NCBI GenBank assembly: GCA_025354405.1 | Contig: JANXMY010000082.1 | Location: 1 to 64,000, forward strand | Source: Armatimonadota bacterium | GTDB taxonomy: Bacteria > Armatimonadota > Armatimonadia > Armatimonadales > Capsulimonadaceae | Reading direction: 5' to 3' | Length of the DNA stretch: 64,000 nucleotides | In this document: positions 1 to 64,000 of the stretch, one piece after another | Position numbering within the stretch: the stretch's first letter is position 1 | Layout of the letters: every line of letters begins with the position of its first letter | Position numbers and translations under genes: made by a program | Notes under the pieces: model-generated | Told to the model about the DNA's origin: nothing | Seen by the model: the letters and a program-made list of their open reading frames with translations, nothing else | Database searches by the model: none

Positions 1-120
1 AATAGCATTGTGAGGCTCGGAGAGGCGATTTAGAGGCCGCGCCACCGCATCATCATCACAAAAACCAACAGAGGCCGACTACAGCGACGTTAATCCCCAA
101 GAAGTAGCTCCTGCAGGTTA

Positions 121-434
121 TGTTGGACCCAAGAATTTAGACAGTGAAAGCGGCTAAAATAAGGTGTGCCGATAAAAGGCTCACCCGATGACAACCCGAA
201 AAACTCACACCGCTACATTCAAGGCGCAGGTCGTCCAGCAAGTCCTGCACGAGTACGATAGTCCCCGCGCAGACCGCAAAGGACTGGCTGACTACTTCGA
301 GTTCTACAACCAGGGGCGCCTGCATCAGTCGCTTGGCTGCCGCACTCCCGCCGAAGTTTACTTCGATACGACCCTGCAGAAAAAGGGAAGACTGAAAAAA
401 GGCCAAGCCACTGTCTTGACAAAGGGGTTCACCA
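121..434 (+). mobile_element. IS3-family remnant with internal deletion (MITE-like)
   Basis: A short element bounded by imperfect 25-bp inverted repeats at 121-145 and 410-434. The left repeat begins TGTTGGACCC and both share an ACTGTCT block at their inner ends. Inside is one reading frame (188-475) that joins the start of an IS3-type OrfA to the end of an OrfB. The transposase catalytic core is missing, so the element cannot move by itself. I see no convincing target-site duplication. IS3 assignment rests on the OrfA and OrfB end motifs. Confidence 0.75.
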
Positions 435-475
435 TAGTCTTAGGAAAGACGACTCGCTGTCCATCCCGTCCATAA
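188..475 (+). pseudogene. Fused IS3 OrfA start / OrfB end, transposase relic
   Basis: The first 20 or so residues read MTTRKTHTATFKAQVVQQVL, the usual opening of the IS3 OrfA helix-turn-helix protein. After a short junction the frame continues as FYNQGRLHQSLGCRTPAEVY, the typical C-terminal end of the IS3 OrfB integrase. Roughly 300 residues of OrfA and OrfB, including the DDE motif, are absent. The two ends are in frame with each other, so a 95-residue protein could be made. It would have no transposase activity. The last 14 codons run past the right inverted repeat into flanking DNA. Confidence 0.7.
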
Positions 476-647
476 ATGAACGAGCCTCCCGCGCTTTTCA
501 GTAATTGAGCTCGGCCTTCTTAAAAGGCCGATGATCTGTCCGAAATCCATTCCTGGCACAATGGCTTGATAGAGCGGAGAAGAACAAGTCGTCTGATCAG
601 CCGCTTTCTCGTCTAGATTATATTTTTCAATACTGTAGAGGAGAAAT
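435..647. other. Intergenic region between IS3 relic and cassette array
   Basis: No convincing gene. A perfect 7-bp hairpin lies at 512-530 (CGGCCTT, loop CTTAA, AAGGCCG) but no T-run follows, so it is a weak terminator candidate. The stretch is AT-richer than the rest of the window, like the cassette region to its right. Confidence 0.4.
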
Positions 648-737
648 ATGCCCAGAAAAACTGGAAATGCCTATAAAGAGGGTTGCCGTAAAATATTTTT
701 GTACGTGGTATTGTTTCCTGGCATTTTGTCTCAGTGA
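648..737 (+). CDS. Possible 29-residue peptide
   Basis: ATG at 648 follows a good ribosome-binding site (GAGGAGAAAT). The frame gives 29 residues: a basic start (MPRKTGNAYKEGCRK) and a hydrophobic end, stopping at 737. It lies just outside the leftmost attC-like site and points opposite to the cassette genes. It could be a small membrane peptide or chance. No family recognised. Confidence 0.25.
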   Translation: MPRKTGNAYKEGCRKIFLYVVLFPGILSQ

Positions 738-751
738 AAGCGTGATTTACG

Positions 752-849
752 GTCTAACGGCAAAGCTCACCCGCGACACCGCCCGCACGACCAACCGTCA
801 GTGCTGAGGCAAATGCGGCGCTGGCATCAGATACAGCGTATTGGTAGAC
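752..849 (-). other. attC-like site of cassette 1
   Basis: Read on the minus strand, the degenerate R'' core lies at 843-849 and the R' core GTTAGAC at 752-758, 98 bp overall. The inner sequence (plus strand TAACGGCAAAGCTCACC near the left, CAGCGTATTGGTAGACCGTCT at the right) aligns with the two other sites in this array. It starts 17 nt after the stop codon of the 866-1123 gene, where an attC belongs. The R'' core has drifted from the consensus. Confidence 0.65.
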
Positions 850-865
850 CGTCTGGCAAATTGGC

Positions 866-1123
866 TTACGACTCCAGATCAAAGACCTGTGCGGATGCGG
901 CATATAGGGAGAGGGTAAATATTACCGCATCCCAATAAAGCTTCCGTCGCAACGGCTTATTCCTTGGGCCGTTGCGCTCTGACAGGTATAGTTGCGTCGT
1001 ATGCAAAACCATCAGGCCAAGAAAGATAACCGTTAAGTACAAAGCGGTCATTCTTCCTGGCTCGAAATACCAAACGTCCCAATATTGCTTCCATTCCCAG
1101 CGAAGATAGTCCAAGTTCGGCAT
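866..1123 (-). CDS. Integron-cassette hypothetical membrane protein
   Basis: An 85-residue protein starting MPNLDYLRWEWKQYWDVW. I chose ATG at 1123 because GGAG/AAGG lies just upstream and because the longer frame would run into the neighbouring attC site. Two hydrophobic segments, about residues 28-47 and 63-80, suggest two membrane helices joined by a basic loop (RNKPLRRK). The stop is followed 17 nt later by an attC-like site. No family recognised; function unknown. Orphan small membrane proteins are common among integron cassettes. Confidence 0.6.
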   Translation of the reverse strand: MPNLDYLRWEWKQYWDVWYFEPGRMTALYLTVIFLGLMVLHTTQLYLSERNGPRNKPLRRKLYWDAVIFTLSLYAASAQVFDLES

Positions 1124-1176
1124 GACTCCGCCTTGTTCCTTTCTGCCGATAAATAATAACGTGCTGTGGTCTGGCG

Positions 1177-1276
1177 TCCTAACGGCCAAACTCGCCTATA
1201 ATAGCGCCCAAACAAACTGTCCAAACTCGCAGGGGCAAACGCGGCCAATACCGTAGGGTGCAGCGCATCGTTGGGC
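1177..1276 (-). other. attC-like site of cassette 2
   Basis: On the minus strand it runs from the R'' core GCCCAAC (1270-1276) to the R' core GTTAGGA (1177-1183), 100 bp. The inner blocks match the sites at 752-849 and 1614-1715 (plus strand AACGGCCAAACTCGCC on the left, GGTGCAGCGCATCGTTGGGC on the right). It begins 11 nt past the stop of the 1287-1583 gene. Confidence 0.75.
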
Positions 1277-1286
1277 CGCTCGCGGG

Positions 1287-1583
1287 TCAGCCTTGGTCAG
1301 CTTTGTGATGGCTACAGTGACCATGATTTAATTCGTGCAGGCGGCGGATAATAACCGGATCAGCGCCACCATAACGCAAAGCATCAATTCCCGATACTAA
1401 TATGGCGTTGATTGCCTGATCCAACTCCACCGCTGTGTGCGGTTGGCGGCGAAAATAGCACTCCTCAAAGTCTAACTCCGAGTCATTCATCAAATAACGT
1501 AAAAGTCGCCGGGCGCATTTTCTGGCACTTGCGCGGGAAATTGGTTTGTCATAGTCTCTTGAAATACCTCCGTGTCTTCTCAT
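1287..1583 (-). CDS. Integron-cassette hypothetical protein
   Basis: A 98-residue soluble, charged protein (MRRHGGISRDYDKPISRASA at the start, ending HCSHHKADQG). The ATG at 1583 has only a weak GGG upstream. The cassette boundary at 1614-1620 leaves a leader of about 30 nt, common for cassette genes. An inner Met at residue 32 is an alternative start. Its stop lies 11 nt before an attC-like site. No family recognised. The C-terminal His/Cys cluster could bind metal, but that is a guess. Confidence 0.6.
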   Translation of the reverse strand: MRRHGGISRDYDKPISRASARKCARRLLRYLMNDSELDFEECYFRRQPHTAVELDQAINAILVSGIDALRYGGADPVIIRRLHELNHGHCSHHKADQG

Positions 1584-1613
1584 CCCGTGACAATCGCGGC
1601 GCTTTGTTCAGCG

Positions 1614-1715
1614 GCTTAACGCCATAGCTCACCTGCGCCAACAGCCGAAGTAAGCCCTGCGATAACGCAACGGTAAAGGCAGGCTGATGGCGTCAGGTGC
1701 AGCGCATTGTTGGGC
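1614..1715 (-). other. attC-like site of cassette 3
   Basis: The best site of the array. Read on the minus strand it starts with R'' GCCCAAC (1709-1715) and ends with R' GTTAAGC (1614-1620); both fit the RYYYAAC and GTTRRRY consensus. The near-terminal segments CAATGCGCTGCACCTGACG and GCGCAGGTGAGCTATGGC can pair imperfectly, as the folded bottom strand of an attC does. Length 102 bp. It begins 12 nt past the stop of the 1727-2167 gene. Confidence 0.85.
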
Positions 1716-1726
1716 CGTCTGGAAAG

Positions 1727-2167
1727 CTATCCGTGTTGCTCCGTCCCTAATTCTATCAATACCCAACAGGTTTCCAAACCCATTTTTTCATATGCTGCGT
1801 AACGATGATTACCGTCAGTGATGCCTAGAGTTTGATAAACATAACGAACAAGAATTGGTGCTGTTTCAGAAGGTCTCGCGATGCTTTGCACGAGATCATC
1901 TAGACGCTTATCCCAAATATCATCTTTCTCCGGGTGCTTGATATACTGGGAATTTAATTTAGCTTCTCGCTCAGGACCACAACATCTTTTCATGGCGTCT
2001 AGCCTGACCTCAGCCGGACCTAGCCAATAGCCGTTTCGTTTCTTTATTGCTTGCCACAATTCCAAATTAGGGTTTGAACTGGCAGTAAGAAAATTTCCTA
2101 TCCACTCTTTAATACGGCCTTCACGGGCATACTGCTGAGATGTATGTAAATCAAAAGTAATCGCCAT
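1727..2167 (-). CDS. Integron-cassette protein with ParB-like motif
   Basis: A 146-residue protein read from ATG 2167 (MAITFDLHTSQQ). A longer frame would begin at 2200. Near the C-terminus it has ITDGNHRYAAYEKMG followed by CWVLIE, which resembles the DGxHR motif of the ParB/sulfiredoxin-like nucleotidyl fold. In other proteins that motif binds or hydrolyses a nucleotide; activity here is unproven. The body is AT-rich compared with the chromosome. An attC-like site follows the stop by 12 nt, and a GTTGGGC core (minus strand) lies about 50 nt upstream, so this is a complete cassette. Confidence 0.7.
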   Translation of the reverse strand: MAITFDLHTSQQYAREGRIKEWIGNFLTASSNPNLELWQAIKKRNGYWLGPAEVRLDAMKRCCGPEREAKLNSQYIKHPEKDDIWDKRLDDLVQSIARPSETAPILVRYVYQTLGITDGNHRYAAYEKMGLETCWVLIELGTEQHG

Positions 2168-2216
2168 CGATTCTCTTTCTCTGCCACACTGATTTGGCAA
2201 CCGGACTAGATAAGCA

Positions 2217-2223
2217 GCCCAAC
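2217..2223 (-). other. Upstream recombination core of the cassette array
   Basis: GTTGGGC on the minus strand fits the R' core GTTRRRY and marks the upstream edge of the first cassette. The DNA to its right does not align with the three attC-like sites, so it could be the edge of an attI or of a different attC. No integrase gene follows. Confidence 0.5.
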
Positions 2224-2440
2224 AAGTATTTTAACGCATCTCTGCGGTAATACATCGCACAAAGCGGCTTTTACCAGAGTTGACCTACGAGCCTCAAATA
2301 GCCTATTCTTCTTTCAAATCTTTTTATACGATAAAGGCAGGGCAAACTCCTTCATTGTTTCTACAACGCGGTGTGGCGCCTGAGGATGAAGGCAGGAGAT
2401 GAGACCCTTAGGGGCAATCCTGAAGGAAGGAGGTAAGAAT
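2224..2440. other. Intergenic region, end of cassette array to HAD gene
   Basis: No gene found on either strand. It contains GTTGACC at 2279-2285, one base off an attC core, and then ordinary-looking DNA. If an attI site once existed it would be here, but I cannot identify one. Confidence 0.4.
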
Positions 2441-2548
2441 ATGCCGCCTTTGACCGCCCGTATCTCACTCAAACCCAGAAATTTAGGGCCAGGGGCCTTC
2501 CCGACCGCCCCCTCATTTCACCCCACCCCCACAAATCAGGTACAATAG
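2441..2548 (+). CDS. Possible 35-residue leader peptide
   Basis: ATG at 2441 sits 6 nt after GGAGG, within AAGGAAGGAGGTAAGAAT, one of the strongest Shine-Dalgarno sites in the window. The frame runs 35 codons to TAG at 2546-2548, seven bases before the HAD gene. The peptide is Pro-rich and has no family resemblance. Its end overlaps the -10 box of the HAD gene. It could be a real small protein or a relic. Confidence 0.3.
   Translation: MPPLTARISLKPRNLGPGAFPTAPSFHPTPTNQVQ
2541..2546 (+). promoter_or_regulatory. -10 box of HAD hydrolase gene
   Basis: TACAAT ends 8 nt before the ATG at 2555, which would place transcription start within about 2-3 nt of the start codon (leaderless mRNA). No clear -35 box is seen. 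Confidence 0.4.
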
Positions 2549-2554
2549 GCCATA

Positions 2555-3259
2555 ATGCCGGTTCAGGCTATCTTTTTTGATATTGGGGACACGCTGGTCT
2601 TCGACGATCCCCCACTGCCGCAGCGGCTGGCGTCGGCGTTTCGGGCGCTTGGGCTGACCGTAGACAAGTCGCAGTACCTCCAGGCGTATCGGATCGGGGA
2701 GGCCTATGCGGCGGCGCAGTATCTGCGGGGGATTCCCTGGGAGGACCCGGAGTCGCTGGGCGAAGCGCTCCGGCTGATACTCAACGCGCTGGAGCTGCCG
2801 GTGCCAGATTTGGCGGAATTGTTGGGGCAGTTTGCGGCGGTTCCATTCACGCGCCATGTGCATCCCGAGGCTCTTGCTTTGCTGGCGGAGCTCCAAAAAC
2901 GCGGGTTTATCCTTGGCGGCATTTCGGACTGGGAGATGACCCTGCCGGAGCTGCTGATGGAGCTCGGTATCACACCCTACTTTGACGCACTTGCGGTCTC
3001 GGAGATCGTGGGTGCTGCCAAGCCGGACCCGCGACTGTTTCAGGAGGCACTGCGTCAGGCGAAGGTGGCCCCGGAGAACTCACTGCATATTGGAGACTGG
3101 TTCGAGCTGGATGTCGCCGGGGCACAGGCTGCCGGGATGTCGGCACTGCTCTTTGACTGGGCCGAACGCCGCCCCAACGCAGACTGCCAGCGCGTGACGA
3201 CTTTCAGCCAGATGGCGTCCTATTTACGCTCTCTTCCCGATCCGTTTCAAACAACTTAG
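2555..3259 (+). CDS. HAD-superfamily hydrolase (subfamily I)
   Basis: A 234-residue cytoplasmic phosphatase-like protein. Motif I is FFDIGDTL with the nucleophile at Asp9. The usual second Asp two residues later is Gly11, as in the DxGxT branch of the family, so true phosphatase activity is uncertain. Motif II is the Ser in GISDW (about residue 134), motif III the Lys in AAKPDPRLF, and motif IV HIGDWFELD. The segment between motifs I and II is a helical cap. The gene is followed 18 nt later by pyrK and may share its mRNA. Substrate unknown. Confidence 0.85.
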   Translation: MPVQAIFFDIGDTLVFDDPPLPQRLASAFRALGLTVDKSQYLQAYRIGEAYAAAQYLRGIPWEDPESLGEALRLILNALELPVPDLAELLGQFAAVPFTRHVHPEALALLAELQKRGFILGGISDWEMTLPELLMELGITPYFDALAVSEIVGAAKPDPRLFQEALRQAKVAPENSLHIGDWFELDVAGAQAAGMSALLFDWAERRPNADCQRVTTFSQMASYLRSLPDPFQTT

Positions 3260-3277
3260 AAACCAGAGATACTGCCC

Positions 3278-4072
3278 ATGCCTCACCAAGTTTTTGCCCG
3301 CGTACTCTCGAATGACCCAATCATCGCAGGTCATCAAGTCATCACCTGCGAGGCCCCCACCCTCGCCGCTGAGGCCCAGCCAGGACATTTCGTGAATGTC
3401 CTGACGGCGGAACGCTATGACCCGCTCCTGCGAAAGCCATTCAGCGTCTATACCGTCGACCGCGACCGAGGCCAAATCAGTCTGCTCTATTCCATCGTTG
3501 GGGCAACGACCGCGAGCATGTCCCGCAAACGGCCCGGAGAGATGCTGGACATGGTCGGCCCACTGGGGGGACGTATCTTCCAAGCCGACACTCGGCCCGA
3601 CACGACCCACATCATGGTCGGGGGCGGCTACGGCGTCCCGCCGCTGGTCTTTCTATCGCGCGAGCTTCGACTAGCGCAGAGCGCTCCGAACATCAAATTT
3701 ATCATCGGGGCACGGCGCAAAGATTTACTGCTGTGCGAAGCAGAACTAGTCGCGGCGGGGGTGGATGCCCGGGTCGCGACGGAAGACGGCTCCCATGGAA
3801 CCTCGGGCCGGGTGACGGACGTGCTGGAACCCTTGCTGCTGGAAAATTCGGGATTGCCAGTGGCTGTTTACTGCTGCGGTCCGACCCCGATGATGAAGGC
3901 CGTCGCTGAGCTTTGTCTCAAGCTGGGCGTCACCTGTCAGCTCTCAGTCGAAGTGGCCATGCCCTGCGGCATCGGTGTTTGTATGGGGTGTGTTCTTGAT
4001 CTGACTGATGGCCGCCGTGTCCGCTGCTGCGTCGATGGCCCCGTATTCGAAGCCGGCGAGGTGAAGTGGTAA
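3278..4072 (+). CDS. pyrK: Dihydroorotate dehydrogenase electron-transfer subunit
   Basis: A 264-residue iron-sulfur flavoprotein that passes electrons from dihydroorotate oxidation (PyrD) to NAD+ in pyrimidine synthesis. FAD-binding motif RKPFSVY lies at residues 52-58 and the nucleotide-binding GGGYGVPPL near 116-123. The C-terminal cluster PCGIGVCMGC (C230, C235, C238) plus C250/C251 supplies the [2Fe-2S] ligands. Its TAA overlaps the pyrD start (TAATG), so the two are translationally coupled. Length and order match pyrK-pyrD of NAD-dependent class 1B enzymes. Confidence 0.95.
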   Translation: MPHQVFARVLSNDPIIAGHQVITCEAPTLAAEAQPGHFVNVLTAERYDPLLRKPFSVYTVDRDRGQISLLYSIVGATTASMSRKRPGEMLDMVGPLGGRIFQADTRPDTTHIMVGGGYGVPPLVFLSRELRLAQSAPNIKFIIGARRKDLLLCEAELVAAGVDARVATEDGSHGTSGRVTDVLEPLLLENSGLPVAVYCCGPTPMMKAVAELCLKLGVTCQLSVEVAMPCGIGVCMGCVLDLTDGRRVRCCVDGPVFEAGEVKW

Positions 4073-4989
4073 TGACAAATATAAACACAGCCGTCAAGAT
4101 CGGCAAGCTGACTCTGCGCAACCCCATCGTCACCGGCTCCGGGACCTTTGGGTTCGGCCCGGAGATGGCAAATATCGTAGACCTGAACAAGCTCGGCGCA
4201 GTCGTGGTCAAGAGTACGTCCCGTGAGCCGCGCCTGGGCAACCCGACCCCGCGTATCGTCGAGACCCCCTCAGGTATATTGAATGCTATCGGTCTGCAAA
4301 ACAGCGGCGTGGACAACTTTATTGCCGAAAAGCTGCCATTCCTGCGAAACTACGATGTCCCGATTATTGTCAACCTGGTCGGCACGGAGGTCGCGGACTA
4401 CGTTCACCTCGCCGAGAAATTGACCGCGGCAGGCGGGGTGCATGGCCTCGAAATCAATATTTCCTGTCCGAATGTCTCGCACGGCTGCGACTTCGCCGTA
4501 GACCCGGCGCTGACGGCGGAGCTGATCCGGGAGGTCCGCAAAGTGACCGACCTGACACTCATCACCAAGCTCTCACCCAATGTCACTGACATGGTGCCAA
4601 TCGCCCGCGCCGCCGTCGACGCCGGGTCGGATGCCCTTTCGCTGATCAACACGCTCATCGGCACGGCGATCGACGTCCGCAAACGTAAGTTCCGGCTCGC
4701 CAACATTACCGGCGGCCTCAGCGGCCCCGCCGTCAAGCCCATCGCCCTGCGCTGCGTCTGGCAAGTCCATCGGGCCCTGCCGAACGTTCCCCTCATCGGC
4801 ATGGGCGGCATCATGTCCGCCACCGACGCTATCGAGTTCCTCCTGGCCGGAGCCACCGCCATCGCCATTGGCACCGCGACCTTCGTCAACCCAACCGCAT
4901 CGACGGATATTGCTGCTGGGCTGGAAGCGTATTTGATTGAGAATGGGATCGCAGACGTGAACGAATTGATAGGCGCAGTCACCCAGTAA
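4072..4989 (+). CDS. pyrD: Dihydroorotate dehydrogenase, class 1B catalytic subunit
   Basis: A 305-residue FMN enzyme that oxidises dihydroorotate to orotate. The start is taken as ATG 4072 in TAATG, after GAGGTG; a GTG six bases upstream is also in frame. The motif EINISCPN carries the catalytic Cys of class 1 enzymes. NPIVTGSGTFGFG, the Lys in VVKSTS and the phosphate-binding GMGGIMSATDA complete the FMN barrel. The PyrK partner immediately upstream identifies it as class 1B. It is convergent with thiDE, with a shared hairpin between. Confidence 0.95.
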   Translation: MTNINTAVKIGKLTLRNPIVTGSGTFGFGPEMANIVDLNKLGAVVVKSTSREPRLGNPTPRIVETPSGILNAIGLQNSGVDNFIAEKLPFLRNYDVPIIVNLVGTEVADYVHLAEKLTAAGGVHGLEINISCPNVSHGCDFAVDPALTAELIREVRKVTDLTLITKLSPNVTDMVPIARAAVDAGSDALSLINTLIGTAIDVRKRKFRLANITGGLSGPAVKPIALRCVWQVHRALPNVPLIGMGGIMSATDAIEFLLAGATAIAIGTATFVNPTASTDIAAGLEAYLIENGIADVNELIGAVTQ

Positions 4990-5012
4990 TGTCTTGTGCT
5001 CTGAAAACGGAA

Positions 5013-5044
5013 AGAAGGCCACGGATTTTAATCCGTGGCCTTCT
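5013..5044. terminator. Bidirectional hairpin terminator between pyrD and thiDE
   Basis: A perfect 14-bp stem (AGAAGGCCACGGAT with ATCCGTGGCCTTCT) around the loop TTTA. The thiDE stop codon lies in the loop, so the last codons of thiDE form one arm. There is no long T-run on either side. It would serve both converging operons. Confidence 0.75.
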
Positions 5045-6491
5045 CTCTGCCCGCCATAAACCGCAGCAAAAGCTCGCGCGTCGCTTCCACCATATCCGGC
5101 GCACAGACGACTGCCGACACCACCGCGGCGGCATCCGCCCCCGCGGCCGCGACCTCGGCGATATTCTCTAAATTAATCCCACCGATCGCCACAATTGGGA
5201 GATGAGGGAACGCTGCTTTGATCTCTCTAATACGCCCCACGCCAATCGCATCCCCCGCATCTTTTTTCGTCTTCGAGCCAAAGATTGCCCCTACCCCGAA
5301 GTAGGAGACGTAAGGCGCGGCGGCTCTCGCTTCTTCGACGGTGGCGACTGAAACGCCCACTAACTTGTCCGGGCCCAGCAGACGCCGGGCATCTTCGGGC
5401 CGCATGTCCCCCGGACCCAGATGGACCCCGTCGGCATCGGAGGCCAGCGCAACGTCCACTCGGTCATTCACGATAAAAAGCGCGTTCGAACCTCTAGCCG
5501 CAATAGCCAGGTCGGATGCGAGCTCAATCAACTCGGACAATGGAAGCATCTTCTCGCGCAGCTGCACGATTTTTGCCCCACCGACCAGCGAAGCCAGTGT
5601 CACCTCCAGGGGAGATCGATTCGGGGGAAGAGCGGAATCTGTCAGTACATACAGGCCATGCAATAAGAGGAGGCGCGCTTCATGCGAATGTGGATTTTCC
5701 AGTTTCTTGATCCCCTGCCTAATATCTGGGTACCCGCGCCCCTGACCAGTGACTATCGGAAAGTAAAGCGAAGCAGTTAAAGTGGTTTTTGCCGCTTCTA
5801 TTGAGTCCTGAAGTGTTTGCCCCTGAGCTATATATGCGGCGATTGCAGACGAGAGAAAACACCCCGTCCCATGCGTATGCAAAGTCTCGACACGGGGCTG
5901 CGAATATGCGCGATCTTCGCCCTCAGAACGAATAAGAACATCGGTCGGCGCGCCCGGCAGATGCCCGCCCTTCACCAGAACTGCCTTTGCACCCAACCTC
6001 AGCAGCCGCCGAGCGGCAGCATCACGGACTTCCGGCGTCAAAGCTGAGGTTTCAGTCAGCGCACCCAGCTCCGGCACATTCGGTGTCACCAGATCGCACA
6101 GAGGCAAAAGTTCCGTCAAAAGCAAATTTCGCCCTTCGGCATCCAGCAGCGGGACGCCGCCGGTGGAAGCTAACACTGGGTCCAGCACCACGTTCGGCGG
6201 CTGATATGTCTTGAGAGCGGCAGCGACGACGCGCACCTGCACAGCTCCGCCCAGCATTCCGATCTTGACGGCGGCGATTTTGGTGTCGCTGAAGATCGCT
6301 TCCAATTGAGCCGCAAGCACTTCTGCAGGTACCGGATACACGCTCTGAACGCCAAGGCTATTCTGCACGGTGAGTGCGGTTATCACGGAAACACCGAGGA
6401 CGCCCAGAGCGGCGAAAGTTCGTAGGTCGGCCTGGATACCCGCCCCGCCACTTGGGTCGGAGCCAGCGATTGTCAACACAATCGGAGTCAC
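5028..6491 (-). CDS. thiDE: Fused HMP-P kinase / thiamine-phosphate synthase
   Basis: A 487-residue bifunctional protein. Residues 1 to about 265 are ThiD, which phosphorylates HMP and [17 protein letters not shown] near residue 10, GMLGG, and GTGCFLSSA. From about 275 the ThiE domain joins HMP-PP to thiazole phosphate to make thiamine phosphate: [33 protein letters not shown] and the phosphate-binding AIGGI. ThiD-ThiE fusions are known in several phyla. The start is GTG 6491, inside the thiO stop (GTGA, 4-nt overlap). It is the last gene of the thi operon. Confidence 0.95.
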
Positions 6492-7603
6492 AGTGCGCCT
6501 CCAAAGCGGGCAGGATCGAAAGCGTTGGGCAGTGGAGCATCAGTGAGGATTGAGCTTGCCATCAAACTCCCCGTGATAGGCGCAAGAAGAATACCATTTC
6601 GCCCATGCCCGGTGGCGACATGGACATTACCCCAGCCCGGCACCCGACCAAGCAGAGGCAAAGCATCGGCACTGAGTGGGCGCAGACCCGTCCACGCGCT
6701 CTGGAGTGGCTGATCAGTAAGAGTCGGTACAAGTGATTCCGCACCAGTGCGCAGTGCAGCGATACCATGCGCCGTCGTTGACGTATCCAGGCCGACCGAT
6801 TCTTCCGTCGCCCCGACGACAATCCGCCCGTCGCGCCGCGGGACCAGGTACGCCCCGTGTGTGTAGAGTGTATGCTGCAGGAGTGGATTTGCACTGGGCC
6901 CGAGTGCCAGTATCTGTCCTCGCAGTGGGGTGACTGGAATGTTCACGCCAAGCCACTGCGCGGACACGTCACTCCAAGCGCCGCCGGCAATCACCAGTGT
7001 CCTGCAGGAAAATCGGGCAGTATCAGTTCGGACGGCGACGACCTGCTCCGCTTCCGATTCCAGACCAATCACTTTGCCGGAAATCTGCTCAACTCCCCGG
7101 CGGCGGCAGGCGGCGGAGAGGGCGGCGATCAAAAGACGCGGCTCGATGTGGCGCTCCTGCGGGGAATGGGTGGCCGCAAGGATACTTTGCGCGGCGGCAG
7201 GCTCGAGGCGGCGCACCTCCTCCCCGGAGAGTCTCTCCAAAGGCAGTCCGAGTGCTATTTGCCATTCGAGTGCCCGGTCGAGGGCAGCCGCTTCTTCAGA
7301 GGTACGCGCGACACGCAGCATTCCCGGCCCGCAGATTTCAAGAGCGAGACCGCTCGCATCTCGGACTCCTTCGACAAACTCCGGGTAACGGCGCAGACTT
7401 GCCAGAGCGAGGTCGAGGAATGGCCCCGGCGCACTAGCTTCTGCCAATGGAGCAAGCATCCCCGCAGCGGCCTGAGAGGCTTGCCCGGGTTCGCTCGAAT
7501 CCATCACCGTGATGGAGTGACTTGACCGGCTGAGATGCCAGGCAATCGAAAGCCCGATGACACCGCCGCCGATCACCAGAATTTCTGAATGTCTTTCTGT
7601 CAT
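6488..7603 (-). CDS. thiO: Glycine oxidase ThiO
   Basis: A 371-residue FAD-dependent amine oxidase. It turns glycine into dehydroglycine (iminoacetate), the glycine-derived part of the thiazole ring in aerobic bacteria. The Rossmann FAD motif is [13 protein letters not shown] at residues 12-24, with the AAGMLAPL segment after it. C-terminal [12 protein letters not shown] is the usual FAD contact of the DAO family. ATG at 7603 lies 14 nt past the pseudopilin stop and its end overlaps thiDE by 4 nt. Having thiO, not thiH, suggests oxygen-dependent thiamine synthesis. Confidence 0.95.
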
Positions 7604-7617
7604 GTCCTCAGAAGATA

Positions 7618-8436
7618 CTATTGAACGTCATATCCCGAAAGCCCGCCGGGCGTCCGGTGAATATCGGGGCAGGATTGCTGGACTGAAAGGCTTTGCTTGT
7701 CCGCCCGCACATATTTGACGTGCCCATCGGCAAAGACATAGTCCCGCCCACCAACCATCATGTCCGGGCCGGGGATATCCGCGCCCTGAGTCTTGCCCCA
7801 GTAGCCGACTAGCCCCGCCGCACCGTGATCGTGGTTATTATAGAACTCACCCGCCAGCGCCTTCTGCGCCGGGAAGGCAACTTCATTTGCCAGCCGTGAG
7901 ACGCAGACCGCACCGAGCCCCGGCCCCGGGACTGGAAGCAGGCGAAGATTGCCCAAATGGAGTGCATCTGTCGTGGCGTCCGTGTGATAGAAACAGGCCG
8001 AGTAGCCATACGAGGTGGCGTTGAATCCGGTGCCAGAAATGCTGTCCGAGGGGCAGTACAGCAGCGCGGAAGCAGAGCCGCCTACCGATCGCCAGGGATT
8101 TGCGTTTGTCAGATCTTGCTCCTGCCCAATCGCGAGATAAGGCATAAGTGGCCACCGAAAGTGCTGCCCTTGCCAGAGGTAGGGATCCCCAGTCGTCGAG
8201 CAGTTCGGGTTCCCCGGTGCACTGCAGGCGTTTGGGTAGGCTTCGTCACTATCCTGAAGGTACTGTGTGAACACCAGACCGATCTGCTTTAAATTGCTCT
8301 GACAAGTCGCGCGCCGTGCATTCTCCCGGACCTTCTGAAAAACGGGGAATAAAATTGCCGCGAGTATCGATATAATCGCGATGACAACCAGCAGCTCGAT
8401 CAGCGTGAAAGCACGTTTCTTCGTAAAAGTATGTAT
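7618..8436 (-). CDS. Type II pseudopilin (H-X9-DG type) with noncanonical start
   Basis: The frame encodes a class III prepilin leader [18 protein letters not shown], then [18 protein letters not shown], and ends with [11 protein letters not shown], as in exported pseudopilin-like proteins of Planctomycetota and Armatimonadota. Between the last upstream stop and the leader there is no ATG, GTG or TTG. GGGAGGAT on the minus strand is followed 8 nt later by ATA (8436-8434), which I take as the likely start; ACG or another near-cognate codon is possible. A GTG at 8274 would remove the whole leader. The gene sits between thiS and thiO and overlaps the end of thiS by a few bases or abuts it. A role in thiamine synthesis is unlikely. 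Confidence 0.75.
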
Positions 8437-8440
8437 CGGA

Positions 8441-8641
8441 TTATCCTCCCGCCATCATTTGCACAATCTCCAGAACGTCGTTGTTAGTAAGCATCGTCAG
8501 GTCGTATTTTTCTCGCGAGACGATTTCGCCGTTGCGTTCCACGACCACCATCTTGGACGGTAGGGCACAGAGGGCAAGAAATTCGCCCAAAGTTGACATG
8601 TTTTCTACCTGCTGCTCTTCTCCATTGACAATCAACTGCAT
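8441..8641 (-). CDS. thiS: Sulfur carrier protein ThiS
   Basis: A 66-residue ubiquitin-like protein ending in Gly-Gly (VQMMAGG). The C-terminus is adenylated and turned into a thiocarboxylate, the sulfur donor for thiazole formation by ThiG. The start is ATG 8641 ([11 protein letters not shown]), overlapping the end of tenI by 10 nt; upstream codons in frame belong to tenI DNA. Its activating enzyme ThiF is not in this window. Confidence 0.95.
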
Positions 8642-9264
8642 GCTACTTGCTCCCGAGCGGCGGTTATGGCCGCGAAATAGGCTTGTGCGATCGCGCGCGG
8701 GTTCTCCGCCGTCATCAGCGGCGACAAGACCGCCGCACCCGCCGCCCCAGCCGCGATACACTCGCCGACGTTCTCCGGCGTCACTCCACCAATAGCGACC
8801 ACCGGTATTGTAATTACTGCACAGACTTCGCGCAGAAATTCGAGACCGGCTGGAGCGATCTCCGGATGACTGGCCGATGCGAAGATGGTACCGGCGACGA
8901 GATAATCCGCTCCGTCCGCCTGCGCTTTCAGCGCCCCTTCAAGAGAATGCACCGACTTGCCGATCAAGCCATTGCCGCCCAGGCGCCACCGCACCACTCC
9001 CACCGGCAGAGACTTCTCTGGCAGATGGACATGACGTGCCCCGCAGGCCAATGCCGCTTCCCAGTTTCCGTTGACCAGCACCGGTACAGAGTCTCCCGAC
9101 GCTTTTCGGATCGAAACACACCGCTGGCGATAGTGCGCGCCATTCCGCACTTTTTCGCGCCATTGCACGGTGTTCACGCCTCCAGCGACGGCCTCAGCGA
9201 TGATCTCCGGCAGACGCGGTGACGGCTCCGTCACCAGCATCAGGCAGGGTAAAGGCAATCCCAT
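8632..9264 (-). CDS. tenI: Thiazole tautomerase TenI (ThiE-like)
   Basis: A 210-residue TIM-barrel protein. The barrel motifs VNTVQWREK and VVAIGGVTPENV are shared by ThiE and TenI, but the ThiE Asn-Asp pyrophosphate site is altered (VNGNWEAAL) and GKSVHSLEGALKAQADGADY matches the SVHSLE segment of Bacillus TenI. TenI aromatises the thiazole product of ThiG. A true ThiE is already present in the thiDE fusion, which supports this call over a second thiamine-phosphate synthase. It overlaps thiG by one base (TGATG) and thiS by 10. Confidence 0.85.
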   Translation of the reverse strand: MGLPLPCLMLVTEPSPRLPEIIAEAVAGGVNTVQWREKVRNGAHYRQRCVSIRKASGDSVPVLVNGNWEAALACGARHVHLPEKSLPVGVVRWRLGGNGLIGKSVHSLEGALKAQADGADYLVAGTIFASASHPEIAPAGLEFLREVCAVITIPVVAIGGVTPENVGECIAAGAAGAAVLSPLMTAENPRAIAQAYFAAITAAREQVACS

Positions 9265-10049
9265 CAGCGCACGATACCTTCCACCGGGCTGCTTGCACTG
9301 GCGAAAGGCAGCACGGGCATCCGACCAGCGAGGTATGCTTTGCGGCCCGCGTCCACACCCATACGCATTGCTTCAGCCATCAGGGCCGGGTCGGAAGCGC
9401 GGGCGATCGCTGTGTTGACGAGGCACGCCGCCGCCCCCATCTCCATCGCTGCCGAGGCTTCCGAAGGGACGCCGATACCAGCGTCCACCACAACCGGGAC
9501 GGTCGCCTGCTCCAGAATGATCTGGATCTGCTCCCGCGTTTTCATCCCCTGCCCGCTCCCGATGGGCGATGCCAAAGGCATCACCGTGTGTGTCCCAATT
9601 TCCTGCAGCCGCAGCGCCAGTGCCGGATCGGCATTGATGTACGGCAGGACAATAAAGCCTTCCTCCACCAATATTTTACAGGCCTCAAATGTCCCGATCG
9701 GGTCCGGTAAGAGGTACTTGGGATCGGGGATGACTTCTACTTTGATCCAGTCGGATAGCCCCATTGCACGTGCCAGCCGTGCCGTCCGGACCGCCTCGTC
9801 GGCAGTTCGCGCCCCGGCGGTATTGGGCAGGATATGATACCGTTTCCAATCGATCTCGTCTAAAATACTTCGCATAGGCTTATCGAGGTCAATCCGGCGC
9901 AGGGCGACCGTGACAATCTCGCATCCCGAGGCCTCCAGTGCTGCGTTCATCTCCTCGGCATTCCGATACTTACCCGTCCCCAGCATCAGCCGCGAGCGAA
10001 AAGTCTTGCCGCCAATGGTCAATTTGTCTTCGGCTTCACTCAAAGCCAT
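9264..10049 (-). CDS. thiG: Thiazole synthase ThiG
   Basis: A 261-residue TIM-barrel enzyme that builds thiazole phosphate from DXP, dehydroglycine and ThiS thiocarboxylate. The start is ATG 10049 after GAGGAATAAGAAT; an in-frame TTG lies 15 nt earlier. Seen: [11 protein letters not shown], the Schiff-base Lys in [18 protein letters not shown], and [13 protein letters not shown] at the phosphate site. It starts 4 nt after the upstream Uma2 gene, so the two are clearly co-transcribed. Confidence 0.95.
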
Positions 10050-10053
10050 ATTC

Positions 10054-10680
10054 TTATTCCTCAATCCGAAATATATCGTCCAGCGCTAGGGTCAAATCTG
10101 GGAACATCAGGCTTTGTATCAACTGCCCCGAGCCATAGAGTGCTTCGCGGATCGATCCATCGGGGCTAAGTCGCAGCACTTCCACAGTCTCTGCTTCGGG
10201 ACTGATTACCCAGCACTCACTGACACCGATCGCGCAAAAATCAGCGATTTTTGCATTCAAAACACGACGAGTTTCGCTCGGAGATAATATCTCGATGACC
10301 AGTTCTGGTGCTGCCATCAATGGTCCTAAATTCGGAGCACCACCCGCATCGGCTAACTTTCGATTCGTGATAAAAAACACATCCGGCTGACGTACGCGAA
10401 GAGGGGAGTCCGAAATCATGACGTCAAGCGGCGACTGGAGAACTTGACCTCGTATCCCAGCCAACTGATACTGATCCAGCATTTTTGCCAGGGCAAATGC
10501 GATTTTCTGATGCCACCAGTTTGGACTTATCATGTAAATCCGCACTCCATCAATGATCTCGCTGGGCTGCATCGTCACGGGTTCCGTGAGGAATTCTTGA
10601 AGATAACGCTCGTAGGTCAGCCGAATCGGCTCGCTGACGTTTTGTAATTGAACGGTTCGCTCAGATTCTAAAACGGCCAT
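10054..10680 (-). CDS. Uma2-family (DUF820) restriction-fold protein
   Basis: A 208-residue protein of the Uma2/DUF820 family, a PD-(D/E)XK nuclease-fold family with expansions in cyanobacteria and some other phyla. Seen: VRQPDVFFI, the acidic [12 protein letters not shown], and [19 protein letters not shown]. These carry the Asp and the E-x-(L) residues expected at the active site. Its cellular role is unknown. ATG at 10680 follows GATGAGGAA. It lies between thiC and thiG, 100 nt after thiC and 4 nt before thiG, an odd place for a nuclease-fold gene. Confidence 0.85.
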
Positions 10681-10780
10681 TGATTGTTCCTCATCTTATT
10701 CCCTGCCCCCCCACCCCTGGCGCAAGTGAAATTAATCCTCTTACTCCGCGGGTGGGTTTATCTTGGCGCAGCGTCAGCGG

Positions 10781-12892
<2,112 letters not shown>

Positions 12893-12913
12893 TTTCATAA
12901 AATTGTCATACTT

Positions 12914-12942
12914 ATTATAGCCTTATGTACTGAGACTGTCAA
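12914..12942 (-). promoter_or_regulatory. Sigma70 promoter of the thi operon
   Basis: On the minus strand, TTGACA (12942-12937), a 17-bp spacer and TATAAT (12919-12914): a perfect consensus. Transcription would start near 12907, just ahead of the TPP aptamer. Confidence 0.9.
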
Positions 12943-13174
12943 GCCCAATGGCACGAAACTCCATACAAATTGAAGATGAAATCCGCACTCAGCCGCACGT
13001 CACCGGAACAGGGAGGTCGGCTGAAAAATTCCATTTTTCATACGAGCCAATGCCTCCTCGGTAAACCAAAATCGTATGTTCTGGCACGGACTTAGTAACG
13101 CTTGATTGCACTTCTAGCGATCCAGATGTGGAATATCAGCTCCGAGTTTAGCACGCCTAAATATATATGCATAA
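12943..13174. other. Intergenic region upstream of thi promoter
   Basis: No gene or RNA recognised on either strand. The right end (13168-13174, TGCATAA) is the left copy of the 7-bp duplication that flanks the MITE-like element. Confidence 0.4.
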
Positions 13175-13420
13175 CTGATGTTGCGCAAGGCTTTCGGAAC
13201 CCACCCCACAACATGCTGCGACCCTCCCGTCCCTGCTCGCAAGGCCTCGGCAGCGGGTACAACGGGAGGGTTTGCGGGAGTGCAGCCGCAGGGTTTTATC
13301 TTCTTGATAAGGCATCCAGACTATAGGCAGAACTTCATTTCCACCACAGGCTTACCCTCCCGTATCGGGAGGGTCTCAGCTTGTTGCGGGGTGGGTTCCG
13401 AAAGCCTTGCGTAACATCAG
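13175..13420. mobile_element. MITE-like palindromic element, copy A
   Basis: 246 bp with imperfect terminal inverted repeats of about 46 bp (CTGATGTTGCGCAAGG... and ...CCTTGCGTAACATCAG). It is flanked by TGCATAA on both sides (13168-13174 and 13421-13427), a likely target-site duplication. The core, including GGGTTTTATCTTCTTGATAA, is shared with copy B at 23615-23829. Copy A has about 30 extra bases in its left sub-terminal hairpin. It has no credible gene; short frames inside it are not protein-like. Confidence 0.85.
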
Positions 13421-13583
13421 TGCATAAGTAAACGGGGATTTTTCGTTAGCCCCGAAGGGGCTTTCTCTGAATAGCCTGACCTTTGTGGGCCGGGGTTAAA
13501 TGCATGGAAACATATGCGCTGCCTAAATAGTCAGCACGTTGACGACGCGGAGAGTGCTCTGAGCGGTGTATAATAGACTCCCT
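13421..13583. other. Intergenic region upstream of priA
   Basis: Contains a small hairpin AGCCCC-GAA-GGGGCT followed by TTCT (13455-13475), a possible weak terminator, and the priA -10 box. Nothing else recognised. Confidence 0.4.
13569..13574 (+). promoter_or_regulatory. -10 box of priA
   Basis: TATAAT ends 9 nt before the priA ATG at 13584. Start of transcription would be about 13580, leaving an almost leaderless mRNA. No good -35 at 17 bp. Confidence 0.6.
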
Positions 13584-16094
13584 ATGTATGCCGACATCAT
13601 CGTTCAAATTGACGTTCCCGGACTGCCGCAGCCGCTCACTTACTCCGTACCTCCGACTCTGATTCTCACAGTCGGATCGGCAGTGGTGGTGCCATTCGGT
13701 TCGCAGCAGATGGTCGGCTATGTCGTCGCTCTCAAAGAGTGTTGTCCACCGGAGATGGAGGGAAAGATCAAGCCCGTCGCGGCGAAGATCGAGAATGCTC
13801 CCTCGTTTGATCAGCCACTATGCGATCTGGCTCTCTGGGTTGCAGAACAGACCCTGTGCGATTTAAGGGACGCCATACACTTGATTGTGCCGGAAGTTAT
13901 GTCGTCGCAGATCAAAACAACCCTGCATCTGTGCTCCGACTGGGAAACGCAGCTCGCCGGATCACGGGCACCGTCACAGAAAGATATGGCCGCTGCCCTG
14001 GCCGCCCTTGGCGGCGTGGCAGAGCCGGGGAAGCTGGCAAAAGCCTTGGGGCTGTCGAAGCCCGGCCCAGCGCTTCTCGAGCTTAAAAAGAAGAATATTA
14101 TCACGGAAGAGCGAGCCGTCAAGCTGCCTCCCGCTCGGCGTAAAATGGTCCGCCTGCTGCGCCTTGCCGTAGACGTCGAAGTGGCCGCCGAGGAAGCCTC
14201 CCGGCTGGAACGATCCGGCGCGGCGCGTCAGGCGCGGCTGCTGCGGGCTTTGCTTGATGCCGATGCGGAGGGCATAGCCGCAAAGCGGCCTGCATCCGGG
14301 CTGGCCGTTGGAGCCAGTGCCGGAGCCGCGGCCCGGGCACTGGCGGAAAAAGGGCTAGCACAGTACGCCGAAGTCCCCATGCGCCGCGATCCCTTTCAGT
14401 TCTTTGGGTTTGTCGCCGGGGATGCCCCGCCGCTGACCCATGATCAAGCACGGGCGACGGCGGAGATTGGGAAGGCTCTATCGGCACAGAACGGACAAAC
14501 GCTGCTGCTGCACGGTGTCACCGGATCCGGCAAGACAGAGGTCTATCTGGATGCGGTCTGCCGCGTGCTGGCTCAGAATCGGCATGCGCTAATTTTGCTC
14601 CCTGAAATCGGCCTGACCGCGCAAGTTCTAGATCTGTTTAAGGCCCGTTTCGGGGCCGACGAAGTTGCCGTGCTGCACTCTGCACTCTCGCTGGGCGAGC
14701 GGCACGATGAGTGGCGACGTATTCAATCCGGCGAGGCACGCGTTGTCGTGGGCGCCCGCTCGGCAGTATTCGCCCCTGTCCCCCATCTCGGCCTCATAAT
14801 TCTCGATGAAGAGCACGATGGGTCCTATAAACAGGACTCGTCTCCGCGCTACCATGCTCGCGATGCCGCCCAGTTCCGGGCTGCCCAGACCGGGGCAACA
14901 GTCATTCTCGGCAGTGCGACCCCGTCACTGGAAAGCTACTACAAAGCCTCGACCGGGGAATATGGGCTAGTTGAGCTGCCCGAGCGTATCAGCAGCAGAC
15001 CACTGCCACCGGTTCAGGTCGTAGACTTGCGGGAGGAGATGAAGGCACCCAAAGTACCCAAATCAGAGTGGGTGGAGGGCGTCAAACCGGAGCCGCCGCC
15101 GCGCAGCGTTTTTGGAGTTGACTTAACCGCCGCCCTCTCCGCTTGTCTCGAGCGGCGAGAGCAGGCCATTCTTTTTCTGAATCGGCGCGGATTTGCCTCG
15201 TTTCTGCTCTGCCGTGACTGCGGCTTCACGTTTCATTGCCCGAACTGTGATGTTTCCCTGACCTATCACCATGGGGGACGCTACCTGCAGTGTCATCACT
15301 GTGATTATCGCCAGCGAGTGACAGACCTCTGCCCAAAATGCCAGGGCCTGCGACTGCGCCCCTTTGGTCTGGGCACAGAAAAGGTCGAAGAGGCGGTGCG
15401 GCAGCAATTTCCGTCTGCACGAACCTTGCGTATGGATCGGGACACTATGTCGCGTAAAGGGGCCCATGCGGAGACGCTCCGCGCTTTCAAGCGCGGTGAG
15501 GCGGATATTTTAATCGGAACACAGATGGTCACCAAAGGCCTGGACTTTCCGAATGTCACACTAGTTGGGGTTGTCAGCGCGGACACCGCCCTGAATATTC
15601 CCGATTTCCGGGCACCCGAGCGGGCATTCCAGCTTCTCACTCAGGTATCAGGGCGTGCGGGGCGGGGCGTTGTGCCAGGGTCGGTCATCGTGCAGACCTT
15701 TACACCGGAACACGACAGTATTATCTTTGCCTCAACCCACGATTATCATGGGTTTTACGAACATGCAATCGCGCAGCGGTCAGAGCTAAGTTACCCCCCT
15801 TTCTCCCACATGGCAAACCTTGTGTTTACTGATGAAAGCGAAGAGGAAGCCCAAAAGCGAAGCCGCCACTTTGTCACGGTCCTGCGGGCGATCATGGGAC
15901 CGAGCGACGTGACAATTTTGGGTCCGGTGGCCTGCCCTCTGTCGCGTCTGCGTGGACGGTACCGCTGGCATCTGGCACTCCGTGCCCCCTGGAAAGAGAC
16001 GCTCCTGACTCTGCTCCGATCGGCACTCAATGAAGTTCCGATCGGCGAACGCTCCGGGCTGACCGTAGATATGGACCCGTTGACGATGCTGTGA
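13584..16094 (+). CDS. priA: Primosomal protein N' (replication restart helicase PriA)
   Basis: An 836-residue DNA helicase that reloads the replisome at stalled forks. The start is ATG 13584 (MYADIIVQIDVPG); a GTG 18 nt earlier overlaps the -10 box and is unlikely. N-terminal 3'-DNA-binding domain, then Walker A GVTGSGKTEVYL, Walker B LDEEHDGSYK, and the zinc region with four CxxC pairs (CRDC, CPNC, CHHC, CPKC). Late helicase motifs include GTQMVTKGLDFPNV and QVSGRAGR. The gene leads a priA-def-fmt group, a common bacterial order. Confidence 0.97.
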   Translation: MYADIIVQIDVPGLPQPLTYSVPPTLILTVGSAVVVPFGSQQMVGYVVALKECCPPEMEGKIKPVAAKIENAPSFDQPLCDLALWVAEQTLCDLRDAIHLIVPEVMSSQIKTTLHLCSDWETQLAGSRAPSQKDMAAALAALGGVAEPGKLAKALGLSKPGPALLELKKKNIITEERAVKLPPARRKMVRLLRLAVDVEVAAEEASRLERSGAARQARLLRALLDADAEGIAAKRPASGLAVGASAGAAARALAEKGLAQYAEVPMRRDPFQFFGFVAGDAPPLTHDQARATAEIGKALSAQNGQTLLLHGVTGSGKTEVYLDAVCRVLAQNRHALILLPEIGLTAQVLDLFKARFGADEVAVLHSALSLGERHDEWRRIQSGEARVVVGARSAVFAPVPHLGLIILDEEHDGSYKQDSSPRYHARDAAQFRAAQTGATVILGSATPSLESYYKASTGEYGLVELPERISSRPLPPVQVVDLREEMKAPKVPKSEWVEGVKPEPPPRSVFGVDLTAALSACLERREQAILFLNRRGFASFLLCRDCGFTFHCPNCDVSLTYHHGGRYLQCHHCDYRQRVTDLCPKCQGLRLRPFGLGTEKVEEAVRQQFPSARTLRMDRDTMSRKGAHAETLRAFKRGEADILIGTQMVTKGLDFPNVTLVGVVSADTALNIPDFRAPERAFQLLTQVSGRAGRGVVPGSVIVQTFTPEHDSIIFASTHDYHGFYEHAIAQRSELSYPPFSHMANLVFTDESEEEAQKRSRHFVTVLRAIMGPSDVTILGPVACPLSRLRGRYRWHLALRAPWKETLLTLLRSALNEVPIGERSGLTVDMDPLTML

Positions 16095-16108
16095 CTTTCG
16101 GCTATAAT
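16080..16108 (+). promoter_or_regulatory. Sigma70 promoter of def
   Basis: TTGACG (16080-16085), a 17-bp spacer and TATAAT (16103-16108). The -35 and most of the spacer lie in the last codons of priA. Transcription start falls at 16114-16116, right at the ATG 16117. Confidence 0.8.
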
Positions 16109-16116
16109 ATAGTGCA

Positions 16117-16707
16117 ATGACTGACAGGGGAGACAAGGAAGATATGGCGAAGGGCTACGGCAAGCTCACCGATCTTATTCGTCGGGATGACCCGATCGTG
16201 AAGTACGATGAGGCGGAGGGAGTCGGTATTCTGCGCCAGACATCCAAGCCGGTACTCAAAATCACCGAGGATACCGTCGCGCTGGTCGAACAGATGGAGC
16301 GCATCATGCGTGCCGCCAATGGGGTAGGCCTTGCGGCACCTCAGCTCGGCATTTTGCAGCGAATCTTCGTGTACGATGCCGGTGACGGCTTCCAGGCTAT
16401 CATCAATCCCAAGATTTTAGGCCGTAAAGGTGAGCAGATTGGGATCGAAGGCTGCCTCTCTATCCCTGGGCTGCAGGGCGATGTCAGCCGGGCTGAAGAA
16501 GTGGTGGTCAAAGGCTCCGATCAGTTCGGAAAACCCGTGCGTATCCGTGGCGACGGCCTGACTGCGCGAGTGATCCAGCATGAATATGATCACCTCGATG
16601 GAGTGCTGTTTATCGACCGAGCTGATCCGGCCACGCTGCACTGGGTAACGTCAGAGGAGCTGGAAGACGAAGAAGAGGACGGCCAAGGGCCGCAGACAAG
16701 AGAATAA
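16117..16707 (+). CDS. def: Peptide deformylase
   Basis: Removes the formyl group from new N-termini. The three metal-site motifs are present: GVGLAAPQLG, EGCLSIPG (Cys ligand) and QHEYDHLDG (two His ligands and the catalytic Glu). ATG 16117 would be read from a leaderless mRNA. ATG 16144 (MAKGYGKL), preceded by AAGGA, is a good alternative and gives 187 residues. The C-terminal tail is acidic (EELEDEEEDGQG), longer than in many homologues. fmt follows after one base. Confidence 0.96.
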   Translation: MTDRGDKEDMAKGYGKLTDLIRRDDPIVKYDEAEGVGILRQTSKPVLKITEDTVALVEQMERIMRAANGVGLAAPQLGILQRIFVYDAGDGFQAIINPKILGRKGEQIGIEGCLSIPGLQGDVSRAEEVVVKGSDQFGKPVRIRGDGLTARVIQHEYDHLDGVLFIDRADPATLHWVTSEELEDEEEDGQGPQTRE

Positions 16708-16708
16708 G

Positions 16709-17662
16709 ATGCGCCTTCTTTTTATCGGAACGACACCGTTTGCCGTGCCGAGCCTGCATACCCTCTCGGATTCACCTTCCCACGAGATTTTAGCCGTCGT
16801 TACCCAGCCGGATCGCCCCCAGGGTCGCGGCGGAAGATTATCGACATCCCCCGTGAAAGAAGCGGCACTTAAGCTTAATCTCCCAATCTATCAGCCGGAG
16901 AAAGTCCGTGCGAAAGAGTTTGTTCAGACCGTGCGCGATCTGGCTCCGGATGTCATCGTTGTCGCCGCATTCGGCCAGATCATTCCCCAGCGGATTTTAG
17001 ATATCCCCCCTCTCGGCTGCCTGAATGTCCATGGCTCCCTCTTGCCGCGCTGGCGCGGGGCCGCCCCGATGCAGTATGCACTGATGGCCGGTGATACCCA
17101 AACCGGTGTCACGACCATGATGATGGATGCGGGATTAGACACCGGCGATATTTTGCTGCAATTTCCTCTTGCTCTTTCCGATATCGAAAACCTCGGCGTT
17201 CTCGAGACTCGGCTCGCGGAGATAGGTGGAGGCCTTCTGATGCAAACTCTGGATGCTCTTGAATCCGGAACCTGCCCCCGAACACCGCAGGACCCAAGTC
17301 TTGTAACGTTATCTCCTTCCCTGCCGCCCGACATCGGCCTCCTCGACTGGTCGAAACCAGCCGAAGATCTGCATAACCTGGTGCGAGGTGTCACCCCCAA
17401 GCCCAGCGCCTATACCTACTGGCAAGGAAAGCGTTTGAAAGTTTTGCGCACGGAGTGGTCGGAAATGACTTCGGCGCTGCCGGGTATGATTGAAAACATC
17501 AGCGAAAATGGTATAACGGTAAACACAAGCAGGGGAGCATTACGCCTGCTGGAAGTTCAGCCGGAAAGCAAGGCCCGCATGGCTGCAGACGCCTGGGCAC
17601 GCGGGGCACGGCTGGTTCCGGGTCAGCATTTCGACCCGATGGAGAGTATCGAGAAGGAGTAA
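16709..17662 (+). CDS. fmt: Methionyl-tRNA formyltransferase
   Basis: A 317-residue enzyme that formylates initiator Met-tRNA using 10-formyl-THF. LNVHGSLLPRWRGAAP carries the catalytic Asn-His and the SLLP loop, with GVTTMMMDAGLDTGDIL further on. The C-terminal barrel holds RGVTPKPSAYT. It forms the usual pair with def, one base apart. Confidence 0.97.
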   Translation: MRLLFIGTTPFAVPSLHTLSDSPSHEILAVVTQPDRPQGRGGRLSTSPVKEAALKLNLPIYQPEKVRAKEFVQTVRDLAPDVIVVAAFGQIIPQRILDIPPLGCLNVHGSLLPRWRGAAPMQYALMAGDTQTGVTTMMMDAGLDTGDILLQFPLALSDIENLGVLETRLAEIGGGLLMQTLDALESGTCPRTPQDPSLVTLSPSLPPDIGLLDWSKPAEDLHNLVRGVTPKPSAYTYWQGKRLKVLRTEWSEMTSALPGMIENISENGITVNTSRGALRLLEVQPESKARMAADAWARGARLVPGQHFDPMESIEKE

Positions 17663-17665
17663 CTG

Positions 17666-18016
17666 ATGGGACTACAGGAGGAACGGTTGGAGCGAGGTAT
17701 CGCCTACAAAATAGAGGGCCGTTATAGCGAAGCATCTACCGAATTTGAGTCTCTGCTGGCGGAGAAACCTGACCATGCCGAAGCACATCATCAGCTCGGG
17801 TTGGTGCTTGGCTTTGTCGGCGAATTTGGGCATTCTTTGTCGTCTCTCGAGCGTGCGACGCAGATCGATCCGAGCAATACACTGGCTCGCAACGATTTAG
17901 CTCTCACCTACACAATGCTTGGAATGTACGACGAAGCAAAATCAGAGTTCGCACATGTTTTGGAGCAGGATCAGGCGAATGATGTGGCCCGTCGCAACCT
18001 GACTTATCTGCAGTGA
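17666..18016 (+). CDS. Small tetratricopeptide-repeat protein
   Basis: A 116-residue protein made almost wholly of about three TPR units (AHHQLGLVLGFVGEFGHSL, ARNDLALTYTMLGMYDEA). No signal peptide, so it is likely a cytoplasmic adaptor. It starts 3 nt past fmt and its stop overlaps the next start (GTGA), so it is part of the def operon. Partner unknown; the membrane protein encoded next is a natural candidate. Confidence 0.85.
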   Translation: MGLQEERLERGIAYKIEGRYSEASTEFESLLAEKPDHAEAHHQLGLVLGFVGEFGHSLSSLERATQIDPSNTLARNDLALTYTMLGMYDEAKSEFAHVLEQDQANDVARRNLTYLQ

Positions 18017-20331
18017 CCCGTGTTTTCCGATCATTTCTGCCATTTCTAGTATTGTTACTGCTCCCGTGCTTACTGCTCGAGCAGGTCGTTTTTCGGGGAG
18101 AGGCCTTTCTCCCCGCAGATCTCCTCCGAGACATCGCCCCCTGGCGTACCGCTGACCCCGCTTCGATCGTACCCTGGAATCCACTTATGTGGGATGGTAT
18201 GGCCGAGTTTTATCCATGGCGCGCCTTTTATGCCTCCACGCTCCACAGCGGCTATCTGCCCCTGTGGAACCCCCATCAGTTCTGCGGCACACCCTTCGCG
18301 GCAAATTCGCAGTCTGCTATTCTTTATCCATTGAATTTACTATTTTGCATCTTTCCCGTCTGGCGGGCGTTCGGCATCAGCGTGCTGCTGCATCTTTTTC
18401 TCACCGGCAGCTTTGCGTATTTGTATCTTCGCAAATCACTCACTCTCGGCAGATCAGCCTCTCTGCTCGGAGCCATAGGCTGGCAGCTTTGCCACTGGCA
18501 GGTTGCCTGGCTGGCCCTGCCGACTTTTTTGTGCGTTTCCGCCTGGCTGCCTCTGGCTCTGCTGCTGGTGGACCGCGCCGCACAGCGCCCTACCCCGTTC
18601 CGCGCCCTTCCTCTTGGCTTCTGTCTCGGATTGATGCTGCTGGCAGGCCACCTGCAGATCGCCTTGTACTGCCTCGGCCTAGTTCTCGGGTATACGCTGT
18701 TCCGCATTCTGCCGCATGTGAAGTCTGAATGGATACGCCTTCTCCCGTGCGCCGGAATTGCTCTCGCACTGACATTCGGTCTGGCTGCTCCGCAGATGCT
18801 GCCCGCGATCGAGCTGGCCCATTTCTCGCACCGTGCAGGAGGTGTCGCGACGTGGGAGACGTATACTGGCTATGTTCGGCTGGCCCTGCCGCCCATACAT
18901 TTGATGACGCTTTTCGCCCCGAACTTCTTTGGCAGCCCCACGCGCGGCACCTACTGGGGAATTGGTACAAATGGTGGTCCGGGTGCGTACATGGAGTATG
19001 CCAACTACGGCGGCGTTCTCTCTTTGCTACTGGCGGTTTTTGGTGTCCTCGTTACGTGGCGGTCTTACCCCGCAACCCGCTTTTGGAGTATCACCGCTCT
19101 TATCGCACTGCTGCTCGCACTCGGAACACCGCTGAACGCGCTCCTCTTCTTTGGCATCCCCGGCTTCGCACAAACGGGGTCTCCGGGACGTATTTTAGTC
19201 GTCTGGTCCTTCTGTATTCCCGTACTCGCCGCGATCGGGGCGGATCGGCTACTGCACGGCTTCACGCTCAAAACACTGAGCAAATCACTGGGCCTCTTCT
19301 TTCTTCTTGCCCTGCTTGCCTTTGGCTTTACAGCACTCTGGGTCACACGGAATGCTCCGGTAGGGGCTCTGGCAGCTAATCTCGGCCAGGAGGCGGGCGA
19401 CCTATGGCGGCTGCCCGTGGGCATTCTGCTAGCCGCTGCCGCTGCGCTCTGGCTGTTCAAACATGGAAGTATTCGAACCCCCGCACTCGGCGGCGCAATT
19501 GCAGCCCTGACAGCTCTTGACCTGCTGGCGGCGGGCTATGGCTTTAACCGAACTTCGGCCCCGCAGAATATCTATCCGGTGACACCACTCATCGCCTACT
19601 TACAAGCGCATAAAGACGAAGGCCGCATCATGCCGGTCAACCGCCGCTGGAGCCTCTACGGGCCTCCTCCCGCCATCCTACCGCCTAACTCCGCCATGGT
19701 TTACGGCCTTTACGATACGCAGGGCTACGACTCTCTGCTGACCGGCCAGTATTTCCAGTTCGCCGGAGCGCTGGACGGCGGTTCCCCCGCCCCCTCAGAG
19801 AATGGCAACATGGTATTTACCAGCGGCGTGGGGTCCCCGGAGGCAAGGGCGGCTTCCGCCCGGTTTATCGTAACCCGAGAGCCAATAGACGTCAGCGGGT
19901 TGTTTTTGCGCTTTTCGGATGCGAGTGGATATATTTACGAGGATATGAAAGCGCTGCCGCACGTTAGAACTGCCACTACCCCAGAAACGTTCAAACTGCG
20001 GAAGACAGCGCCGACGCGACTGGAATTTGAGGGAGGTGGCGACCAGAGCTTTACCAGCATCACGGTCGCAGATCAGTGGTATCCAGGCTGGAATGCCAGT
20101 TTTAATGGCAGGCCGATAAAAGTCTCAAGAGGGCCCTATATTTTCCGCACCCTTACCCTGACACCGCAGATGCAGGAGGAGAGCAGGACGAAGGTGTTTG
20201 TGGAAATGCGCTACGAGCCGATGTCAATTCGCATCGGCCTGTACGCACTCTGCCTCGCGCTTTGCGGGGCGGCGGCCTTGACCGCCGCCGCCATCGGTGG
20301 TCGATTAAACCGCCGCCGCCGGAGCTGCTGA
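18013..20331 (+). CDS. YfhO-family polytopic membrane protein
   Basis: A 772-residue integral membrane protein, GTG start overlapping the TPR gene by 4 nt. It opens with a membrane helix, then the loop FYPWRAFYASTLHSGYLPLW and NPHQFCGTPFAANSQSA, the pattern of the YfhO family (GT-C-like fold, linked in Bacillus to glycosylation of wall polymers). At least ten hydrophobic helices follow. The last 200 residues form an extracytoplasmic domain ending in a final helix. A second homologue is at 55586-57709. Substrate unknown. It converges on the STAS gene and overlaps it by 27 bp. Confidence 0.85.
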   Translation: MTRVFRSFLPFLVLLLLPCLLLEQVVFRGEAFLPADLLRDIAPWRTADPASIVPWNPLMWDGMAEFYPWRAFYASTLHSGYLPLWNPHQFCGTPFAANSQSAILYPLNLLFCIFPVWRAFGISVLLHLFLTGSFAYLYLRKSLTLGRSASLLGAIGWQLCHWQVAWLALPTFLCVSAWLPLALLLVDRAAQRPTPFRALPLGFCLGLMLLAGHLQIALYCLGLVLGYTLFRILPHVKSEWIRLLPCAGIALALTFGLAAPQMLPAIELAHFSHRAGGVATWETYTGYVRLALPPIHLMTLFAPNFFGSPTRGTYWGIGTNGGPGAYMEYANYGGVLSLLLAVFGVLVTWRSYPATRFWSITALIALLLALGTPLNALLFFGIPGFAQTGSPGRILVVWSFCIPVLAAIGADRLLHGFTLKTLSKSLGLFFLLALLAFGFTALWVTRNAPVGALAANLGQEAGDLWRLPVGILLAAAAALWLFKHGSIRTPALGGAIAALTALDLLAAGYGFNRTSAPQNIYPVTPLIAYLQAHKDEGRIMPVNRRWSLYGPPPAILPPNSAMVYGLYDTQGYDSLLTGQYFQFAGALDGGSPAPSENGNMVFTSGVGSPEARAASARFIVTREPIDVSGLFLRFSDASGYIYEDMKALPHVRTATTPETFKLRKTAPTRLEFEGGGDQSFTSITVADQWYPGWNASFNGRPIKVSRGPYIFRTLTLTPQMQEESRTKVFVEMRYEPMSIRIGLYALCLALCGAAALTAAAIGGRLNRRRRSC

Positions 20332-20688
20332 CATTTCGGAGTGGGCCGCGGTGAGAGCTTCGTCTTCCGTTTCATAGACACCGAAGATTGTATTCAAGCG
20401 TGTGATCTGCAGCATACGCTGAATTGCCTCATTGCATCCTGAAAGATACAACGCTCCCTCCAGAGGCCGAAGCCGCTTGGTGGCAGAGAGAAGGGTTCCA
20501 AAGCCACTACTGTCCATATAGGTCACCTGCGTCATATTAATGATAATCGCCGGTTTGTTTTCATTGATCGCCGCGCTGACAGCCTCTTTAAATTGGGGTG
20601 TGGTATAGATATCGATCTCACCGACCACGTCCAGCACTGGCACTTCGTCGCGGTGGCGCAAAGTCGTTTCGATACGCATAGTATCCAT
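20305..20688 (-). CDS. STAS-domain anti-sigma factor antagonist
   Basis: About 127 residues from ATG 20688 (MDTMRIETTLRH), after AGGAG; an ATG at 20715 would add nine residues. The fold matches SpoIIAA/RsbV: VLDVVGEIDIYTTPQFK, then YMDSSGFGTLL holding the Ser that an anti-sigma kinase phosphorylates. Dephosphorylation by a PP2C enzyme would free it to bind the anti-sigma factor. The Ala-rich tail is unremarkable. Partner genes are not adjacent; the PP2C protein at 26588-28954 is a candidate. Confidence 0.9.
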   Translation of the reverse strand: MDTMRIETTLRHRDEVPVLDVVGEIDIYTTPQFKEAVSAAINENKPAIIINMTQVTYMDSSGFGTLLSATKRLRPLEGALYLSGCNEAIQRMLQITRLNTIFGVYETEDEALTAAHSEMSAAPAAAV

Positions 20689-20730
20689 AAGTAAGAGGTC
20701 TCCTGACAAAAGCATTTAGCCAACCTAATT

Positions 20731-21525
20731 TTACCCAAAATGACGAATAATAAACGGAGCCAATAAAATAAGATCGAGGGTGAGCGAGATCGCCCAGTGT
20801 GCCAAAAATCCGTAGAGGAATGACCGAGTCCGTAGAGCTAATATTCCCAGGACGATTCCCCCCGGCAGCGCACTCAGCACCTCTACCGGTGGCTTCGATG
20901 CACCCGGCACATACGACCAGTGCAGCAGCGCGAAAAGCAGTGCCTGCACAATCACCGCCCCTGCCGCTCCCAGACGGCTTTTTTGCAGACCGAAAAGCAA
21001 AAAACCACGAAAGAAAAACTCCCAGCAAAACATATAAAACCCCATCGCAAGCTCGTAAAAGAGCAGAGCTTTAGGGTTAACGTGGTTCAAAAGAGGAACA
21101 AAAGGCGCACCAACACCCTCCAATGGCCGAATCAAACGACCAAATAGGTATTGCTGCTGAAACTGCGCGCGCAGCGAGGGAATACTCAGCACAACCGCCA
21201 GCACCAGTACCATGACCACCCAGGAGATCAATGTCCATTTCAGCCCCAGCCGCCGATCTCCGCGCGTCATGCCAAATTGGCTTGGCTCAGATTTAAGAAA
21301 GAGCAGAATCGTGACCAGTGGCACCCACAGGCACAGCGCAGTGTTGATAAACCAGTAGCTCTCAGGCGATTTATCATTTGGATTAGTCCAGAACAAATAA
21401 GCGCAGATCAGCAGCCCGACGAGGAAAGTGACCGCTCCGGTCACGCCCCCACCGCCCTGGCCTCCACCCTTCTCCGTATCACTATGTAAACGTGCTGCGC
21501 GTGCTTTAAGTGCCATAGATGACAT
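20731..21525 (-). CDS. CPBP-family intramembrane protease-like protein
   Basis: A 264-residue membrane protein with about seven hydrophobic helices, of the CPBP (CAAX protease and bacteriocin-processing) family. Motif 1 reads CWEFFFRGFL where the usual form is EExxxR, so the first Glu is Trp. Motif 2 (FALLHW) and motif 3 (AHWAISLTLDL) keep their His residues. Catalytic activity is therefore doubtful, or it uses the remaining Glu. The N-terminus is basic and Gly-rich. It lies 15 nt before the STAS ORF region on the same strand. Confidence 0.85.
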   Translation of the reverse strand: MSSMALKARAARLHSDTEKGGGQGGGGVTGAVTFLVGLLICAYLFWTNPNDKSPESYWFINTALCLWVPLVTILLFLKSEPSQFGMTRGDRRLGLKWTLISWVVMVLVLAVVLSIPSLRAQFQQQYLFGRLIRPLEGVGAPFVPLLNHVNPKALLFYELAMGFYMFCWEFFFRGFLLFGLQKSRLGAAGAVIVQALLFALLHWSYVPGASKPPVEVLSALPGGIVLGILALRTRSFLYGFLAHWAISLTLDLILLAPFIIRHFG

Positions 21526-21555
21526 TATTTCGACACGCGAAGGGGAGTCCCCTGC

Positions 21556-22881
21556 TTAAGTTTTCAGCCGCCCCAGCCTCACCTGCTTATAGATGGCTCT
21601 CGAATCCAGCGTCGGCCATCTTCCCGCATCGTACAGCACTTCTCCGTCACACAGTGTCAGCAGCACATCGTCAGCCCGGGCCGAGTAAATGAGCGCAGCA
21701 TACGGGTCGGCTGCCGGGAAGACATGCGGGGTGCTCAGGCTAACTGCAATCATATCTGCCCGCTTGCCTGGAGTCAGGGAGCCAGTCCGGTCCGATAGGC
21801 CCATCGCTTCGGCTCCGCCCAGGGTCGCGAGGCGCAGAATTTGGGCGGCTGAGACTGCTTCAACTTCTTCTGAGATGGCCCGCTGCAAAAGCAGGGCAAA
21901 GCGCATCTCTTCCCACAGATCCTGGACGTTGTTCGAGACAGCGCTGTCTGTCCCCAGCCCAACCCGCAGGCCGTCGGTTCGCAGCCATCGTGCCAGGGGA
22001 GCAACTCCCGCGCCAAGCTTGGCATTACTTTTCGGGCAGTGGATGATGGCAGCACCCGAAGCCGCCAGAAGGGCCGTGTCTTCAGGAGTCTGATGGACAC
22101 AGTGGATCGCCAGACTCTTCGGGTTCAGTGCTCCCAACAAATTCGCGTACTGTGTCGGGGTCATTTGAGGGCTTTGCCAGGTGATTCCGCGCCGTGAAAA
22201 CATCTCCGCGAAAGACCCAGCGCCATGTTCGATCAGCTGACTTTCGGCGGGGGACTCAGCGATGTGAATACTGATCGGAAGATCTTCAGATTTAAGGTAT
22301 TTGTTCAGTGCGTCAAAAAGAGCTGGACGGATGGTATAGAGAGCATGCGGGGAAACACCAACTCTTACCCGCGCCGATTCGAAGTAACGATGAGCACTGA
22401 TCTTTTCCTGCAGGGCGGTGATGATCGGATCCACCGGTTCGCGGTCATCAATCCCGAACAGCTCTTGATAGATAGTGCCGCGCATCCCGCACTCGGACAA
22501 AACCTGCATCGACACACCCGCATCCGTATTGTCACCCACCGTCGTAATACCGCCGCGCAGGCATTCCAGTGCCCCAAGTCGGGTCGACCAGAGCCAGTCT
22601 TCGGTCGTGAGGCTGGCTTTGGCCACCGTCAGTGCCCGTATCCAGGGGAAAAAAGGGATATCTTCGAGGAAGCCGCGCAGGACGGAGTACTCAAGATGGG
22701 TGTGGGCATTGACCAGGCCCGGAAGCAGCGCAGCTTCGCCAAAGTCGCGGCACTCGTTCGCGGGGGTGCGGCGGGGGCGGACTTCCGCAATCAAGCCGTT
22801 TTCAATTACGATTTCCCCATCTTCAATTGGCGGTCCGTCAATGGGCAGAATCCAGCGGGAGGCATAAGTAATCGATGTCAT
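21556..22881 (-). CDS. Amidohydrolase, MTA/SAH deaminase-like
   Basis: A 441-residue metal-dependent deaminase of the ATZ/TRZ branch. Metal ligands: NAHTHLE (HxH), the His in IHIAESPAES, the His in AIHCVHQT, and the Asp in LGTDSAVSNN. This pattern fits 5'-methylthioadenosine/S-adenosylhomocysteine deaminases, but aminofutalosine deaminase is close and cannot be ruled out. A phosphorylase at 54803-55549 with 6-oxopurine-type residues would be the natural next step for MTA deaminase. It starts directly after the stop of the upstream pseudopilin gene. Confidence 0.8.
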   Translation of the reverse strand: MTSITYASRWILPIDGPPIEDGEIVIENGLIAEVRPRRTPANECRDFGEAALLPGLVNAHTHLEYSVLRGFLEDIPFFPWIRALTVAKASLTTEDWLWSTRLGALECLRGGITTVGDNTDAGVSMQVLSECGMRGTIYQELFGIDDREPVDPIITALQEKISAHRYFESARVRVGVSPHALYTIRPALFDALNKYLKSEDLPISIHIAESPAESQLIEHGAGSFAEMFSRRGITWQSPQMTPTQYANLLGALNPKSLAIHCVHQTPEDTALLAASGAAIIHCPKSNAKLGAGVAPLARWLRTDGLRVGLGTDSAVSNNVQDLWEEMRFALLLQRAISEEVEAVSAAQILRLATLGGAEAMGLSDRTGSLTPGKRADMIAVSLSTPHVFPAADPYAALIYSARADDVLLTLCDGEVLYDAGRWPTLDSRAIYKQVRLGRLKT

Positions 22882-23595
22882 TTAAGGCTGTTTCAACTGC
22901 AAATTCCAGGTCTGGCCGAACTGGGCTATATTTTGATTGACCACATGTCCGTCACCCATCAACTCATTGTAGCGTTTCTGGCTAACCAGAAATCCGCCGT
23001 GCCACGAACCATTTCCGTCCATCAGGACATTGACGTCCGAGCCTTCGTGCATCGCTCCATTTGGGCCGGGACTGTAGGCAACCAGGCTGCCGTAGCGTGT
23101 CCCAAGCAGCGCGATCTCCGTACGATACAGGTAAGATGTCCCCCGCTTACCAAAGGCCGTTGGTGTCATATCCAGCGGGATACCTGCCCCGTTATAGGCA
23201 CTGACATCCAGCTCTGTGTAACCACTATCCGAAGGACAGTGCCAGATCTCGGGGCTATGAATATAAGGCTGGAGAATTCCCTGCAGCGGCGGCATCGTTT
23301 GTACCTGGGCAAAATATGGCGATGCCGTCCAGATATTCGGGATCGTATCCGTGTCCGATGGGTCATTCCCCGCCGGATACAGATCATCATAGTCTTCCGC
23401 ATACAATCCGACTGCCAGCCCGATCTGCCGCAAGTTAGAGACACATACCGTTTGCCGCGCTTTGCCGCGCACGGTGAAAAAGACCGGCAGAAGTATTGCC
23501 GTCAGCAGGGAGATAATTGCCACAACAACGAGCAATTCAATCAGCGTAAATCCAGCGTTAGAGACGAAAGTTCGAAGTAGTGGCGTTTTTCTCAT
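22882..23595 (-). CDS. Type II pseudopilin (H-X9-DG type)
   Basis: A 237-residue exported protein with the class III leader [20 protein letters not shown] near residues 14-33, then [20 protein letters not shown], and [13 protein letters not shown] near the end. It is expected to be processed by a prepilin peptidase and assembled in or anchored to the envelope. It is adjacent to the amidohydrolase gene with no gap, though no functional link is evident. Repeat copy B lies about 20 bp upstream of its start. Confidence 0.85.
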
Positions 23596-23614
23596 AAGAC
23601 ATTTTTCTAACTAA

Positions 23615-23829
23615 TTGATGTCACGCAAGGTTTTCAGAACCCACCCCGCAGCAAGCTGCGGCCCTCCCGATACGGGAGGATTTGCGGGAGTGCAGTCGCA
23701 GGGTTTTATCTTCTTGATAAGGCATCCGAACAAAAGGCAGAACTTCATTCCCACCACAGGCTCCCCTCCCGTATCGGGAGGGGCGCAGCTTGCTGCGGAG
23801 TGGGTTCTGAAAACCTTGCGTGACATCAA
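23615..23829. mobile_element. MITE-like palindromic element, copy B
   Basis: 215 bp with nearly perfect 46-bp terminal inverted repeats (one mismatch), TTGATGTCACGCAAGG... to ...CCTTGCGTGACATCAA. Inner hairpins CCCTCCCG-ATA-CGGGAGG lie at both sub-ends. Flanks are TAACTAA (23608-23614) and CAACTAA (23830-23836), a likely 7-bp target duplication with one change. The core matches copy A (13175-13420) over most of its length. No credible gene inside. Confidence 0.88.
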
Positions 23830-23893
23830 CAACTAAATCACCATTGACATACGGCGGCGGTAGAGAAAACGTTTCATCCAATTTACGTCAACA

Positions 23894-23927
23894 CAAAAAA
23901 ACGGGCCTGTCAAGTATGACAGACCCG
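23894..23927 (-). terminator. Rho-independent terminator of 23942-24280 gene
   Basis: On the minus strand, CGGGTCTGTCA - loop TACT - TGACAGGCCCG (23927-23902, one G-U pair) followed by a T-run (23901-23894). Confidence 0.85.
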
Positions 23928-23941
23928 CTTCCCATTAAAAA

Positions 23942-24280
23942 TTAGCGATAGTTGTGGTGATAGCGGCGGCTGCGGGACCGGTAGCTGCGGTGGTACCGTG
24001 CCCGTTTATCACGAGCAGCCTGCGCCTGACTCTGGCTGTGCCGATCCTTTTCATACCGGTTGGCTGAGTAGGCTGCGGCCCCCGCGCCGAGAATCGTGGT
24101 AGTCGTATCATGGTTGTGCAGGCCGTACAGTGCGGCAGCGCCGCCCAGGATTGCCCCGTTGCGCCACATATTTTTGTTCTTCTGCCGGCTGGAGTCATCG
24201 GCATGAACTGCCATCGGCGCGAAAGCTGCTGCGGCTAGGGTAACAGCCACCCCTAAAATCGTCAATTTGTTCGTGTTCAT
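23942..24280 (-). CDS. Small exported basic protein
   Basis: A 112-residue protein from ATG 24280 (MNTNKLTILGVAVTLAAAAF), after AAGGAAGGAC. It has a signal peptide, probably cleaved near AVHA/DD. The middle NGAILGGAAALYGLHNHDTTT is Gly/Ala-rich and the end is very basic (RARYHRSYRSRSRRYHHNYR). Such a tail suggests binding to nucleic acid or an acidic polymer in the envelope, but this is speculation. It is one base after the PRC-barrel gene and ends at a clear terminator. Confidence 0.75.
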   Translation of the reverse strand: MNTNKLTILGVAVTLAAAAFAPMAVHADDSSRQKNKNMWRNGAILGGAAALYGLHNHDTTTTILGAGAAAYSANRYEKDRHSQSQAQAARDKRARYHRSYRSRSRRYHHNYR

Positions 24281-24281
24281 C

Positions 24282-24566
24282 TCAATTCGTCCTTCCTTCA
24301 AACGCTTGCCCGCCCGCAGTCGGTGCCGGGAGGTCATTCGCCTCTGCTTTACACAGACCGACATACACCTTATTTTGTTCCACGCGTAACACTTTGTCCG
24401 CGGGGATAAAGCCGTGCGCCCCCGCAAACAAGCCATGTTCCAGCACAATTCCACGGAAAACATCCACGCTGACATCCGCGACAACTTCCGAGACCTTTCC
24501 CAGTTCGCCGTCGATGCCCAGTACCGACATACCACGCTCAATTAAGAGATAACTTCCTGTTTCCAT
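24282..24566 (-). CDS. PRC-barrel-like protein
   Basis: About 94 residues from ATG 24566 (METGSYLLIERGMSVLGIDG); a GTG six bases upstream is also in frame. The segment GMSVLGIDGELGKVSEVV followed by GIVLEHGLFAGAHGFIPADK is the PRC-barrel/DUF2171 pattern, a small beta barrel found in several soluble and membrane-linked proteins. Likely cytoplasmic. It forms a two-gene unit with the exported basic protein. Confidence 0.7.
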   Translation of the reverse strand: METGSYLLIERGMSVLGIDGELGKVSEVVADVSVDVFRGIVLEHGLFAGAHGFIPADKVLRVEQNKVYVGLCKAEANDLPAPTAGGQAFEGRTN

Positions 24567-24609
24567 AATCACAAAGTTACCCCGAAATACTTACTCTTGA
24601 ACCCAAACG

Positions 24610-24639
24610 TTGACACTCGGCCCTAGGAAAGCGTATAAT
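24610..24639 (+). promoter_or_regulatory. Sigma70 promoter of tRNA-Ser
   Basis: TTGACA (24610-24615), an 18-bp spacer and TATAAT (24634-24639), followed 15 nt later by the tRNA. It may also drive trpD, which has no promoter of its own. Confidence 0.85.
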
Positions 24640-24654
24640 ACGGCACAAGTACGG

Positions 24655-24744
24655 GGAGAGGTGCCAGAGTGGTCATAATGGAATCGTCTTGAAAACGATC
24701 GAGGATGTCAAAGTTCTCCGTGGGTTCGAATCCCACCCTCTCCG
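24655..24744 (+). tRNA. tRNA-Ser (anticodon TGA)
   Basis: A 90-nt class II tRNA. Acceptor arms GGAGAGG/CCTCTCC, anticodon arm ATCGTCTTGAAAACGAT with loop CTTGAAA (anticodon TGA), a long variable arm (CGAGGATGTCAAAGTTCTCCG) and the T loop GGGTTCGAATCCC. The discriminator base is G; no CCA is encoded. trpD starts 15 nt later. Confidence 0.97.
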
Positions 24745-24759
24745 CTTTTATTAGAGTCT

Positions 24760-25782
24760 ATGAAACAAGCCATTCAGCAGCTGATCGGCGGTGAGCACCT
24801 GACGCAGGAGCAGGCCGCCTCAGTGATGCAACAGATCATGGAGGGGGAGGCAACCCCGGCCCAAATCGCCGCTCTTGTGGTCGCCCTGCGTATGAAAGGC
24901 GAGACGGTCGAAGAGATCACCGGGTTCGCACGTGTCATGCGCCACTATGCCGTAAAGGTTCCAGTTCACACAAATAAAGTGATCGTCGATACCTGCGGAA
25001 CCGGCGGCGACTCGCTGAACACATTTAACATATCCACTGCCGCCGCCCTGGTCGTCGCCGCCGACGGGCGGCTTGCAGTCGCAAAGCACGGCAATCGGGC
25101 CGCCACGAGTAAATGCGGCAGTGCCGATGTTCTGGAATCTCTGGGCATCAAACTTGACCTGTCTCCAGGACATATTGGCCGCTGTATCGAAGAAATTGGC
25201 ATCGGATTTTTATTCGCCCCGGCGATGCACCCCTCCTTCAAGTATGCGGCTGCACCGCGCAAAGAGATCGGCATCCGCACTATTTTCAACCTCCTTGGGC
25301 CGCTGACGAATCCAGCCGGAGCCACCGTCCAGCTGATCGGCGTCTATGATGCCACCCTGTGCGAGCCGCTCGCGCACGTTCTGAAAAATCTCGGCAGCCA
25401 CCGCGCCCTCCTGGTACACGGACTGGACGGCCTCGACGAGCTTTCCACCCTCGGCGAAACCGCCATCAGTGAGCTCAAAGATGGCTTGGTAACCTCACAC
25501 ACCCTTGACGCGGAATGGGACCTTGGCCTCGCTCGTACGGAGATCGCACATCTCGCCGGAGGCGAAAGCCCGGCGGAGAACGCGGAGATTTTGCTGCATA
25601 TCCTGAAAGGCAAAGACCGCGGACCACGCCGGGATATCGTGATGCTAAACTCCGCCGGGGTTCTCCTGGTCGCTGGGGCCGAGGCATCACTCGAAGCGGG
25701 CATGGAGCGTGCCGCGGCACTGATCGACAGTGGAGCAGCATTCGCGACTCTGGAAAATCTGCGGGAGTTCTCGAATGCCTGA
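24760..25782 (+). CDS. trpD: Anthranilate phosphoribosyltransferase
   Basis: A 340-residue enzyme that transfers phosphoribose from PRPP to anthranilate. CGTGGDSLNTFNIST (PRPP site), KHGNRAATSKCGSADVLE, and GIRTIFNLLGPLTNP are its signatures. No clear Shine-Dalgarno precedes ATG 24760 and there is no promoter between it and tRNA-Ser, so it is likely transcribed through the tRNA. Its end overlaps the trpC start (ATGCCTGA). Confidence 0.97.
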   Translation: MKQAIQQLIGGEHLTQEQAASVMQQIMEGEATPAQIAALVVALRMKGETVEEITGFARVMRHYAVKVPVHTNKVIVDTCGTGGDSLNTFNISTAAALVVAADGRLAVAKHGNRAATSKCGSADVLESLGIKLDLSPGHIGRCIEEIGIGFLFAPAMHPSFKYAAAPRKEIGIRTIFNLLGPLTNPAGATVQLIGVYDATLCEPLAHVLKNLGSHRALLVHGLDGLDELSTLGETAISELKDGLVTSHTLDAEWDLGLARTEIAHLAGGESPAENAEILLHILKGKDRGPRRDIVMLNSAGVLLVAGAEASLEAGMERAAALIDSGAAFATLENLREFSNA

Positions 25783-26568
25783 GCCGACGATACTCGATAC
25801 CATCATAGCCTTCAAGCGTGACGAGGTCGCCGCACGTCAAAATCGGCTTCCCCTCGCGGAGCTGCAGGCGGCGTGCTTAAACTTACCGCCAACCCGCAAC
25901 TTTCAGGCAGCCCTGCAAACTCCCAAAATTGGTCCGGTGACACTGATCGCCGAAGTCAAAAAAGCCTCTCCTTCCGCCGGTACTATTCGCGAAGACTTCG
26001 ACCCTGTGTGATTGCCCGCACCTATGAGGCGGCTGGGGCGTCCTGCCTCTCCGTGCTGACCGATGAAAAGTTCTTTCAAGGCCACGACGAATATTTCCGG
26101 TCGATCCGTGAAGCTGTCGCCCTGCCGATGCTCCGCAAGGATTTTGTCATCAGCCCGTGGCAGATCTATGAATCGCGCCTGCTGGGGGCCGACGCCGTCC
26201 TCCTGATTGCCGCGGCGCTGACGCCCCCAGAGCTGCGCGGTTTCCATAGGCTTGCACAATCGCTTGGAATGGATGCGCTGGTCGAGGTACATACCGAAGG
26301 GGAGATGCAGGCTGCGCTCGACGTAGAGGCACGGCTAATTGGCATTAACAGCCGCAATTTGAACACGTTTGTTACGGATTTAGACACTGTTGCCCGGCTT
26401 GCGGCACAGGTTCCAGGCGATGCAACCCTCGTGGCTGAGAGTGGATTGAAGACTTTCGCTGATGTCCGCCAGGTAGCGGACGCCGGAGCGAAAGCGATTT
26501 TGGTCGGGGAAACTCTGATGCGTGCTGCGGATATTGGGGCGGCAGTCAGGGAGCTGCTGGGAGCTTAA
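25775..26568 (+). pseudogene. trpC: Indole-3-glycerol phosphate synthase, frameshifted
   Basis: Read from ATG 25775 the frame gives MPEPTILDTIIAFKRDEVAA and then IAEVKKASPSAGTIREDFDP, ending in a stop at 26009-26011. The rest of TrpC continues in another frame: IARTYEAAGASCLSVLTDE, LRKDFVISPWQI and GINSRNLNTF, to 26568. Inserting one base at about 26008 would restore a normal TrpC of about 264 residues. So there is a one-base deletion, by mutation or a sequencing or assembly error. No slippery heptamer is seen, so programmed frameshifting is unlikely. It overlaps trpD by 8 nt. Confidence 0.88.
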
Positions 26569-26587
26569 AGCCAGGATACTTATTCTC

Positions 26588-28954
26588 CTATCCCCGCCGT
26601 GCCAGCAGCAGACACGCGTCATCGTGCAGTTTCCCGCCCGCATATTCCTGTGCACTGCTGAAGATTGCCTGCCCCATCTCGGCAAGTGTTTCTAAGCTCC
26701 TTGCCTCCTGCGCCATACGAGCCATGCCGTCGTTCCCAAGAAGATCCCTGCCCTGGCGTGCCTCAGTAATACCATCAGTCGCCGCTAGCAGAATATCGCC
26801 CACCTCGAGCCGTTCTGTCGACAACGTATACTCCTGCTTCGGCGAGATACCCAGCAGCATGCCCCCCACACCGACTTCTTCCAGGGTCCCGTCCGAACGC
26901 AGCACGATGGGCAGCTCCGCTCCCGCCAATGCAATTTCCATGCGGCCGGTTAACGGGTCGATCAAAATGAGTGTTAGCACAACAAAATAGTCCTGAGGAT
27001 TAGCTTCCAGCGACTGCGCATCGCACAAAAACGAGTTCAGCCGGGTCAGTGCCGATGCAGCATGGGGATATTCCCGGAGGTACGCCCGCAGGGTGAACTT
27101 AATCTCCGCAGTCCGCGACGCTGCTTCCAGGCCCTTGCCGGAAACGTCGGCTACGACCAGGGCAATTCGCCCGCTGTCCACCGCGAAAACGTCGTAGTAA
27201 TCCCCGCCAACCTGCGCTTCCTCCCAGGCCGGACGGTAGACCGTCTCGACTTCCAGGCCGCCCAGAATGCTTTCCGGGGGGGTACTCAGCATCGAACGCT
27301 GCAGCGCCTCGGCGATCCGGTGCTCACGCTCGTACATTTCCACCATCTTTGCTTCCGTGACTTTACGCTCTGTGATGTCGCGGGCGCTGGCAAACAGCAA
27401 ATGCTCGGTGCCGAAGCTGAGACGACTCAGACTGGCTTCTACCGGATATATCGTTCCATTCTCCCGCTGGTGGACCGTCTCGTACGGCGGAATGACTTCG
27501 CGTCCCGCCCGCTCAAAGAGTTCCGGCCATTCTTCTTTCTGATAGAGCGGGTTGATCGCAGTGATATGCAGCGACTGCAGCTGCTCCTGCGAATAACCAA
27601 GTGCTGCACAGGCGGCGGCGTTGACATACACAATCTGCCCCGCAGCATTCATTAGATAGAACTCGTCGTTTGCATTGTCACTCAGATGCTGAAATCGACG
27701 CACCGATTCTTCGGCTGCCCGGCGCCCAGTAACGTCTCTCAGGGACAAAATCCCGCGATAGGGACTGGTCCCAGTCTCTTCCACGGAGGCTCCGGAGAAG
27801 CTTCCGATCCAGGAATACCCCGTATCTGTCCGCGTCAGCCGAGCTTCGAAATCCGAGAAATGTTCCCCTCGCAGTACGCGGGAAAGTGGCCAATCTTCGA
27901 GGGATATCACTGCTCCATCGAGTGAATGCAGCACAAAAAGGCTCTCAAAATCTGATATCTGTCGTTGTGCCTGATCGAGCGACTCGAACCCGAGCAGCCG
28001 CAGGGCAACAGGATTCATCGTCAGGACTACCCCGTCTTTATCAGCGACGATCAGCCCATCCGCCATGCCATTCTGAACCGCCATAAACTGCTCCTGGCCA
28101 AGCAGCATTGCGGTTATCAAATCTTTCTGCGCACGCTCGTCAGTGATTCGCTGGGTAATATCGGTCTGAACTCCGATATAATGAGTTGCTTTCCCTTCCG
28201 TATCCCATACCGGCGTAATCGTGACTTCATTCCAGAAGGCGGTGCCGTTCTTGTGATAATTTAGGATCATCACCTGAATCGGGTAATCATGCTTGATCGC
28301 CTGACGCATTTGTTCGACCGTCTCCCGGTTTGTCTCCGGCCCTTGCAGGAAACTGCAGTTTCGGCCGAGGATTTCGGCTTCCGAATAGCCTGAGAGGGCC
28401 AGAAACGCCGGGTTCGCATAGACAATTGGGCAGTCAGGGTGGGAGGCGTCGGTAATCAAGATTCCGTTTGTCGCCGCGTCGATGGCTCGTTCGCGAATTC
28501 GCAGAATTTCCAACGCCGCTCTCTTTTCCAGCTCGATCTGTCGATAGCGCAGAGCGACCTGAGCACTGCGGGCAATTTTTTCCGGGGTAAAGTATCCTCT
28601 GGGCAGCAAGTCAATAGAATCCGCCTGGGTGGATTCCGATGCAGCCGGGTCTTCGAACTTTCCCGTGAGTACAACGACCGGCGTTACAAGGCCTTGTCCA
28701 CGCACCTCAGCGAGCAGACTGATTCCCGCTCCGTCCGGCAGGATTTCGCTGACGAAAATGCAGGAACACTCTTCGTAATTGAGCAGGGCACGTGCCTGCG
28801 CCAGCGTCTCCACCTCAACGACCTCCACTTCAAGCTCGGTGAGCTGTGCGGCCTCGTCACGCAGGGCATTGCGCAAAGATTTTCGGTCTTCCATATTATC
28901 GTCCACGATTAAGATGCGCTGGATTTCGTTCAACTGTGCTTTTGCAGTGATCAT
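26588..28954 (-). CDS. LOV-PAS-PAS-PP2C (SpoIIE-type) phosphatase with degenerate receiver
   Basis: 788 residues from ATG 28954 (MITAKAQLNEIQRIL); the frame upstream is antisense to trpF. Residues 13-125 resemble a receiver domain, but the phosphorylated Asp position is Ser69 (VSEILPDG). Residues 155-270 are a LOV domain: GRNCSFLQ with Cys200, NYHKNGTAFWNEVTITP and YIGVQTDIT, as in flavin-binding blue-light sensors. Two more PAS domains (about 290-405 and 410-530) precede a PP2C domain from about 560 (GGDYYDVF, VADVSGKGLEAA, LHDDACLL). It could dephosphorylate STAS proteins in response to light. The gene lies between trpC and trpF, convergent with trpC. Confidence 0.9.
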   Translation of the reverse strand: MITAKAQLNEIQRILIVDDNMEDRKSLRNALRDEAAQLTELEVEVVEVETLAQARALLNYEECSCIFVSEILPDGAGISLLAEVRGQGLVTPVVVLTGKFEDPAASESTQADSIDLLPRGYFTPEKIARSAQVALRYRQIELEKRAALEILRIRERAIDAATNGILITDASHPDCPIVYANPAFLALSGYSEAEILGRNCSFLQGPETNRETVEQMRQAIKHDYPIQVMILNYHKNGTAFWNEVTITPVWDTEGKATHYIGVQTDITQRITDERAQKDLITAMLLGQEQFMAVQNGMADGLIVADKDGVVLTMNPVALRLLGFESLDQAQRQISDFESLFVLHSLDGAVISLEDWPLSRVLRGEHFSDFEARLTRTDTGYSWIGSFSGASVEETGTSPYRGILSLRDVTGRRAAEESVRRFQHLSDNANDEFYLMNAAGQIVYVNAAACAALGYSQEQLQSLHITAINPLYQKEEWPELFERAGREVIPPYETVHQRENGTIYPVEASLSRLSFGTEHLLFASARDITERKVTEAKMVEMYEREHRIAEALQRSMLSTPPESILGGLEVETVYRPAWEEAQVGGDYYDVFAVDSGRIALVVADVSGKGLEAASRTAEIKFTLRAYLREYPHAASALTRLNSFLCDAQSLEANPQDYFVVLTLILIDPLTGRMEIALAGAELPIVLRSDGTLEEVGVGGMLLGISPKQEYTLSTERLEVGDILLAATDGITEARQGRDLLGNDGMARMAQEARSLETLAEMGQAIFSSAQEYAGGKLHDDACLLLARRG

Positions 28955-28963
28955 TGTTGACTT

Positions 28964-28992
28964 TAGTATACCAGAACCAAGGAGGTATACTA
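28964..28992. promoter_or_regulatory. Inverted repeat between LOV-PP2C gene and trpF
   Basis: Perfect 9-bp arms TAGTATACC (28964-28972) and GGTATACTA (28984-28992) with an 11-bp centre, in the 42 bp between two divergent start codons. Each arm contains TATACT facing its own gene, so they may act as back-to-back -10 boxes or as an operator. The right arm also overlaps the trpF ribosome-binding site AAGGAGGT. Confidence 0.6.
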
Positions 28993-28996
28993 AATT

Positions 28997-29617
28997 ATGA
29001 CCTTTATTAAAATCTGCGGAATTACGAATGCCGTGGATGCTCTCGAAGCCGCCGATGCCGGGGCCGATGTGCTGGGCTTTATCGGTGTGCCCGGTGGCCC
29101 CCGGCACTTGACTCCAACGGCCTTTGCCGAGATCTCTGCCTGCCTGCCTATCTTCGTCAAACGGGTGATCGTGGTTCAGCGCCCGGAAGATGCAGCCGAA
29201 TATCTTTCCGAATTCGTCCAGCACTACGAGAACGATACCGAAGAAATCGGTGTTCGGCGCGGAGCTGCCTGGCGGATTAAGGCCTTTCGGATGCGCGATT
29301 CGTCCACACTGGCCGAAATTGCCTCCTATCCGGATTCCATCGGCGCAATTTTGCTGGATACCTACCATCGCAGTCAGCTTGGCGGCTCCGGCGAAACATT
29401 CGATTGGGATCTGGCGATCCAGGCCAAAAAGCAGACAGACAAACCGCTGATACTCGCAGGCGGCTTGACACCGGACAATGTCAAGTTGGCCCTGCGAGCC
29501 GTTCGACCCTACGCCGTCGACGTCTCTTCAGGTGTCGAAGAATCGCCGGGCTTGAAAGATCATGCCAAGATCAAAGCCTTTGTGCGGGCTGTCCGTGAGT
29601 TTGACGTAGAGAATTAG
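28997..29617 (+). CDS. trpF: Phosphoribosylanthranilate isomerase
   Basis: A 206-residue TIM-barrel enzyme, third step of tryptophan synthesis from anthranilate. KICGITN opens the first strand with the catalytic Cys, and LAGGLTPDNV and YAVDVSSGVEESPGLKD hold the catalytic Asp and phosphate site. ATG 28997 is preceded by AAGGAGGT. It stands alone, separated from trpC by the LOV gene and from trpB by an esterase gene and a repeat tract. Confidence 0.96.
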   Translation: MTFIKICGITNAVDALEAADAGADVLGFIGVPGGPRHLTPTAFAEISACLPIFVKRVIVVQRPEDAAEYLSEFVQHYENDTEEIGVRRGAAWRIKAFRMRDSSTLAEIASYPDSIGAILLDTYHRSQLGGSGETFDWDLAIQAKKQTDKPLILAGGLTPDNVKLALRAVRPYAVDVSSGVEESPGLKDHAKIKAFVRAVREFDVEN

Positions 29618-29621
29618 GGCC

Positions 29622-30842
29622 TTATTTGCCGTCAAAGAACTGGCGTGCCTTGGTTAATGCGGGAATAATAGCCGTCGCATGGTTCAGGCGGCTGTTATCA
29701 ATGACTAACTCCTGCACAACGTCCGCCCCGATCCCCCGCGCCCGCATCGTCTGAATGGCCTTCCGGGTGTTCGCCGGCACCACGATCCTATCCGACTGCA
29801 GACAGATCAGCAGCAGTTTCGTGCGCGGCGACCAGTCGGTGCAGTTATTTTGCAGAAGATCCCGAATGACCGGATCACTTGCGTCTACAGAGTGCAGCAC
29901 TCTCAAAAAATACGGGGTCGTCACCCGCTCCACCGAATTCCGTGCACCCAGCAGAGTCGCGGCCAGGGCCAGCCGTTTGATAATTTGCTCATCCGTCAAG
30001 CCGTGGTCAAACACCCGCACGATTACCGCCGCCAGCGCAGGTTTGACATAAGTGGTCAGCTTCACGCCGTCCACCTTATTTACCGAATGAAGGAGATAGG
30101 AAAGAAGGTACAAGCGGGCCGAAAATGTCGCTTGGTCTGTCGTCGGCGCGATCAGAGACTGCGCCGTCGCACCGGTCAAATCATAAGGCCCGGCCATCGT
30201 CACCGCCGAGGTGACCTGCATACTGGCGTAGGGCTTTTCGCCCAACTTCCGCACCGTCCAGAGTGCCACCGCTCCACCCTCAGAATAGCCGCTGAGGAAC
30301 AGTTTCGGGCCGATGGCTATATTCTGCCGCCGTGCCGCCGTGCGGGCCGGGCCGATCGCCTCCACGACCGATACGCTGATGACACGCCCCATGGGGAAAG
30401 GATGCACTCCGGGATCGTCTCCTAACCCCGGATAGTCCGGCAGCATCACCGCATAGCCACCTGACCCAAACGCCAGCACTGCCGACTCCGTTTCCGATCC
30501 CTTGCCGACTTCGGTAAACCGTGACGGAGAAAGACGCCGGTCTGCGAATGCCCCGTGGGCATACACTACCAGACCCTTCGACGCCCCGTCGCGCGGCAGC
30601 GAGAGCAGCCCGCTGAGGATTACCGCCCTCCCCTTGCCATCGTGTGAATTGTACCGGATCTTATACAAGTCTGTTGGCCCGGTCGCCGGTGCCGGTGCCA
30701 GCGGACCATAGACCGCCTTCATGCGTGTATTAAACTGCGCCGCCGAGATCGTACCCGTCTTCTGCACACTCACCAGCGGATCGGCGCAGACCGTTCCAGT
30801 AAACACCAAGCAGATCAGCATCCAAAAAGTAATCGTTCGCAT
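29622..30842 (-). CDS. Secreted alpha/beta hydrolase (secretory-lipase-like)
   Basis: A 406-residue exported protein with a signal peptide (MRTITFWMLICLVFTGTVCA). The core is an alpha/beta hydrolase: VVYAHGAFADRR (oxyanion loop), LPDYPGLGDDPGVHPF, and the nucleophile elbow GYSEGGAVALW. The DYPGLG stretch and wide spacing resemble the secretory lipase (LIP) family. The catalytic Asp is perhaps in LICLQSDRIV and the His in SRLNHATAI. It is convergent with trpF, four bases apart. Substrate unknown; acyl esters are likely. Confidence 0.85.
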   Translation of the reverse strand: MRTITFWMLICLVFTGTVCADPLVSVQKTGTISAAQFNTRMKAVYGPLAPAPATGPTDLYKIRYNSHDGKGRAVILSGLLSLPRDGASKGLVVYAHGAFADRRLSPSRFTEVGKGSETESAVLAFGSGGYAVMLPDYPGLGDDPGVHPFPMGRVISVSVVEAIGPARTAARRQNIAIGPKLFLSGYSEGGAVALWTVRKLGEKPYASMQVTSAVTMAGPYDLTGATAQSLIAPTTDQATFSARLYLLSYLLHSVNKVDGVKLTTYVKPALAAVIVRVFDHGLTDEQIIKRLALAATLLGARNSVERVTTPYFLRVLHSVDASDPVIRDLLQNNCTDWSPRTKLLLICLQSDRIVVPANTRKAIQTMRARGIGADVVQELVIDNSRLNHATAIIPALTKARQFFDGK

Positions 30843-31010
30843 CTTCTATTTCTCCTCTTTCGCCGTTCCGAGCCCCAGCAGCGGCAGCCCCGCCACCCAC
30901 CGCCGAGTCTCCAGGCTCACCGTGAGCACACGCTGCACATTCTTTTGTTGAAAGCTGATTGTACACGAAAGAGAGCACAAGTGCAAGGGATCTGTAGGGG
31001 CGCTGCTTGC
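30843..31010. other. Leader and promoter region of esterase gene
   Basis: No gene recognised. It holds the upstream region of the minus-strand esterase; TCCTCTTTCG on the plus strand is its Shine-Dalgarno complement. The right end runs into the minisatellite. Confidence 0.4.
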
Positions 31011-31180
31011 CGCGCCCTATTTTCCTAACCGCGCCCTATTTTCCTAACCACGCCCCTTTTCCTAACCGCGCCCTATTTTCTTCAACCGCGCCCTATTTTC
31101 CTAACCACGCCCCTTTTCCTAACCACGCCCCTTTTCCTAACCACGCCCCTTCTCCCAGCCGCGCCCTCGTCTCGTAACCG
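31011..31180. repeat. Minisatellite, about nine 17-20 bp units
   Basis: Tandem units of the form CCGCGCCCTATTTTCCTAA alternate with CCACGCCCCTTTTCCTAA; the last two units are more diverged. Units follow each other with no spacers. It lies between the divergent start regions of the esterase (minus) and a small gene (plus). Its length may vary between strains. Confidence 0.85.
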
Positions 31181-31232
31181 GGCCCCATCGCTGTGTGGTA
31201 TAACAAAGAAAACCTCAAAGGGAGCCAAACGA

Positions 31233-31535
31233 ATGACGATCACTCTGGAATTACGGCCCGAGGAAGCCACTGCCCTGCAAGACCGTGCCCTGGCGGAGAG
31301 CGTAGACATCGAGACCTTGTTGCACCGCCTGATCGCGCAGATGGCATCGCCTTCAGCCTCACAAGTCGGGGGAAAGCCCGAATTCTCAGAGAAGAAACCG
31401 GGCCTGGCTGCTCTGAACCAAGCATGGCGAAAGCAAGACGAAACGGACGATCCAGAAGAACAGGCCGAACGCGACCGGGAATTGGAAGAGCTGAAAGCGA
31501 ATATGCTCCGCTGGCGGGCGGAAGAAGGTCAGTGA
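31233..31535 (+). CDS. Small protein, antitoxin-like N-terminus
   Basis: A 100-residue acidic protein. The first 35 residues (MTITLELRPEEATALQDRAL... then a helix ending HRLIAQM) look like a ribbon-helix-helix antitoxin or DUF-type N-terminus. The rest is charged and helical (EEQAERDRELEELKANML). ATG 31233 is preceded by AAAGGGAG, and TATAAC at 31199-31204 is a possible -10. No toxin gene follows, so an antitoxin role is only a possibility. Confidence 0.65.
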   Translation: MTITLELRPEEATALQDRALAESVDIETLLHRLIAQMASPSASQVGGKPEFSEKKPGLAALNQAWRKQDETDDPEEQAERDRELEELKANMLRWRAEEGQ

Positions 31536-31596
31536 CCTCTCTGCCCATAAGTCGGTGGAGAAGGACGTTTTCACCGCTCGAAATCACCGTCCCCCG

Positions 31597-31627
31597 TTGA
31601 CAACCGCCCCCTTCGGAGTGCTACAAT
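31597..31627 (+). promoter_or_regulatory. Candidate promoter of trpBA
   Basis: TTGACA (31597-31602) and TACAAT (31622-31627) with a rather long 19-bp spacer. It places transcription start near 31633, upstream of ATG 31659. Confidence 0.6.
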
Positions 31628-31658
31628 GAGAGTACGATTTAGAAGGATGGTTGACCCG

Positions 31659-32930
31659 ATGGCGACTAAAATGGCTGGAAGCACCGCGGAAATCGCGGCA
31701 CATGAAATTGTCAAAACGAACTCCGGCAAAGATGCGAACAAGTACGTCGCAGATGCGCAGGGGCGGTTTGGCGGGGAGTTTGGTGGGCGGTTTGTCCCGG
31801 AGACAATCATCCCGGCTCTCGATGAGCTGACGGCGGCTTACGAGCTGGCGCGGGCTGACCCAGCCTTTCAGGCCGAATTCGACTATTACGCCAAAAACTA
31901 TGTCGGACGGCCTACGCCGCTGTTTTTCGCGGAGAAGATGACCCGAGAGCTGGGCGGTGCGAAGATCTACCTCAAGCGCGAAGACCTGGCCCATACCGGA
32001 GCGCACAAGATCAACAATGCGCTCGGGCAGATCTTGCTGGCAAAGCGCATGAACAAGCCGCGCATCATCGCGGAGACCGGTGCGGGGCAGCATGGAGTGG
32101 CCACAGCCACGGCCTGCGCCCTGTTCGGCTATGAATGCATCGTTTATATGGGCGAGGAAGATGTTAAGCGCCAGTCCCTGAACGTGGTACGTATGAAGCT
32201 GCTCGGGGCGACTGTTCGGCCAGTGTCGTCGGGGACAAAGACGCTCAAAGACGCTTTAAATGAAGCTATGCGGGACTGGGTAACTAACGTTGCCGACACG
32301 CACTACATCATTGGCACCGTCGCGGGGCCGCATCCCTACCCCACCATGGTCCGCGATTTTCAAAGAGTGATCGGCATCGAAGCTCGCCAGCAGCATCTGG
32401 AAGAAACCGGCGGACTCCCGGATGCCGTCGTCGCCTGTGTTGGCGGCGGCTCGAATGCTATGGGAATCTTCTATCCCTTTGTGCATGACGAGACCGTGAA
32501 GCTGATCGGGGTCGAAGCCGCCGGAGACGGCGTGGAGACTGGTCGGCACTCCGCAACTCTCACCATGGGCAGCAAAGGTGTTCTGCACGGCTCCGCTTCC
32601 TATGTCATCCAGGACGACTACGGCCAGGTATTAGCCACCCACAGCATCTCAGCAGGGCTGGATTACCCTGGTGTCGGCCCGGAGCACGCTCACTTTAAAG
32701 AGTCCGGCCGAGCGGAGTACGTTTCGATCACCGATAACGAAGCTCTGGATGCGTTCCAGTGGACCGCTCGTTCAGAGGGCATTATTCCGGCACTCGAGAC
32801 ATCGCATGCGTTTGCGTATATTCGCAAGCTGGCCCCGACAATGTCCCCTGAGCAAACCATCATCGTCTGCCTTTCGGGACGCGGCGACAAAGACGTGGAT
32901 GCGGTCGCTGCGCGGCTGGGGCTTCTTTAA
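31659..32930 (+). CDS. trpB: Tryptophan synthase beta chain
   Basis: 423 residues from ATG 31659 ([12 protein letters not shown]). An earlier in-frame ATG at 31626 overlaps the -10 box and is ruled out if that promoter is right; 31647 is another option. [20 protein letters not shown] holds the PLP lysine, with [13 protein letters not shown] and [13 protein letters not shown] further on. It joins indole and serine to give tryptophan. The N-terminal 25 residues before [20 protein letters not shown] are longer than in many homologues. trpA follows after one base. Confidence 0.96.
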
Positions 32931-32931
32931 T

Positions 32932-33735
32932 ATGCAGCATCGTTTGGACTCAACATTCGCCCGCCTCAAAGCCGCCCAGGAAGGCGCACTGGTTACCTTT
33001 ATCACGGCGGGGGATCCCTCTATTGAAGGCACTCCCGCCCTGGCCGCCGCACTTGCGGCGGCGGGAGCGGACATCGTGGAGCTGGGTATCCCCTACTCCG
33101 ACCCCCTGGCCGATGGCCCAAGCATTCAGATGTCCTCCCAGCGTGCATTAGAGGCTGGTGTGACCCCTGACACCGTCCTGCAGATGGTTCGGGACATTCG
33201 CACCCACACGGAAGTGCCTATCGTCCTGATGACCTCCTATAACCTGGCTTTGAAGTACGGCCTGGAGCGCTTCGCGCATCTCTTTGCCGAAGCCGGAGCA
33301 GACGGCGCGATTCTGACAGACCTCCCACCGGAAGAAGCGGCCCCCTGGAAAACCGCCGCCGAAAAGCATGGGATTGCAACTATCTTCCTGATCGCCCCGA
33401 CCTCCACCCCAGAGCGGATCGCGCTCATCGCCAAAAATACGACCGGCTTCATCTACTGCGTCTCCCGAACCGGCGTCACCGGCACGCGCACGGAGCTCCC
33501 CCCCGAGCTGCAGGCCCTTCTGTCCCGTATCCGCTCCGCCAGCGACAAGCCCATCTGCGTCGGCTTCGGCGTCTCCCAACCCAGCCATGTGACCCAGGTC
33601 ATCAAAAACGCCGACGGCGCCGTGATTGGCAGTGCTCTGGTCGATTTCCTGCATGAGACCGACGGACAGCCGGGTCGGAGGGAGAAGTTAGACGCGCTGG
33701 TTCATTCGTGGAAAGCGGCGACGCGGGAAACCTAA
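32932..33735 (+). CDS. trpA: Tryptophan synthase alpha chain
   Basis: A 267-residue TIM barrel that cleaves indole-glycerol phosphate and passes indole to TrpB. ATG 32932 (MQHRLDSTFARLK) lies one base after trpB. FITAGDPSIEGT, VELGIPYSDPLADGP (catalytic Asp/Glu region), DLPPEEA and YCVSRTGVTGTR are the family marks. The stop codon falls within a 20-bp direct repeat. Confidence 0.96.
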   Translation: MQHRLDSTFARLKAAQEGALVTFITAGDPSIEGTPALAAALAAAGADIVELGIPYSDPLADGPSIQMSSQRALEAGVTPDTVLQMVRDIRTHTEVPIVLMTSYNLALKYGLERFAHLFAEAGADGAILTDLPPEEAAPWKTAAEKHGIATIFLIAPTSTPERIALIAKNTTGFIYCVSRTGVTGTRTELPPELQALLSRIRSASDKPICVGFGVSQPSHVTQVIKNADGAVIGSALVDFLHETDGQPGRREKLDALVHSWKAATRET

Positions 33736-33771
33736 CCCCGTCGCTGCGAGGAACCTAACCCCGTCACTGCG
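33729..33771. repeat. Two 20-bp direct repeats at the trpA end
   Basis: AACCTAACCCCGTCGCTGCG at 33729-33748 and AACCTAACCCCGTCACTGCG at 33752-33771, one mismatch. The first overlaps the trpA stop codon. The CCTAACC core is also the joint between minisatellite units at 31011-31180. Confidence 0.7.
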
Positions 33772-33790
33772 CGCCGACGGTAGCCAAACC

Positions 33791-34495
33791 ATGTACACCA
33801 AAGAGCAGTTCGCAAAAACTATAGACAACACGCTTCTGCGCCCGACTGCCACGCGCGACGAAACGCTGCGCCTCTGCGACGAGAGCGCGAAGCGGCATTT
33901 CGCGAGTGTCTGCATCCTGCCCTGCTGGGTCGGGGCCGCTTCCGGCGCTCTGGCGGGCTCAGATGTCAAAGTTTGTACTGTGGTCGGATTCCCCTTCGGC
34001 GCGACGACGCGACTCTCCAAGGTGTATGAGACCAAAAATGCCATCGCGAACGGGGCCCATGAAATCGATGCTGTGCTCAATTTGGCCCGCTTCAAATCGG
34101 GTGAGTTCGACGCCGTAATGGAAGATTTGCGCGGACTGGTCACTGCGACGCAGTCTACAAGTTTGACCGATGATTCGCGTCGCGTCCTGCTGAAAGTCAT
34201 CATTGAGACTTGCTTTCTTTTAGATGACGAGATCGACATTGCCAGCCGCATGGTCCGTGACTCCGGGGCGGACTTTGTAAAGACCTCCACCGGCACGGCG
34301 GGCGGCGGCGCCACCGCAGAGCATATCCGGCGCATCCGCCGTGCCGTCGGCCCCTGTGCGATCGGCATTAAAGCCTCTGGTGGGGTCAAGACCGTCGAGA
34401 TCGCCCTGCAAATGCTGGATGCCGGAGCAAACCGCATCGGCACCTCCTCCGGCAGCGCACTCTATGATGCCTACGAACCGAAAGAGTTCGAATAA
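33791..34495 (+). CDS. deoC: Deoxyribose-phosphate aldolase
   Basis: A 234-residue TIM-barrel aldolase that splits deoxyribose 5-phosphate in deoxynucleoside recovery. The Schiff-base Lys is in FVKTSTGTAGGG, with KASGGVKT near the C-terminus and the Asp/Lys relay around EIDAVLNLARFKSG. The polA start lies 4 nt past its stop, so both may share an mRNA. No pentose permease or nucleoside phosphorylase is adjacent. Confidence 0.95.
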   Translation: MYTKEQFAKTIDNTLLRPTATRDETLRLCDESAKRHFASVCILPCWVGAASGALAGSDVKVCTVVGFPFGATTRLSKVYETKNAIANGAHEIDAVLNLARFKSGEFDAVMEDLRGLVTATQSTSLTDDSRRVLLKVIIETCFLLDDEIDIASRMVRDSGADFVKTSTGTAGGGATAEHIRRIRRAVGPCAIGIKASGGVKTVEIALQMLDAGANRIGTSSGSALYDAYEPKEFE

Positions 34496-34499
34496 ATCC

Positions 34500-37256
34500 A
34501 TGCCTAAACTTGTTATCCTCGACGGGAACAGCCTGCTTTACCGCGGCTTCTTCGCCATGCGTGCTCTCTCCACTTCCGATGGACTCCCGACGAATGCCGT
34601 CTACTCTTTTATCCTCATGCTGCAGACGATCCTCGAGCGCGAAAAGCCAGACGCCATCTTCGCCGCTTTCGATCCACCGGTCGCGACCTTTCGCCACGAA
34701 GAACTGGCTTCTTATAAAGGCACCCGGAAAAGCATGCCGGACGATCTCAAGCCGCAGCGATCCCTCGCCCGTGAAGCTGCCCGCGCCTTTCGGGTCCCCG
34801 TCGTGGAAGTAGATGGTTACGAAGCCGATGATGTCTGCGGGACACTCGCTGAGATCGCGAAAGCGCGAGGCTACGACGTCATAATCGTCACCGGTGATGG
34901 CGATGCTCTTCAGCTCGTCGACGACGGCAGCCTGCTCGAAGGCCGGGGCAAAGTGCAGGCCATGATCACCGTCAAAGGCGTCACCGATGTTATCGTCTAT
35001 GATGAGGCCGCCGTGATTGCGCGCTATGGCCTCACACCTGCCCAGATCCCTGACCTTAAAGGCATCAAAGGCGATGCTTCGGACAATTTGACCGGCGTTC
35101 CTGGTATCGGTGAAAAAGGAGCGATCAAACTTCTCAAAGAGTTTGGGACATTGGAGGAGATATTATCTCATGTCGATGATCTGCCGGAGAAGACAAAAAA
35201 CACTCTGATTACGCATGCGGATTCCGCCTTGCAGTGCAAACGGCTCGCCACGATTGTCCGTGATGTTCCTCTGCCGGAGTGGGTGGTCATCACAGATGAT
35301 TACCAGGAAATCGGTCCAGACTTCGATACCATCCGGGAGATGTTCGAGCGATTGGAATTTCGCACACTCCTCAAACGTATCCCAATTCAGGAGCGTGAAC
35401 AGCGGGCAAAGGCGATTGCCGACAGCTCAGAGGCGCCAATCAACGCGACGACTGAGACACGGACCAGTTCAGACGCGCGTCATGTCATCTCAAGTTCCGA
35501 ACAATTTACCGCGCTCCTCGCACGGCTTACGGAGACAAATACTCAGGTCGGATTACAGCTTCACACAACCCCGGCGAAATCTACGTTTATGGGTGTCACG
35601 CTGCATGGTATTGCATTTGGTTTTCCCGATGCCGCCTATTATGTCGAATGGCCAGAATGGGGGGCTGCTCTCACCTCCTGGCTTACAGATGACAGCTGCC
35701 TCAAGTCGGTCTACGATCTTAAATTTGTCTCAGGGGTATTCGGCCGGTTAGGGGTGGGCCTTCGGGGAGCCACCTTTGATGCGCTGCTTGCCGCGTATCT
35801 GCTGAATGCTGGGCGTGCGTCCTATCCCCTTGCAGATCTGGCCGCTGACAATGCCGGGATGGAGCTGATCGCCGACCCCGAAAATCCGGCTGCGGGCGTC
35901 ATGGACGAAGCTTGCGCGATTCAGGCATTGGAGATTTCACTCACGCCACGCCTGGAGCGCGACGGCCTTTCGGCGATTTTCTCCGGCATCGAGATTCCTT
36001 TATCTCCAGTGATTGCCCGCATCGAGCGCGACGGTGTGTCATTGGATGCAGCTCTGCTGGGAAAAGTTAGTCTTTCGCTAGCCTCGCAGATCAACGCTCT
36101 GGAAACCGACATTTTCGCAATGGCCGGAGTGAAATTTTCTATCGGCTCAACCAAGCAGCTTCAGGAAATTCTGTTTGACAAGCTGAAGCTGCCCGCGGGC
36201 AAGAAAACCAAAACTGGCTACTCGACGGGAGCGGAAGTGCTGGAAGATTTGGCCTCTAAGGGGCACGATATCGCTCGCAAGATTGTCCAGTGGCGCGAAG
36301 TATCCAAGCTCAAATCCACCTATGCGGATGCTCTCCCTGCATTGATCAATCAGGAAACAGGGAAGATCCACACATCGCTGAACCAGACGGTAGCCAGCAC
36401 CGGGCGGCTATCGTCGAGCAGCCCGAACCTGCAAAATATCCCCATCCGCACCGAAGTGGGCCGGGAGATACGCAAAGCATTTATCGCCTCGCCCGGGCAT
36501 GTCCTCGTGTCCGCCGACTATTCGCAGATTGAGCTGCGGATATTTGCACATATGACCAAAGATCGGGCTCTGGTCGAAGCCTTCCAGACCGACGCAGACA
36601 TTCATGCCCAGACCGCCCGGCGTATCTTCGAGGTACCTGAAGACCAGCCTGTGACGAATGACCAGCGGCGTCAGGCTAAAACGATTAATTTTGCTGTCAT
36701 CTATGGGGCCAGCGCGTTCCGAGTTGCCGTCGAACTCGGAATTGATCAAGCCCGCGCCGCTGCCCTCATTAAAGCCTATCTGGATTTGTATGCCGGTGTG
36801 CGGGTTTATCTGGACACTGTTTTGGAGGGCGCTCGCGAAAATGGCTACGTGCAGACCCTGCTGGGCCGCCGCCGCTACGTCCCCGATATCAACTCAAGGG
36901 TCTTTCAGTTCCGCCAGTCGGCGGAGCGGGAGGCTGCGAATATGCCCATACAGGGAACCAGCGCGGATATCATCAAGCTCGCAATGCTGCATGTTGATAC
37001 CGCTCTCATGGAAAGCAAGCTGGGGGCACACATGGTGCTGCAGGTGCACGATGAACTGCTGTTTGAGTGCCCTGATGCCGAAGTAAAGCCACTCTCAGCG
37101 CTGGTTCGAAAGGCCATGCAGAATGCCTATCCGCTGGACGTGCCGCTGAAAGCGGAGGTCAAAACAGGGCATAACTGGTGGGAAGTTACCCCTGTTGAGG
37201 ATTTCGCCGAGAGCGACTCCGAGCAATTAGCAGGCTTATTCACAGGCCAGAACTGA
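34500..37256 (+). CDS. polA: DNA polymerase I with degenerate proofreading domain
   Basis: 918 residues from ATG 34500 (MPKLVILDGNSLLYR). Residues 1-290 are the 5' nuclease (FAAFDPP, VDGYEADDV, GIKGDASDNLTGVPGIGEK). About 315-500 keep the shape of the 3'-5' exonuclease but the DxE metal motif is replaced (VGLQLHT) and later motifs are lost, so no proofreading is expected. Polymerase motifs: A DYSQIELRIFAH (about 672), B RRQAKTINFAVIYG (about 722), C QVHDEL (about 847). Phe of the O helix is kept. It works in Okazaki fragment maturation and repair. Confidence 0.96.
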   Translation: MPKLVILDGNSLLYRGFFAMRALSTSDGLPTNAVYSFILMLQTILEREKPDAIFAAFDPPVATFRHEELASYKGTRKSMPDDLKPQRSLAREAARAFRVPVVEVDGYEADDVCGTLAEIAKARGYDVIIVTGDGDALQLVDDGSLLEGRGKVQAMITVKGVTDVIVYDEAAVIARYGLTPAQIPDLKGIKGDASDNLTGVPGIGEKGAIKLLKEFGTLEEILSHVDDLPEKTKNTLITHADSALQCKRLATIVRDVPLPEWVVITDDYQEIGPDFDTIREMFERLEFRTLLKRIPIQEREQRAKAIADSSEAPINATTETRTSSDARHVISSSEQFTALLARLTETNTQVGLQLHTTPAKSTFMGVTLHGIAFGFPDAAYYVEWPEWGAALTSWLTDDSCLKSVYDLKFVSGVFGRLGVGLRGATFDALLAAYLLNAGRASYPLADLAADNAGMELIADPENPAAGVMDEACAIQALEISLTPRLERDGLSAIFSGIEIPLSPVIARIERDGVSLDAALLGKVSLSLASQINALETDIFAMAGVKFSIGSTKQLQEILFDKLKLPAGKKTKTGYSTGAEVLEDLASKGHDIARKIVQWREVSKLKSTYADALPALINQETGKIHTSLNQTVASTGRLSSSSPNLQNIPIRTEVGREIRKAFIASPGHVLVSADYSQIELRIFAHMTKDRALVEAFQTDADIHAQTARRIFEVPEDQPVTNDQRRQAKTINFAVIYGASAFRVAVELGIDQARAAALIKAYLDLYAGVRVYLDTVLEGARENGYVQTLLGRRRYVPDINSRVFQFRQSAEREAANMPIQGTSADIIKLAMLHVDTALMESKLGAHMVLQVHDELLFECPDAEVKPLSALVRKAMQNAYPLDVPLKAEVKTGHNWWEVTPVEDFAESDSEQLAGLFTGQN

Positions 37257-37259
37257 CTC

Positions 37260-38168
37260 TTACACCAGCAGGTCACGCAGGCGGCGAACGTTGACCTCGT
37301 GCATCGTCTCACTCTCAGGTGTTTCTACAATGATGGGCAGGCCGGCAAGTCGCGGGTCGTTGACTAGAAGTCTAAAAGCTTCCAGGCCAATCTCCCCCTC
37401 ACCGATATGGGCATGACGATCTGCATGGCTGCCGAAAGCTTTCAGCGAATCGTTGGCATGAAGCACCTGCAGCCACTTCAGCCCGATGATTTCATCGAAG
37501 AGCCGCATCGTTTCGGCATAGGTTTCCGGGGTGCGGATGTCATACCCAGCGGCAAAGATATGACAGGTGTCCAGGCACACCGCCAGACGCTCCGGTTCTT
37601 TCACTCCGCCAATAATCCTCGCCAGCTGCTCGAAGCGACCGCCCAGATACGTCCCCTGCCCCGCCGTCGTTTCCAGCGCCGTCCGCACTTTTGCGCCGGG
37701 CGTTTCTGCGTGGATAAAATCCAAACTCTCGATCAAACGCGCAATACCGACATCTTCACCCGCTCCCCCGTGGGCTCCGGGATGACTCACGAGGAAGTTT
37801 ACTCCAAAGGCTTCCGCCCGTTCGATTTCCGCCCGAAACGCGGTGCGTGATTTTGCCAGCACCTCACTGCCCGGCTCCGCGGCGAGATTGATCAGATAAG
37901 AGTCATGGGCGACCGTTTTGGTAATGCCGCTTTCCGCGAGTGTTTTTTTGAAAACCTCGGAAATTTCCGAGGAAATCGTCGGTGCCCGCCATTGACGCGG
38001 GCTGGCCGTGAATATCTGCACAGTCTCGCAGCCAATGGCTTTGCCACCGAGTATTCCATTGTGATGCCCTCCCGCCGTCGACATATGTGCGCCGATCAGA
38101 GGTTTAAGCAGTGTGGTCACTGGCGTTCCGAGGGCTTCGCCGAAGAGTGGGCTAGTTTGAGTTGTCAT
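37260..38168 (-). CDS. nfo: Endonuclease IV (AP endonuclease)
   Basis: A 302-residue zinc enzyme that cuts DNA at abasic sites. LIGAHMSTAGG opens the TIM barrel; VSHPGAHGG, ALETTAGQGTYLG, LDTCHIFAAGYD, HANDSL, RHAHIGEGEIG and IVETPES are the ordered metal-site motifs. The N-terminal 22 residues are an unusual extension. It is convergent with polA, three bases apart, a repair pairing that may be chance. Confidence 0.95.
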   Translation of the reverse strand: MTTQTSPLFGEALGTPVTTLLKPLIGAHMSTAGGHHNGILGGKAIGCETVQIFTASPRQWRAPTISSEISEVFKKTLAESGITKTVAHDSYLINLAAEPGSEVLAKSRTAFRAEIERAEAFGVNFLVSHPGAHGGAGEDVGIARLIESLDFIHAETPGAKVRTALETTAGQGTYLGGRFEQLARIIGGVKEPERLAVCLDTCHIFAAGYDIRTPETYAETMRLFDEIIGLKWLQVLHANDSLKAFGSHADRHAHIGEGEIGLEAFRLLVNDPRLAGLPIIVETPESETMHEVNVRRLRDLLV

Positions 38169-38196
38169 AGTAGTTTGATGATAGGGATGAAAGGCG

Positions 38197-39252
38197 TCAA
38201 TCCCCCTTCTGCTGGATTAAAGAAAGACCTTTGCTCATGTCCAGCATCCGCTGGACGGGACGCAGAGCACGGAGGCGAATATCTTCGGGCATGGTAATTT
38301 CAGGCAGATTATCTCGCATACAAAGATACAGTTTCTCCAGCGTATTCAGGCGCATATAAGGGCAGGAAGCACAATTGCAGCCGGAGTTTGGCGGTGAGCA
38401 AAGAAACTCGGCGTCTGGACGGGCTTTCTGCATCTGATGCAAGATGCCGACTTCGGTGGCGACAATAAACTGTTTCTGCCCTGTCTGTGCCGTCACATAT
38501 TTCAGAAGAGCAAGGGTTGAGCCGACAAAATCTGCCTGGGAAAGCACTGCGCCCTCGCACTCCGGATGAGCAATCAGCTGTGCGCTGGGATATTCGGCAC
38601 GCATCTTTGCCAGCCGACGCGCACTGAACTGCTCATGTACAATGCAGAAACCAGGCCAGAGCACCATATCGCGGCCAGTCTGCTGCTCTACCCACTTGCC
38701 GAGATGACGGTCCGGGCCAAACACAATCGGGACATCAATCGGCAGCTGCTTGACAATCTCGGCGGCATTGGACGACGTCACAATGATATCCGAGACGGCT
38801 TTCACGGCGGCGGACGAATTGATATAATTAATTACCGTATGGCCAGGGTACTGTTTCAGCCACTCAGAGTATTCCTCAATCGGGCAGCGGTCCGCGAGGG
38901 AACATCCAGCATCGAGATCAGGGAGAAGTACGAGCTTCTCCGGATTCAAAATCTTGGCGGTCTCGGCCATGAAGTGAACGCCGCAGAAGACGATCACATC
39001 CGCATCGGTGGAAGCTGCCGCCTGCGCCAGTGCGAGACTATCTCCAACATAATCCGCCAAGTCTTGTATCTCACTATCCTGATAGTAGTGCGCGAGGATG
39101 ACGGCATTTCGGTCTTTTTTAAGCCGAAGAATCTCGGTTTCCAGGTCCAATGAAGGATCAATTGATCGGATGCGCAGGGAGAGGTCCAGCGGCTGACCGA
39201 AACTCTGTGCCGGTGGGTTCGCAGGCGTCTTTGCAAGAGTTAGTGTTTCCAT
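38197..39252 (-). CDS. nadA: Quinolinate synthase
   Basis: A 351-residue [4Fe-4S] enzyme that condenses iminoaspartate with DHAP in NAD synthesis. [20 protein letters not shown] near residue 53 is its signature; cluster Cys occur in [16 protein letters not shown] and the C-terminal [14 protein letters not shown]. nadB and nadC are not nearby. A TATAAT box on the minus strand ends 6 nt before the ATG, implying a leaderless mRNA. Confidence 0.96.
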
Positions 39253-39258
39253 ACCGTA

Positions 39259-39264
39259 ATTATA
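39259..39264 (-). promoter_or_regulatory. -10 box of nadA
   Basis: TATAAT on the minus strand ends 6 nt upstream of the nadA ATG (39252), so transcription should begin at or next to the start codon. The -35 is poor. Confidence 0.6.
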
Positions 39265-39356
39265 CCTTCCCTGAAGACTGGACTGAACTTTCTCTCCAAT
39301 CTCTGCGTCTTTCGTAACAGTGTCCCGATACTAAGCAAGAGAGCATCACAAATACT

Positions 39357-40865
39357 ATGGACCAAACTTACATCGACACCGCTCATTTACTCCGCCGCGC
39401 CGGTTTTGGCGCAGAACCGACTGCGATTCGCAGTGCGGCTCAGAACGGTCTCTCTGCGACTACTGACGCTCTCCTTCACCCGGAGCGCATTCCGGAGAAT
39501 CTCGACGATGATGCTACTTTGGCACGCCTGACCTCTCTGCTGCCGGAAACAAAAAACGGTGGGACGCCGACACAGGCCGTCAAAATGTGGTGGACACATC
39601 GGATGATTGCTTCTGCGCATCCGCTCCAGGAAAAGATGACACTCTTCTGGCATGGTCATTTTACTAGCAAGGACGGCAAAATGGCGGGCGACCTGCTGTA
39701 CCGCCAGAACCAGATGCTTCGTAAAAACGCCCTGGGAAATTTCCGGTCCCTCACTCTCGCCGTAGCGCGTGACCCGGAAATGCTGCGCTACTTGAATGGC
39801 AACCAAAATCATAAAGCCCAGCCGAATGAAAACTTCGCACGGGAGCTGATGGAGCTTTACACCTGTGGTATCGGTAATTATACAGAAGACGATGTGAAAG
39901 CCGGTGCACGGGCATTCTCCGGCTGGAACCTCCGAGGGGAAGATTTTACGTTTAATTCAAATCAGCATGATAACGATCCGAAAACTTTCATGGGAAAAAC
40001 GGGAAATTGGAACGGGGATGACATCGTCGATATTCTGATGGCACTTCCTGCTACAGCGCGGCGGCTCTGCACGCAGCTCTTTACTTACTTTGCGTACCCA
40101 AACCCGGAGCCGGCAGTCATCGATGCTCTGGTGCAGACGTATTTCAGCAGCGGCTATGATATTCGAGCCATTATGAGTCAGATACTGCACTCGCAGGCCT
40201 TCTATTCTGATAAAGCGCGTCTTGCAGTCATCAAATCGCCAGCGCAATATGTCGTTGGGACCATTCGGCTGCTCGGAATGGACAAAGCTGTCGAACTGAT
40301 ACTCTCGGATATTACGTCCGCAAATGATATGGCGGCAAATCCAGCGGCTATTCCCGCTGCGGGCACCACCGCGCCGCTGGCAAAAGGACGCCGCCTGGGG
40401 GTTCTGGCAAGCCTGCCACTCGCGATGCGAGAGATGGGTCAGGATCTTCTGGCCCCGCCGACGGTAAAAGGCTGGGACGGCGGAGAAAACTGGATCAACA
40501 CATCCACCTTGCTGGCACGCATCAATTTTGCCGATGTCATTTCGCGATCAAGGCAGATGTTCGGGAGTTCATTCCCCTCTGCTATCGAGTTTATGCAGCA
40601 GCATGCCCTGACACCGGAAGGCTGGGTGGACTATCTGGCGGAAACGCTCGGGCCGCTGCCGATCACACCGTCCACGCGCCAGACTTTGATTTCCTACATC
40701 CAGAGTCCGGATTTGCCGGCTTCGACGGTTGTGAATGTTCAGTTTCAACCGGTGCGCCGTAAGCGGGCTGGTCGCCTGAAGGAAGACGGACCCGGCGGCT
40801 TGGAAGGACGACTACGCGGTGTAATCCCCCTGCTAATGGCTACACCCGAATACCAGGTTTGCTAA
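39357..40865 (+). CDS. DUF1800-family protein
   Basis: A 502-residue protein of the DUF1800 family. Seen: HLLRRAGFGA near the start, KMTLFWHGHF, and the conserved ENFARELMELYTCGIGNYTEDDV. No signal peptide is evident. DUF1800 genes are regularly followed by a DUF1501 gene, as here (35 nt later). The family is common in Planctomycetota, Armatimonadota and relatives; its biochemical role is unknown to me. Confidence 0.9.
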   Translation: MDQTYIDTAHLLRRAGFGAEPTAIRSAAQNGLSATTDALLHPERIPENLDDDATLARLTSLLPETKNGGTPTQAVKMWWTHRMIASAHPLQEKMTLFWHGHFTSKDGKMAGDLLYRQNQMLRKNALGNFRSLTLAVARDPEMLRYLNGNQNHKAQPNENFARELMELYTCGIGNYTEDDVKAGARAFSGWNLRGEDFTFNSNQHDNDPKTFMGKTGNWNGDDIVDILMALPATARRLCTQLFTYFAYPNPEPAVIDALVQTYFSSGYDIRAIMSQILHSQAFYSDKARLAVIKSPAQYVVGTIRLLGMDKAVELILSDITSANDMAANPAAIPAAGTTAPLAKGRRLGVLASLPLAMREMGQDLLAPPTVKGWDGGENWINTSTLLARINFADVISRSRQMFGSSFPSAIEFMQQHALTPEGWVDYLAETLGPLPITPSTRQTLISYIQSPDLPASTVVNVQFQPVRRKRAGRLKEDGPGGLEGRLRGVIPLLMATPEYQVC

Positions 40866-40900
40866 ACAATTGATTTGCTGAAACTAGGAAAGAGAAAACC

Positions 40901-42139
40901 ATGTCTGTTACCCGTCGAGATTTTATCAAAAAGAGTGCGACCACTGTAGCCGTCGGCCTGGCAGTTCCGCCCTGGCTCGCAAAAATGGTCTGGGCGGATT
41001 CCGTCACCAGCCGTGCTCTCACACCCACCGGCCCGGCGGGAAACCGTTCACTGGTGGTTATTCAGCTCACTGGAGGCAATGATGGCCTGAATACGGTCGT
41101 CCCCTATGCTGATGCGGCATATCATTCGGCCCGGCCCGGGCTGGCACATGCGGACAGCTCCGTGTTGCACCTGTCGAACTACGTCGGACTGTCACCTGTG
41201 ATGGCGGGAATGAAGGGATTGTATGACCAAGGGCGTTTAGCAATTGTGCAGGGGGTCGGCTACCCAAACCCAAACCGGAGTCATTTCCGCTCGATGGAAA
41301 TCTGGCAGACGGCGGAGCCGGAAAAGATGGCCTCCGAAGGCTGGGTCGGGCGCTATCTGGATGCCATCCGTACGGGCCGCACGTCGCCGCTGACAGGAAT
41401 CAATATCGGAAATGAGGCCAGCGAGGCGTTCACAAACGCCCATGCTGCAGTGCCAAGTATTCAGGGTCTGGCGAACTTTGGCGTCGTCTTCCCGCGTAAC
41501 CCGGATGGTGATGCCCGCACTGCGGCACTTAAGCAGGTTCAGCTTGGCGATACCAATACCCCTTACGGACACTTTTTCCAGCAAACGGCCCAGGAGACGT
41601 ATCAAAGTGCTGATCAGATCGCCCAGGGGATAAAAAAGTATCAAAGCACGGTGCAGTATCCGAAAACGGCCTTTGGCCGGAGCATGCAGGAAGTTGCGAT
41701 GCTGGTCGCGGCAAATTTAGGAACGCGAGTTTACTACATCTCGACGGGCGGATTCGACACGCATGCCCAGCAGCTTCGACGGCATGGGCAACTCTGGCAG
41801 GATGTTTCCGACACCCTGGCAGCGTTCCAAGCCGATGTCGAGCAGATGAATGCCGGAGACCATGTACTGACACTGGCCTTCTCCGAGTTTGGCCGCCGCG
41901 TCCACGAAAATGCAAATGGCGGCACGGATCATGGGACTGCTTCTGAGATGTTCCTGCTGGGCAAACCTGTCAAAGGGGGGCTATACGGCTCCTATCCAAG
42001 CCTGACTGACCTGGACCATGGCGACCTGAAATATTCCACCGACTTCCGTGCCGTCTATGCGACCGTTCTGGACCGCTGGCTCGGCGCAGACAGCGAAGTC
42101 GTACTGGGTAAGCGCTACGAAGATTTAAAATTCATATAG
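40901..42139 (+). CDS. DUF1501-family Tat-exported protein
   Basis: A 412-residue protein with a twin-arginine signal (TRRDFIKKSATTVAVGLAV), so it is folded before export. LVVIQLTGGNDGLNTVVPY, YISTGGFDTHAQQ, LTLAFSEFGRR and NGGTDHGTASEMFLLG are the DUF1501 pattern, related to the alkaline phosphatase/sulfatase fold with Asp and His at likely metal positions. It works with the upstream DUF1800 protein by gene linkage only. Confidence 0.9.
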   Translation: MSVTRRDFIKKSATTVAVGLAVPPWLAKMVWADSVTSRALTPTGPAGNRSLVVIQLTGGNDGLNTVVPYADAAYHSARPGLAHADSSVLHLSNYVGLSPVMAGMKGLYDQGRLAIVQGVGYPNPNRSHFRSMEIWQTAEPEKMASEGWVGRYLDAIRTGRTSPLTGINIGNEASEAFTNAHAAVPSIQGLANFGVVFPRNPDGDARTAALKQVQLGDTNTPYGHFFQQTAQETYQSADQIAQGIKKYQSTVQYPKTAFGRSMQEVAMLVAANLGTRVYYISTGGFDTHAQQLRRHGQLWQDVSDTLAAFQADVEQMNAGDHVLTLAFSEFGRRVHENANGGTDHGTASEMFLLGKPVKGGLYGSYPSLTDLDHGDLKYSTDFRAVYATVLDRWLGADSEVVLGKRYEDLKFI

Positions 42140-42167
42140 TTGTTTTTTGCTCAAAATGCGATACAAT
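42140..42167 (+). promoter_or_regulatory. Candidate promoter of the AN1-like zinc-finger gene
   Basis: TTGTTT (42140-42145), 16-bp spacer, TACAAT (42162-42167). Confidence 0.5.
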
Positions 42168-42226
42168 AAACGCGAGTTAGTCACCGATCCTGTGCGCTTG
42201 TCACACAAGCGAGAATGGAAAGACCA

Positions 42227-42592
42227 ATGGCACGCATCCTTGACAATGAAGGCAGACTTCTTGGAGGCTTAGAATTATCTTTCGCGGAGCTTTTGGCTCC
42301 ACTCAGCAGCAGGGAATTCACCCCGGTTCAATCCCCAGGCGAGGCCTTAAGTCCACCGATTTATGGGCCGGAGGAAGAAGTGCTGCGGCTCGTGTGCAGC
42401 TTTGGAAAGTTGCCGCTCTTAGTCTACTCGGCATCGGAAATAGCTGGAAACAACGATTTTCGTCCCGCGGACTGTCTCAACCAAGTGGATAAGCCGCATA
42501 AAAGGCACTACTGTCCCGATTGCGGCGGTTACTACTGCGTCACACACGCGGCGATATCGGCACATGATTGTCAATCCGTTTTCAGGCATTGA
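42227..42592 (+). CDS. Small protein with AN1-like zinc finger
   Basis: 121 residues from ATG 42227 (MARILDNEGRLLGG), after GGAAAG; an in-frame ATG at 42215 is possible. The N-terminal part is not recognised. The C-terminus CPDCGGYYCVTHAAISAHDC has spacing C-x2-C-x4-C-x2-H-x5-H-x-C, matching the last ligands of AN1-type zinc fingers, which are mainly known from eukaryotes and archaea. Function unknown. It shares a terminator with the converging PEP-CTERM gene. Confidence 0.75.
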   Translation: MARILDNEGRLLGGLELSFAELLAPLSSREFTPVQSPGEALSPPIYGPEEEVLRLVCSFGKLPLLVYSASEIAGNNDFRPADCLNQVDKPHKRHYCPDCGGYYCVTHAAISAHDCQSVFRH

Positions 42593-42593
42593 C

Positions 42594-42627
42594 AAAAAAA
42601 GCGTGAGGGGATTTCCCCTCACGCTTT
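42594..42627. terminator. Bidirectional intrinsic terminator
   Basis: Perfect 10-bp stem GCGTGAGGGG (42601-42610), loop ATTT, CCCCTCACGC (42615-42624), with an A-run on the left and TTT on the right. It separates the converging zinc-finger and PEP-CTERM genes. Confidence 0.88.
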
Positions 42628-42647
42628 CCCAATTTTGAAGTGCGAGA

Positions 42648-43304
42648 CTAGGCGGCGCGGCTGCCCGTTACTTTTGCTTTGCGAGCACGGAAAGCCAGCC
42701 CCAGTAGGCCAATTCCGCCCAGCACGAACGGAGCGACAGATGCTGGCTCGGGAACCGCAGCCGGAGCATAAGTGACAGAGGCACTCAGGGAGCCATTTGT
42801 TTGCGAAAACGAATTGCCAGGTGAGGAAAAAGTCACGTTGTTAAAGGTATAGATACCAAGAGATCCAAAGTCATAAGTTAAACTCGACGGCCCGGTGAGT
42901 GTGACGTCTGCCGTTGTCTGAATGGCATTGATCAGAGTGTCGGTGTAGACGCCTTTAAATTCTTGCGTCTGGGTCGTACCGCCGTCCGGAGTTACACTAA
43001 GATCCAAAGTAAATGGGGTCAAGATCGTAGCATTAGGACTATCGAATGCAGAAAAGTTCGGACTATCGGACGAAACCATTTCCGTAAAGTTGCACAGATT
43101 GATTTTCGTTGGGGCCTTATTTGTCGGGGTTGTGTTGTCTTGGACGGTCACATAAGTACTGGGGTCCGAGGAATTGATGATGTTCGGCGAAAACACCGTC
43201 GAAAAGCCAAATCGCCCCGGTGCTGCCGCATTCGATGCACCTGCCACAATTGCCGTCAAGGCCACTACACTCATCAAACCGGTCATTACTTTAGAGTACT
43301 TCAT
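42648..43304 (-). CDS. PEP-CTERM sorted exported protein
   Basis: A 218-residue secreted protein. N-terminal signal MKYSKVMTGLMSVVALTAIV with cleavage near SNAAA. The C-terminus has VPEPAS, a hydrophobic helix (VAPFVLGGIGLLGLAF) and a basic tail RARK, the PEP-CTERM signal removed by exosortase. The middle is Ser/Thr-rich with few charges, typical of surface proteins. No exosortase gene is in the window. Confidence 0.9.
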   Translation of the reverse strand: MKYSKVMTGLMSVVALTAIVAGASNAAAPGRFGFSTVFSPNIINSSDPSTYVTVQDNTTPTNKAPTKINLCNFTEMVSSDSPNFSAFDSPNATILTPFTLDLSVTPDGGTTQTQEFKGVYTDTLINAIQTTADVTLTGPSSLTYDFGSLGIYTFNNVTFSSPGNSFSQTNGSLSASVTYAPAAVPEPASVAPFVLGGIGLLGLAFRARKAKVTGSRAA

Positions 43305-43462
43305 TCTTAAAACTCGCTTTCTTGTTCGCGTATCCTGACTAACCTATTTGCACAAAGCGTGCCAAGATACACCCAAATACGGGCATTTCCGTCGAATCTG
43401 GTAGTAGTAGCGGGTATACTGCGAACAAAGTAACTGCATAGAGCATTGAGGAACAAATCGCT

Positions 43463-43963
43463 TTGAAAGAAAGCACTTTAACATCGGACGAACGGCGCGA
43501 AGCCATTGTGGGCGCAGCCGAAGACAAAAAAGCTAATTATATTACCGCACTTGACTTGCGCGGCAAGACACTGATTGCCGACTTCTTTATTATCTGCTCG
43601 GGAACCTCCAATATCCATATCCGCTCGGTGGCCGACGGCATCATGGAAGCGATGGAAAAACAGGGCATTCGGCAGCGGCGGATTGAAGGCTACAGTGAGG
43701 CAACTTGGATCCTGCTGGATTACGGCGATAATATCGTTCACATCATGGCAGAAGAGCAGCGCAGCTACTACGGTCTCGAAAAGCTCTGGACCGGGGAGGC
43801 TCCGCCGGAGCGCGAACCGGAGCGTCTTGCCGGAATGGGCATCGGTGAATTTGATGATGATTCCGAGGACGACGAAGAAGATGAAGAGATAGAAGATGAT
43901 AAAAGAGAAGACGACGAAATAGAAGAAAGCGAATCGGAGCACAAACATGCCCCCGCCGCCTGA
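43463..43963 (+). CDS. rsfS: Ribosomal silencing factor RsfS
   Basis: A 166-residue protein; TTG 43463 is the only near start (MKESTLTSDERREAI), with GAGGA upstream. ALDLRGKTLIADFFIICSG and SEATWILLDYGDNIVHIM are RsfS motifs. It binds ribosomal protein L14 on the large subunit and blocks joining when nutrients run low. The C-terminal 45 residues are almost all Asp/Glu, then Lys/His, a tail that standard RsfS lacks. It overlaps the next gene by 17 bp. Confidence 0.93.
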   Translation: MKESTLTSDERREAIVGAAEDKKANYITALDLRGKTLIADFFIICSGTSNIHIRSVADGIMEAMEKQGIRQRRIEGYSEATWILLDYGDNIVHIMAEEQRSYYGLEKLWTGEAPPEREPERLAGMGIGEFDDDSEDDEEDEEIEDDKREDDEIEESESEHKHAPAA

Positions 43964-44618
43964 ACGGCCACGGCGCGACTATGAGGCGGAGGAAGAGGCG
44001 GGACGACAGCTCACCAATGCCCATATTCAGCTTCGACGCGGACTTTCAAGTGAGGCGGAGAGTTCTGTAAGACGAATTCTTGCCGCCCGCCCAGCAGATG
44101 CTGGTGCCTGGGAGCTGCTTGGGGACATCGAAGCCTCACGCGGTGCTTTTGAGGCCGCTTCCACCGCATATCAAGCGGCGCTGAGCTTTAAGCCTGGGCA
44201 AGTCTCTGCAGAAGCTAAGTTCGGTCGGGTAACTTTACGCCAAGCGGAACAGCAGCGAAAGGCAAAGCTCGGAGTGGCTTACGCATCGTCCGACGCTTCA
44301 CTGGTCAAGCTTTCTGGAGGCGACGATGGAAGGCGCAATGCCCGGTGGAGCGTCTTTGGCTCGCTTCTTTGTCCCGGACTGGGACAAATCGTCAGTGGAC
44401 AGATTGTCAAAGGCGCGGCGCTGGTGGGAATATTTCTCGTTGGCCTCGGCCTTCTTGCGATTTTGCCGCATGGCACCGGACGCAATTATTTTACGCCGAG
44501 CTTCTGGATCGTCTCCGCGATCTTAACAGCAGACTGGATCTATGCAATCGCCGATGCCGCCCAGGCAGCCCCCACGAAAAACATTTCCCCAGCCGAAAAA
44601 GATGGCTGGCAGATCTAG
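43947..44618 (+). CDS. TPR protein with two membrane helices
   Basis: A 223-residue protein. Residues 15-100 hold about two TPR units (AWELLGDIEASRGAFEAAST). Then SLLCPGLGQIVSGQIVKGAA and a helix VGIFLVGLGLLAIL, followed by a second (FWIVSAILTADWIYAIADA), a layout like small membrane proteins with a P-G-x-GQ turn (DUF5683/TM2-like). It starts inside rsfS. Function unknown. Confidence 0.75.
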   Translation: MPPPPERPRRDYEAEEEAGRQLTNAHIQLRRGLSSEAESSVRRILAARPADAGAWELLGDIEASRGAFEAASTAYQAALSFKPGQVSAEAKFGRVTLRQAEQQRKAKLGVAYASSDASLVKLSGGDDGRRNARWSVFGSLLCPGLGQIVSGQIVKGAALVGIFLVGLGLLAILPHGTGRNYFTPSFWIVSAILTADWIYAIADAAQAAPTKNISPAEKDGWQI

Positions 44619-44652
44619 AATCACCGACATACACTCACGAGGAGAAATATTT

Positions 44653-45453
44653 ATGCGTAGTCTACAGCAGCGAGGCGCAGTAGTTGCCTTCGCAGCAATT
44701 GCTGGCGTCCTGGTCAGCGCCGGGTGCGGCAGCAGCAGCAGTACCGATTCGGCACATATTCGGGCAGTGAACGTCGCAGTGAATGCTGGCAGTGCTGCCG
44801 TCACAGTAAATGGGGGAGCGATTGACGGCAATCTGGCTTTCGGTCAAATATCCAATTACAATTTTATCGGCCAAAGCAGCTCACTCTTTGGTTTCACAAC
44901 CAGTGTCACCTTTCCAGCCCCTACGACACTGCCAGTGGGCCCAACTCTGACACTAAAAACTGGCTCGTTCTACACGGGCTACTTGATTGGCCGCGCAGAT
45001 ACCGCAATTAAGACTACCGATCCCAGATTTTTACAAAGTGTCGTCACCGGAGACCGGGGTGCATCCGCAAGCTATACACCTTCACTTCCGTACACACCGC
45101 CCCCCGCCGGCTCAGCAAATATTCGCATACTGAACGCCGCTCCCGACGCTGGCCCTGTCGACGTTTTAATTAATGGCAAGACAGCCTATGCTGCTGTCAC
45201 GTACCCTCGCTTCCCCACCGTCCCCGCAGGCTCAACTGCTGGCACGCCGGCTCCCGCCGTCAACCCCGTGACGGCGTACTTTGCAGTTTCAGCAAGCGCG
45301 CCTACCATCCAGGTGAACGCGGCTGGAACCGCGACCGTATTGGTCCCGGCAGCTCCCCTTGCCATCACAAGTGGGAACGTCTACACGGTGCTGATCACTG
45401 AGCCGACCACCGCGCCGACAACCACATACGGTCTGCAAACCGTCCCAGATTAA
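44653..45453 (+). CDS. DUF4397-like lipoprotein
   Basis: A 266-residue lipoprotein from ATG 44653 after GAGGAGAAAT. Lipobox VSAGC with Cys25. Two copies of the DUF4397 strand pattern are seen: IRAVNVAVNAGSAAVTVNG and IRILNAAPDAGPVDVLINGK, followed by Thr/Ala-rich linkers. Likely anchored in the envelope. Role unknown. Confidence 0.85.
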   Translation: MRSLQQRGAVVAFAAIAGVLVSAGCGSSSSTDSAHIRAVNVAVNAGSAAVTVNGGAIDGNLAFGQISNYNFIGQSSSLFGFTTSVTFPAPTTLPVGPTLTLKTGSFYTGYLIGRADTAIKTTDPRFLQSVVTGDRGASASYTPSLPYTPPPAGSANIRILNAAPDAGPVDVLINGKTAYAAVTYPRFPTVPAGSTAGTPAPAVNPVTAYFAVSASAPTIQVNAAGTATVLVPAAPLAITSGNVYTVLITEPTTAPTTTYGLQTVPD

Positions 45454-45511
45454 TCCAGAGACTGTAGGCAGAGAAACAAAAAGTACGCCAAAGGGCAGAA
45501 AGATAGGACCT

Positions 45512-45757
45512 GTGCAAAGTAAGCAATCGAAACAAATCACTACCGCAGCCGCCGTTTTAGTGGGGATTTTATTTCTCATCGTCGCAGTCATCTATTGGAC
45601 ACAATCTGCGGGTCATCTTCCGGCGTTCCTGCCCGGATACGCCGCCGGCTCACTTGACCATCATACAAAGCATGGGATATTGTCACTCGCGCTCGCCATC
45701 TGCAGCTTTGTCGCAGCACGGTTCTTCTGGGGGCCCTCCAAAGATATAGCGGCGTAG
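45512..45757 (+). CDS. Small two-helix membrane protein
   Basis: 81 residues from a GTG at 45512 with AGGA upstream. Two hydrophobic helices (ITTAAAVLVGILFLIVAVIY and HGILSLALAICSFVAARFFW) flank PGYAAGSLDHHTKHG. No family recognised. Confidence 0.65.
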   Translation: MQSKQSKQITTAAAVLVGILFLIVAVIYWTQSAGHLPAFLPGYAAGSLDHHTKHGILSLALAICSFVAARFFWGPSKDIAA

Positions 45758-45827
45758 TCAAAGAGATGTAATTTACACACCAGAATATCTTCGGGTACAA
45801 TACGTCCAGATCACTGGAGATTATGAC

Positions 45828-46964
45828 GTGAAAACTCTCTTTCGTCTGTTCGTCGTCACGGCTGCCGCACTCCTAAGCGTATCCTGCGCAAATCAGCAGG
45901 CAGCCGTGCGGCCTGGTGCGGCTCTTGCGCAGCCAGCCGCCCCTCCTATTGTTCGTCCCCTTCTGCTGCCTCTCAGCCCGGTCAAGCTGGCCGCGCTGCA
46001 TGCGGACGAAATGGGCCGAATTCCTATTCTCATGTACCATGCGATCAACGGACCGTCTTTCCACGGCAGAAGATATGACGCGAACGGATTAAATATCGCC
46101 CCGCAAACGTTTCGCAAACAACTCTGCTTAATGTATGCCGCGCACTGGTATCCAGTGAATATGCGTGATGTGCTGACTTCCCATATCGATGTTCCCGCCG
46201 GAAAAACTCCAGTCGTGATTACATTCGATGATGCTCGTGGAAGCCAGTTCCACTATCTGAAAAATGAAACCATTGACCCCAACTGCGCCCTAGGTATCCT
46301 GGAAGCATTCCATAAGAAGCATCGTGACTGGCCACTGCGAGCGACTTTTTATATTCTGCCCAAGTCCGCCTGGAACCCGGCCCCTTTCTGGCAGCCGGGA
46401 ACGGAGACGAAAAAGCTTCGATACTTGGCGTCGGAAGGCTTTGAAATCGCAAACCACACCACCACGCACCGCCTCTTAGGGCGGCTGCCTGCCTCTCAGC
46501 TGTGCTGGGAGATGGCGGAGTGTCAGCGGTACGTCGTTGACCGTGTGCCGGGCGTAGTAATGGATACCATGGCATTGCCGGGGGGAGATGCCCCCAAGAA
46601 CCGTGCGCTCTGGCCCTATTTGCTGAATGGCCGTCTTGGAACGATCATTTACCACAATCGCTGTATACTGATGGCCTGGGGCGGACCGAGCCGAGCCTGG
46701 TCCGACAAAAAATTCGATCCTGATCGTGTCACCCGAATCGGTGCCGGGCCAGGCTGGATCGAGCGTGCGCTGGCACAGATGAGCGAGGGTAAGATACGGG
46801 AGTATGTCAGCGATGGCAACCCGGACACTGTCGCTATCCCACGCTCCGAGGCAAAAGAAGTCAACCCCAAAAGCCTCGATGGTGCTCGACTGGTCATTTA
46901 CGATATCAGGAAGCCGGCAAAGGCAAAAGTTCTAGTTGCGAAAGATTCGGCCGCACGCACTTAA
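45828..46964 (+). CDS. Polysaccharide deacetylase-family lipoprotein
   Basis: 378 residues from GTG 45828, after CTGGAGA; TACAAT at 45798-45803 is a likely -10. Lipobox LLSVSC with Cys20. ILMYHAING, VVITFDDARGSQ and EIANHTTTHR are NodB-domain motifs: the Asp-Asp pair and the HxxxH metal site (reading H-T-T-T-H). So it is probably a metal-dependent deacetylase of surface glycans. The C-terminus beyond about residue 300 is not recognised. Confidence 0.85.
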   Translation: MKTLFRLFVVTAAALLSVSCANQQAAVRPGAALAQPAAPPIVRPLLLPLSPVKLAALHADEMGRIPILMYHAINGPSFHGRRYDANGLNIAPQTFRKQLCLMYAAHWYPVNMRDVLTSHIDVPAGKTPVVITFDDARGSQFHYLKNETIDPNCALGILEAFHKKHRDWPLRATFYILPKSAWNPAPFWQPGTETKKLRYLASEGFEIANHTTTHRLLGRLPASQLCWEMAECQRYVVDRVPGVVMDTMALPGGDAPKNRALWPYLLNGRLGTIIYHNRCILMAWGGPSRAWSDKKFDPDRVTRIGAGPGWIERALAQMSEGKIREYVSDGNPDTVAIPRSEAKEVNPKSLDGARLVIYDIRKPAKAKVLVAKDSAART

Positions 46965-46971
46965 TTTGGCA

Positions 46972-47196
46972 TTATCCAGGTGGGCAGACCAGTGCCAGCG
47001 ATCGCCCACCATGCAATGTTCCTCGACTGTATGCCTCAGGGCGTATGAATACGCCCCCCTCAACCAGATCGGTCACGATTCGCTGCACCGCACGTTTTGT
47101 AATACCAACGCGTGCAGCGACATCGCGTAAACGCGAATCCGGCTTTTAGGCCAGGCAGATGAGTACATGCGAATGATTTGATAAGAATGTCAAAAA
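46972..47196 (-). pseudogene. Decayed winged-helix regulator
   Basis: The minus strand gives FLTFLSNHSHVLICLA, a stop at 47146-47148, then KPDSRLRDVAARVGITKRAV and QRIVTDLVEGG. This matches a widespread small winged-HTH regulator type. After VEGG the expected ending (LRHTVEEHCMVGD) is found in another frame, so there is also a frameshift, and no start codon remains. It sits just upstream of sbtA, on the other strand. Confidence 0.7.
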
Positions 47197-47315
47197 ATCA
47201 GGGTCAGCCGATGAATTTCTCCTGAAAATAAATACACGATAGTATTGTCATGTATTCATTTTCGTGCTATAATAGTCGTGTAAGAAAATTATAGCAAATT
47301 GGGGAATGACTGTCA
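47197..47315 (+). promoter_or_regulatory. sbtA promoter with flanking inverted repeat
   Basis: TTGTCA (47245-47250), 17-bp spacer, TATAAT (47268-47273). Arms ACACGA (47234-47239) and TCGTGT (47276-47281) flank the promoter and could be an operator for the decayed regulator next to it. The leader to ATG 47316 contains GGGGA. Confidence 0.75.
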
Positions 47316-48284
47316 ATGGAAATTGGGCATCTGATGCAGGCGAATCTTCTTTCGCCCATGATCTTAGCGTTTGTACTGGGTATTACCGCCGCACGACTGC
47401 GAAGTGACCTGCGTGTTCCCGAGGCTCTCTACACCGGCCTTTCGATCTATCTGCTCTTGGCGATTGGGATGAGAGGGGGGGCAGAGCTTTCACACACCTC
47501 CTTCCTGCACTTTTGGAAGCCGGGTCTGGCGACACTCCTGCTCGGCATTTCGGTTCCGATCTGGTGTTATGTTATCCTGCGCCGTCTGGGGAAATTCGAC
47601 AATGTTAATGCGGCGGCAATTGCCGCGCACTATGGCTCAGTTTCCGCAGTGACTTTCATCGCGAGCTTGTCCTTTTTAGACAGCGTGAAAGTGCCCTACG
47701 AGGGGTTTCTGCCTACTCTTGTGGCCCTGCTGGAAGTTCCAGCCATACTTGTCGCGCTCCTTATCGCGCGTTCGCAGATGCCGAATTCTAACAATCTGTC
47801 TCAGGCTTTACGCGAAATACTTACCGGCAAGACTGTCCTGCTGCTGATTGGCGGCTTGCTCATCGGGTTCTTAGCGGGACAAAAAGGAATGGAGCAGGTC
47901 AAGCCATTCTTCGTCGATCCTTACAAAGGGGTTCTTACTTTATTTCTTCTGGAAATGGGAATTGTGACTGGGCAGCGACTGGGGGAGCTTCGGAAAGTCG
48001 GCGTCTTCCTGCTGTGTTTCGGTATCTTGATGCCTCTTCTTCATGGGCTTTTGGGTGTAGCCGTAGGAACATGGGCTGGCCTCTCACTTGGGGGGAGCAT
48101 GGTGCTGGGGGCAATGGTTGCCAGTGCTTCCTATATCGCTGCACCTGCCGCAGTACGGATCGTGCTCCCGGAAGCAAATCCTAGTTTATATTTGACAGCG
48201 GCTTTGGCGATTACATTCCCGTTTAATTTGGCATTCGGCATCCCTCTCTACTACACAGTAGCGCAGATGCTGCATCATGTCTGA
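47316..48284 (+). CDS. sbtA: SbtA-like sodium-dependent bicarbonate permease
   Basis: A 322-residue membrane protein with about ten helices in two inverted halves, of the SbtA/DUF897 family. LRVPEALYTGLSIYLLLAIGMRGG and AAAIAAHYGSVSAVTF in the first half match LLEMGIVTGQRL and APAAVRIVLPEANPSL in the second. In cyanobacteria SbtA imports HCO3- with Na+; in heterotrophs it may feed carboxylases. The regulator SbtB is not present. A beta-carbonic anhydrase lies at 54249-54806. Confidence 0.9.
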   Translation: MEIGHLMQANLLSPMILAFVLGITAARLRSDLRVPEALYTGLSIYLLLAIGMRGGAELSHTSFLHFWKPGLATLLLGISVPIWCYVILRRLGKFDNVNAAAIAAHYGSVSAVTFIASLSFLDSVKVPYEGFLPTLVALLEVPAILVALLIARSQMPNSNNLSQALREILTGKTVLLLIGGLLIGFLAGQKGMEQVKPFFVDPYKGVLTLFLLEMGIVTGQRLGELRKVGVFLLCFGILMPLLHGLLGVAVGTWAGLSLGGSMVLGAMVASASYIAAPAAVRIVLPEANPSLYLTAALAITFPFNLAFGIPLYYTVAQMLHHV

Positions 48285-48293
48285 CTTTCCAGG

Positions 48294-48914
48294 TCATTGG
48301 AGCCAGAGCGCTGCCGCTTGAATCTCTTCGCGGGTTAGACTGTGCCCACCGTCCGACCAGAAGAGAGTTACTTCGGCTCCTGCCTGTGTTAGCAGTGACG
48401 ACAGACGATTGGTTTCCGTGGTATTGACGAGCGGGTCCTGCCGCCCTGCCCCGATAAAAATCCGTGTGCCGATTAAATTCGGCAGTTCATCAGGAGACAG
48501 TGGTACCATTGGGTGCAGCAATACTGCAGATTTGAGCACGCCTGGATAGAGCAGCAGCAGCGCGCCCGCAATGTTCGCACCGTTCGAGAAACCGACAGCG
48601 GTGACGTTCCCGGCATCAAAGCCGTAAGAGGCAGCAGCGGCTTCGATAAATTCTTTCAGCTCGCGCGATCTTTGCATCAGATCAGGAACATCGAAGACGC
48701 CCTCGGCAAGTCGACGGAAAAAGCGCGGCATACCATTTTCCAGCACTGGCCCGCGTGGGCTGAGGAGATTAGCATTCGGGTTAAGCATCTGCCCCAGCGG
48801 CAGCAGGTCATTTTCGTCACCGCCGGTTCCATGAAGCAGCAGCAGAGTTTCCTCTGCCCCCTCGACCGGAACCCAGTGATGTACAAATTTTTGGAGGTTT
48901 GAGTTTTGCAGCAT
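48294..48914 (-). CDS. Phospholipase/carboxylesterase-family hydrolase
   Basis: A 206-residue cytoplasmic alpha/beta hydrolase. LLLLHGTGGDENDLLPL is the oxyanion loop, VGFSNGANIAGALLL the nucleophile elbow, GRQDPLVNT holds the acid and GGHSLTREEI the catalytic His. It resembles Bacillus MhqD, an enzyme induced by quinones. Its ATG at 48914 overlaps the TTG start of the divergent glucanase gene by 9 bp. No Shine-Dalgarno is visible. Confidence 0.88.
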   Translation of the reverse strand: MLQNSNLQKFVHHWVPVEGAEETLLLLHGTGGDENDLLPLGQMLNPNANLLSPRGPVLENGMPRFFRRLAEGVFDVPDLMQRSRELKEFIEAAAASYGFDAGNVTAVGFSNGANIAGALLLLYPGVLKSAVLLHPMVPLSPDELPNLIGTRIFIGAGRQDPLVNTTETNRLSSLLTQAGAEVTLFWSDGGHSLTREEIQAAALWLQ

Positions 48915-49742
48915 AATTGTTTGTCTTTGATTTTAGCGGCCGGTGCCGCTTTGCTCACTTCGCGCGTTCTTGGAGGCGAGCTCCAAAAGGCTGGTGGTCC
49001 TCCGGAAGGCTACAAATTGGTGTGGTCAGATGAGTTTGACAAAAAGGGTCTGCCCGACTCTTCCAAGTGGAGCTACGATACAGTGGCGAATGCCACTGGC
49101 TGGTACAACCACGAACAGCAATATTATGCCGCCGGGAGCTTGAAAAACTCACGCGTCGAAGGCGGAAAGTTAATACTCACTGCGCGTAAAGAAGCCTTAG
49201 CAACAGCGTCTGATTACGGCAATCAAAAGTATACCTCGGCTCGACTGATCACACGTGGCAAGGCTTCCTGGACGTACGGCTTTATCGAAGTGCGTGCCAA
49301 GCTCCCCGGCGGCACGGGCACCTGGCCCGCGATCTGGACGCTAGGGACAATCAATAAGTGGCCTGACTGCGGAGAAATCGATATTATGGAGCAGGTTGGT
49401 AAAGAGCCGACCAAAATCTCTGGAACAATCCATAATATTTCGACTGCCGGAACTTATGGCAATGGGAGTTCGATTCAGGTGCCGGATGCCTGCACAAAAT
49501 TCCACAATTATCAGCTCACATGGACTTCAGAAAGTCTTTCCATAGGAATGGACGGTAAGATCTTTCATACCTACAAAAACCAGCACCATGGGAATGCTAG
49601 CTGGCCGTTTGATAAACCGCAGTATTTACTTCTGAATCTGGCAGTCGGCGGAGATATGGCCGGGCCAGTAGATGACACGATCTTCCCGCGTCAAATGGAA
49701 GTGGAATACGTTCGGGTTTATCAAAAAAACCCCCGGCCTTAA
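48906..49742 (+). CDS. Secreted GH16 beta-glucanase
   Basis: 278 residues from TTG 48906; GGAGG lies 8 nt upstream, inside the divergent esterase gene. A signal peptide is followed by a single GH16 domain: KLVWSDEFDKKG, ARLITRGKASWTYGFIEVRA, and the active site GEIDIMEQ (Glu157 nucleophile, Asp159, Glu162 acid/base). Likely hydrolyses beta-1,3- or mixed-linked glucan such as laminarin or lichenin. A hairpin terminator overlaps its stop codon. Confidence 0.92.
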   Translation: MQHNCLSLILAAGAALLTSRVLGGELQKAGGPPEGYKLVWSDEFDKKGLPDSSKWSYDTVANATGWYNHEQQYYAAGSLKNSRVEGGKLILTARKEALATASDYGNQKYTSARLITRGKASWTYGFIEVRAKLPGGTGTWPAIWTLGTINKWPDCGEIDIMEQVGKEPTKISGTIHNISTAGTYGNGSSIQVPDACTKFHNYQLTWTSESLSIGMDGKIFHTYKNQHHGNASWPFDKPQYLLLNLAVGGDMAGPVDDTIFPRQMEVEYVRVYQKNPRP

Positions 49743-49752
49743 GCAGGCCGGG
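49732..49752. terminator. Hairpin terminator at end of GH16 gene
   Basis: Stem CCCGGCCT/AGGCCGGG with the TAA stop codon in its loop; an A-run precedes it (a T-run for the opposing WrbA gene). Confidence 0.75.
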
Positions 49753-49760
49753 TGCTTTCA

Positions 49761-50387
49761 CTAAGCCGTCTGAGTCATACCCGCCGCTTTCAGTGCTTTG
49801 GCGACTTGGGCGATTCGCTTGCCCTGGAACCGGGCAACCTCGAGATCGTCTGCTGTCGGAGGAGCATTATTCTGCCCTGATACGGAAGAGGCTCCATACG
49901 GAGTTCCAGCCCTGAACAGAACAGGGTCGGCATAGCCAAGCGGGACGATGATCATGCCCAGATGCACCAGAGGCGTGTAAAGAGACGTGATCGTCGTCTC
50001 GTTGCCGCCATGAGTCGTTGAAGTAGAAGTAAATGCCCCACCCGCTTTCCCATTTAGCTTTCCTTGGAACCAGAGGCCGCCCAGCGAGTCGATATAGGCT
50101 TTAAGCTCCGAGGAGACATTGCCGAACCGAGTCGGCGTACCAAGGACAATCGCATCGGCTGCGACGGCGTCCGCCTCAGTCGGTGCTTCATATTTCGCAT
50201 TCATCGCATCCGCGCTCTCCGCCCAGCCAGGCGAATAGGCCATGACGTCGCGGCTCACGATTTCCCGTGCCCGCCTCAGTGTGACCGTGGCTCCTTCGGC
50301 ACGAGCCCCCTCAGCGATTGCATTGGCGAGTGCTTCGGTCGCCCCTGTTCGCGAATAAAACGCGATTAAAACTTTAATCTCTGACAT
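49761..50387 (-). CDS. wrbA: NAD(P)H:quinone oxidoreductase, WrbA type
   Basis: 208 residues from ATG 50387 (MSEIKVLIAFYSRTG); AAGGA lies upstream, and an ATG six codons earlier is possible. A flavodoxin-like FMN enzyme: FYSRTGATEALANAIAEG, LGTPTRFGNVSSELKAYID, FTSTSTTHGGNETT. It reduces quinones by two electrons, preventing redox cycling. Neighbouring DoxX and HxlR genes suggest a shared defence role. Confidence 0.93.
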   Translation of the reverse strand: MSEIKVLIAFYSRTGATEALANAIAEGARAEGATVTLRRAREIVSRDVMAYSPGWAESADAMNAKYEAPTEADAVAADAIVLGTPTRFGNVSSELKAYIDSLGGLWFQGKLNGKAGGAFTSTSTTHGGNETTITSLYTPLVHLGMIIVPLGYADPVLFRAGTPYGASSVSGQNNAPPTADDLEVARFQGKRIAQVAKALKAAGMTQTA

Positions 50388-50588
50388 AGTCTCATATTCC
50401 TTCATATCAAGCGTAAACTAAGCTGAGGGCAAAGCTGGAATGACTTCCAGGCTAATACCACATCGACATCATTCCCGACTGCAAAATCCCTGTCAACAAA
50501 TCTGTGCGCTGTTCCAGATCCCTATCTGGGTAAGTGCCAGGGCAGCCGCGGTCATACCAGCGACGGAATTCTTTGTTTTGAATCTCAT
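50388..50588. other. Intergenic region, DoxX to wrbA
   Basis: No gene recognised. It holds the Shine-Dalgarno of wrbA and a small hairpin near 50445-50460 (TGGAATGACTTCCA). Confidence 0.4.
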
Positions 50589-51047
50589 TTAATCAAGTCT
50601 TCTTGTTTCCAATAATATCGCATTTTGTCGACGTTCCCGGAAAAATAATCTATCCAGAGAAATCGCCCCTGGGCCAGTGAATAGCATCACCATCGCAATG
50701 GAAAGGTAAATCAATGCTGACTCGAAAGAGGTACCATGGGGGCTCACAAAGGGATCATGATTCTTGAAATGCACCGCCAGCAGTGCAAATAGCATCGTAG
50801 CCGCGACCCCAAGTGCCGCAATTGGGGTCAGCAGCCCCGTGAGAAAGGCCAAACCACCAAAAAACTCGGAGAAGGCGGCGAGAAATTGAAAAACCCCGGG
50901 AACCGGTGCCCCTGGCCCCATCCAGCTCATCGCGTGCTGAATTTTGGGCCATCCGTGCAGCATCAAAGCTGATCCTGCAACTAGGCGCAATATCAGCAGC
51001 CCGACTGCCCCTCGCCCTCCCACAAATTGTCCAAAAAGCCGCTGCAT
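50589..51047 (-). CDS. DoxX-family membrane protein
   Basis: A 152-residue protein with four membrane helices. LLILRLVAGSALMLHGWPKI and FFGGLAFLTGLLTPIAALGV are the DoxX pattern. DoxX relatives (such as CatD in Bacillus) are linked to oxidative and quinone stress. It is divergent from an HxlR regulator gene with a palindrome between them. Confidence 0.88.
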   Translation of the reverse strand: MQRLFGQFVGGRGAVGLLILRLVAGSALMLHGWPKIQHAMSWMGPGAPVPGVFQFLAAFSEFFGGLAFLTGLLTPIAALGVAATMLFALLAVHFKNHDPFVSPHGTSFESALIYLSIAMVMLFTGPGAISLDRLFFRERRQNAILLETRRLD

Positions 51048-51101
51048 ACTACGCTCCCTTTACACTATGTTTAATAATGCGCTATGTTTTTCAACGCGCA
51101 A

Positions 51102-51119
51102 TTACTAACATAATAGTAA
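51102..51119. promoter_or_regulatory. Palindromic operator candidate, doxX/hxlR region
   Basis: TTACTA (51102-51107) and TAGTAA (51114-51119) with a 6-bp centre, in the 156 bp between the divergent DoxX and HxlR genes. The TACT...AGTA arrangement resembles operators of DUF24/HxlR regulators such as YodB. Confidence 0.6.
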
Positions 51120-51203
51120 CTCTATGGGATAGGTTCCCCATACGGGAAATTTTTTCGCGGCACATTTTGCTTCGGAATTGTGTTATGATATTAGAAACGA
51201 AAC

Positions 51204-51605
51204 ATGGAATATCAAGAAAACAACTCAGAGATATTCTGCCCAGCAAACGCGGCCCTCAACCTTTTGAGCGAGCGCTGGTCACTGCATATTGTGCGAGCAC
51301 TGCTTGGAAACAAGAAACGCTTCAATGAGATCGGCCGTGAAATCGGCTTGAATCCGGCGACCCTGCGGGAACGCCTGCGCGCTTTGGAGTTAGAAGAGGT
51401 GCTGACACGCACGGTAATCACTCAGATGCCCCCGCATGTCGAGTACGAACTGACCGCTAAAGGCCAGGCATTGAACACGATTTTTGAGGCTTTGGGTGAG
51501 TGGGGACGGACGTGGATGCGGCCGAAAGGTGCCGAGCTATTTGACGCTCCGCCTTCAGTGAAAGTTGAAAGTTGCAGTGAAACCGCGCGGGAGCGCGTCG
51601 GGTGA
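51204..51605 (+). CDS. HxlR-family transcriptional regulator
   Basis: A 133-residue winged-HTH protein. [40 protein letters not shown] and [14 protein letters not shown] form the HxlR (DUF24) domain. Cys12, directly before Pro, matches the N-terminal redox Cys of YodB/CatR-type quinone sensors. It lies opposite a DoxX gene, as catR does to catDE in Bacillus. The 3' end overlaps a converging pseudopilin gene by 51 bp. Confidence 0.92.
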
Positions 51606-52268
51606 GGCGGCGGCGAGTGTTGACCCGGTGCTAACCGCATCTGGCCGCAGCCATTTAACATGTCCATCGGCCAGCAGGAAGTCACGCCCGCCCTCATGCC
51701 GATTTGCCCCTGGGGCAATGACGCTGACGAAATAATTTGCGAATATTGACTCCGCCTCGTTCGAATCATTCAGCCGTGCAATGTTAGCCGCAAGCCCCCC
51801 GCCCGTCGACTCCGCGATCAGCACTGTGTTAGCTGGAGATTTGAGCGCCGCGAGTGGCAATCCCCCGGCGGTCACTTTCGCGCTGAGATTGACATTCATG
51901 AAGTAAGTCACCGGAAAATACATATTTCCGCCGATGACCGCTTTCGGCGTCTCATCCGTCGGGCAGACAAAAACTCCCACCGACTGCAGATACGGATTCA
52001 AGACTCCCGCCCACCCTGCGTAATCATTTCCAGACACCGGGTTGGTTACGGCGAGCAAATGTCCCGGCATCAGCTTCTCTTCATTGTCTTCTTCATAGAG
52101 TTGTATCCCCAGTCCAATCTGCCGCAGATTGGATGAGCATTGCGCCCGGTAAGCTCGAGTCCGGACCTTTTGAAACACAGGCAGAAGCAAGGCCGCGAGT
52201 ATTGCAATTATCGCGATGACGATGAGAAGCTCGATGAGGGTAAATGCCGATATTTTCTGACGGCTCAT
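51555..52268 (-). CDS. Type II pseudopilin (H-X9-DG type)
   Basis: A 237-residue exported protein: class III leader [20 protein letters not shown], then [20 protein letters not shown], and [20 protein letters not shown] near the C-terminus, the best H-X9-DG match of the three in the window. A consensus promoter places transcription start on the ATG itself. The substrate or partner is unknown. Confidence 0.9.
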
Positions 52269-52273
52269 TGAAT

Positions 52274-52302
52274 ATTATAGCGCTCAGTATGGGGGACGTC
52301 AA
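52274..52302 (-). promoter_or_regulatory. Sigma70 promoter of pseudopilin gene, leaderless
   Basis: Minus strand TTGACG (52302-52297), 17-bp spacer, TATAAT (52279-52274). The -10 ends 5 nt before ATG 52268, so the mRNA should begin at the start codon. Confidence 0.85.
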
Positions 52303-52322
52303 GGCAGTGCTTGCCTATCGGG

Positions 52323-52328
52323 TATAAT
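52323..52328 (+). promoter_or_regulatory. -10 box of glmS
   Basis: TATAAT, leaving a leader of about 30 nt with AGGGAGC before ATG 52363. Confidence 0.6.
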
Positions 52329-52362
52329 CTGCGAAACGCTTACAGGGAGCAATTTAAAATCT

Positions 52363-54207
52363 ATGTGTGGAATTACGGGCTATGTGGGCGGACGTGAGGG
52401 CAGTGTCCGGCTGGCGCTGGATAACTTGAAGAGGCTGGAGTATCGGGGCTATGATTCGGCAGGTGTCGCTGTCGTGAAGACAGGCGATGACCGAGTGACG
52501 GTACTGAAGAAGAAGGGCAAGCTCGCGAATCTGGAAGCGGCCCTGAGCGGTCTGGACAGATCCGGCGGGACAGTGATCGCTCACACGCGCTGGGCGACCC
52601 ACGGGCGGCCTAACGATGTCAACGCCCACCCCCACAGCGACTGCACTGGCAAGATCGCACTGATCCACAACGGCATTATCGAAAATTATATCTCGCTGAA
52701 AGAGCGTCTCACGGCCGCAGGACACGTTTTTGCCAGCGACACGGACACCGAAGTTCTGGTGCATCTGGTGGAAGCCCATCTGGCCCACGGGAACGGGCTG
52801 GAAAGTGCAGTACGGGCAGCCCTGGCGGAAGTGACCGGAGCCTATGCCATCTGCGTCGTTTCCAGCGAGGAACCCGAAACGATCTACGCCGCGAAGACTG
52901 CTTCACCTTTGATCATCGGCCTCGGCGAAGGAGAAAACTTTCTGGCCTCCGATATTCCTGCCGTAATGGGTTTCACCCGAAACGTGCTGGTGCTTGAAGA
53001 CGGCGACTTTGCCCGGATCACGCCCGAAGGAGTCACGCTGACGACGCTGGACGGCAAGCCGCTGCAGCGTGATGTCTTCCATGTCACCTGGGATGTCAGC
53101 ACGGCGCAGAAGGGCGGATTTGCCCATTTCATGCTCAAGGAAATCTACGACCAGCCGCAGGCAATCCGGGATACGCTGCGTGGACGGGTCACGGAAACGC
53201 ATCAGGTGACGTTCCCCGAGCTGAAGCTGCCCACTTCTAAGCTGCTGGATTTTAACCGCATTGTCATTGTCGCCTGCGGAACCGCATACAACGCAGGGCT
53301 GGCGGGCAAGAACTTCTACGAACACCTTTTACGCCGCCCGGTGGATGTGCAGGTGGCGAGCGAGTTCCGCTACAACGACCCCATCGTAGACGCACGAACC
53401 CTGGCGATTATCATCTCCCAGTCCGGGGAGACGGCGGACACGCTGGCGGGTCTGCGTGAGGCGAAAATCAAGGGAGCGACCACGCTTGCTTTGGTAAATG
53501 TCGTCGGCTCGAGCATAGCCCGTGAGGCCGACGAAGTAATTTACACCTATGCGGGGCCGGAGATCAGTGTGGCCTCGACAAAAGCGTATGTCACCCAGCT
53601 GGTCGGGCTCTATTTGATTGGCCTGTATATCGCGCAGGAAGAAAACAAGCTGGGGCCGGGTGTCGTCGCCGATTATGTGGAGCAGCTCTTGAAACTCCCC
53701 GAGCAGGTCGAGGAAATACTCGCTGACACGTCTGCGATACAGGAAGTCGCACTGAAGCTTAAAGACTCGTCATCGTTCTTTTTCCTAGGGCGCGGCTTTG
53801 ATTATGCAGTGGCTCAGGAAGGGGCACTGAAGCTTAAAGAGGTCTCTTATATCCATGCCGAAGCTTATCCTGCTGGGGAGCTGAAACATGGCCCACTTGC
53901 CCTGGTCGAGCCAGGGGTTTCGGTGGTGTGTATTGCCACTCAATCGTCACTCTATGACAAAGTGCAGTCGAATGTGAAAGAAGTCAGTGCCCGGGATGCC
54001 TCGACCGTCGGGATCGTCAAAGCGGGTGATGAAGGCCTGAACGAACATTTCGTCGACAGCATTCTGCGCGTCCCTGCGACGCATGACACATTCATGCCCG
54101 CGCTGGCAATCATTCCGATGCAGCTGCTGGCCTATTACATCGCTGATGCACTGGGCCGGGAAATCGACCAGCCACGCAATTTAGCAAAATCAGTAACCGT
54201 AGAATAA
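52363..54207 (+). CDS. glmS: Glutamine-fructose-6-phosphate aminotransferase
   Basis: A 614-residue enzyme that makes glucosamine 6-phosphate, the start of amino-sugar and wall synthesis. Mature N-terminal Cys2 (CGITGYVGGREG) is the glutaminase nucleophile; HTRWATHGRPNDVNAHPH, and two SIS domains with ISQSGETADTLAG and the C-terminal AKSVTVE. The leader is too short for a glmS ribozyme. Confidence 0.97.
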   Translation: MCGITGYVGGREGSVRLALDNLKRLEYRGYDSAGVAVVKTGDDRVTVLKKKGKLANLEAALSGLDRSGGTVIAHTRWATHGRPNDVNAHPHSDCTGKIALIHNGIIENYISLKERLTAAGHVFASDTDTEVLVHLVEAHLAHGNGLESAVRAALAEVTGAYAICVVSSEEPETIYAAKTASPLIIGLGEGENFLASDIPAVMGFTRNVLVLEDGDFARITPEGVTLTTLDGKPLQRDVFHVTWDVSTAQKGGFAHFMLKEIYDQPQAIRDTLRGRVTETHQVTFPELKLPTSKLLDFNRIVIVACGTAYNAGLAGKNFYEHLLRRPVDVQVASEFRYNDPIVDARTLAIIISQSGETADTLAGLREAKIKGATTLALVNVVGSSIAREADEVIYTYAGPEISVASTKAYVTQLVGLYLIGLYIAQEENKLGPGVVADYVEQLLKLPEQVEEILADTSAIQEVALKLKDSSSFFFLGRGFDYAVAQEGALKLKEVSYIHAEAYPAGELKHGPLALVEPGVSVVCIATQSSLYDKVQSNVKEVSARDASTVGIVKAGDEGLNEHFVDSILRVPATHDTFMPALAIIPMQLLAYYIADALGREIDQPRNLAKSVTVE

Positions 54208-54248
54208 TTTGTGTCAGCGGAAAAATTGAGGACGGCGGGTAAAAAACG

Positions 54249-54806
54249 ATGAGCGTATTGGATGAAGTGCTGCGTGCGAATGCGCAGTTTGTTGAAACTT
54301 ACGACCCGGGCCGGGCGACGGCCCCGGTCAAACGAAAGCTGGCGATCGTCGCCTGTATGGACTATCGGATCCCCCTGGAGCAGGCGTTCGGCCTGAAGCC
54401 GGGCGATGCTTACATCATCCGTAATGCGGGCGGGATCGTTACCGAAGATGTTATCCGCTCCCTGCTGGTCGCCCATTATCGACTTGGAGCAGAGGAATTT
54501 CTGATCATCAACCATACTGAGTGCGGCATGCAGACATTCCGGGACGAAGAGCTTCGGGATGATATTCGCAGGCGCACTGGTACGGACTCGATTGCCCCGG
54601 AGCAGTTTCATGCCTTTCAAGGCCTGGAAGAGCATGTGCGCCAGCAGATCCAGCGTATCCAGTCGCATCCCTGGATTCCCGCGGAGATTGTACTGTCAGG
54701 GTGCATTTACGATGTTCACACGGGAAAGCTAACTACGGTATCGATGACCGAGACAGGCAAAGAGCGCAAGGCACTTCCAGCCTTATCTCCGCTGGCTGCA
54801 CTTTAA
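54249..54806 (+). CDS. Beta-carbonic anhydrase-family protein
   Basis: A 185-residue zinc protein: VACMDYRI (Cys ligand and the Asp-Arg pair) and NHTECGMQTF (His and Cys ligands). RNAGGIVTEDVIRSL is also conserved. It would interconvert CO2 and bicarbonate; the short beta-CA type is common in bacteria. Its stop overlaps the stop of the converging phosphorylase gene (TTAA). Confidence 0.9.
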   Translation: MSVLDEVLRANAQFVETYDPGRATAPVKRKLAIVACMDYRIPLEQAFGLKPGDAYIIRNAGGIVTEDVIRSLLVAHYRLGAEEFLIINHTECGMQTFRDEELRDDIRRRTGTDSIAPEQFHAFQGLEEHVRQQIQRIQSHPWIPAEIVLSGCIYDVHTGKLTTVSMTETGKERKALPALSPLAAL

Positions 54807-55549
54807 CTGTTCGCGCGTACCGCCCGCAGGAGCCAGGCAGCCAGAGCCTCGCGCCGAGAGGCCATTTGCCCCTCCACATCCGCGTGCGAAAGGGGCACGC
54901 CTGGCAGCAGCCCCGTCCCGTAATTCGTCGCCAGTGAGACCCCGGCATAGCGCAGCCCAGCCTCGCGGCACAAAATGGCCTCCGGCGCCCCTGTCATGCC
55001 CACCACATCAGCTCCCCAGCTGGCGAAGAGACGGACTTCGGCAGGGGTTTCGTAGCGCGGTCCGGAAACGCATACATAGGTCCCGCGTGGATGTACTGAC
55101 AGGCTTGTGCCCAGCGTATCCAGCAGAGCTTGGCGCAGACCCGGATCATAGGGAGCGGAAAAATCCGAGTGGTGTACCTGTCCCGGCGTCTCGAAAAATG
55201 TCACGACCTCGCCTTTCGTCAGGTCCAAAAAATCATCGAGCAGGACGAAATCCCCGGGTGCGATTTCTTTATGCAAAGAGCCAACCGCGGTCGTGGCAAA
55301 CACCGCTTCGACTTCGAGGCTCTGCAAAGCCGCAATATTCGCTCGGTGATTGATCTTGTGCGGCGGAAGAGAATGTCCGGGGCCGTGCCGTGCCAGAAAG
55401 ATCAATTCCAGTCCATCTCCGAGATCGGCCCGGGTCACCAGTGCTTCCCCATAAATTGTTGGGATCGTTTCCGCTGTTCCCGCGACAAGAGAGGCTCCGA
55501 AGCCCGTTCCGCCGATAATTGCTTTTCGCCTCTGAATTGATTGGCTCAT
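54803..55549 (-). CDS. MTA/MTI phosphorylase-family protein
   Basis: A 248-residue purine nucleoside phosphorylase of the MTAP class. IIGGTGFG (phosphate site), ARHGPGHSLPPHKINHRANI, CVSGPRYETPAE and VVGMTGAPEAILCREAGL. The GMTGxPEA form resembles S-methyl-5'-thioinosine phosphorylase more than adenosine-type MTAP (usually NMTTxPE). With the MTA deaminase-like gene at 21556-22881 it suggests salvage through MTI. Substrate preference is inferred from one motif. Confidence 0.88.
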   Translation of the reverse strand: MSQSIQRRKAIIGGTGFGASLVAGTAETIPTIYGEALVTRADLGDGLELIFLARHGPGHSLPPHKINHRANIAALQSLEVEAVFATTAVGSLHKEIAPGDFVLLDDFLDLTKGEVVTFFETPGQVHHSDFSAPYDPGLRQALLDTLGTSLSVHPRGTYVCVSGPRYETPAEVRLFASWGADVVGMTGAPEAILCREAGLRYAGVSLATNYGTGLLPGVPLSHADVEGQMASRREALAAWLLRAVRANS

Positions 55550-55578
55550 TGATAAATCCTGCCTTTGCGAGATACACT
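55549..55578 (+). promoter_or_regulatory. Candidate promoter of second YfhO gene
   Basis: TTGATA (55549-55554), 18-bp spacer, TACACT (55573-55578); transcription start near 55585, next to GTG 55586. Confidence 0.55.
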
Positions 55579-55585
55579 GCCCGCC

Positions 55586-57709
55586 GTGAGAAATCCTATT
55601 TATAGTACTCGAAAAGCCATGGTTCCCCTGATTTTGCTGCTTCTGACCCTGATTTATTTCTGGCCGCAGTTCGTGGAAGGCCGCGTTTTGTATTGGGGCG
55701 ATATCGGTCTGTATTTCACCCCGATGCAGGAGTTCCTGCGCGAAAATCTGCGGGCGGGGCGGCTGCCACTCTGGAATCCTCTGATCCTCTGCGGCACTCC
55801 CTATGTCGGAAACCCACAGACTTGGCCACTGTATCCGGTGACCGCCCTTCTGCCCTTTGTTTCTGCCGCGGCATTTCTCAATTTAACGATCGCCCTGCAT
55901 GTCTGGCTGGCCGGGATGGGAACATATCTGTTCGCCCGGCGGGCAGTTTCGCTGGGGCGCGGCGCAGCATTTTTGTCCGCGCTGATTTTCATGTTCGGCG
56001 GGCAGCTAATTTCCAAGGAGCAGTTCCCCAACATGGTACAGGCGGCGGCCTGGCTGCCCTGGCTGATTTTGGGCCTTGACCGACTGCTGGACCGCCGCCG
56101 CCTCTCCGATGCCCTCTGGCTAGGCCTGGTGCTGGGCTTGCAGCTTCTGGCCGCCCATCCACAAATGACCCTGCTGTCGCTCTATCTGGCGATCGGCTGG
56201 GGACTCTGGAAGCAAATGCCACGGCGCCATTGGCCCCGAATCTCCGGCCTCTTGATCTTAAGCGGCGCGGTTGCCATCGGACTATCGGCGGGGCAAATTT
56301 TGCCGACACTGGGGCTGTTTCACGATGCGTTTCGTCAGAAGCTGTCGTTTTTTATCGTCAATCGCTTCTTTCTACCAACAGACGAACTAAGCAACTTCGT
56401 TCTGCCAAGGCTGCATGGGCATCCTTTCTTCGGTACCTGGGCTGAACGCGGTAACTTCTGGGAGACCTGCTGTTATGTCGGGTGGCTGCCCTGTCTTCTG
56501 GGACTCTGGGCCATAATCAGGGGCTGGCGTCGAGACGGCTCCAGCCCCGCGCGATTTCTTAGTATTGTACTTGTTTTCGGCCTGTGGATGTCCCTCGGCG
56601 GTCAGGGCGGCCTCTATCGTCTGGCGTACACAGCACTCCCCGGCTTTCAGTCCTTTCATGATCCCGCTCGCTGCCTGCTCTGGGCTTGTTTCAGTCTGGC
56701 ACTGCTTGCAGGGTACGGATGGCAAAAGCTGCCGATTCCTTTGCCGACTCTTAAGGCTACGACGCTTGTACTGCTTCTGGTGACCTTTGCTGACCTGACT
56801 CATTTTGGGCGGACTATCTATCCGCTGGTGAAGCTCACGGCACTTCCGAAGGCCCCGATTATTGCCGTAGTATCAGCCGACCCAGACATCAAATCGCACC
56901 AGGCACGAATTTTGGCTCCGACACCCGGCGTGTGGCTTCGCTTTACGAGCGTCAAAGATTACCGGCAGGACCTCCCGAATTATCAAGGGCTATGGGCCGA
57001 TACGCTCACGCCGAACCTGATGATGCCCTACGGACTGCGAGACGCCTATGGCTACGAACCGGTCACGCTTAAAAATGCGCAGCGGGCGGGTGGGTCCGCG
57101 GCTCAGGCATTTTATCCGCAGGCGCCGTTGCAGCAGCGCAATCAGGCGGCAGAGATGGCGGGATTACTGGCAGCCAAGTACATCATAATTTGCCGTGTCA
57201 AATCGCCAGAGAAGACCATACCCGGCCTGGTTCCCGCACGGCGTGAACCAACTATCGCTCCACCCGGTGCGAAGTTGTCCGAGACGGCGTTTATCTATCT
57301 TTCGCGAAACAGTCACTGGCGACCTCGTGTTCACCTGGCGAGTGCCCCCACAGTTCCAGTCGTTATCAGTGCGGATGAGCCCGACCGCGTCACCCTCAGT
57401 CCGGTGACAAGTGGGGATGACACACTCATTCTGGCTGACACACATGCTGCCGGCTGGACTGCAGCCATTGATGGGGTTCCGACGCAAATCGAAACCGTAG
57501 AAGGGTCATTGCGAAGAGTACGACTCCTAGGGAGCGGGCCTCACCGCGTCGTGTTCGCCTACCGCCCTGTCCTTTTTCTTTTGGGCCTGTACGTATCTCT
57601 GCTCACGGTCCTGAGCCTGTTTGCAGCACTAGCTTACGCAGTCGCAAGAAATATCCAGAGTGCAGGAGGAATATGGAGACATGATGTGGAACAAAGACGA
57701 AATTCATAA
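55586..57709 (+). CDS. YfhO-family polytopic membrane protein
   Basis: About 707 residues from GTG 55586 (MRNPIYSTRKAMVP); a TTG at 55565 and ATG at 55619 are also in frame. About a dozen membrane helices; the loop FTPMQEFLRENLRAGRLPLW and NPLILCGTPYVGNPQTWPLYP match the protein at 18013-20331, so these are paralogues. The C-terminal part is extracytoplasmic with a last helix. Possible role in moving or adding sugars to surface polymers, by family only. Confidence 0.85.
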   Translation: MRNPIYSTRKAMVPLILLLLTLIYFWPQFVEGRVLYWGDIGLYFTPMQEFLRENLRAGRLPLWNPLILCGTPYVGNPQTWPLYPVTALLPFVSAAAFLNLTIALHVWLAGMGTYLFARRAVSLGRGAAFLSALIFMFGGQLISKEQFPNMVQAAAWLPWLILGLDRLLDRRRLSDALWLGLVLGLQLLAAHPQMTLLSLYLAIGWGLWKQMPRRHWPRISGLLILSGAVAIGLSAGQILPTLGLFHDAFRQKLSFFIVNRFFLPTDELSNFVLPRLHGHPFFGTWAERGNFWETCCYVGWLPCLLGLWAIIRGWRRDGSSPARFLSIVLVFGLWMSLGGQGGLYRLAYTALPGFQSFHDPARCLLWACFSLALLAGYGWQKLPIPLPTLKATTLVLLLVTFADLTHFGRTIYPLVKLTALPKAPIIAVVSADPDIKSHQARILAPTPGVWLRFTSVKDYRQDLPNYQGLWADTLTPNLMMPYGLRDAYGYEPVTLKNAQRAGGSAAQAFYPQAPLQQRNQAAEMAGLLAAKYIIICRVKSPEKTIPGLVPARREPTIAPPGAKLSETAFIYLSRNSHWRPRVHLASAPTVPVVISADEPDRVTLSPVTSGDDTLILADTHAAGWTAAIDGVPTQIETVEGSLRRVRLLGSGPHRVVFAYRPVLFLLGLYVSLLTVLSLFAALAYAVARNIQSAGGIWRHDVEQRRNS

Positions 57710-57736
57710 GTCGTCAGATTTAGAGGGAGCAAGGCA

Positions 57737-58063
57737 ATGGCGGAACTGCACATTTCCTCCCAGATATGCGCCGGAGTGCCGACAGTCACCCTCTCGGGCG
57801 ATTTCGATTCTTGCAGTGCGCCTCGCGTACGGGTTTTGCTGGAAACGTTGACGGCGGGTCCTAACGCCTGCGTACGCATTCATCTGGCTGGCCTGGAGTA
57901 TATCGACAGCACTGGTCTCGGCGTTCTAGTCGCGGCACTGAAGCAGGTGACAGATCAGTCCGGACGATTGGAGCTGATCGGGCCAACACCCGCGGTGCTG
58001 CGCATCCTGCACATTACTGGCCTGGACAAGATATTTTCGATCTCAGCCGAGCCTTCAGCCTAA
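57737..58063 (+). CDS. STAS-domain anti-sigma factor antagonist
   Basis: A 108-residue protein after GAGGGAGC. VTLSGDFDSCSAPRVRVLL and YIDSTGLGVLVAALK are the SpoIIAA motifs, with Ser in DSTGLG as the phosphorylation site. A second STAS protein lies at 20305-20688. No anti-sigma kinase gene is adjacent. Confidence 0.93.
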   Translation: MAELHISSQICAGVPTVTLSGDFDSCSAPRVRVLLETLTAGPNACVRIHLAGLEYIDSTGLGVLVAALKQVTDQSGRLELIGPTPAVLRILHITGLDKIFSISAEPSA

Positions 58064-58123
58064 GCAATGCTGCCCTATTCTCTCGATTTTTCATGCGACC
58101 CTACCCTAGAGGAAACACTCTTT

Positions 58124-59353
58124 ATGCGATTTAACCGCGCTTCCACGCGCCAACTTTGCGGCCTTTTTTCGGCTGCAGCTTTTGCTCTGACCTTTTCCGG
58201 CTGTGCCAATAAAACTGTCGGTACCAGCCCGGGCGGGGACGGTTCTTCTGCCTCCAGCCCTATCGTCATTGGCGAGTTTGCATCCATGACCGGCGCACAG
58301 GCAACTTTCGGCTCCTCTACCGACAAAGGGGTTCAGCTAGCCGCCGCCGAGATCAACAAAGCGGGCGGAATCGACGGGCATCAAGTTGCGATCCATCTGG
58401 AAAATGACGAGGGCCAGCCCGATGCTGCCGCAACTGGTGTTAAGAAACTGATCACCGAAGACAAAGCAATTGCGATTCTCGGGGAAGTAGCATCGAAGAA
58501 TTCCATCGCCGCCGCTCCGTTTTGCAACTCCAACAGGGTTCCGATGATCTCACCGTCATCCACGAACCCCAAAGTAACGCAGACCGGCCCTTACATCTTC
58601 CGCGTCTGCTTCATCGACCCCTTCCAGGGAACGGTTGCAGCCAAGTTTGTGACGGGAACGCTGAAAGCAAAAACCGCCGCCATTCTCTACGACAAGACAA
58701 GTGACTATAGTAATGGCCTGCAGGACTTTTTCCAGAAGGCATTTGTCGCCCAGGGAGGCAAAGTGCTACTTGTTCGCACTTACCAGGCCGGTGACCCGGA
58801 CTTTCGTTCGTCGCTGACCACGATCAAAGCCGCTAACCCCGACATACTCTACGTTCCCGGTTACTACAATGAAGTGGGAACCATTGCGCGGCAGGCGCGG
58901 CAGCTCGGAATCACAGCCCCACTGGTCGGCGGCGATGGCTGGGAGTCTCCCAAACTAATCGAAGGTGCAGGCGGCCCGGGCGGCGCGCTGGAAGGGTGTT
59001 ATTTCACCGACCACAGCGCACTCGACGAGAGAGATCCGGTCGTCAAAAAGTTTGTGGAGTCCTATAAAGCCGCAAATGGCGGTCAGTCACCAGATGCTTT
59101 GACCGGACAGGGATATGACGCCGCCGGGGTGCTCTTTGCCGCAATTAAAGCGGCGGGTAAGCCGGACGGCGGCGATTACAACTCCGATGCCTTCCGGGCC
59201 AAGCTCCGTGATGCCATTGCCGCCACGGCAGGCTACAAGGGCGCGACGGGCGACATCACCCTGGATGCCGATCGGAATGCCAAAAAAGCCGCCGTCGTGC
59301 TGCAGATCAAGGGCAGCAATTACAAAAATGTAATTGCGACGTTCCAGCCATAA
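58124..59353 (+). CDS. livK: Branched-chain amino acid-type ABC binding lipoprotein
   Basis: 409 residues from ATG 58124, after GAGGAAACA. Lipobox TFSGC with Cys27. The type I periplasmic-binding fold is seen in IVIGEFASMTGAQATFGSS, GGIDGHQVAIHLENDEGQPD, PMISPSSTNPKVTQ and YDAAGVLFAAIKAAG. Captures branched-chain or related amino acids (or another small ligand) for the two permeases that follow. Confidence 0.92.
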   Translation: MRFNRASTRQLCGLFSAAAFALTFSGCANKTVGTSPGGDGSSASSPIVIGEFASMTGAQATFGSSTDKGVQLAAAEINKAGGIDGHQVAIHLENDEGQPDAAATGVKKLITEDKAIAILGEVASKNSIAAAPFCNSNRVPMISPSSTNPKVTQTGPYIFRVCFIDPFQGTVAAKFVTGTLKAKTAAILYDKTSDYSNGLQDFFQKAFVAQGGKVLLVRTYQAGDPDFRSSLTTIKAANPDILYVPGYYNEVGTIARQARQLGITAPLVGGDGWESPKLIEGAGGPGGALEGCYFTDHSALDERDPVVKKFVESYKAANGGQSPDALTGQGYDAAGVLFAAIKAAGKPDGGDYNSDAFRAKLRDAIAATAGYKGATGDITLDADRNAKKAAVVLQIKGSNYKNVIATFQP

Positions 59354-59357
59354 GCTT

Positions 59358-60467
59358 ATGCACGATCTTCCGCAGCAAATACTGATCGGCCTTCAGCTCG
59401 GCAGCATCTATGCCCTGATCGCCCTGGGCTACACCATGGTCTACGGCGTCCTCAAGCTGATAAACTTCGCCCATGGTGATGTCTACATGGTAGGAGCGTA
59501 TGCGGGCATCGGCGCGGCCTGGCTGCTGGGCACCTGGCTGCCTTCGGTGGTACATTTACCCCCTCTTATCCCCTCCCCGCTCGGGGCGGTGCTGGTGCTG
59601 CTGGCCTCAATGGTGATCTGCGGCCTGCTGGGGCTGATCATTGAACAGGCTGCCTACAGGCCCCTGCGGACACGTGCCTGGATCGCTCCGGCCCTGTTTC
59701 TGGGGGCAGCGGTCGGCTATGTCGCCTATGGAATCGCGACCAATGCGAATCGCACTCCCGTTTCGGCGATCATTATTGGGATCGTCGCCTGGGCCGGGCT
59801 GGCCGCGCTGCTTTATACAACGCAGCGTAGGCGCAGCCCCGGCAGCGGATCACGATTGACCGCACTGATTACGGCAATCGGAGTCTCGCTCTTTCTTGAG
59901 AACTTTGGCGTCCTGCCGCAGATATTTTCTTCCGACCCGCGGTTCTTTCCCAACGATCCGCCGATTGCCCGCCTCGCGCCAAATGTCGAGACCGGGCTAA
60001 TTTTCACCGTATCCCTGGTACTGATGATCGCGCTGACCTATATTGTCACGCGGACACGCATCGGGAAAGCAATCCGGGCCGTCTCGTTCGACTCCGATGC
60101 CGCCGCCCTGATGGGGATCAATACCGACCGCGTAATCGCATTTACCTTCGCCCTTGGCGCAGCACTCGCTGGCGCAGCGGGAGTTCTGGTCTTTGGCCTC
60201 CAGCACACCAAATTTGATCCGTATGTCGGCATTCTTTATGGATTGAAAGCCTTCGTTGCCGCCGTGCTCGGCGGGATCGGCAACATCCCCGGTGCGGTAC
60301 TGGGTGGCTTGATCATGGGGCTCGCCGAAACGCTGGTCGTGGCCTATGGCCCAAACATCGGAATTGACAGCACCTATCGCGACGCCGTCGCTTTCTTCCT
60401 GCTGATTTTAATCCTCTTGTTTCGCCCGGCAGGCTTGCTGGGGAAATTTGCCCCGGAGAAAGTGTAG
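59358..60467 (+). CDS. livH: Branched-chain amino acid-type ABC permease
   Basis: 369 residues from ATG 59358 (MHDLPQQILIGLQLGSIYAL). LINFAHGDVYMVGAY, YRPLRTRAWIAP and AVLGGIGNIPGAVLGGLIMG are LivH features. About 70 residues longer than usual, with an extra segment PSVVHLPPLIPSPLGAV and another around 130-165. It starts 4 nt past the binding-protein gene. Confidence 0.92.
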   Translation: MHDLPQQILIGLQLGSIYALIALGYTMVYGVLKLINFAHGDVYMVGAYAGIGAAWLLGTWLPSVVHLPPLIPSPLGAVLVLLASMVICGLLGLIIEQAAYRPLRTRAWIAPALFLGAAVGYVAYGIATNANRTPVSAIIIGIVAWAGLAALLYTTQRRRSPGSGSRLTALITAIGVSLFLENFGVLPQIFSSDPRFFPNDPPIARLAPNVETGLIFTVSLVLMIALTYIVTRTRIGKAIRAVSFDSDAAALMGINTDRVIAFTFALGAALAGAAGVLVFGLQHTKFDPYVGILYGLKAFVAAVLGGIGNIPGAVLGGLIMGLAETLVVAYGPNIGIDSTYRDAVAFFLLILILLFRPAGLLGKFAPEKV

Positions 60468-60478
60468 GAAATCCACTG

Positions 60479-61555
60479 ATGCCTCTCTGGAAACGATTTG
60501 GCGGCATTGCTCTGGTTTTCGGCTTGCTTCTTCTGCTGGATCATCTGCTGTATGGACCAAGCCGCGTGGCCCATGATCAATACAAAGAAGATGTTCTGAT
60601 CCGGTGCGGTCTGGCGATCATTCTTGCGGTCTCGCTGAATATTGTCAATGGTTTCACTGGACAATTTTCGCTGGGGCATATTGGGTTTTACATGGTGGGG
60701 GCATACGTGGGTGCAGCCCTATCTACCTATGGACACACACATCTATTTCCGCAGCTGCCAACTGATGGTTCCCCGGTTGGCCTTTGGACCAGTGCATTAC
60801 CCATTCTGGCGGTAAGCCTGGCAGGAGGATTAGCGGCTGCCGCCATCGGCTTTCTGGTGGGGCTGCCCTCGCTGCGCCTGCGCGGAGACTACCTGGCGAT
60901 CATCACGCTTGGCTTCGCACAGATTATTCTCGTTATTGTCCGCAATATCAAAGCGGTCGACGGGGCAACTTCTTTCACCGGACTACCGGTCGCCAGTCAG
61001 GACCAGGCGCTGGCGCATGTTGCGACGCCCCATCTCACAAGCCTGTTTTGGGTTTTTCTAGTCGCGGCCCTCGTCATCTGGGTGGCTTACAGCCTGCGCT
61101 TTTCAGTACACGGACTGGCATTTCTTGCCGTGCGCGAAGACGAGATTGCCGCTGAAGCGATGGGTATCAATACCACGCGCTATAAAGTGCTGGCCTTCGT
61201 GCTCAGTGCCTTCTTTACGGGGATCGCGGGAGCGCTGTTCGCCCACTACCAATCGTCACTTTCCAATGAATCGTTTCGCTTTGAACGGTCTATCGATGTC
61301 GTAGTGATGGTCGTGCTGGGCGGCCTCGGAAGCATCAGCGGCGTCACCATCGCGGCGGTGCTGCTGACTATACTGCCCGAAGCTCTGCGTCCCATCGCTC
61401 AGTATCGCCTGGTGGTCTACCCCCTGCTGCTGGTGATCCTCATGCTGACCCGGCCTCAGGGCATCTTCGGGCGTGAAGAGGTTTCCCGCGCCTGGCTGCG
61501 CGGTCAGCTGACTTCGATCGCCGGCTGGTTCAGCCGTCGCCCGGACCGGGTATAG
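60479..61555 (+). CDS. livM: Branched-chain amino acid-type ABC permease
   Basis: A 358-residue permease after TAGGAAA. GFTGQFSLGHIGFYMVGAY, RLRGDYLAIITLGFAQI and VVLGGLGSISGVTIAAVLLT are LivM features. No ATPase gene follows (livG, livF), which is unusual; a shared ATPase encoded elsewhere is needed for transport. Confidence 0.92.
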   Translation: MPLWKRFGGIALVFGLLLLLDHLLYGPSRVAHDQYKEDVLIRCGLAIILAVSLNIVNGFTGQFSLGHIGFYMVGAYVGAALSTYGHTHLFPQLPTDGSPVGLWTSALPILAVSLAGGLAAAAIGFLVGLPSLRLRGDYLAIITLGFAQIILVIVRNIKAVDGATSFTGLPVASQDQALAHVATPHLTSLFWVFLVAALVIWVAYSLRFSVHGLAFLAVREDEIAAEAMGINTTRYKVLAFVLSAFFTGIAGALFAHYQSSLSNESFRFERSIDVVVMVVLGGLGSISGVTIAAVLLTILPEALRPIAQYRLVVYPLLLVILMLTRPQGIFGREEVSRAWLRGQLTSIAGWFSRRPDRV

Positions 61556-61579
61556 AACGGGGAACATAAGGAGAAAATT

Positions 61580-61951
61580 ATGCCAACACGAGAAATACCT
61601 CGCTCTGAGTGGAAAACCTATTTTGATGATTTTAGCCGGACACGCCAGAACGAAAAAGTGACAGTCGAACTGATCTTCGACCCTCAGGCTGACCCGGAAT
61701 TTGCTCTCGAGCGGCTGCCGCTCGTTGGTATCTCCTACGCCGAAAAAGGCAGCGAGGCCGGGACAATTGAGATTATGGTCGGCGGAGAGACCACTGACTC
61801 ACTGACCCACAACGTAACAAATCCTGTCCATGTCTATCATAAAAACGCTGCGGGCCTGATCAGCGAAGAGATCAACCAGGACGAAATTCTGGAGTTTACA
61901 TCTTCCGACGATCCGCGTATCACCTATCTGCGTTTTGCGCGGCCTGAGTAA
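61580..61951 (+). CDS. DUF5335-family protein
   Basis: A 123-residue cytoplasmic protein after AAGGAGAAAATT. TREIPRSEWKTYFDDFSR at the start is the DUF5335 signature. Beta-rich, acidic, with a central RLPLVGISYAEKG. Function unknown. It follows livM by 24 nt. Confidence 0.85.
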   Translation: MPTREIPRSEWKTYFDDFSRTRQNEKVTVELIFDPQADPEFALERLPLVGISYAEKGSEAGTIEIMVGGETTDSLTHNVTNPVHVYHKNAAGLISEEINQDEILEFTSSDDPRITYLRFARPE

Positions 61952-61962
61952 GTAACCATTCT

Positions 61963-63573
61963 ATGGCGATCTCTTCACTCCGCGCTTCTGCGCTCATCGC
62001 GCTGCTGAGCCTGTGTGTCTCTAAGGCACAGGCTCAGCTTCTTCCCACGCCACCGGCGGCTGGCGAGATGGCATTTGCCGCGGGGAACTGGGAATCAGCC
62101 CAAAAGTTTTACTCCGCCGCTGTTGAAGCAGCACCCGAAGCACTGGCCCCGCGCCTGGGTCTGATACGGACCCTGATGCGGCAGGATAACTGGCCGGAGG
62201 TGCTCACAGAGGCACAGGCCGCCACGCTTAAGTTCCCTGCTTGTGCCGACTCCCACGGGCTGCTCGCGCTGGCATTAATTCGGGCCGGCTGGTCCGGGGA
62301 GTATGTCAAAGAAGCCGCACAATCCCTTGCCCTCGATGCAAACAATTTCTGGGGACTGCTTGCGACCGGCCGGGCCGCCGAGTGGGAAGGCGACTACAAA
62401 GCTGCGCATTGTTGTTTTTGGCGTGCCTCGGAGACGCATCCGGAGTGGCCCGAAGGCTGGGGACAGCTGCTGGTTCTCGAGGACGACACACTTACCCCGA
62501 AGGAGGCGATACAGATCGCCTCGATCTATCTCAAACTTGACCCGCATGGCCATCCACACCGTGAAATCGTCGAGAATGCCCGTGATATCACTGAAAACGT
62601 CGCAGCCTATCAAACAGTTTTCAGCGAGAACAAAACCTTTCAGCGTATTCACTCACCCGGCACGGCAGGGACTGAAACCCTCCAGTCCAGCACCATGGCA
62701 GTCGACTTCCTGGGAGATTTCGCAATATTTCCAGTGACGATCAACGGTCAGCCCTTCCGCCTTTTATTCGACACAGGGGGTGGGAGTGATATTCTACTCT
62801 ATTGGAACTCCGCCAAACGCCTGCACCTCCGTAGCCTTGCCCATACCCACATTCGCGGCGTCGGCGGTTCAGAAAAATCAGACGTGCTCAAGGCGGAATC
62901 GATGGAAATCGCCGGCATTCCATTTCGATCCATTAAAATCGTGACCGCCGAGACAATGGTTGAGAAGACGGATGGGATATTTGGCGGGAATATCTTGAAT
63001 GACTCCGTCGTTACTTTGGACTTTGAGAAAAAAACTGCACTTCTGATGAATGGGGCAAACGCGCGGGCCCCGGCCCCGCTTTCCGGTGACAAAAGTATCA
63101 CTCTGCCTTTCCACTACTATCATGGATGTCTCTATATTCAAGCGGCTGTCAATGGGCGGCCCCTCTGGGCCCTGCTCGATACGGGAGCGTTTCGGTCCAC
63201 CCTCTCCCTGCGGCTCGCACGTGAGCAGCTCAAGGGGATGCCAAAAGAAGATGTCCAGACTGGAACTTTCAGAGGCAAGCGTGGGGTTGGCAATAGTGAT
63301 GACAGCATGCAGTATGTCGTTTCCCGCTACGAATCGCAGATCCAGCTCAGTCAGAACCCACCGGTATACATTCCCATCGACACCGCAGGAACATCCGATC
63401 TAGACCGACAGATCAGCCCGTCAGCGCAGACCGATTTCGAAATCAGCCTGTGGTTGGGTATGTCCAGCTTTACCTACGCACGCCGTATCACGTTTGATTA
63501 TCCTCGGCACCAGCTGATATTCGAGTATAAAGATCCGGATTTAACCTCTCCAGCTCGGCCGGCAAAAAAGTGA
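61963..63573 (+). CDS. Exported TPR protein with two retropepsin-like domains
   Basis: A 536-residue protein with a signal peptide (ASALIALLSLCVSKAQA). Residues 30-200 contain TPR-like repeats. Then two aspartyl-protease folds, each with an Asp-Thr-Gly site: LLFDTGGGSDILLYWN (Asp about 269) and ALLDTGAFRSTLSLRL (about 405). Two such half-domains in one chain could pair as in pepsin, though each is retropepsin-like. No Shine-Dalgarno precedes ATG 61963. It overlaps ftcD by 4 bp. Confidence 0.88.
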   Translation: MAISSLRASALIALLSLCVSKAQAQLLPTPPAAGEMAFAAGNWESAQKFYSAAVEAAPEALAPRLGLIRTLMRQDNWPEVLTEAQAATLKFPACADSHGLLALALIRAGWSGEYVKEAAQSLALDANNFWGLLATGRAAEWEGDYKAAHCCFWRASETHPEWPEGWGQLLVLEDDTLTPKEAIQIASIYLKLDPHGHPHREIVENARDITENVAAYQTVFSENKTFQRIHSPGTAGTETLQSSTMAVDFLGDFAIFPVTINGQPFRLLFDTGGGSDILLYWNSAKRLHLRSLAHTHIRGVGGSEKSDVLKAESMEIAGIPFRSIKIVTAETMVEKTDGIFGGNILNDSVVTLDFEKKTALLMNGANARAPAPLSGDKSITLPFHYYHGCLYIQAAVNGRPLWALLDTGAFRSTLSLRLAREQLKGMPKEDVQTGTFRGKRGVGNSDDSMQYVVSRYESQIQLSQNPPVYIPIDTAGTSDLDRQISPSAQTDFEISLWLGMSSFTYARRITFDYPRHQLIFEYKDPDLTSPARPAKK

Positions 63574-64000
63574 CTCCACAGATTCAATGCATACCTAACT
63601 TCAGCGAGGGCCGAGACACGGTCATCATCACCGCAATCGTTGATGCCGTGCGCCAAACGCCCGGGGTAAGATTAGCCGATTGGAGCGCAGATGCCGACCA
63701 CCACCGGCTCGTCGTGACATTCGTCGGCCCCCCGGAGCCGGTACGGAACGCCGCCCTCGCCGCCGCCGAGGCCGCCATTCGCTTCATCGACCTGCGGCAA
63801 CACCGCGGCGTTCATCCGCGACACGGGGCTTTAGATGTGCTGCCCTTTGTTCCACTCACCAATATTTCCCTTGAAGAATGTGCCGTTCTCGCCCGTGAAG
63901 TGGGCCGGGAGCTGGCGGAACGCCACGACTTGCCGGTGTTTCTCTATGAGGCTGCAGCAGCCGAGGCCCCCTCACTGCCATTTGTACGTAAACATATTTT
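63570..64000 (+). CDS. ftcD: Glutamate formiminotransferase (partial, runs off end)
   Basis: GTG 63570 overlaps the previous stop (GTGA). The first 143 residues read IPNFSEGRDTVIITAIVDAV, DHHRLVVTFVG, and HRGVHPRHGALDVLPFVPL, the N-terminal FtcD domain with its folate and catalytic His residues. The enzyme moves a formimino group from formiminoglutamate to THF, in histidine degradation or one-carbon metabolism. The rest lies outside the window. Confidence 0.93.
   Translation, partial: MTPQIQCIPNFSEGRDTVIITAIVDAVRQTPGVRLADWSADADHHRLVVTFVGPPEPVRNAALAAAEAAIRFIDLRQHRGVHPRHGALDVLPFVPLTNISLEECAVLAREVGRELAERHDLPVFLYEAAAAEAPSLPFVRKHI

Follow-up and report, generated by a model that had tools for sequence, protein, structure and literature searches.

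An integron cassette array at the edge of contig C185

The window, the whole 64,000-nucleotide stretch of contig C185 that was analysed, carries close to its left edge three minus-strand genes, each stopping just before an attC site of the same orientation. The first gene (1727-2167, an ORF of 146 aa) is followed by an attC site at 1614-1715 with the R'' box GCCCAAC, the R' box GTTAAGC and a textbook two-bulge stem, the second (ORF 1287-1583, 98 aa) by a site at 1177-1276 (GCCCAAC and GTTAGGA) and the third (ORF 866-1123, 85 aa) by a site at 752-849 (GTCTACC and GTTAGAC). Site lengths are 98, 100 and 102 nt, and the distances from the stop codons in front of them are 17, 11 and 12 nt (752-849, 1177-1276 and 1614-1715, respectively), which agrees with a preliminary description of this DNA that had placed sites of 98-102 bp with attC core ends 11-17 nt behind the three genes. 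Cassettes usually hold one ORF, and this is also true for each of the three units. Boxes, paired arms and extrahelical bases were found as expected for attC sites, at 1177-1276 only in part. The AT-richness claimed for the region was borne out as well, with a GC content of 0.50 across 752-2223 compared to 0.57 across 2474-64000.

The array starts on its right side at an attI-like module on the minus strand (2205-2283, 65.3 bits with sequence model R2), whose R' box GTTGGGC is located at 2217-2223. Position 2223, previously taken as the right-hand limit of the array, is the GTT|RRRY cut point of this module, and the limit was extended accordingly. The right border of the insertion (plus strand, 2474-2554) was recognized by homology to a congeneric genome (G024): from 2474 rightwards the sequence corresponds to the intergenic region between uvrC and a HAD gene and then to the HAD gene itself, whereas 2284-2473 is non-homologous. 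As base 1 of the window is the edge of the contig, the left end of the array is out of view. In the congener uvrC and the HAD gene are adjacent, and in the source genome uvrC is located on contig C92, directly downstream of a cassette gene and an attC site (C92:1086-1188), so that the window array should lie in the HAD-uvrC interval, with this synteny as the basis for linking C185 to C92.

A search of C185 with the integron-integrase family TIGR02249 gave no match; hence there is no intI in the window, as stated before, and the position next to the attI-like module where a complete integron would carry it is occupied from 2474 onwards by the HAD locus. At least two attC sites less than 4 kb apart and no adjacent intI, judged on the visible side because the left flank lies past the contig edge, define a cluster of attC sites lacking an integrase (CALIN). 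The earlier classification as CALIN therefore holds in so far as this is a cassette array without an adjacent integrase gene, but the locus is more than a cluster of attC sites, since it begins at an attI-like module. We consider it almost certain that this is a genuine integron cassette array. As read from the sequence, 752-2283 is a small array starting at its own putative attI.

The three proteins had been described as being of unknown function. This still applies to cassettes 2 and 3, for which neither a family match nor a function was obtained from Pfam, NCBIfam, PADLOC or PHROGs, but the protein of cassette 1 is weakly ParB-N-like (PF02195, E 7e-4, below the gathering threshold; phrog_8071, E 3e-5), without a convincing match among PDB sequences. 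To the left of the array lies a likely MITE-like stretch of 276 bp (124-399, plus strand), which is 96% identical to a stretch directly behind an intI fragment on contig C84 (C84:214-488, segment L006), so that copies of the repeat adjoin the window array as well as this fragment. The stretch includes part of an IS transposase gene (ORF 188-475, rve_3).

Structure and distribution of the attC family

For the structural comparison we used an independent two-bulge rule consisting of the R''/R' boxes, L arms of 3+6+4 paired bases and two unpaired bases on the 5' arm. The rule follows general features of attC sites, and its L-arm layout is that of attC-aadA7. On both strands of the 64 kb the rule matched only 1614-1715 (score 16.4) and 752-849 (14.0), and 100 shuffles, scanned on one strand each, contained two matches of at least 14 with a top score of 14.6. 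Site 1177-1276 reached only 7.4 despite good boxes, and because its L arms pair poorly it may be degraded. Folding of the bottom strands, proposed earlier as a check, gave z -2.96 for 1611-1716, -1.07 for 750-855 and +0.89 for 1170-1277. As z ranged from -2.96 to +1.23 across the attC sites folded, folding energy by itself is a weak test for attC sites of this length. In the bottom-strand fold of C92:1086-1188 the R box is paired and two bases are extrahelical. As two attC sites of the window have a degraded appearance, its array may be partly frozen.

All three window sites, whose shared inner blocks had been noticed before, are members of a single sequence family, which is also present at other arrays of the source genome. 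A covariance model (R1) built from four attC sites, the three of the window and the one on C92, detected 15 attC sites with 45-103 bits on eight contigs (C185, C92, C164, C6, C218, C109, C168 and C70), its own building sites being among those described with it. The same 15 sites were recovered by a second model (R3), built from 58 sites; 1177-1276 scored 92.8 and 68.3 bits with R1 and R3, respectively, and 752-849 scored 102.6 and 78.2 bits. In an alignment of 46 attC sites, which was fitted to the structure, 12 pairs had changed on both sides, and none of 500 shuffles equalled the alignment on all five measures. A search of the window sites against Rfam gave no match. All array loci of the source genome, which is assembled in 233 contigs, are located within about 2.5 kb of contig ends.

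The nearest named relatives are Armatimonadetes bacterium 341R_concoct_144, CP_BM_RX_R8_32 and Capsulimonas sp. RYN_270. Besides the congener G024, which is 341R_concoct_144, we compared a genome of the same family (G023), one of another family (G003) and a more distant relative (G002). R1 detected an unbroken series of 21 attC sites on C132 of G024 (10.6 kb) and two sites adjoining a complete intI in G002; altogether, 14 of 291 Armatimonadota genomes contain a match. The phylum is absent from a list of integron-bearing phyla from 2021 (PMC8618304). Two further elements were noticed: a 148-bp near-perfect palindrome in G024 with attC-like end boxes, away from the arrays and possibly a MITE (segment L022:4481-4628), and an IS that interrupts the intI-adjacent attC of G023 (segment L023, about 1168-2010) and has a short transposase ORF (1368-1901) whose family was assigned by eye.

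attI-like modules at the heads of dispersed arrays

The module at the start of the window array is common to four array heads of the source genome (window 2205-2283 on C185, and C168, C109 and C70) and is composed of TGCGGTAA, about 20 nt, TGTTAnACCGCA, a short spacer and GCGGTAAAATACTTGTTRGRY, followed by the first cassette. Model R2, which was made from these same four heads, scored 65-71 bits at exactly these positions, with no score above 18 bits in the rest of the 3.6 Mb. The 15-mer core GGTAAAATACTTGTT occurs with up to one mismatch only at three of the four heads, the core of C70 having three mismatches. Each of the four strong copies starts a different cassette array, and at none of them did we find an adjacent intI or an intI remnant. 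Just upstream of the recombination point lies an inverted repeat (CCGCA and TGCGG, separated by at least 4 nt), which is conserved in the attI modules of all five genomes and could be a binding site for IntI or a regulator. Promoter-like sites in the module were no commoner than in shuffles in a sigma-70 scan, which leaves a cassette promoter inside it unsupported. Taken as a whole, the array heads are very probably attI sites.

The congener carries an attI matching at its intI (46 bits with R2) and an orphan copy on C295 (34 bits). This copy and the head on C168 of the source genome start arrays upstream of crtI in both species (83.7% identity), and the first cassettes at this locus differ. 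Similarly, the array on C70 and one on C205 of the congener lie directly behind ssrA (tmRNA); one cassette gene is common to both (83%), and in the congener another cassette precedes it, with an attC-like remnant where attI is expected. The different cassettes at crtI and the extra cassette ahead of the shared one behind ssrA indicate that arrays changed after the divergence of the two species. In the congener, the orthologous HAD locus yielded no attI head, and the examined portion of the counterpart of the C109 locus showed no array. The arrays adjoining ssrA in the two species of the genus (segments L063:3782-4196 and L247:1112-1526) lie at a place that is well known as a hot spot for insertions.

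Several attI-headed arrays per genome are also present in the three more distant genomes, two of which have long contigs. G023 has orphan heads with attC sites behind them on C293, C271 and C353, and at C293 and C353 these are preceded by divergent N-terminal remnants of intI (110 aa with 76% identity; two pieces with 70-74% and a frameshift). In G003 (about 60 contigs) the 22-mer attI core linked to intI was found 14 times with up to three mismatches, the reversed control giving 0. Behind at least seven of these copies, among them those on C8, C17, C5 (56981), C4, C40, C48 and C56, lie attC sites in the same orientation, behind those on C34 and C52 none, and the head on C8 also has an intI remnant. 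Orphan heads of G002 are located on C33, C26 and C4. Both G003 and G002 also hold attC clusters in which no attI core was detected. On C48 of G003 (segment L266) four same-strand core copies (2434, 9217, 12913 and 13735) lie within about 11 kb, which suggests repeated attI inside or between arrays.

A comparison of 90-nt attI segments revealed that likeness follows the genome and not the locus: local alignments averaged 39.5 within genomes and 13.1 between them, a difference reached in none of 20,000 label permutations, also when the last 22 nt were left out (0/20,000). The syntenic pair C168/C295 scored 15.5, compared to 20-70 for paralogues inside each genome. Orphan copies match the intI-linked attI of their own genome where this is available, that of the source genome lying outside the assembly. 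The clustering fits within-genome homogenisation as well as repeated re-insertion at the same locus, which it does not tell apart.

Integrase genes and possible action in trans

The only intI found in the source genome, in a genome-wide search suggested by the preliminary description together with the one that yielded the 15 attC sites, is a C-terminal fragment of 48 aa at C84:1-141 (TIGR02249 positions 268-314, the last 47 residues, 85.5 bits), with the contig beginning inside the gene. It shares 96% identity with the IntI of the congener, which is complete (456.9 bits) and homologous along its whole length to the IntI4 structure 2A3V (E 1e-90). Integron-integrase matches above the cut-off occur in 10 of the 291 Armatimonadota genomes. 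Tyrosine recombinases of C61 and C207 were discarded as IntI candidates, as they score at most 70 bits against a family cut-off of 265; matches below the cut-off are also present in 14 of 14 control genomes. A plasmid search gave no match.

With a single intI found elsewhere and at least four arrays with an attI of their own, one enzyme probably serves many separated arrays. That IntI inserts cassettes at attI and that they are excised between two attC sites is established for integrons. Here, an IntI encoded elsewhere would most likely act in trans, inserting cassettes as folded bottom strands at all these attI copies (attI x attC recombination) and excising them by attC x attC recombination. 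The orphan sites would probably descend from a copied intI-attI platform that later lost intI, a route suggested by the intI remnants at two orphan heads of G023, and would have kept their fit to the integrase of the genome that carries them. We regard this combination, trans action of one integrase on several chromosomal attI copies and an origin of the orphan copies by platform duplication and intI decay, as likely. What the sequences show directly is the anatomy, which comprises the attC and attI families with their order, orientation and dispersal, the intI fragment, the grouping of attI by genome and the remnants at the two heads of G023. That a single integrase serves all the heads seems reasonably probable, and from the matching of attI by genome together with the cassette turnover at syntenic heads we infer action in trans and activity of all heads.

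Off-target insertion, intI loss and rearrangement have been given as origins of CALINs (PMC8618304), and the first of these would make the arrays ordinary CALINs, inserted at a chance GTT of a secondary site (attG), with the likeness of the heads reflecting the target preference of IntI. Such attG insertion has been reported (PMC12901181; PMC12444791), and some arrays of G003 and G002 showed no attI core. However, the heads, which share with attG insertions that cassettes lie off the main platform, are not unrelated targets unlike attI; they share a long, genome-clustered module of about 60-130 bp including the conserved inverted repeat, the likeness persists without the last 22 nt, and in G023 it runs on into the intI coding sequence. 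The length of the shared module thus largely refutes this reading of the heads, which we consider improbable. An artefact of assembly or binning, with ends of one large integron or foreign contigs taken as separate arrays, is more improbable still: the genome is fragmented and each attC is close to a contig end, but the chromosomal genes at the flanks differ from head to head and are 80-84% identical to those of the congener at the DNA level (HAD-pyrK, crtI, adk-ssrA and a GMC oxidoreductase), four distinct heads are incompatible with one array, and the same arrangement occurs within long contigs of G003 and G002. The idea that the shared blocks are an unrelated repeat could appeal to the fact that only some window sites fold much better than shuffles; it is refuted by the boxes, the two extrahelical bases where expected, the covariation, the layout of one gene per unit and the same-family attC sites adjoining complete intI in relatives, and its probability is negligible.

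More weight, although we still think it unlikely, has to be given to separate duplication or acquisition of complete integrons and loss of their intI, so that the arrays are now dead and there is no activity in trans. This is in line with the remnants at the heads C293 and C353 of G023 and C8 of G003, with the degraded appearance of two window attC sites and with the proposal of the IntegronFinder authors that CALINs are degraded integrons (PMC9024848). It is at odds with the differing crtI-locus cassettes of the congeners, with the cassette added before the common one at ssrA, and with attI copies that are still like the intI-linked attI of their own genome. A bolder reading, which we hold to be rather less likely than not, is a distributed integron in which a multi-copy chromosomal attI spreads and is homogenised inside each genome independently of intI, and one integrase inserts and swaps cassettes at many loci that differ in their neighbours and expression context. 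If true, integrons would have a further, distinct architecture, conserved in at least two Armatimonadota families.

The favoured reading, in trans service of platform-derived attI copies, departs from the usual description of integrons as one integrase, one attI next to it (PMC9024848) and one array. Like CALINs, the arrays have at least two attC sites, one gene per cassette and no nearby intI, and as in Xanthomonas, where CALINs occur at several loci and attG insertion is discussed (PMC12444791), several clusters lie away from intI in one genome; unlike the CALINs described, every cluster here with a visible start begins at a common attI-like module. IntegronFinder does not search attI outside class 1 (PMC9024848), so that an arrangement with several attI sites could be common yet unseen. 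Delta-attI-type cassettes (class 1 and 2 integrons) likewise have attI sequence off its normal place, but in their case the attC that ends a cassette within one array is replaced by a short piece of attI (PMC12901181), whereas here attI heads separate chromosomal arrays. In the openly accessible literature searched, we found no precedent for attI sites that are orphan, additional or present several times. Should one integrase feed many attI sites, cassettes could reach many chromosomal contexts, and arrays that are currently classed as dead CALINs may be live. The sequences in hand make the trans hypothesis directly testable.

The closest resemblance in content is to the sedentary chromosomal integrons of Vibrio and Xanthomonas, with a chromosomal location, lineage-specific attC sites, cassettes of unknown function, toxin-antitoxin genes and an IntI homologous to the solved IntI4 (2A3V), but here several dispersed attI copies lie away from intI, in place of the single integrase-proximal attI that is typical of integrons (PMC9024848). 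At other arrays we observed PemK/MazE toxin-antitoxin genes at the tail end of the C6 array (segment L065:8559-9172) and, at the tail of the C164 array (segment L064:6547-7132), a gene for a BrnT toxin whose likely partner antitoxin has no Pfam match. A cassette gene in the intI-linked array of G023 encodes an Imm26-like immunity protein (segment L023:609-1136).

Follow-up and report, generated by a model that had tools for sequence, protein, structure and literature searches.

A family of palindromic MITEs in an Armatimonadota genome, probably mobilised in trans by a CTGATG-ended clade of NCBI 'IS701_2' transposases

Introduction

Two long palindromes lie 10 kb apart in a 64,000-nucleotide stretch of contig JANXMY010000082.1, part of a 3.6-Mb Armatimonadota draft genome of 233 contigs (G000), and the question they raise is what kind of element they are and which enzyme moved them. 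The whole stretch is referred to here as the window, and the two palindromes as copies A and B. An earlier note, made from the sequence of the window, had described them as a new MITE-like family with 46-bp inverted repeats and 7-bp target duplications, and could not name the transposase family.

Results

Structure of copies A and B

Both copies were confirmed in the window at the positions given in Table 1. Each is short, non-coding and bounded by terminal inverted repeats, and no orf of 100 or more amino acids was found inside either. The flanking heptamers are those that the earlier note had read, and recomputing the pairing of the copy B arms returned its value of 45 of the 46 outer positions; the copy forms one long stem that extends to about 64 pairs, with z = -19.5 relative to shuffled sequences. 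The arms of copy A match at 52 of 56 positions. The two cores share 90% identity over about 158 bp, and the 31 bp extra in copy A are a sub-hairpin inserted within one inner hairpin. GC-rich sub-hairpins like it recur in the inner hairpin loop of several other copies (C59, C185:101.6k, C118:9581, C4, C58:92009 and C92). Directly to the right of copy A, at 13421–13520, is another dispersed repeat, which matches at least six contigs of the sister species G001.

The proximity of copy B to a pseudopilin gene also holds, the left edge of the element and the start codon being 19 bp apart. A promoter scan around copy B found none; the copy may affect expression of the pseudopilin.

Table 1. Coordinates of the elements and neighbouring features (window positions unless a contig is named).
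Feature	Position	Strand	Remarks
MITE copy A, 246 bp	13175..13420	+	ends CTGATGTTGCGCAAGG / CTGATGTTACGCAAGG
Copy A left target duplication, 7 bp	13168..13174	+	TGCATAA
Copy A right target duplication, 7 bp	13421..13427	+	TGCATAA, exact match
Copy A outer terminal inverted repeat, left	13175..13190	+	
Copy A outer terminal inverted repeat, right	13405..13420	-	
Extra sub-hairpin, CCCTGCTCGCAAGGCCTCGGCAGCGGG-type, in left inner hairpin loop of copy A	13230..13260	+	absent from copy B; from alignment
DUF1559-type pseudopilin gene	22882..23595	-	Pfam N_methyl and DUF1559
MITE copy B, 215 bp	23615..23829	+	TTGATGTCACGCAAGG at both ends
Copy B left target duplication, 7 bp	23608..23614	+	TAACTAA
Copy B right target duplication, 7 bp	23830..23836	+	CAACTAA, 6/7 match
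Copy B outer terminal inverted repeat, left	23615..23630	+	
Copy B outer terminal inverted repeat, right	23814..23829	-	
Own-genome MITEs with the same outer ends and unrelated interior (examples)	C26, C128, C146, C185:101304		
Ladders on one or both sides, 18–32 bp period (L101, L103, L023, L102)	G000 C113:6977-7070; C148:3613-3903; C44:8395-8448; C1:195-700		

Copy number, range and subfamilies

A search of the genome with copy B as the query returned 103 matches, and, with at most one mismatch allowed, there are 147 occurrences of the arm motif GAACCCACCCCGCA, against none for a reversed-pattern control. Clustering of the listed positions gives about 64 loci, so that the sharing of ends and core reported for two copies stands while the number does not. 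Among 31 relatives, matches are present only in G000 itself and in its genus mate G001. A search for the exact 24-base motif across about 85,000 named species located it in one Armatimonadetes MAG alone (isolate 341R_concoct_144), where the elements and their flanks are those of G001, and the arm motif has no match in viral contigs.

Two subfamilies can be recognised. Members of subfamily 1 are about 88–90% identical to copy B and are seen in G000 only; those of subfamily 2 are about 72% identical, have a different core, are present in both G000 and G001, and often have decayed ends, recognisable CTGATG ends being missing from many of them.

Outer ends and target-site duplications

The functional ends are the outer 13–16 bp, CTGATGTTACGCA-RGG. 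The outer 16 bp, CTGATGTTACGCARGG, are common to other MITE families of the same genome that have unrelated interiors (Table 1), and the same outer ends are found on MITEs of G001; unrelated interiors beneath shared ends are the signature of one transposase in common. Of the '46-bp inverted repeats' of the earlier note, only the outer 13–16 bp or so are common to the candidate helper element described below, and the arm inside them is family-specific. A G001 family of roughly 250 bp has these outer ends (C19:3928-4180, C71:3156-3408, C213:2551-2803 and C250:6711-6958), and its C71 member is flanked by an exact 7-bp duplication, TCAAGAA. At C26:198-639 of G000, a long-armed MITE either encloses another MITE end of this type or has recombined with one, in a nested arrangement.

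Target duplication was examined in 27 elements with both ends, by comparing true pairs of 5' and 3' flanks with shuffled pairs. With 7-base flanks, true pairs average an identity of 0.603 and shuffled ones 0.479 (P = 5e-5, permutation), and nine pairs match at six or more of seven positions where 1.0 is expected, with fewer than five of seven matching in about half of the pairs. There is no signal at flank lengths of 4–6 and a marginal one at 8 and 9 (P about 0.06). The targets have the consensus TNANTNA. The duplications that the earlier note had read from two copies are thus borne out at 7 bp when the flanks of further copies are aligned.

A candidate helper transposase

Two pairs of these ends, each 1.15 kb apart, are present in G004, a genome of the same family. 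One pair bounds an intact insertion sequence (C208:1-1155; ends CTGATGTTACGCAGAC/CTGATGTTACGCGGGC) encoding a 360-aa DDE transposase, and in the second the transposase is interrupted by a stop. The intact protein scores 325.5 bits (E = 4e-97) against NCBIfam NF049921 ('transpos_IS701_2', IS701 family), above the curated cut-off of 250 bits, and also matches Pfam DDE_5 and DDE_Tnp_1.

Six relatives, carried on plasmids in other phyla, encode transposases 47–50% identical to that of G004, and all have ends of the CTGA..TTACGCA form. Five of the six (from Thiothrix, Stanieria, Cyanobacterium, Acinetobacter schindleri and one Polaromonas) begin with CTGATGTTACGCA, and the sixth, from another Polaromonas, with CTGACCTTACGCA; exact 7-bp duplications border three of the six (TTACTAA, TATTTAA and TTATTTA). 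In a tree of transposases, the G004 protein and the six plasmid proteins form a single clade (100/100), outside which are ISAba11, on a long branch whose exact place is unsure, and proteins of G001, G005, G022 and G029, all of them from elements with TAGG-type ends. In each of the 12 cases examined, the type of end agrees with the transposase clade.

No NF049921-type transposase was found in G000 by protein or profile search of its fragmented draft of 233 contigs, which may miss insertion sequences, and the only intact one in G001 has different ends, TAGGAGTTACGCAG. The helper is therefore inferred from relatives. An autonomous partner that has these outer ends was found in G004 and on plasmids but not in the genome that carries the copies, and what the earlier note had sought, a transposase gene between the same 46-bp ends, is matched in both the same-family genome and the distant plasmids by the outer ends only.

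Empty and shared sites in the sister species

The genes flanking copy B on either side have syntenic counterparts in G001 (79–80% identity), where the gap between them is 64 bp, against about 290 in G000, and alignment shows a clean empty site. Copy A is likewise absent from G001, and the region there holds other sequence; this region includes an apparent MITE of G001's own. The copies are thus numerous, dispersed and variable between relatives. C20:55860, an old and decayed copy without ends, is shared with G001 at an orthologous site, so that subfamily 2 is older than the split of the two species and not every copy is recent. The earlier note had named two results that would count against it, confinement to fixed orthologous sites and the lack of flanking duplications at more copies; neither was obtained, the B site being empty and the duplications significant.

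Co-variation of the arms and ladders of arm units

In 16 copies with arms that allow gap-free alignment, there are 24 cases in which both arms carry the same non-consensus base, where 7.9 would be expected (P = 5e-5); L034 and L129, which had been included in an earlier arm test, are excluded. The nine full-ended copies taken alone are marginal, with 6 paired changes against 2.2 expected (P = 0.06). This pattern is consistent with correction through a hairpin in which one arm is the template for the other; descent from a master copy whose arms were symmetric can add to it, and selection on pairing may also be a source. Several subfamily-2 copies have tandem ladders of the arm unit GGAACCCACCCCGCAG with a short spacer (Table 1), and in that at C148 the two arms have similar spacers; the ladders sit on older copies. 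We put forward, tentatively and as rather less than an even chance, that hairpin-templated copying shapes the arms, with mutations passing between them and units multiplying into ladders, independently of the transposase.

Perfectly inverted unique flanks surround the palindrome at three contig ends, L129 (C173:34375-34594), L034 (C130:1-468) and L051 (G001 C37:1-300), and are probably assembly fold-backs.

Discussion

We conclude, with a probability of about 0.9, that the repeats are MITEs mobilised in trans by the CTGATG-ended clade of NCBI 'IS701_2', a reading supported together by the number of loci, the 7-bp duplications, the partner transposase and the empty B site.

Several features of these palindromes are found in other kinds of repeat. 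High copy number, strong palindromy, a frequently intergenic position and some tandem or adjacent pairs are what would be expected of a REP/BIME-like family moved by a RAYT (Y1 HUH, REP-associated) transposase, but REPs are described as units of 20–40 bp with a GTAG or CGTC tag at one end (PMC3733652), and two-ended elements of 215–246 bp do not fit them in size or structure; together with the 7-bp duplications, which contradict it, and the conserved DDE-type ends, this makes such an origin very improbable. A conserved regulatory RNA or transcription-terminating hairpin at fixed sites would account for the strong folding energy, the terminator-like matches inside the element, the co-variation of arms within copies and the one copy at an orthologous site in the sister species. 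That the B site is empty there, that unrelated genes adjoin A and B, and that target duplications are present all argue against it, and we regard it as very improbable. Rfam matches to miRNA precursor families fall far below gathering scores and are best read as artefacts of long hairpins.

A third alternative would make the repeats MITEs of the ISAba11-type clade, with ends TAGGACTTACGC, which is still encoded in the sister species. This clade belongs to the same broad IS701-like superfamily, a TTACGCA-like stretch is common to both types of end, and ISAba11, which has a related transposase and a similar size, is also reported to yield direct repeats. These are of 5 bp, however (PMC7885321), its ends are TAGGACTTACGCA, and it falls in another clade of the tree. 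The outermost bases, CTGATG against TAGGACT, do not match, the MITE ends being CTGATGTT and not of the TAGGACTT type; as ends track the transposase clade so consistently, we give this assignment hardly any credence.

The CTGATG-ended NF049921 insertion sequences (Polaromonas, Acinetobacter schindleri, Stanieria and Thiothrix plasmids) resemble the MITEs in their outer ends and in 7-bp duplications of the TNANTNA type, whereas they are 1.1 kb long and encode a transposase; beyond the outer ends there is no obvious common sequence. Classical IS701 likewise has a DDE enzyme, and NCBI gives the partner transposase the IS701 name, but the classical elements have 4-bp direct repeats, lengths of 1400–1550 bp and a usually incomplete YREK motif (De Palmenaer et al. 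2008; PMC2266710). In the partner element the repeats are 7 bp, the length is 1.15 kb, and Y-2-R-3-E-6-K reads complete in P0001, a G004-type transposase. Given the split in the tree and the different repeat lengths of ISAba11 and IS701, the partner clade is best named by NF049921 membership, CTGATG ends and 7-bp duplications, and not as IS701 or ISAba11 proper. MITEAba12 and ISAba12 (PMC6382973) follow the same logic, a bacterial MITE being tied to its helper by shared ends and duplication length, but there the helper is a different one and co-resident, the MITE is 113 bp, and the duplications are 9 bp.

Under mobilisation by the CTGATG-ended clade, the transposase would bind at the outer 16 bp or so (AACTGATGTTACGCARGG), excise the element and insert it at AT-rich 7-bp targets (TNANTNA), which would then be duplicated; movement in trans would thus be of the cut-and-paste kind. 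The long palindromic arms inside the ends would be unnecessary for recognition, since other MITE families are without such arms. The helper would once have been present in the lineage and since lost, or else is missing from the assembly; as no such transposase was found in G000, the copies are probably orphaned, cross-mobilised MITEs.

Literature searches on the end sequence and on MITEs of Armatimonadetes found no paper. The family is new, and the kind of element is a known one; the new points are the helper clade, the empty site, the co-variation of the arms and the outer ends that several MITE families have in common. Several orphan MITE families of a little-studied phylum are thereby given a helper transposase clade, with its ends and 7-bp target rule, and the group filed as 'IS701' in databases gains a sharper signature of ends and duplication. 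The co-varying arms and ladders constitute a natural copy series for studying the correction and expansion of long palindromes in bacterial chromosomes.
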